IMG/VR virus record: IMGVR_UViG_3300027963_000403
Span: 1 to 20,341 of that record
Strand: one strand, 5' to 3'
DNA length: 20,341 nt
DNA from: a virus
Below, one piece after another: positions 1 to 20,341 of this stretch (position 1 is its first letter; each line of letters starts with the position of its first letter). Made by a program: the position numbers and the translations under genes. Under the pieces are notes generated by a model. That model ran no database searches. It saw nothing but the letters and a program-made list of their open reading frames with translations, and was not told the origin of the DNA.

Positions 1-232
1 CAGTTATACCATAAAGCAAACCAGAGGCAGCATAAGTTGTGCCATTGGTGAAACGGGTGATTAGTGTAAACCCAGATAGGGTTATACCAGAAACAATCTT
101 TACAGCAGTAGCACCAGTAGGACCAATATAATCACTACCTCTTGGACCTTGAGGTCCAGTAGGACCTGTAATTCCATAGATTGTGATTCCTTTTATGGCT
201 TTAAACTGGCTACTACCACGAATTGATGCCAT
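1..232 (-). CDS. Collagen-like tail fibre protein, N-terminal part (gene runs off the window)
   Basis: An ATG at 232-230 opens a frame that stays open to the window edge, giving about 77 residues (MASIRGSSQFKAIKG...). Residues 20-42 hold Gly-X-Y triplets (GPTGPQGPRG, then GPTGATA), the pattern of collagen-like trimeric stalks common in phage fibres. The following stretch is rich in Gly, Thr and hydrophobic residues, as in beta-structured fibre shafts. An AGGA ribosome site lies 8 nt upstream (TAGGAATCTAATATG), and the start is 1 nt after the stop of the 402-aa fibre gene, so it is translated as part of the same unit. The C-terminal part, where a receptor-binding head would be expected, lies outside the window. 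Fibre role is inferred from the collagen repeats and position; the exact function is unknown. Confidence 0.75.
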   Translation of the reverse strand, partial: MASIRGSSQFKAIKGITIYGITGPTGPQGPRGSDYIGPTGATAVKIVSGITLSGFTLITRFTNGTTYAASGLLYGIT

Positions 233-233
233 A

Positions 234-1442
234 TTAGATTCCTAGTATTTGTTCTAATGCTTGAATCCGTGCTTCTAGTGCTACGAGTTTTGCATCAACA
301 TCTGCGACATTAGGAGTGGACAATGTATCTGATACTTCTATGCTATTGAAGATAGCAGAATCTGGTAAGTATGATACTGTTGTATCTGCTTTGACTCGTA
401 GCAGTGTTTTTGTATTGAATGTGGAAATTTGATTTGAAGTTCCAGCATTTGCTTCGATATTTGTTGAGAGTTTTGGTGTCTTGAAGTGTGTGATTTGTCC
501 AGAAGTTACGGTTACACGATTCAAACCAAGAACTGGAACTTGTAACTCATATGTTGTATAAGTGGAATTCCACAATTCTTCTTGTTGCGTTATATGATCT
601 AATACTATTGTGTTGTTTGCTGTATCTACTGAAGTGACAAATGCGTATGCTCCAACTCCCTTTCCGGTTGTTGGGCTAATTGGTCTTATTGATTGTTGTG
701 CTAGAGCAGAAACAAAGGAGTAAGAACCATTTACGGATAATTGTTCATATGAACCATAATCAGTTCCATAGATGTTATATGCATCACTGTATGATGTTAT
801 GGACAAAACTTGTGGTGTGCTTGTGTCAACCCAACCATCTGGAACATTTGAATTTGAATCAACAGTTTGTATTGATCCAATATTTGATGTGCTTCTAGTG
901 ACTGTGTAGTTTTCAGCAGCAGATGATTCGTAGCCAAGGTAATTGATTACAAGACTGTTGTATAATTCATCAGAAGTTGGGCAAACCTGAAGAACTGGTT
1001 TGACAATGTAACCAGTTTCTTCAATGAACTCAAAGGTAACCCCACCAAGTACAGTTGGGCTTAGGAAGAAAATATCAGTTCCACCCGCACCACCCTCGGT
1101 TCCACTTATACCACTGATTATACCTAAAAGATTTGGATAGTTCATTAAACCATGTGTAACGATGGTTGCATATGTGACACCACTTGTTGCCTGTGCTATG
1201 GATTCAACTACACCAACTACTTCTGCTTGCGATAGATTAAAAGTTTCACTATAGTATGGATTTGCAATTGATTGAGTGAACTTACTATTAGCCACATCAT
1301 AACGAATAACATTACCAGCAGCAATGGTTGAATCCCAATTCTTGCTAGTATCTTGCTTAAAAGACAACCGCTTACCATTGATGGTATCGGTTGAAGTTAC
1401 GAGCATTCCTGTGATTGTAGAGTTATTAGTGCAAGATGGCAT
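234..1442 (-). CDS. Tail fibre / virion structural protein with C-terminal coiled coil
   Basis: This 402-aa protein is rich in Thr, Ser, Val and Gly with almost no catalytic-looking motifs, as expected for a beta-structured fibre. Residues about 41-152 resemble residues about 98-200 of the 615-aa fibre protein two genes upstream: both have a G-N-x-[IV] segment, a VVGVV strand, a [FY]FLS motif and a KP[VM]L motif in the same order. The last 22 residues (from DVDAKLVALEARI) form a short heptad coiled coil, a likely trimerisation handle. A strong ribosome site AAGGAAC lies 6 nt before the ATG. It is the third gene of the fibre cassette at the distal end of the baseplate operon. Receptor binding is possible but not shown. 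Confidence 0.7.
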   Translation of the reverse strand: MPSCTNNSTITGMLVTSTDTINGKRLSFKQDTSKNWDSTIAAGNVIRYDVANSKFTQSIANPYYSETFNLSQAEVVGVVESIAQATSGVTYATIVTHGLMNYPNLLGIISGISGTEGGAGGTDIFFLSPTVLGGVTFEFIEETGYIVKPVLQVCPTSDELYNSLVINYLGYESSAAENYTVTRSTSNIGSIQTVDSNSNVPDGWVDTSTPQVLSITSYSDAYNIYGTDYGSYEQLSVNGSYSFVSALAQQSIRPISPTTGKGVGAYAFVTSVDTANNTIVLDHITQQEELWNSTYTTYELQVPVLGLNRVTVTSGQITHFKTPKLSTNIEANAGTSNQISTFNTKTLLRVKADTTVSYLPDSAIFNSIEVSDTLSTPNVADVDAKLVALEARIQALEQILGI

Positions 1443-1451
1443 TTATGTTCC

Positions 1452-2561
1452 TTATGTTTCCAGACCTCTATCGTATGGACTATAATCTAAATCGGCATCT
1501 GCAACCATATGAACTAAAATATCATCAAAAACTACTGCACCAGTTGCAACATTGAATGCCACTCCATATGTAGTTCCAGAAGTTGTGAGTGTCGCTGCAC
1601 CAGTTGGAGAGAATCTTGTTACTTGATTCCAACCGCGAGTTCCAGATGTTAGTCTCATATCTTTTACTGCGGTTTTGTTGTAACCATCATTAGCAACACC
1701 ACTATCGGGTGAATATAGAGTGATTGATGGTGATTTTCTCATCGGTGTGTTGAAGTGATAATTGTATGTGTAATTTGGAGTTACAGTAAAGTCTATTGAA
1801 GTTAGATCATTACCACCAACTGTGGTGATTGTTCCTGGCAGAGTTGTTACTGGATAACTTGTGTAATAATATTTTGCTTGTCTAGTTTTTTCTTCTTCGG
1901 AATCTGTGTACATTACTGTAGAGATTGATCCGACTTCTAATTGTACTGAACTTATACTTACTGTAGTATTTGGCTGTATCTTAAAACCAACACCAAAATA
2001 ATGATCACCCGATATACCAGAATTTGAAACATATGGTGGAAGAAAAGTAAATGAATATTGTTGCCAATATGAATCAATCGGTGCAATTGAAAACATACTT
2101 TTGTATTCAGTTGTGTTTGGGCTTACTGCTTCTCTAAAATAACAACCCAAAGTGGTTCCAGTTACACCGGCAGAATATTTTGCGTAAAAAGAAAGAGTTA
2201 ATGGAATTCCACCATATTTTGTGGAATTTTCTTGTTTATTTTCTAAATAGCAATAGCCACCAGTTACGGATGTGATATTGTTTGCAACTGTAATATAGTA
2301 TTTTGAACGACTATATTGCTCATCGCTCTTACTAAATAGTTCTCTATAAATGGAAATAGAACCAGTGCTTCCTCCGGTTCTTTTTTGAGTATCTATTGCA
2401 TACCATCTATCTGCTGTTTTTTCTGTTTGTGCAGTGTATGTTGTGCCACTAGCTCCGATGTTTGAGTACTTTGCATTATATGGTATGGTAAAGGTTGTTC
2501 CCCTTTGCCATAAATCAAAATTACCGTTTATTATTAAATTAGATGTGTTTTGATTTGTCAT
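1452..2561 (-). CDS. Tail fibre protein with jelly-roll (carbohydrate-binding type) N-terminal domain
   Basis: This 369-aa protein opens with NLIINGNFDLWQRGTTF (residues 7-23), followed by ADRWY near residue 50. N-[IL]-x-NG-[ND]-F-x-x-WQRG...ADRW is a recurrent signature of phage fibre and receptor-binding proteins. Further on, WQQYSFTF and VQLEVGSIST (about 165-215) look like the closing strands of a jelly-roll carbohydrate-binding domain, and EEKTRQAKYYYTSYP marks the end of this module. The C-terminal 130 residues are another beta-rich, Gly/Thr-rich region. It begins 6 nt after the stop of the 615-aa gene and no clear ribosome site is visible, so it may rely on translational coupling. A role in binding surface glycans is an inference from the fold signature. 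Confidence 0.72.
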   Translation of the reverse strand: MTNQNTSNLIINGNFDLWQRGTTFTIPYNAKYSNIGASGTTYTAQTEKTADRWYAIDTQKRTGGSTGSISIYRELFSKSDEQYSRSKYYITVANNITSVTGGYCYLENKQENSTKYGGIPLTLSFYAKYSAGVTGTTLGCYFREAVSPNTTEYKSMFSIAPIDSYWQQYSFTFLPPYVSNSGISGDHYFGVGFKIQPNTTVSISSVQLEVGSISTVMYTDSEEEKTRQAKYYYTSYPVTTLPGTITTVGGNDLTSIDFTVTPNYTYNYHFNTPMRKSPSITLYSPDSGVANDGYNKTAVKDMRLTSGTRGWNQVTRFSPTGAATLTTSGTTYGVAFNVATGAVVFDDILVHMVADADLDYSPYDRGLET

Positions 2562-2567
2562 TTTTTA

Positions 2568-4415
2568 TTAACCAAATTGAGTTGAAGGCCAACCACTAAT
2601 ACTATACGAGTTTGGAATAAATGTATATTTACTTGAAACAATAATTGGACTTCCAGTTGTTGTTCGTGTATTTGTATCGAACTTATACATTTCTAATAAA
2701 ATGTTACAATTAAATTGTTGAGTTGGCATTACACCAGAATTATTATACAAATATGAAACTGGAGTGAAATAAAGATTTTCACAAATTGCACCATATGCTG
2801 CATTCCATCCTAGTATTGCACTTTCCAAAGTATATCCAGAAGCACCAGTCATCTGATCCATGAATTTATTTTCGCAAGATGCTTGAATATATTTTGAAGC
2901 GTCAGAACCAACACCACCAAGAGTTATATTATTGATATTAAATGATGATGGTTTTGTGGCGGGGTTCCCGCCGGCGGTGCCGGCGGGAGTATATACGATT
3001 GGATATGAACCATTTGAATCTGGAATACTTATCGTTCCAGCAGTCAATCCATATGTAAATATTTGATTACTTTGTGGAGTATATCTGAGGGGTTGAATAA
3101 TTGGAGTTATTAAATCAGAAGCAGTGTTAGTTTGGCTAGTATAGGTGGAACTGCTACCCGCTATTAAATAAACTCCATTTATTGAATAACCATTTCTTCT
3201 AATTTCTATTCTTAGATTAGAATTATCTTGAACTGAGATATTACTGTCATTAAAATATGTTGAAGTAATAGTAGTTCCAGCATATGTGCTATACTGTTTG
3301 TTTAGCGAAAAGGTAAAATATGATGGACTAAAATCTTTTTCTGGAATTATTTTAATATTTGTTAATTTATAGACATCCGCAGTTATACCACTTGTTGAAA
3401 ACAGAAAACCATCGTTAGTAAAATTTGAAATATAATCTACTTTAATTGTTGTCGAACCAGATGAAGAAGTAGTAGAAGTTTCATTTGAAGTTAGTGGATA
3501 AAGAATACCAGAATTATTTTTGTTAGCAATACTGGTTTCTAATTTATTTGGTGTATTAAGTTTTAAATCTAATTTCTTTGTTAAACGACCGTTGCCTGTA
3601 CTAGTATTTACTGTAATATACATCAATCCATGTACATGACCAGTTGTTCTGAGGTTTTTATCCTGCGGGGTTGTACCAGTATCCCACAGAGCAGCAGTGA
3701 TACCGTTAATACTCAACACACCACTTGTTGCAGTTGCATTTGTGGATGAAGAACTACTTGCGGCAGTCAAACCAATATAACCACGATATGGAAGAATTAA
3801 TCCAGTATCACCAGTTAAACCAAGAAGCATTGGCTTAGAAACATAACTTGTAACATCTGGTTCGAGTGTAGTACCAGCACCAGAGACTCCACCACTCAGG
3901 AAGTAAACTACACCTTTCTGAAGTGTAGCACCTGCGGTTCCTAAAAAGTTTGCAACAACAGATGAACCACTTACTTTACCAGTAGTAGCCACTTGTGCAT
4001 TTCCACCAGTAAATCCTATAACAACACCCACTACTTCTGATGTGCATTCGTCGTTGGCTAGTGCTTTTTCTAGTCTACCAGTAGAATCTAGGTAGACTAT
4101 ATTTCCAACAGTAACACCGGAATTTGCTGGTAGAACAACATTAATACCCGAAACATCTACACCATAACTTGATGATAAAACACCATTTATAGTAACATTA
4201 CCATTGAATGTTACATTTTTGCTTATAGTACTAGCAATGTCTAATGTATAGCCACCCTGTGTGGAAGTTTGTGGCCTGACAAGAATACCATCTCCTCCGG
4301 TTATACCTCCAACTTTGAGAGCATTTAACCGGGTAATCATCTCATTCGTCTTGGCGTACCAAGCACCGAATGTTGTTCCAAGACTTATTGAGTTTATTGA
4401 GGTAAAGTCAGACAT
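2568..4415 (-). CDS. Large tail fibre / baseplate-periphery structural protein
   Basis: This 615-aa protein has an N-terminal motif TTFGAWYAKTNEMITRLN (residues 14-31) that I recognise from structural proteins of T4-like cyanophages; it probably anchors the fibre to the baseplate. Residues about 64-88 (NVTFNGNVTINGVL) look like a repetitive beta shaft. Residues about 98-200 share a domain with the 402-aa fibre protein. The C-terminal 300 residues are Ser/Thr/Asn-rich with no recognised domain. Near residue 480 the sequence PAGTAGGNPAT is encoded by a very GC-rich perfect inverted repeat that stands out from the AT-rich gene. The ribosome site TAGGA lies 4 nt before the ATG and overlaps the stop of the preceding gene. 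Exact equivalence to a T4 gene is not clear. Confidence 0.7.
   Translation of the reverse strand: MSDFTSINSISLGTTFGAWYAKTNEMITRLNALKVGGITGGDGILVRPQTSTQGGYTLDIASTISKNVTFNGNVTINGVLSSSYGVDVSGINVVLPANSGVTVGNIVYLDSTGRLEKALANDECTSEVVGVVIGFTGGNAQVATTGKVSGSSVVANFLGTAGATLQKGVVYFLSGGVSGAGTTLEPDVTSYVSKPMLLGLTGDTGLILPYRGYIGLTAASSSSSTNATATSGVLSINGITAALWDTGTTPQDKNLRTTGHVHGLMYITVNTSTGNGRLTKKLDLKLNTPNKLETSIANKNNSGILYPLTSNETSTTSSSGSTTIKVDYISNFTNDGFLFSTSGITADVYKLTNIKIIPEKDFSPSYFTFSLNKQYSTYAGTTITSTYFNDSNISVQDNSNLRIEIRRNGYSINGVYLIAGSSSTYTSQTNTASDLITPIIQPLRYTPQSNQIFTYGLTAGTISIPDSNGSYPIVYTPAGTAGGNPATKPSSFNINNITLGGVGSDASKYIQASCENKFMDQMTGASGYTLESAILGWNAAYGAICENLYFTPVSYLYNNSGVMPTQQFNCNILLEMYKFDTNTRTTTGSPIIVSSKYTFIPNSYSISGWPSTQFG
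2967..2987. repeat. GC-rich perfect inverted repeat (9-bp stem, 3-nt loop) inside fibre gene
   Basis: CCCGCCGGC at 2967-2975 is followed by the loop GGT and then GCCGGCGGG at 2979-2987, an uninterrupted 9-bp all-GC stem. It sits in a 30-bp island of nearly pure G+C within an AT-rich gene, in frame, and encodes Pro/Ala/Gly/Thr residues. It is far from any gene end, so it is not a usual terminator. Confidence 0.85.
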
Positions 4416-4416
4416 A

Positions 4417-5160
4417 TTATCCTATTATTTCTTTTACTTTAATGTTATTTAGGTAATATAGACCATCGGATCTTTTTTGTGCCAATGCAACGAAACTGTT
4501 GGTAATAGGAACATCAGATGTAGTTATTCCTGTTATCTTAATATAATATCTACCAGAACCACATGAAGATGTATTTCTAACATTCAATGGGTGATGCCCT
4601 TGTAGTCCAACAGTGTTACAAGTCGCTAATTCACCAGTATAGGTTTCACTTGCAGTAGTATTTAATGTGAAACCAATATAGTAGTTTTCTTGAATATCTG
4701 CTAATGAAAAATCTACTTCCATATCAGTGACTAAAAACAACCAGAAATATAATCCAGAAGAATTTGCTTTACATAAAAACCACGGATCTGGCGATATTCC
4801 ATCCCCATAATTTTTAAATGACAGAACATTACTAGAAGTTTTATATAATAATAAATCTGGGTGTATTGGAGTAGCACCTTCCCAACCAGGTCCAGTTGAA
4901 GACGATGAACCATAATTCATCAGTACATTTAACCAATTGGCAAACATTTGATTTGTTAATGTTTGCTCAACATTCATTCTAAATTGAATTTCATTCAGTT
5001 CTTGGGCTTGTAATATCTTACCGGGTTCAAATGCAATCATTTTATAGCCAGTAGAATATATTCCATTGGCTGGAACACCAAAATCAACAGCACCAAATGT
5101 TGGTGGTGTGAATCCCGGAATATTAGTTAAGGTTTCTGTTATTATACTTGCGTTTGCCAT
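4417..5160 (-). CDS. Baseplate structural protein, gp9/gp10-like adaptor (F-x-PG-x-x-LQAxELN motif)
   Basis: This 247-aa protein has the motif FEPGKILQAQELNEIQ at residues 44-59, followed by a helical stretch to about residue 85. That motif occurs near the start of gp10-like and related baseplate structural proteins of T4-like cyanophages. The rest is beta-rich with no motif I recognise. It sits 1 nt after the gp8-like gene and directly before the fibre cassette, the place where T4 has genes 9 and 10, whose products attach long and short fibres. I infer an adaptor between wedge and fibres. At 247 aa it is much shorter than T4 gp10 (about 600 aa) and closer to gp9. No clear ribosome site is visible; the stop and start are nearly joined (TAATATG). 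Confidence 0.6.
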   Translation of the reverse strand: MANASIITETLTNIPGFTPPTFGAVDFGVPANGIYSTGYKMIAFEPGKILQAQELNEIQFRMNVEQTLTNQMFANWLNVLMNYGSSSSTGPGWEGATPIHPDLLLYKTSSNVLSFKNYGDGISPDPWFLCKANSSGLYFWLFLVTDMEVDFSLADIQENYYIGFTLNTTASETYTGELATCNTVGLQGHHPLNVRNTSSCGSGRYYIKITGITTSDVPITNSFVALAQKRSDGLYYLNNIKVKEIIG

Positions 5161-5161
5161 A

Positions 5162-6898
5162 TTAGATTAAGAATGAAAGTTTTGCGGAAGAATCCGATCC
5201 AGTCGTGGTATCGAATGAAATATTATTGCTCAATATTTTGGTTGAAACATATTCAACATTATTTAGTTCATACTTTGGCTCAATTATATCACTTACTGTA
5301 AAAGTATCATTACCTATTTTGACATAATCTGCACCTGTTAATACAGTAAACAACAATTCATCTACACCAGCAATTTCTAAAGTAGAAGATACAGCAGTAT
5401 TTGTTTCATCGTAATTGACTTCTACAGCCACTAATGCAGAACTATAATCTGATTGTGTTGCTGTCGCATCATTAGTTTTAATTGTAACTGTTGTAGTTCC
5501 TGCTGTGTTATCAACAAAAATTTCACCAGCTTCAATATCTGGTAGAATAGGTGCAGCAAATCCTGTTTTTGCATCTAATGTAATAAGAGTTGTCATTCTT
5601 CCATTATCTGATTCATTTGGTTGTAGGTTTATTGTTGGATCTACACCATTAGTTGTTGTAAGATTTTTGACAATTCCTACTTTAGAGAATACTGTTTGTT
5701 TTGTTTCAATACTCGCACCAGTAAGATCAGTTGCTGACAATTGTTTTATTATTGATATTCTTGGTGTTGGTAAGAAAGTAGATGGATCTGACAAATCAGG
5801 CATCAATACAGCATTTATGGCATGTTGAAGTTTTGTGCTAGCCGCATTTGGTATGCTAAAGTGTGGATTTACAAAATTAGTACCAGCAGAGCGAAGAGTT
5901 ATGCCGTTTGCTATAAATGCATTTCTTCTTATATCATAATAAGTTTCTATATTTCCTGCTGCGCCTATTCCAAGTGGATCTAAGAATGTAATCTCTGGTT
6001 TTTGTGTCTTTACAATTCTATCTTCAATCGAAAGAGAAGAAACATCAAGTTGGAGGTAAACAATACCACCATTTAAATTCTGACCGTATAGGTAATTATT
6101 GTATTGAATGTAATAGCGATTATTTACATCGATGGAACCCAAATTGACTACTAATTCATCAATTGGATTTCTTACAATTGCAGAAGATGAATTTAAATAA
6201 TCAATATGAATTGATTTATATCCTAACATATCACCAATAGAGTGACAAACAGAACATGTCCAATTAGAGGAACCAACCCCGGATACTAAATCTCCTTTGG
6301 TGTGTACTACTGAAGTCAATGGATCTATTGTATCTTGATTGTAATAAAAATAACAAGAACCCGTAACACCAGCACCATGAGAACATAGAGAATTATATTT
6401 TGAAGAATATGATCCAGATGTTACTTGAGTTGTATAATCATATAAACTACTAACCGGCATTACTGTTTCTGTTAAGAATTTACTCAAAGCAAAATCAATT
6501 TTATACATTGCCATCCAAGCATATCCATCAGAATATAATTGAATTCCGTTGGTGTGTGTTGGTTGCTGTGTTGATCGGAATGTATTTTCCCCGATCAATC
6601 CAGTTGATTGATTTTTACCAACACACAGATATACTATATCCGATACATTATTATAAACATAAGATTGATCTCCAAGAGAACCGACATAATATGGTTCATA
6701 TTCAGAATTGTATGACCAATTAACTCGTGGAACAACAGTCGAAACCTCATCTTGGGTAATTCTACTGACTAACGAAACATCGGTATCATCGACAGAAGCA
6801 GCAGCACCTGATATACCACCCATAAAAATAAAGAATTTGCTTACTTCGTCTTTTGTAGTTTTTGCTGTAAATGATTTTATTTGATTTTTGATTGTCAT
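5162..6898 (-). CDS. 8: Baseplate wedge protein, gp8-like
   Basis: This 578-aa protein is counted from the ATG at 6898. A TTG at 6922 would add eight residues but would overlap the previous gene, whereas the ATG has the ribosome site AAGGAT just upstream. Features typical of the gp8 wedge family are the YVYNNVSDIVYLCVGKN segment and the YSDGYAWMAMYKIDF motif (SDGY-x-W) in the first 150 residues. T4 gp8 is about 334 aa; cyanophage-type versions are longer, and here the extra length is a beta-rich C-terminal region from about residue 330. A region near residues 170-225 contains Cys-His-rich sequence, including WTCSVCHSI (a CxxCH spacing), unusual for gp8. It follows the gp7-like gene by 14 nt. 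In T4, gp8 bridges wedge arms with gp7 and gp10. Confidence 0.75.
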   Translation of the reverse strand: MTIKNQIKSFTAKTTKDEVSKFFIFMGGISGAAASVDDTDVSLVSRITQDEVSTVVPRVNWSYNSEYEPYYVGSLGDQSYVYNNVSDIVYLCVGKNQSTGLIGENTFRSTQQPTHTNGIQLYSDGYAWMAMYKIDFALSKFLTETVMPVSSLYDYTTQVTSGSYSSKYNSLCSHGAGVTGSCYFYYNQDTIDPLTSVVHTKGDLVSGVGSSNWTCSVCHSIGDMLGYKSIHIDYLNSSSAIVRNPIDELVVNLGSIDVNNRYYIQYNNYLYGQNLNGGIVYLQLDVSSLSIEDRIVKTQKPEITFLDPLGIGAAGNIETYYDIRRNAFIANGITLRSAGTNFVNPHFSIPNAASTKLQHAINAVLMPDLSDPSTFLPTPRISIIKQLSATDLTGASIETKQTVFSKVGIVKNLTTTNGVDPTINLQPNESDNGRMTTLITLDAKTGFAAPILPDIEAGEIFVDNTAGTTTVTIKTNDATATQSDYSSALVAVEVNYDETNTAVSSTLEIAGVDELLFTVLTGADYVKIGNDTFTVSDIIEPKYELNNVEYVSTKILSNNISFDTTTGSDSSAKLSFLI

Positions 6899-6902
6899 GT
6901 TT

Positions 6903-6908
6903 ATCCTT
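6903..6908 (-). promoter_or_regulatory. Ribosome binding site that decides the gp8-like start
   Basis: On the minus strand AAGGAT lies 4 nt before the ATG at 6898 (AAGGATAAACATG). It favours this ATG over the in-frame TTG at 6922, which has no comparable site and lies inside the upstream gene. Confidence 0.7.
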
Positions 6909-6912
6909 ATGC

Positions 6913-8220
6913 TCAGGGACAACTACCGCATTGTGCAGTGGCGCAAGTTATAAGATTCGCATTTGGCGATATATCATTGGGATTTGCTCTATTTAATTCA
7001 ATAAAACTTTGTATTGTCATATTACCAAGAGTTCTGGGTATAGTTCCTACTATAGATTGTTTGACATCATTATCCCAAGTAGGAAATACATGTTGTGGAT
7101 AATAACCAGTTGTGCCCATCGGGTCGCAATAATTAGTGCAGCAATAGCATGTATAGTTTTTTTGATCTGTACACGCATTACTTTGATGATATAGTGAATA
7201 TAGATTTAAACCTGTTCCAGCAATACCTGTTGTTATCCCCGGAAACATCAATAGATATCGTCCAATTACAGGAAGTTCGGTGTAGTCAACTGGGATGTTT
7301 GTATCAGTATTATCATCTGCACCAGTATCTACATCATCTAATGGAACATATTGTTCAAAGAATCCCAACATACCAGCCGGATGAGTTCCAGCCAATAATG
7401 TATTTTTATAATTTTGAGCCTGTTCTGTTGTTGCATCTGAAGTAAGAATATATGAATATTCTTGCCAGAAATAATCATCTGGAAGAACTGCTTCATTTAA
7501 AGCAGCACCAAACAAATTGGATCTGTTTTGTGTATCATAACCTACATTTCCGGCCAATACATCATTTTGAATTGGGTTATCTGGATCAAAGTTTTCTGGA
7601 AGATCAATTATGTCACTTGGAACAAAATCCCAAGAAAAATCAACATATTTACCACCGTTGAGTCTCATCAAATACTTCTTGGGGTAATCTATATTAACAT
7701 TGGTAACATTGTATAGAGTTTTTAGAAGATAGCGATATGCTGGCTCTGTTCCTTTTGTGATCAAAAAGTCACTCTTGATTGATCGTATAAATGATCGAAC
7801 ATATTGTTTGTCTACTGCTGAAATTGATGGCAGAGATATAAATGGAGCGTATGACTTGATGTATTCGTCTAAGAAAGCGTCTGGAACACGATCTATGTCT
7901 AATAGTTCTTCGATATCATATGGTGTAAGTTGAACATCCTGTTTCTTAAAACCACAGTAAATCCAGTTGTAGTAACTCTTTAAGAATGCTATTAAATAGT
8001 TTTCATTAGAATCTGTACCATAATTTTGTTTAATCCAGAATGGAATTTGTGATTCTATTACAGATGGAGCCACGCAATAATTCTGCCCCACTGGATCAGA
8101 ACTAGAAGTTACATTATTTTGTATTAAATTCTTTACATAATTTTTAAATGGAATAGCCTCTTCCAATACTTCTTGGGATGGTGTTGTTTGAGGCTTTTTA
8201 AGTAAAACTGTTGTTAGCAT
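6913..8220 (-). CDS. Baseplate wedge protein, gp7 / tail-protein-I-like
   Basis: This 435-aa protein has a middle region typical of the wedge protein that caps gp6 (tail protein I in simpler phages, N-terminal part of gp7 in T4). It includes FLKSYYNWIYCGF (about 84-96), a helical stretch with LLDIDRVPDAFLDEYIKSYAPFI, then ...FLITKGTEPAYRYLLKTLYNV and a YPKKYLMRLNGG strand. The KGTE...YRYLL segment is the most conserved mark. T4 gp7 is over 1,000 aa, so this is much smaller. The C-terminal 100 residues are unusual: CTDQKNYTCYCCTNYC and a CATAQCGSCP terminus place at least nine cysteines there. It starts 1 nt after the gp6 stop. The wedge role is well supported; one-to-one equivalence with gp7 is less certain. 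Confidence 0.65.
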   Translation of the reverse strand: MLTTVLLKKPQTTPSQEVLEEAIPFKNYVKNLIQNNVTSSSDPVGQNYCVAPSVIESQIPFWIKQNYGTDSNENYLIAFLKSYYNWIYCGFKKQDVQLTPYDIEELLDIDRVPDAFLDEYIKSYAPFISLPSISAVDKQYVRSFIRSIKSDFLITKGTEPAYRYLLKTLYNVTNVNIDYPKKYLMRLNGGKYVDFSWDFVPSDIIDLPENFDPDNPIQNDVLAGNVGYDTQNRSNLFGAALNEAVLPDDYFWQEYSYILTSDATTEQAQNYKNTLLAGTHPAGMLGFFEQYVPLDDVDTGADDNTDTNIPVDYTELPVIGRYLLMFPGITTGIAGTGLNLYSLYHQSNACTDQKNYTCYCCTNYCDPMGTTGYYPQHVFPTWDNDVKQSIVGTIPRTLGNMTIQSFIELNRANPNDISPNANLITCATAQCGSCP

Positions 8221-8221
8221 T

Positions 8222-9982
8222 TTATCTTGCTACTGGTGTTGTACCTGTTATGTTGAGTTTCAAATAAACTTCATCTTGAGAATTAATAAGTGTTGTTGTT
8301 ACTGGATTGACTTTAACATCAAATGAATCTGTAGAAAGATTTGGGTATATTGATACTGTTCCCTGTGTATAGTTTATTTCACCGACAACAGCATTTAAAT
8401 CTATACTAGCATCAGTGGAGCCTTCGGGTATACCATAGAGTCTAAGTTTTCCGATGGATGGTGGATTTGTTGTGTTTGTGTATATAACAGGAACATCTCT
8501 GATTTGTACTGTTCCTTGTGAATAATATGGACTTACAAATGAAGAAGATACAACACCAACACCTGAAGTTGAATCTGTTCCTTTTTTGATGCTATTTTTA
8601 AAATTTAATGTGGTAGTTCTTGTCGAAGGTGATACAGTATATTGTAAACTCAAATCCTGTATAGAATCTATGCTATAGCCAGTATATGACTCTACGGTAG
8701 AATTCACATCACTATATTTTAAACTAGAACCGAATGACCCAATTGGATACATTGCTTCTAAATCAGTAATCATTCCATTTATTGCTGTTGTTGGATCTGT
8801 TGCCGCATTAGTGCCGTACTGTGTATTTAATGTGAAATTGACAGTCATTGCCTTCGGTGGAATATACTCTGGCAAGATAGTAACAACTGATCTTTCTTTT
8901 ATCTTTGCTATAGCATCTTTTATGATGGAATTATCACTGGTTGCAATATTAGCAGCAGTGAATAATAGTCTTCCATATATTGGAGGTGAATTTTCCTCAC
9001 CACCCCACACATTTATGTTCGTGAATCCCATCTGAGACAAGAAACCATAGTAATCATATTTAGTTACTAGGCGTTGTTGTGCCGAGAATACGCTTGGTGC
9101 TATTCTTCTTGCCTCATCTAGATCTGGAGAATTCATACCACCAGATGCTGGTTGTATGTTTACAACAGAACTTCCATTAGGAACCACCACTGGAACAAAA
9201 GTAGCAGCGGCATTTCCATTTGAACCATTGGAGGAAATATATTGAATCTTTACTTTGTCTCCAGCAACCAAATTAGCAGAAGAACTTGATGTGGTTCGGA
9301 ATTTAACAATAAAACCTGCTGTGGTTCTTTCTAAACTGTATAGATTTGATGTTGGTTCTATAAATGCACCACTATATGTGTCTACTCTTGACCAGTAATT
9401 ATAGATGGCATCAGTGGTTCGTTGTACTTCTACTTTGAGTGTTCTGATGTCCATGTTCAGATCAGGAATGAATATCTTCTGATCTGGAAAATCGAAACCA
9501 TCTCCACCATAACTCAATTCAGTTTTTACACCCTCATACATAGTGAAATAGTTGGTTTCATTGGATGGAGCAGATGAACCACCAACTGGAATGGAATCTA
9601 TATTCCAAAACTGATATCGTAGACCTTCTGGGGTTACTCCATAAACACTCACTGTAAATGGATCAATAACTGAAGTACTAGTAACGCTTCGTAGTTTTAT
9701 TCGCGTGGTAGCACTGGTTTTAGTTGGTAAAACATAACCTAATGGCTTAACTAGAGAAACTATAGATCTTTCTAGTTGGGCTGAATCCAAAAAGGACTCG
9801 TTAGAGATCATATTTGCAAAGTGAGCGTAGTATAAAGTGTTATATGTCAACAAATCCAATAGAAAGTTAACAGCAGAACCTTCAAAGTTAAGATCCTTTA
9901 CGGTATCTTGCTTCTTTAGGTAATCGACCAAAGAAGCCCGTATGCTGTCAAAGTCTAGTTCTGATAGGTTAATTTGTGCCAT
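8222..9982 (-). CDS. 6: Baseplate wedge protein gp6-like (baseplate J family)
   Basis: This 586-aa protein matches the gp6 / baseplate J family. The N-terminus has a helical segment LNFEGSAVNFLLDLLTYNTLYY (residues 31-52) followed by NESFLDSAQLERSIVSLVKPLGY (61-83), the standard helical start of gp6. Around residues 285-315, LDEARRIAPSVFSAQQRLVTKYDY matches the G-x-AR-x-x-x-P-x-x-F-x-x-x-x-R-x-VT-x-x-DY block of the family. Length is close to T4 gp6 (660 aa). Gp6 dimers form the continuous inner ring of the baseplate and connect gp25, gp53 and gp7. The ATG lies 4 nt after the gp25 stop and the gene is followed by the gp7-like gene, which is consistent with wedge-core assembly. Confidence 0.9.
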   Translation of the reverse strand: MAQINLSELDFDSIRASLVDYLKKQDTVKDLNFEGSAVNFLLDLLTYNTLYYAHFANMISNESFLDSAQLERSIVSLVKPLGYVLPTKTSATTRIKLRSVTSTSVIDPFTVSVYGVTPEGLRYQFWNIDSIPVGGSSAPSNETNYFTMYEGVKTELSYGGDGFDFPDQKIFIPDLNMDIRTLKVEVQRTTDAIYNYWSRVDTYSGAFIEPTSNLYSLERTTAGFIVKFRTTSSSSANLVAGDKVKIQYISSNGSNGNAAATFVPVVVPNGSSVVNIQPASGGMNSPDLDEARRIAPSVFSAQQRLVTKYDYYGFLSQMGFTNINVWGGEENSPPIYGRLLFTAANIATSDNSIIKDAIAKIKERSVVTILPEYIPPKAMTVNFTLNTQYGTNAATDPTTAINGMITDLEAMYPIGSFGSSLKYSDVNSTVESYTGYSIDSIQDLSLQYTVSPSTRTTTLNFKNSIKKGTDSTSGVGVVSSSFVSPYYSQGTVQIRDVPVIYTNTTNPPSIGKLRLYGIPEGSTDASIDLNAVVGEINYTQGTVSIYPNLSTDSFDVKVNPVTTTLINSQDEVYLKLNITGTTPVAR

Positions 9983-9986
9983 ATTT

Positions 9987-10370
9987 TTATACCGTTAGTA
10001 CAAGTGTTTGGGTTAGGAAGTTTTGTTGACCATTATTTAACTTATACTTTATATTTATTTTGGCATCAGCCGCGCTTGTATCTTCAAGGGGATACAAGAC
10101 TTCTACAGAATCTACTATTATTCTTGGTTCTATTTCTTCTAGGATCGTTTTTATGTCTTTTTGTAAAAACGCTATATCAACCGGAGATGGATTATCAAAT
10201 AACAAATCAACGGTTCCTGTTCCAAAATAATTGTTGAAAGGACGCTCACCCTTTCGAGTCAGGACAATATTCTTTATCGACTGAATAATCGAAGAATTGT
10301 TGGATACAAATGATATGTCTCCGGTGTCTGCATTCTTTTTAAAGAAGATGTCTAAGTCCCTGTATTTCAT
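9987..10370 (-). CDS. 25: Baseplate wedge protein gp25
   Basis: This 127-aa protein is close to T4 gp25 in length (132 aa) and has the hallmarks of the gp25/GPW family: an N-terminal segment followed by a helix and KGERPFNNYFGTG (residues 40-52), then the EEIEPRI motif at 78-84, whose EPR core is the most conserved point of the family, and a beta-rich C-terminus. Gp25 is the sheath-initiating wedge protein that links the inner baseplate to the first sheath ring. A ribosome site (AATAAGGC) overlaps the hub gene's stop codon 6 nt before the ATG. Confidence 0.93.
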   Translation of the reverse strand: MKYRDLDIFFKKNADTGDISFVSNNSSIIQSIKNIVLTRKGERPFNNYFGTGTVDLLFDNPSPVDIAFLQKDIKTILEEIEPRIIVDSVEVLYPLEDTSAADAKINIKYKLNNGQQNFLTQTLVLTV

Positions 10371-10377
10371 TGATGCC

Positions 10378-13300
10378 TTATTGAGTATTTAGTTTCAATT
10401 TAGTGGCTCTGTTATCATGATTTGTGGATTCTGTGTCTCTCATCAACAAGACATCCATAAGATGCTTTGTTCTCGCAATATCATGGTTAATAGCAGATAC
10501 CAGCCAAATTCCACCATATCTTTTATTACCCATATTAAGTTTGACTTTCATTCCGGGTCTTAAGGTGAAGTCGCCGTTCAGTTTAATTGCAATCTTATTT
10601 GTGTTGATCTGCATCATTTGTGCATTTCTATACAATGGACGCTCCGGTGGAGTGTTCCAGAATGTGCAATATGTCTGGGAATACTTAAGATAATCTAAGA
10701 AATACTTACCAATACACGGACAATTGCAGTTTAATGGATTCTTGGTATCTCCCCACACACAACCCAACCAATCCTCACCAAGTACATCTTCTATGAGAGT
10801 ACATTCCTTTATTTCCTCTTCAAGATCTTTGAGTTCTTTGAATGTTGGTTCAGGACCAGTTATTCCCATAGACAATCTGTCTGGACGCAATTCCTGACAT
10901 GGGCAATTGCAAAGTGGATTGTCATCTGGACATGGTGTGTTATCTACTGGATTTGGATTTGAGCAGTTATAACCAGCACAAAGTGTATCAAGTTGAATGC
11001 TTTCTCTGGACATTACCACAAACTGAGCAGCAAAGTTTCTGTCAAATGTAGAATCATCCTCTTCTAGTTCTGGACCAACGATTCCATATTCGGTTTCACC
11101 AGATATATCGTTCTTCCAAACAGAAGCAGTCAATCCAGCCAATTGTGGATGTTGCCATATAGCAGAACCGTAATAATAACCATAGAATGCCGTTTCTTCT
11201 TCTGGTTCTACTCTGTCGTTTCTATTTCTTAAATCCAGTTCAAAGAAAGAAATCCAAGGTTCGTTTTCATATATTTCTCCGGGATAATATGAGGCGTTTG
11301 ATTTAAAATAATCTTTAGACACTGGTAATGTATTATCACCATAACTACTAACATATATAACCGTATTTCCCGGATATAACATAACCGAATTATACTTAAA
11401 TGAGGTTGGAACATCACTACCATCATAGTACCAATTTGAGAAGAAACCACTGTTGGGATTATCACCATAATCAATTTCAATAAAGTTAGTTATCCACGAC
11501 AAACAATAGTACAACGGGGTCAAATATGCGGTATTAACTCCTTGGGGCCTTATATTATTAATTTCAAAATATGATGTTGGTAATGATAATGGATTTGTTC
11601 GTGTAACCGATTTTACTAAATCATAATAAAATGCCTCAGTTGATATAGTAAAAGACGAATAACGATTGCTTGCTAAATTTGGAGAATATAAAACAGCATT
11701 TCTAAACGAATCAAACCTTACTGAATTATTATCATTTGTTGTGTAAAAATTGTTACCACGGAATGGAGATAAATAGGTTACTATGTTAGCTTCATTATAA
11801 TAAAGACTCTTTTTATACCAAGATGGCATTAAACCATATGATGTAGCGTAAGATCCGGCATAAGTATAATACTGATTTGAATAGGAATCAATCGAATATA
11901 TTGGATTCGTGTATCCCTTTTCCATAACATGGAAGTCTTTATTATTGACTAATGCTTTATTTTCTGGTTTTAATTTTTGTTTTTTCTTCCGTATTCGTTT
12001 AACAGCAACATCAAATCCATATGGATCTTGTCCTAAGACAGATATATTGTAATCAACAGATTTTGTTCCGAATGGACCAGCAGTTAGAAGAACATGATAT
12101 GGTAAATAATATTCTGAGCCTGGAGTATCATAAAAACCTTTAGGAAAATCATATAGAGTATTTGTACCAATTGGTTTTTGAAATTCTACTCGCACAAAAC
12201 TTTCAATTTCTTCTAAAACAGTTTCAATTGGCCGTTTTGGTTCTTCATCATCTGCTGGTGGCTGAATATCTGTAAAATTTCTAGAATTTAAATATTCTAT
12301 TGGATTAAAATCTTCTATTCGCTCCATACCAAATGGTTCTAGAACACACACACCGGGATCATATTGTGACAAAAATGCATTACCTTTATTGTCCGAGTGT
12401 ACAAAATCAATCTCAAATTTAATATTTTTTACTAGTTTTCGAGTACCACATTTAACTTCGCTTTCTTGTGTTGAAGTAAAAGAATTAGAAGTAACATTAC
12501 TAGTATTACCATATTGAGTTCCATCCCAATTTGTTACTAATTTATTTACTATTGTAGAAATAATATTACTTTTTGTTAAATTACTTGGATCATGATCCGT
12601 AATTACTTTATCATAAATACCATAACTTGTGCCGGTTTCAGTCTTGATTTCTACACCATCACATTCGCCTGGTGGTGGTTCATCGCAACATGGACACCTT
12701 TCACCGCCGCCGCCACCGCCGCCGCCGCCGAAGCCGCCGCCGGGATTGCCGGTGCTGCAATCACAACCCGGGCACCACGGATCGCGCGGCGGAATTACCG
12801 GACCAGTGCTTTCCCATTGCGTGGTATTTTTAACTCTTACTGTAATAAAATATAGAAATTGCTTAATTGGATCAGGATCAATAGCAGAACCAGAATCTGG
12901 ACCACCCGCTGGATCAAACAACGAAAATGCAGGATTTACTTGATATCCAACATCAAAATCATAACCAGAGTCATAATGTGGATGTTTTATCTTTGGATCA
13001 ATTGTATTATCATTATCATAGAAAATTTCATAAGGATAATATGAAGTTGCTCCAGATGGAAATCCTTTAAAGTCCGCAGTGACTCCATCACCAAGAGAAG
13101 AAATTAATTGAGATACAACAGACTTTTGTGCTAATTTTTCATATTTACTACCACGAATTGGTACTCTCTTTATTGATTTAATATTAAACAAATTCTTCTG
13201 TGAATTGTCAGCAGTAAAACCAATTTGATTGGAGATAAAGAATGCTTTTCTATTTTTATATTCTTCGTATACTTTTGTGAAGTTTTCTTTTTCACTAATA

Positions 13301-15154
13301 ATTATATCTGCCATAGAATCAAAATAAGGAGAAGCAAGTAATTCTTGTCTATTTCTGATTGGATTGCTAAAATAATCTTTTATGTACTTTGATTTTATTT
13401 CTTCTGAGCAAAAACAGTCTCTCCCTACACTCAGGCGATTCTCCTGGCACTCTTGTATAGCCACTGGATCACTGCATATAGGAAGATCCTCATACTTTGG
13501 TTTTACGTCTTGAAGTCTAGTAATTGCATTTTGTATTGTTTCTTTTGCAATATCAATTCTCTTCAGTTCTAGATCATAAAGATATTTGGTTTGCAGATCT
13601 GGTGTTTCGCGTAAATACATCAAATCACCAATTGTTGTATTAAAAGGCTCAGACTCAAAGTCATAACTCAAAGACAAACCAGCAGGGAACATAGCAGGTA
13701 AAGTAGAACCAGTTGCTCCCATATAGTTAACCATATCACTAAATGCACCAGCAGCCACAACTCCATATTCTGGAGTAAATACAACATCTTCTAATGCAGT
13801 GATGTCTTGATAACGAGTATCACAGCAAATACTACAACGATATACTTTCCACTTTTCTTTTAGATTTTTCTTGTTTGCATATTCTATTCTTTTATCTTTG
13901 ATCTTTTGCTTGATATCTTTTTGAATCTTCTTGCAGATTTCTCCATCGAGATCAACTTGATCAAACATTGGTTGCCATGATACCATTCCATCTCGGTTAG
14001 ATAGAGTATAGCCATGATGTTCCCACTCTACAGTCTTATCTCTGTTACTATAACTCGGAGAGAAATAACCAGATACATTATCATTTATGATATTGGCAAC
14101 TGTTGGCTTGGTGTCAACGCTTGTATCAAATAAAGGATGGTTTTCTACTTTTAACCATTTATTGTAATCTTTGAAATAATCATAACTTACTTCTTTGAAC
14201 GAATGTGATTCATTATAATCAAGATATTCTCTATATGGTTGATCCCATTTAGGTTCAATTAAATAATATTTGGATGCTATAGCATTTGATTCAAATAGTC
14301 TTAAGAAATTGGCTTCTTGTACTGTCTCCAATGTGTAAATGTTTTTATTCTGAGTTGGAATATTAGTTACTTCATATTCTCTGACTACAGATTCCTTCAG
14401 CAAAGATTCAATACTTCTAAAGTTCCATCTGTCAAGATCTTGCCAAAATAAGAAATTACATGCATATTGGTTTTCCTCACCAACTGCATATTCTGCCAAA
14501 AACTGCATTAATTGTGCTGCTTTAATTGGTCTTGTTAATTTGCCCCAAGGATATAAAGACTGATTCTGTTTGTACCAGATCCAGTTTCCAGTTGGTTCAA
14601 TAAACATTTCTTTTTGTGTCGTATCAGTATTAGTTTTTCCGGTTTTGAAAAACTGATTATTGATCATATTAACAAGACCAACTGGAGTATCCTGATTGGC
14701 ATTTTCTTTAGATGATGCAATTTTTGTAATAATATCTGCGCCGGTTAATCCAGCCAGTTCTGTAAATTCTCTATAAGTAAGCAAATAATGTTCATATGAG
14801 CAGAATTGAATTTCTAATTTTACATTAGTTACATTTACATCTTCTTTAACCTTATTGTTTGCAATCTGATCATCTGATGCTTTTACATTGTAAATCTTAA
14901 AACGCAAAGACTTATATGAATTGGGAACCTGTGGATTTTCCATCTTAACAACTAAATCTTCAAATCCAGTGAAATTCACTTGTTCCATAGTTGAATTTAA
15001 ATCACGAATAGTCAATTTACCAACAACAGATGCTTCAAACATTCCTTCAACCATTTCGTATAATTTGATAAACTTCCCCGGAAGTTGCAAGGACTTTTAT
15101 CTCATAAATTTTTAAATTGTAAATATCTTGTACTATTTGATCCGCTTTTGCCAT
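10378..15154 (-). CDS. Giant baseplate hub protein (gp27-like), with a frame break near its N-terminus
   Basis: The main frame (10378-15090) encodes 1,570 residues if started at a TTG. The likely true start is the ATG at 15154, 2 nt after the gp53 stop, like the other junctions of this operon. It reads MAKADQIVQDIYNLKIYEIKVLATSG and would join the main frame at KFIKLYEMVEGMFEASVVGKL, giving about 1,591 aa, but a one-base shift at 15076-15079 is needed. The N-terminal barrel region (up to about residue 130) and the C-terminal FTLRPGMKVKLNMGN...GGIWLVSAINHDI...LLMRD (last 63 residues) are the hallmarks of hub proteins such as gp27. The centre is enlarged about fourfold over T4 gp27 (391 aa), with cysteine clusters near 414-428, 540-562, 772-812, 1367-1400 and 1428-1458, and a polyglycine stretch near 790. 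No lysozyme domain was recognised. The hub joins tube, tape measure and wedges. Confidence 0.7.
10386..10393 (-). promoter_or_regulatory. Possible late-promoter-like box before gp25
   Basis: Reads ACTAAATA on the minus strand, six of eight matches to the T4 late promoter TATAAATA, about 15 nt before the gp25 ATG and inside the end of the hub gene. AT-rich sequence makes chance matches likely. Confidence 0.2.
12704..12756. repeat. CCG triplet-rich microsatellite and GC island in hub gene
   Basis: From 12704 to 12730 the plus strand reads CCG nine times with one CCA interruption, then AAG and three more CCG. On the coding strand this is GGC codons for a polyglycine linker (GGGFGGGGGGGGG) flanked on both sides by cysteine motifs. 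GC-rich sequence continues to about 12800, in contrast to the AT-rich gene around it. Confidence 0.85.
15071..15086. other. Frame break site: inverted repeat with homopolymer in hub gene 5' end
   Basis: AACTTCC at 15071-15077 and GGAAGTT at 15080-15086 form a perfect 7-bp inverted repeat around two Cs. The coding strand reads TCC GGG GAA in the frame of the upstream ATG and CCG GGG AAG in the frame of the long ORF. Deleting one G from the GGGG run joins the frames exactly. The upstream frame otherwise ends at TGA (15047-15049), 35 codons after the ATG. The long frame has a TAA at 15097-15099, so the switch must occur between these. Confidence 0.75.
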
Positions 15155-15156
15155 AT

Positions 15157-16068
15157 TTAACCAGTTCTAAAAATTGTGTTTGCAGTTGTTGTTGGATCAC
15201 TGAACATCATTTTTGCTTTATCTTCCAACAGAGGAGCAACTGAAGAATTTATAATGTTCAACTTGATTTTTTCACCATATTCATTTAGTAGTCTTTTATC
15301 ATTTCTCAATACAGTGATGTTATTTACCGTTTGATTATTTACAACCTTGTATATGAGAGTAGTTTGAAAATTTGTTTTATCATCATCAGTGCATGTATCT
15401 ATTTGTATTTCCGACTCTGATACAGTTTGACTTGTTACAGTCAGAAATGGATTTAAGACATTACCAAAACTTCCATATATTGCACTAGGTGCTTCTAAAT
15501 ATGGTTTAAATCCAAAACAATGAAATTCTTGAGTTGGTTCGGCAGTTGTTGAACAATATGTGTTAAGATTGGTAGTAGTACCATCTGAGTATATTCTCGT
15601 TATGGTAAATGTTCGTGATGCCAAATCTGTGGTTGGTAAATTGAAATTTTCTTTGATTACGAGTTCTTTGTAAAATGGATTCCATGACTCAATTACACCA
15701 TATGATCCTGTATCAAAATATAGAATATCATTTGGAATAATGTCTGCATTCTCATAAATGTAGTACACTAATTTGTTTGAGTATTGAGCCAGTTCTTCAC
15801 CAAAACCAGCCTGAGAAGATGGCCAATCTGTGTTAACATCATAAACATTATTGGCAAGCATAAGAAGCCAATAGTAATCAAATTTTCCATACTTTTGAAA
15901 CGATAGTCTATCAGGACTTAGAACAGTATCACTTGTTTCTTCATAATACAGTTCCGTGCTTTTGAAGAAATTTTTATTTAATCCTACTCTAGTGAATATA
16001 TCAGCAACTGTATATTCACCGGATGAGAATTTGTACTTTATGGTTGGAATGAGGTTAAAGTATATCAT
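15157..16068 (-). CDS. 53: Baseplate wedge protein gp53
   Basis: This 303-aa protein starts MIYFNLIPTIKYKF and has VADIFTRVGLNKNFF, then FQKYGKFDYYWLLMLANNVYDVNTDWP (about 58-83), which is the LysM-like core of gp53 (YG...YYW...L.N...D...DWP). T4 gp53 is 196 aa; this one has an extended beta-rich C-terminus. Gp53 clamps neighbouring wedges together around the hub by binding gp6 and gp25. The ATG lies 1 nt after the stop of the tube-cap gene (TAAAATG) with no clear ribosome site, suggesting coupling. The hub gene follows 2 nt downstream. Confidence 0.88.
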   Translation of the reverse strand: MIYFNLIPTIKYKFSSGEYTVADIFTRVGLNKNFFKSTELYYEETSDTVLSPDRLSFQKYGKFDYYWLLMLANNVYDVNTDWPSSQAGFGEELAQYSNKLVYYIYENADIIPNDILYFDTGSYGVIESWNPFYKELVIKENFNLPTTDLASRTFTITRIYSDGTTTNLNTYCSTTAEPTQEFHCFGFKPYLEAPSAIYGSFGNVLNPFLTVTSQTVSESEIQIDTCTDDDKTNFQTTLIYKVVNNQTVNNITVLRNDKRLLNEYGEKIKLNIINSSVAPLLEDKAKMMFSDPTTTANTIFRTG

Positions 16069-16069
16069 T

Positions 16070-16879
16070 TTAGATTATTGTGTCAAAACCGGCAGATGAT
16101 CTACTGAAAAGTCCTGGACCTTTGTACGAGGCATATGCTGGTTCAATTTCGGAGAATGATAAAGTTATATCTAAACCTAAGAAATAATTATTAGTTGTTA
16201 TAACTGGTGCAGTGCTATCCATTCTATTGATACTGCAATTTACCAACACGCTAGGTTGAATGTGGTTTTTAAGAACCATTGATTTATCAGATCCTGAACT
16301 GGGAACTATTTGTATTTTCCACATGGGGGGTGGAGTTGCTTTATTTAATGATCTTGATTCTAAGAATGGATATAGACTAGTTTGGAATTGATCTGCAATA
16401 TAGTCTAAGTTCTCTGCATCCTGCGCGTTTTTTGCATACAGCGAAAATGAAAACGCATGAACTCGTTTTGCGGCATTCTTAAACATCAAATCGCTGTGCG
16501 ATATATCTTGTAATGCTGCACCTTTAATCCCGCCAATAAAATTCATAACATTGTTTACGCTCAATCCACCCATCGGTGATATTGGTAAATTACCCAAGAC
16601 AGCAGAAAGTTTGCCAACACCACCACCGCTAAACATGTCACGAATACCCTGACCAATCATTTCAGTATTACTTGGTTCCACATCTTCATAGTTTGCGGAG
16701 TTTGGGCTGCTATAGCGTTGTAGGGGAAGAATGATAGCACCATTTGCACCTACAGTTTTTGCTTGTACCCGTGCTTCTGGTAGTGTGCTAAAGTTTTGTG
16801 GTGCAAATTTAACCCAAACAGCAACTTGACTCTGATATCTACTAGTAGAGGGAAATGTAACATCAGATGGTAGAGGCAT
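16070..16879 (-). CDS. 48: Baseplate tail-tube cap protein gp48-like
   Basis: This 269-aa protein has the middle motif KRVHAFSFSLYAKNAQDAENLDYIADQFQTSLYP (about 137-170), then PPPMWKIQIVP, VLVNCSINRM and a final LGLDITLSFSEIEP, the pattern of the T4 tail-cap family (gp48; T4 version 364 aa). A Gly/Met-rich segment around 84-120 may be a flexible or membrane-like stretch. Gp48 sits on the hub and starts tube polymerisation with gp54. It is the first gene of the minus-strand unit, with ribosome site AGGAAC 4 nt before the ATG. That site lies in the 10-bp gap shared with the divergent gp4 gene. Confidence 0.82.
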   Translation of the reverse strand: MPLPSDVTFPSTSRYQSQVAVWVKFAPQNFSTLPEARVQAKTVGANGAIILPLQRYSSPNSANYEDVEPSNTEMIGQGIRDMFSGGGVGKLSAVLGNLPISPMGGLSVNNVMNFIGGIKGAALQDISHSDLMFKNAAKRVHAFSFSLYAKNAQDAENLDYIADQFQTSLYPFLESRSLNKATPPPMWKIQIVPSSGSDKSMVLKNHIQPSVLVNCSINRMDSTAPVITTNNYFLGLDITLSFSEIEPAYASYKGPGLFSRSSAGFDTII

Positions 16880-16883
16880 TTAA

Positions 16884-16889
16884 GTTCCT
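16884..16889 (-). promoter_or_regulatory. Ribosome binding site of gp48-like gene in the 10-bp divergent gap
   Basis: Minus-strand AGGAAC followed by TTAA and ATG. It occupies the base pairs immediately before the plus-strand gp4 ATG at 16890, so the divergent genes share this tiny intergenic space. Confidence 0.7.
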
Positions 16890-17330
16890 ATGGCGTATAA
16901 GAGTAAGTATAAACCAAAAAATCCACACAAATATGTTGGCAACCCAGACAACATAATATGTAGATCACTGTGGGAACGAACATTCTGTAAGTATTTAGAC
17001 GAAAATACGAATGTTATTCGTTGGTCGAGCGAAGAACTGCAAATTCCATACATCTCTCCGATGGATAATAGACCACACATGTATTATCCTGACTTTTTAT
17101 TTGAAGTAAAAAAGAATTCTTCTGTTGAGACTCTAGTTGTTGAGATAAAACCAGACAAGCAAACAAAAGAACCAGTGCGTGGAAATAAAAGTAGTAAGAC
17201 TTTCCTAACAGAAAGCCTACAATATCAGATAAATAAATCTAAGTGGGATTCTGCCAAACAATTCTGTTCGAAACAGGGGTGGAAGTTCATGGTTTTGACT
17301 GAAAACAATATATTCAAAGGAAAAACTTAA
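16890..17330 (+). CDS. 4: Head completion protein gp4 (PD-(D/E)xK nuclease fold)
   Basis: This 146-aa protein has the T4 gp4 (also 50/65) pattern: N-terminal MAYKSKYKPKNPHKYVGNPDNI, then CRSLWERTF, YYPDFLFEV and VVEIKPDKQ, ending KWDSAKQFC...GWKFMVLTE. T4 gp4 is 150 aa. The likely nuclease residues are E29 (SLWER), D68 (YPDF), E85 and K87 (VEIKP), the core of TnsA-like PD-(D/E)xK enzymes. Gp4 acts after packaging to finish DNA-filled heads before tail joining. It is the first gene of the plus unit. No clear ribosome site is visible close to the ATG; a GAGG lies too far upstream (about 14 nt). Confidence 0.92.
   Translation: MAYKSKYKPKNPHKYVGNPDNIICRSLWERTFCKYLDENTNVIRWSSEELQIPYISPMDNRPHMYYPDFLFEVKKNSSVETLVVEIKPDKQTKEPVRGNKSSKTFLTESLQYQINKSKWDSAKQFCSKQGWKFMVLTENNIFKGKT
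16992..16999 (-). promoter_or_regulatory. Candidate T4-type late promoter for the minus-strand operon
   Basis: Reads TCTAAATA on the minus strand, seven of eight matches to TATAAATA, inside the gp4 coding sequence about 113 nt before the gp48-like start. A promoter for this operon must lie within gp4 because the gap is only 10 bp. Chance matches are frequent in AT-rich DNA. Confidence 0.3.
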
Positions 17331-17896
17331 TGACATCACCCCTATATTCCGGGACTCCCGGTGGAATCATGGAATACATTTCCCAACAAAAGGGAATACA
17401 ACTTTCTACTAAATTCCGGGTATCTATTTCAAGACCAAATACTGATTCTGTAGATTTTATGTGCGACATGGCTCAAGTTCCATCTCGTAAAATCAGAGCA
17501 TATAATGATTTTATGTCAGGTGCTGCTGCACCTATTGGTATTCCATATGGTATAGACTATAACAGCAATGTGTTTCAGTTTGTAACTGAAGAGTCTTGGG
17601 TAAGTAGAAAATACTTTGAAGACTGGCAATCTGCATTTTTTAAAGATTCCTCTGGCGCATCAAACGAATACTTCAATCGAGTAGAATTTTTAGAAAATGT
17701 AGCAGGAGATGTACAAATACGAGCATTATCCGCCGGAGGTCCTGCTGGAGATCCTGCTACTACTGCTATCGTTGTAATGAGTGATTGCATTCCATTGGAA
17801 ATTGTTCCAGTAAAACTTGATGCGGCTGCATTTAATACACCACTTCGATTTATGGTGAATATGTTCTATGCAAGATCTAAGTGGTATTCTGTCTAA
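17330..17896 (+). CDS. Tail tube or tube-initiator protein (gp19/gp54 family)
   Basis: This 188-aa protein follows the tube-protein plan: an N-terminal strand LSTKFRVSISRP, FMCDMAQVPSRKI (compare F-x-C-x-A-x-x-LP in T4 gp19), a V-x-QFVTEESWVSRKYFEDWQSAFF segment (beta strand then F-x-x-WQ helix), and closing strands ending FMVNMFYARSKWYSV. Tube monomers stack as hexamers to form the DNA channel. T4 gp19 is 163 aa and gp54 is 320 aa. Length favours gp19, but its place near the gp48-like gene and the chaperone and tape measure genes, rather than beside a sheath gene, favours a gp54-like initiator. The ATG overlaps the gp4 stop (TAATG), with AAAGG about 9 nt upstream. Confidence 0.8.
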   Translation: MTSPLYSGTPGGIMEYISQQKGIQLSTKFRVSISRPNTDSVDFMCDMAQVPSRKIRAYNDFMSGAAAPIGIPYGIDYNSNVFQFVTEESWVSRKYFEDWQSAFFKDSSGASNEYFNRVEFLENVAGDVQIRALSAGGPAGDPATTAIVVMSDCIPLEIVPVKLDAAAFNTPLRFMVNMFYARSKWYSV

Positions 17897-17902
17897 TAAA
17901 TA
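17895..17902 (+). promoter_or_regulatory. Possible late-promoter-like box before the chaperone gene
   Basis: AATAAATA, seven of eight matches to TATAAATA, overlaps the tube gene stop codon and lies in the 25-bp gap before the chaperone ATG. The ribosome site GAGGA is at 17909-17913. The leader would be very short, so this is only a candidate. Confidence 0.25.
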
Positions 17903-17921
17903 ATTATGAGGAAATTTAATT

Positions 17922-18659
17922 ATGCTTAAAGAATTATTGATTGAAAAAACACCAAAATATACTGAAATTTTACCATGCAGTCAAAAACGAGTCACTTATA
18001 GACCATTTGTGGTTCGTGAAGAAAAGAATTTGATGATTGCGAAGGAAACTTCGTCATTCGACAATCTTATGACTACTGTTCAAGAGGTAATAAACTCTTG
18101 CACCACGGGAATTCCAGAAGACGACTGCAAAACTCTTCCATTTTGTGATTTAGAGTACCTTTTTCTCAAGATAAGAGAAAAATCACTCGGAGAAGTAGTA
18201 GATTGCATCATCACATGCCCAGTTACAGGTGAAAGAATACCAACAAAGATAGATTTACAGAAAACAAAGATATCAAACAAGAAAATAAACAACAAAGTAA
18301 AACTTGATGCTTCAATTTCTGTAGTAATGCAACAACCAACCCTTGAAACTTACTTAAAACTGAATAAGTTTGAAATTAAGGAAGAAGAAGATGGCATTAT
18401 TGAACTTTTGGCTCTCTGTGTCAAGGAAATACAGGCTGGAGATGAGACTTATTATGCAAAAGATGTGCAAGAGCAAGAAATTACTCAATTCATCGAGTCT
18501 TTAACATCAAAGCAATTTAAAAGCCTACTGGGATTCCTAAAAGAAATACCAACAATCGAACAAAACATAGATTACGTCACCAGTGATGGGACAAAACGCA
18601 ACCTAACCTTACGAGGATTTACCGATTTTTTAGAATTATTCTTGGTTATGCAGATTTAA
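17922..18659 (+). CDS. 26: Baseplate hub / tail assembly chaperone, gp26-like (0-frame product)
   Basis: This 245-aa protein matches the T4-like baseplate protein family that includes gp26. Marks are YRPFVVREEKNLMIAKET near the start, a PFCDLEYLFLKIREKSLGEVV segment, then a CPVTGERIPTKIDL strand (a short Cys/beta hairpin), and a helical C-terminal half (TSKQFKSLLGFLKEIPTIE). T4 gp26 is 208 aa and is needed for hub assembly but is not found in the finished baseplate. Its position directly before the probable tape measure gene fits a tape measure chaperone. Near the end, GAT TTT TTA carries a canonical -1 slippery heptamer; without slipping, translation ends GFTDFLELFLVMQI. Ribosome site GAGGA is 8 nt before the ATG. 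The distinction between gp26 and gp51 roles is uncertain. Confidence 0.8.
   Translation: MLKELLIEKTPKYTEILPCSQKRVTYRPFVVREEKNLMIAKETSSFDNLMTTVQEVINSCTTGIPEDDCKTLPFCDLEYLFLKIREKSLGEVVDCIITCPVTGERIPTKIDLQKTKISNKKINNKVKLDASISVVMQQPTLETYLKLNKFEIKEEEDGIIELLALCVKEIQAGDETYYAKDVQEQEITQFIESLTSKQFKSLLGFLKEIPTIEQNIDYVTSDGTKRNLTLRGFTDFLELFLVMQI
18626..18632 (+). promoter_or_regulatory. -1 ribosomal frameshift site, T TTT TTA
   Basis: In the 0 frame the codons are GAT TTT TTA at 18624-18632, so T TTT TTA has exactly the X XXY YYZ form with both tRNAs able to re-pair after a -1 slip. It is eight codons plus the stop before the 0-frame end. I see no convincing downstream stem-loop. Confidence 0.75.
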
Positions 18660-18808
18660 GTGCGCTTTTTAAGATAAATTTCCAAATTTTCTTTGAACAT
18701 AAAGTACCTTTAGATCAAGTTGAAAGAATGATACCGTGGGAAAGGAACCTTTTTGTTGATATGATGAGAAAGCACATAGATGATTTGAATGAAAAACTAG
18801 GTAACTAA
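18632..18808 (+). CDS. -1 frame extension of the tail chaperone (gp51/GT-like C-terminal domain)
   Basis: After a -1 slip, the frame continues from AGA at 18632 for 58 residues (RIILGYADLSALFKINFQIF...KVPLDQVERMIPWERNLFVDMMRKHIDDLNEKLGN) to TAA at 18806-18808. The sequence is protein-like: amphipathic, with a P-W-E-R-x-x-F/Y-V-D-M turn-and-helix motif that resembles the second-frame parts of other tail assembly chaperones. The frame has no start codon until an ATG at 18728, which would give only 26 residues and lacks a good ribosome site, so it is best explained as a 295-aa fusion with the gp26-like protein. It fills the otherwise empty space up to the tape measure ATG at 18817. It may correspond in role to T4 gp51, but I cannot confirm homology. 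Confidence 0.72.
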   Translation, partial: RIILGYADLSALFKINFQIFFEHKVPLDQVERMIPWERNLFVDMMRKHIDDLNEKLGN

Positions 18809-18816
18809 GAAAAACT

Positions 18817-20313
18817 ATGAAAACAACTCATCAAAAACAAATAAAAACCTTCCTGAAGAAAGAAGCAGAAAAAATCTATCTTCCATTTTTGAAATCATTT
18901 TCAAAAAGTGGGAAAGTTGCTCAGGTTTTCCAAAAAATGATTGATGTTTTGCCAACTATAAAGAAGGCAAAGACAAAAAATGAAGAATTAGATAAAAAAA
19001 ATCTATCTCCAGTTCAACTTAATGAGACAACTCGCAAATTTAGTAACCCATTAGTTCTAAAAGCAAGTCAAACCGTTGTTAAACTACCACAAGTTGATAA
19101 AGAAAAACTTGTTTCGATGGTTAAAAACAAAGAAATAACCAATAAGTTACAATCTTTTGGTAAAAACCAATATGTTTTAACGCTTCCTGCGTATGAAGAT
19201 GGGAAAAATGTAAAAGATGCATTGAGTGGTTTGATAAATTTGACATCCACAAAAATGACTAGTATAGAACAAGAAGCAGGAAATTCGGATATACAAGACA
19301 CAAAAAGAAATGCTGAAATAGCAAAAGCAGATGCTTTAGTTGCCGCTTCAACATCAAATAATCAAATATCAAATTCAGAAGTTGAACCACCAAAATCAAC
19401 TCCTGCTAAGTTAGAAGAAAATGCAACTGAAGCAGGTGGTTCTTCTGGGGCAAAAATAACAGTTATAGGAGATAAAGCCAAAGAAGCATCTCTTGTTGGT
19501 GAGAAAAAAGGAGAAGTAGAGGCAATAACAAAAACTGCTGTTCTTCCTGAAAAGAAAGTCGAAGATGCAGCAGAAGCAGCATCTGCGGCACAAGCAAACG
19601 CAGCAACTCCAGAAGAAGAAGGATCTGGTGCAAAACGAGGCGGCGAAGCATTATTGGATATTGCATCAACTGCTATGTCTTTTATACCGGGTCTTGGAGC
19701 CGTTGGTGGTGCATTAAAAGGTCTTAAGGGACTAGGTGCTGTTGGAAAAATGGCAAATATGGCAAAAGGAATGGGTGGTGGATCACCATTATCAGCAATG
19801 TCTTCGGGTGGAGGTGGTATGGGTGGAATGCTAGGAGCAGCAGGAGGTGGTGGAGGTGGTATGTGTGGAATGCTAGGAGCAGCAGGAGGTGGTGGAGGTG
19901 GTATGCTAGGAGCAGCCACTAAGGGTGGTGGACTTGGTGGAGTACTAGGATCAGTTGGTGGGGGATTGGGTGGTCTTGCCGGAGCGGCAGCAATGGCAAC
20001 ACCGATGGGAATGGCATTAGCAGCAGCACCAGCAATTGGTGCAGCAGCAGGTGGTATAGCATCGGGAGTAGGCGCAGCAGCGGGTGGTTTAGCAGCAGGA
20101 ATTGGTTCCGCAGTTGGTGGTATTGGTGGTGCATTGATCGGTGGAATATTTGGTAATGGTAAAGAAAAAGAAAAAGAATCAAAACCAGTAGTTGTTCAGG
20201 GCAACGGAGCAGCACCAATGTCTGTTACCAATATCACATATCAGTATGACATATACCGAAAGACTGCCGACGATTCGTTTATGTTACCAAACTATAGAAG
20301 AGAATACGGTTAA
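18817..20313 (+). CDS. Probable tail tape measure protein (gp29 role)
   Basis: This 498-aa protein has a Lys/Glu/Gln-rich, mostly helical N-terminal part (residues 1-290) with Ala/Glu-rich stretches. A glycine/methionine-rich part with a 14-residue repeat (GGGMGGMLGAAGGG) follows at about 330-367. Next is a long hydrophobic Ala/Gly region (about 368-446) with many GxxxG-type spacings that could insert into a membrane. The last 30 residues (VTNITYQYDIYRK...DDSFMLPNYRREYG) look conserved. The position right after a frameshifting chaperone gene is the usual place for the tape measure, and helical plus membrane-active composition fits. T4 gp29 is 590 aa; at about 1.5 angstrom per residue this one implies a tail near 75 nm. 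No clear ribosome site is visible. A structural hub protein is the alternative. Confidence 0.6.
   Translation: MKTTHQKQIKTFLKKEAEKIYLPFLKSFSKSGKVAQVFQKMIDVLPTIKKAKTKNEELDKKNLSPVQLNETTRKFSNPLVLKASQTVVKLPQVDKEKLVSMVKNKEITNKLQSFGKNQYVLTLPAYEDGKNVKDALSGLINLTSTKMTSIEQEAGNSDIQDTKRNAEIAKADALVAASTSNNQISNSEVEPPKSTPAKLEENATEAGGSSGAKITVIGDKAKEASLVGEKKGEVEAITKTAVLPEKKVEDAAEAASAAQANAATPEEEGSGAKRGGEALLDIASTAMSFIPGLGAVGGALKGLKGLGAVGKMANMAKGMGGGSPLSAMSSGGGGMGGMLGAAGGGGGGMCGMLGAAGGGGGGMLGAATKGGGLGGVLGSVGGGLGGLAGAAAMATPMGMALAAAPAIGAAAGGIASGVGAAAGGLAAGIGSAVGGIGGALIGGIFGNGKEKEKESKPVVVQGNGAAPMSVTNITYQYDIYRKTADDSFMLPNYRREYG
19810..19917 (+). repeat. 42-bp tandem repeat in the tape measure gene (2.5 copies)
   Basis: Unit 1 (19810-19851) and unit 2 (19852-19893) differ by a single base (GGT to TGT, Gly to Cys). 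A third partial unit (19894-19917) lacks 9 bp in its middle. The reading frame is preserved, each full unit encoding 14 residues. Confidence 0.85.
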
Positions 20314-20317
20314 ATGA

Positions 20318-20341
20318 AAAAACCCCCATTTCTGGGGGTTT
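20318..20341 (+). terminator. Rho-independent terminator after the plus-strand operon
   Basis: Right after the TAA at 20311-20313, AAACCCCCA pairs with TGGGGGTTT around a TTTC loop. Runs of A before and T after make it potentially active in both directions. The T tract is cut by the window end. Confidence 0.85.

Follow-up and report, generated by a model that had tools for sequence, protein, structure and literature searches.

The window (the whole stretch of virus DNA that was analysed, 20,341 bases from one virus record) very probably encodes a T4-like tail assembly chaperone in two forms: a 245-aa short form and a 295-aa long form produced by a -1 slip on the heptamer T TTT TTA. PHROG profile matches identified T4-type tail genes in the window, namely: gp25, gp6, gp53, tail tube cap, head closure gp4, and tail tube protein. 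The virus, a marine one, is an uncultured new representative of an already known T4-like chaperone recoding system.

Slippery Heptamer and Reading Frames

The features of the chaperone locus, with the basis for each assignment, were:

17330..17896, + strand: tail tube protein, upstream neighbour (phrog_45 tail tube, 4.3e-15)
17922..18659, + strand: gp26-like tail assembly chaperone, short product of 245 aa (phrog_150 baseplate hub, 1.7e-48; PF12322 T4_baseplate, 1.2e-47; AlphaFold2 model)
18613..18617, + strand: Shine-Dalgarno (SD)-like GAGGA, candidate stimulator, 8 nt 5' of the slippery heptamer (best anti-SD pairing -5.9 kcal/mol)
18626..18632, + strand: slippery heptamer T TTT TTA, predicted -1 ribosomal frameshift site (in phase; conserved in relatives)
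18657..18659, + strand: 0-frame stop TAA, end of the short product (reading frame)
18632..18808, + strand: continuation in the -1 frame, 58 aa and a stop codon, forming the gp51-like C-terminal part of the 295-aa fusion (phrog_634, 3.4e-12)
18817..20313, + strand: Gly/Ala-rich protein, 498 aa, probable tape measure (position after the chaperone pair; size)

The full gp26 core was matched by both phrog_150 and PF12322, the latter at a score exceeding the Pfam cut-off. Across the slippery site the 0-frame codons are GAT TTT TTA, the phase that a tandem -1 slip needs. This is the sole in-phase XXXYYYZ heptamer (YYY = AAA or TTT) in the gp26-like ORF; none of the window's remaining ORFs contains one within an open -1 stretch. 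An X XXY YYZ heptamer is found, in phase, inside the overlap of the two frames, the arrangement by which -1 programmed ribosomal frameshift sites are recognised. Reading in the -1 frame begins with AGA at 18632 and continues for 58 codons up to the TAA at 18806-18808, giving a long product of 237 + 58 = 295 aa; the ATG of the next gene (18817) follows after an 8-nt gap. The first-pass annotation had described the heptamer in this phase, the 58 open codons, the gap and both product sizes, and had noted that the -1 frame lacks a usable start; all of this was borne out, the first ATG, GTG or TTG of that frame being at 18728, within the MIPWER motif.

In the window clade, and in a few further loci (L072, L107, L133, L152, L167), 31 nt separate the start of the heptamer from the 0-frame stop; in most relatives the distance is 7-16 nt. 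The window clade differs from most other T4-like loci in its distal stop and in its TTA codon, TTC being commoner elsewhere.

Conservation of the Heptamer Among Relatives

Relatives were collected from IMG/VR scans and phage records, yielding 160 loci in which the junction could be read; 99 of these were distinct, and they formed 34 clusters at ~60% identity. An in-phase TTTTTTN was present at the junction of all 160. The 99 distinct loci comprised 54 TTTTTTC, 26 TTTTTTT, 18 TTTTTTA, and one TTTTTTG; the T run was exactly six long in 73 of them, and the seventh base was free. All 15 diverse non-Tevenvirinae phage records that were checked carried the heptamer, GC-rich genomes among them. Carriers included: Vibrio KVP40, Aeromonas PX29, Stenotrophomonas YB07 and DLP6, Sinorhizobium phiM19, Rhizobium RL2RES, Ochrobactrum OC, a Nitratidesulfovibrio phage, pelagiphage Mosig, and many cyanophages. 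Aligning the junction across T4-like relatives was the check proposed with the first-pass annotation, and both the heptamer phase and the -1 frame proved to be conserved; among the non-Tevenvirinae homologues, each one whose junction could be read has the heptamer.

From the codon use of each gene, a T before the first Phe codon was expected at 0.51 per cluster and TTT for that codon at 0.58; both were observed at 1.0. The joint synonymous-codon probability over the 34 clusters was ~1e-21, a rough guide that treats related clusters as independent. At other positions in these genes an in-phase TTTTTT is found about 0.07 times per gene, and because all 160 loci keep TTTTTTN in phase at the junction a chance origin of the heptamer is excluded. 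In many relatives a -1 frame stop lies directly 5' of the heptamer and the 0-frame stop falls 7-10 nt after the heptamer start, so that no other shift position is left in those phages.

The -1 Frame Extension

The extension matched phrog_634 ("baseplate hub assembly catalyst") over profile positions 58-110 of 121. A tblastn search with the -1 domain returned 472 phage records, and most of the matches began at the first residue past the heptamer; homology hence starts upstream of the annotated gp51 starts. Over the 45 codons past the 0-frame stop in the window clade, pN was 0.04-0.17 and pS 0.50-0.95. Extension substitutions in this clade were distributed 32/1/69 over codon positions 1/2/3. The -1 frame domain is coding and under strong purifying selection.

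No ATG, GTG or TTG was found near the junction in 64 of the 99 distinct loci or in the window. Annotated starts of stand-alone gp51 genes vary from phage to phage, and some lie within the domain (Mosig, Melnitz, C48C1). The first-pass annotation had named three findings that would speak against frameshifting: a domain encoded in homologues as a separate gene with its own start, homologues lacking the heptamer, and a -1 frame free of coding constraint. None of the three checks refuted it: the heptamer is kept at the readable non-Tevenvirinae junctions, the annotated starts shift while the -1 homology extends 5' of them, and the pN and pS values indicate strong constraint.

Relation to T4 gp26 and gp51

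T4 gp26 (208 aa) and gp51 (249 aa) are encoded on opposite strands. They have been described as hub assembly chaperones, gp51 being essential and of unknown function (PMC3004832). Both proteins were matched by phrog_150 and PF12322, and gp51 alone was matched by phrog_634. In a joint alignment the window fusion, reading DFL and then, past the junction, RIILGYADLSALFKIN, was set against gp51, reading DVF and then KLLVNPDEIFTFYQIN, and a MIP.ER motif was present in both. The T4 gp26 end, EFFELL, adjoins the slip site in this alignment, and the 0-frame end of the window protein aligns with the gp26 end. T4 gene 26 has TTC TTT at the slip-site position and not the heptamer. T4 gp26 and gp51 are paralogues, one of short and the other of long architecture; because the junction created by frameshifting falls opposite the in-frame one of gp51, T4 carries the short and long forms as two genes.

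In an unrooted core-domain tree from a short search, gp26 and gp51 of T4-like phages formed two separate adjoining clades. This topology fits the two-gene reading of T4, although it can neither date the split nor order the duplication. We lean towards a scenario in which T TTT TTN recoding, together with an SD-like stimulator, represents the ancestral and nearly universal chaperone route of the T4 superfamily, T4 and its close kin having escaped it by gene duplication, with gp51 as the frameshift product fixed in frame. In one T4-like genome (L095:2001-2746) a frame change ~370 nt in interrupts the homologue of gene 51, representing either a sequencing error or a real lesion.

Candidate Stimulators of Frameshifting

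Over the 34 clusters, anti-Shine-Dalgarno pairing peaked for 8-mers starting 14-18 nt 5' of the heptamer. Pairing at this SD-like position was -6.05 kcal/mol versus -4.60 kcal/mol in a synonymous-codon null (Wilcoxon 3e-5), and an SD-like tetramer was found in 23 of the 34 clusters. The SD-like stimulator of dnaX sits at about the same place relative to its slip site as GAGGA does here. Both this conserved upstream element and the wide range of loci surveyed add modestly to prior knowledge.

Downstream of the heptamer, no stable or conserved RNA structure was found in the window clade (z +0.15 to +0.3) and no common structure over the 34 clusters (mean z -1.0). An alignment-based RNA structure scan of the 17 most diverse homologues found no stretch conserved enough. 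Stable hairpins were predicted just 3' of the heptamer in P-SSM2 and KVP40 (z -3.2 and -2.8); the window clade was without them.

Alternative Explanations and Proposed Mechanism

Public annotation treats the 58-aa domain as a small independent gene (gp51) with its own or a re-initiated start codon. Separate coding sequences are annotated in this manner in the records for P-SSM2, S-PM2, KVP40, PX29 and others, and in KVP40, YB07, and RL2RES an ATG overlaps the stop. Against a separate gene, the first start available in the window lies inside the domain, the annotated starts disagree between phages while the homology runs up to the heptamer, and the core of T4 gp51 is fused in frame; a separate gene would also leave the invariant heptamer unexplained. 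We consider it very unlikely. The same fusion could come from RNA polymerase slippage on the T run, which would yield mRNAs with one extra U and require no ribosomal slip. The conserved T run suits this explanation, but a run of six, the exact length in most of the distinct loci, is short for transcriptional slippage, and the strict codon phase matches what tandem tRNA slippage requires. Transcriptional slippage is accordingly rated about half as probable as a separate gene.

The heptamer might also be a coincidence of conserved FF/FL residues and A+T-rich codon use, with the -1 frame a decayed or overlapping remnant. In favour of this are the conservation of the G-x-x-x-F-F motif itself and the A+T-richness of the genome. 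However, none of the 160 loci, those of 50-57% GC included, uses a synonymous option (TTC, or a third base other than T in the preceding codon), and purifying selection acts on the -1 frame, leaving coincidence the least credible of the three explanations.

Under ribosomal frameshifting, most ribosomes would produce the 245-aa gp26-like short form (the G role). Some would move back by one base at T TTT TTA, with probable help from the SD-like GAGGA, and yield the 295-aa long form with its gp51-like C-terminal domain (the G-T role). The site, its phase and near-universal conservation, the coding constraint on the extension and the homology to T4 gp26 and gp51 were established by the sequence analysis; the slip itself, its rate, the part played by the stimulator, and binding of the tape measure protein are inferred. 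By analogy with lambda G/GT, the tape measure protein encoded by the next gene would be covered by numerous short forms and a few long ones, and the C-terminal domain of the long form would recruit tail tube subunits.

Comparison With Known Chaperone Systems

The frameshift signal is real and the type of system already known, so that the novelty of the locus is limited. Tail assembly chaperones of T4-like phages had been named by Vladimirov, Gautam and Davidson (2022, Virology 566:9-15), as cited in PMC10885494 and PMC12846349. The PRFect paper, where it cites that study, states that some T4-like phages dispense with frameshifting and encode the short chaperone and the long fusion in two genes (PMC10885494). 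A 2025 paper citing the same study refers to poly-T slippery sequences as known in TAC-N genes of T4-like phages (PMC12846349). The link between recoding and T4 genes 26 and 51 that the first-pass annotation drew is therefore not new, since these citing passages indicate that it had been made.

The window shares with the gp26/gp51 chaperones of T4-like phages the phrog_150/PF12322 and phrog_634 family and the pairing of short and long forms; T4 has two separate genes on opposite strands, whereas the window has one recoded locus. Lambda G/GT and P2 E/E' have a layout in common with it: a short form, a -1 slip near its end, a C-terminal extension, and then the tape measure gene. The core domain is larger in the window, and the likeness rests on layout; the lambda slippery sequence also differs from T TTT TTA. 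The chaperone (TAC) of Pakpunavirus and Vandenendeviridae likewise has a conserved -1 shift, with a T-rich GTTTTT at the TAC-N end and a mis-annotated downstream ORF, but these are other phage families with another motif (PMC12846349).

In the public records that were checked, frameshift annotation was absent, the -1 part being blank or given as a separate gp51. The domain is unannotated in cyanophage records L071, L180, and L181; elsewhere it appears as a separate gp51 with varying starts. The "gp26" and tiny "gp51" of many cyanophage and other T4-like records are most likely one recoded gene encoding a short and a long chaperone. A corrected annotation would restore the full long chaperone, point to the tape measure gene, and offer a testable role for gp26 and gp51, the enigmatic hub factors of T4.

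Probable Chaperone Fold and Tape Measure

The AlphaFold2 model of the short form was confident, with a pLDDT of 88.9. A PDB sequence search found no relative. Plain Foldseek against the PDB returned nothing significant, although the HK97 tail assembly chaperone, at rank 39, had the best probability of the matches listed. On re-alignment to solved structures with VIA-align, the HK97 chaperone (gp13; 2ob9) was the top match with Z 7.1 over 85 residues, a value below the safe level of the tool, and the next match had Z 2.7. The resemblance is to the predicted fold of the N-terminal domain (model residues 1-89), at 7% identity. A T4-type gp51 model aligned to the HK97 chaperone at Z 3.7 and had no structural match above Z 4.8. 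The G/GT analogy drawn in the first-pass annotation gains support from the HK97 match, from the short gp26 and long gp51 of T4, and from gene order.

That order, tail tube, chaperone pair, and then a long Gly/Ala-rich gene, is the order of lambda-type tail operons. The protein encoded at 18817-20313 (498 aa) is likely the tape measure protein, as had been proposed: its position and size fit, while PHROG and Pfam profile searches gave no convincing family match and no tape-measure match by sequence. Its positional counterparts in relatives range from 492 to 865 aa, and two of them weakly match tape-measure PHROGs. Elsewhere in the window, a 1570-aa ORF with a TTG start (10378-15090, - strand) contains three phrog_350 (tail protein) stretches and several CxxC clusters, and is unusually large for that location.
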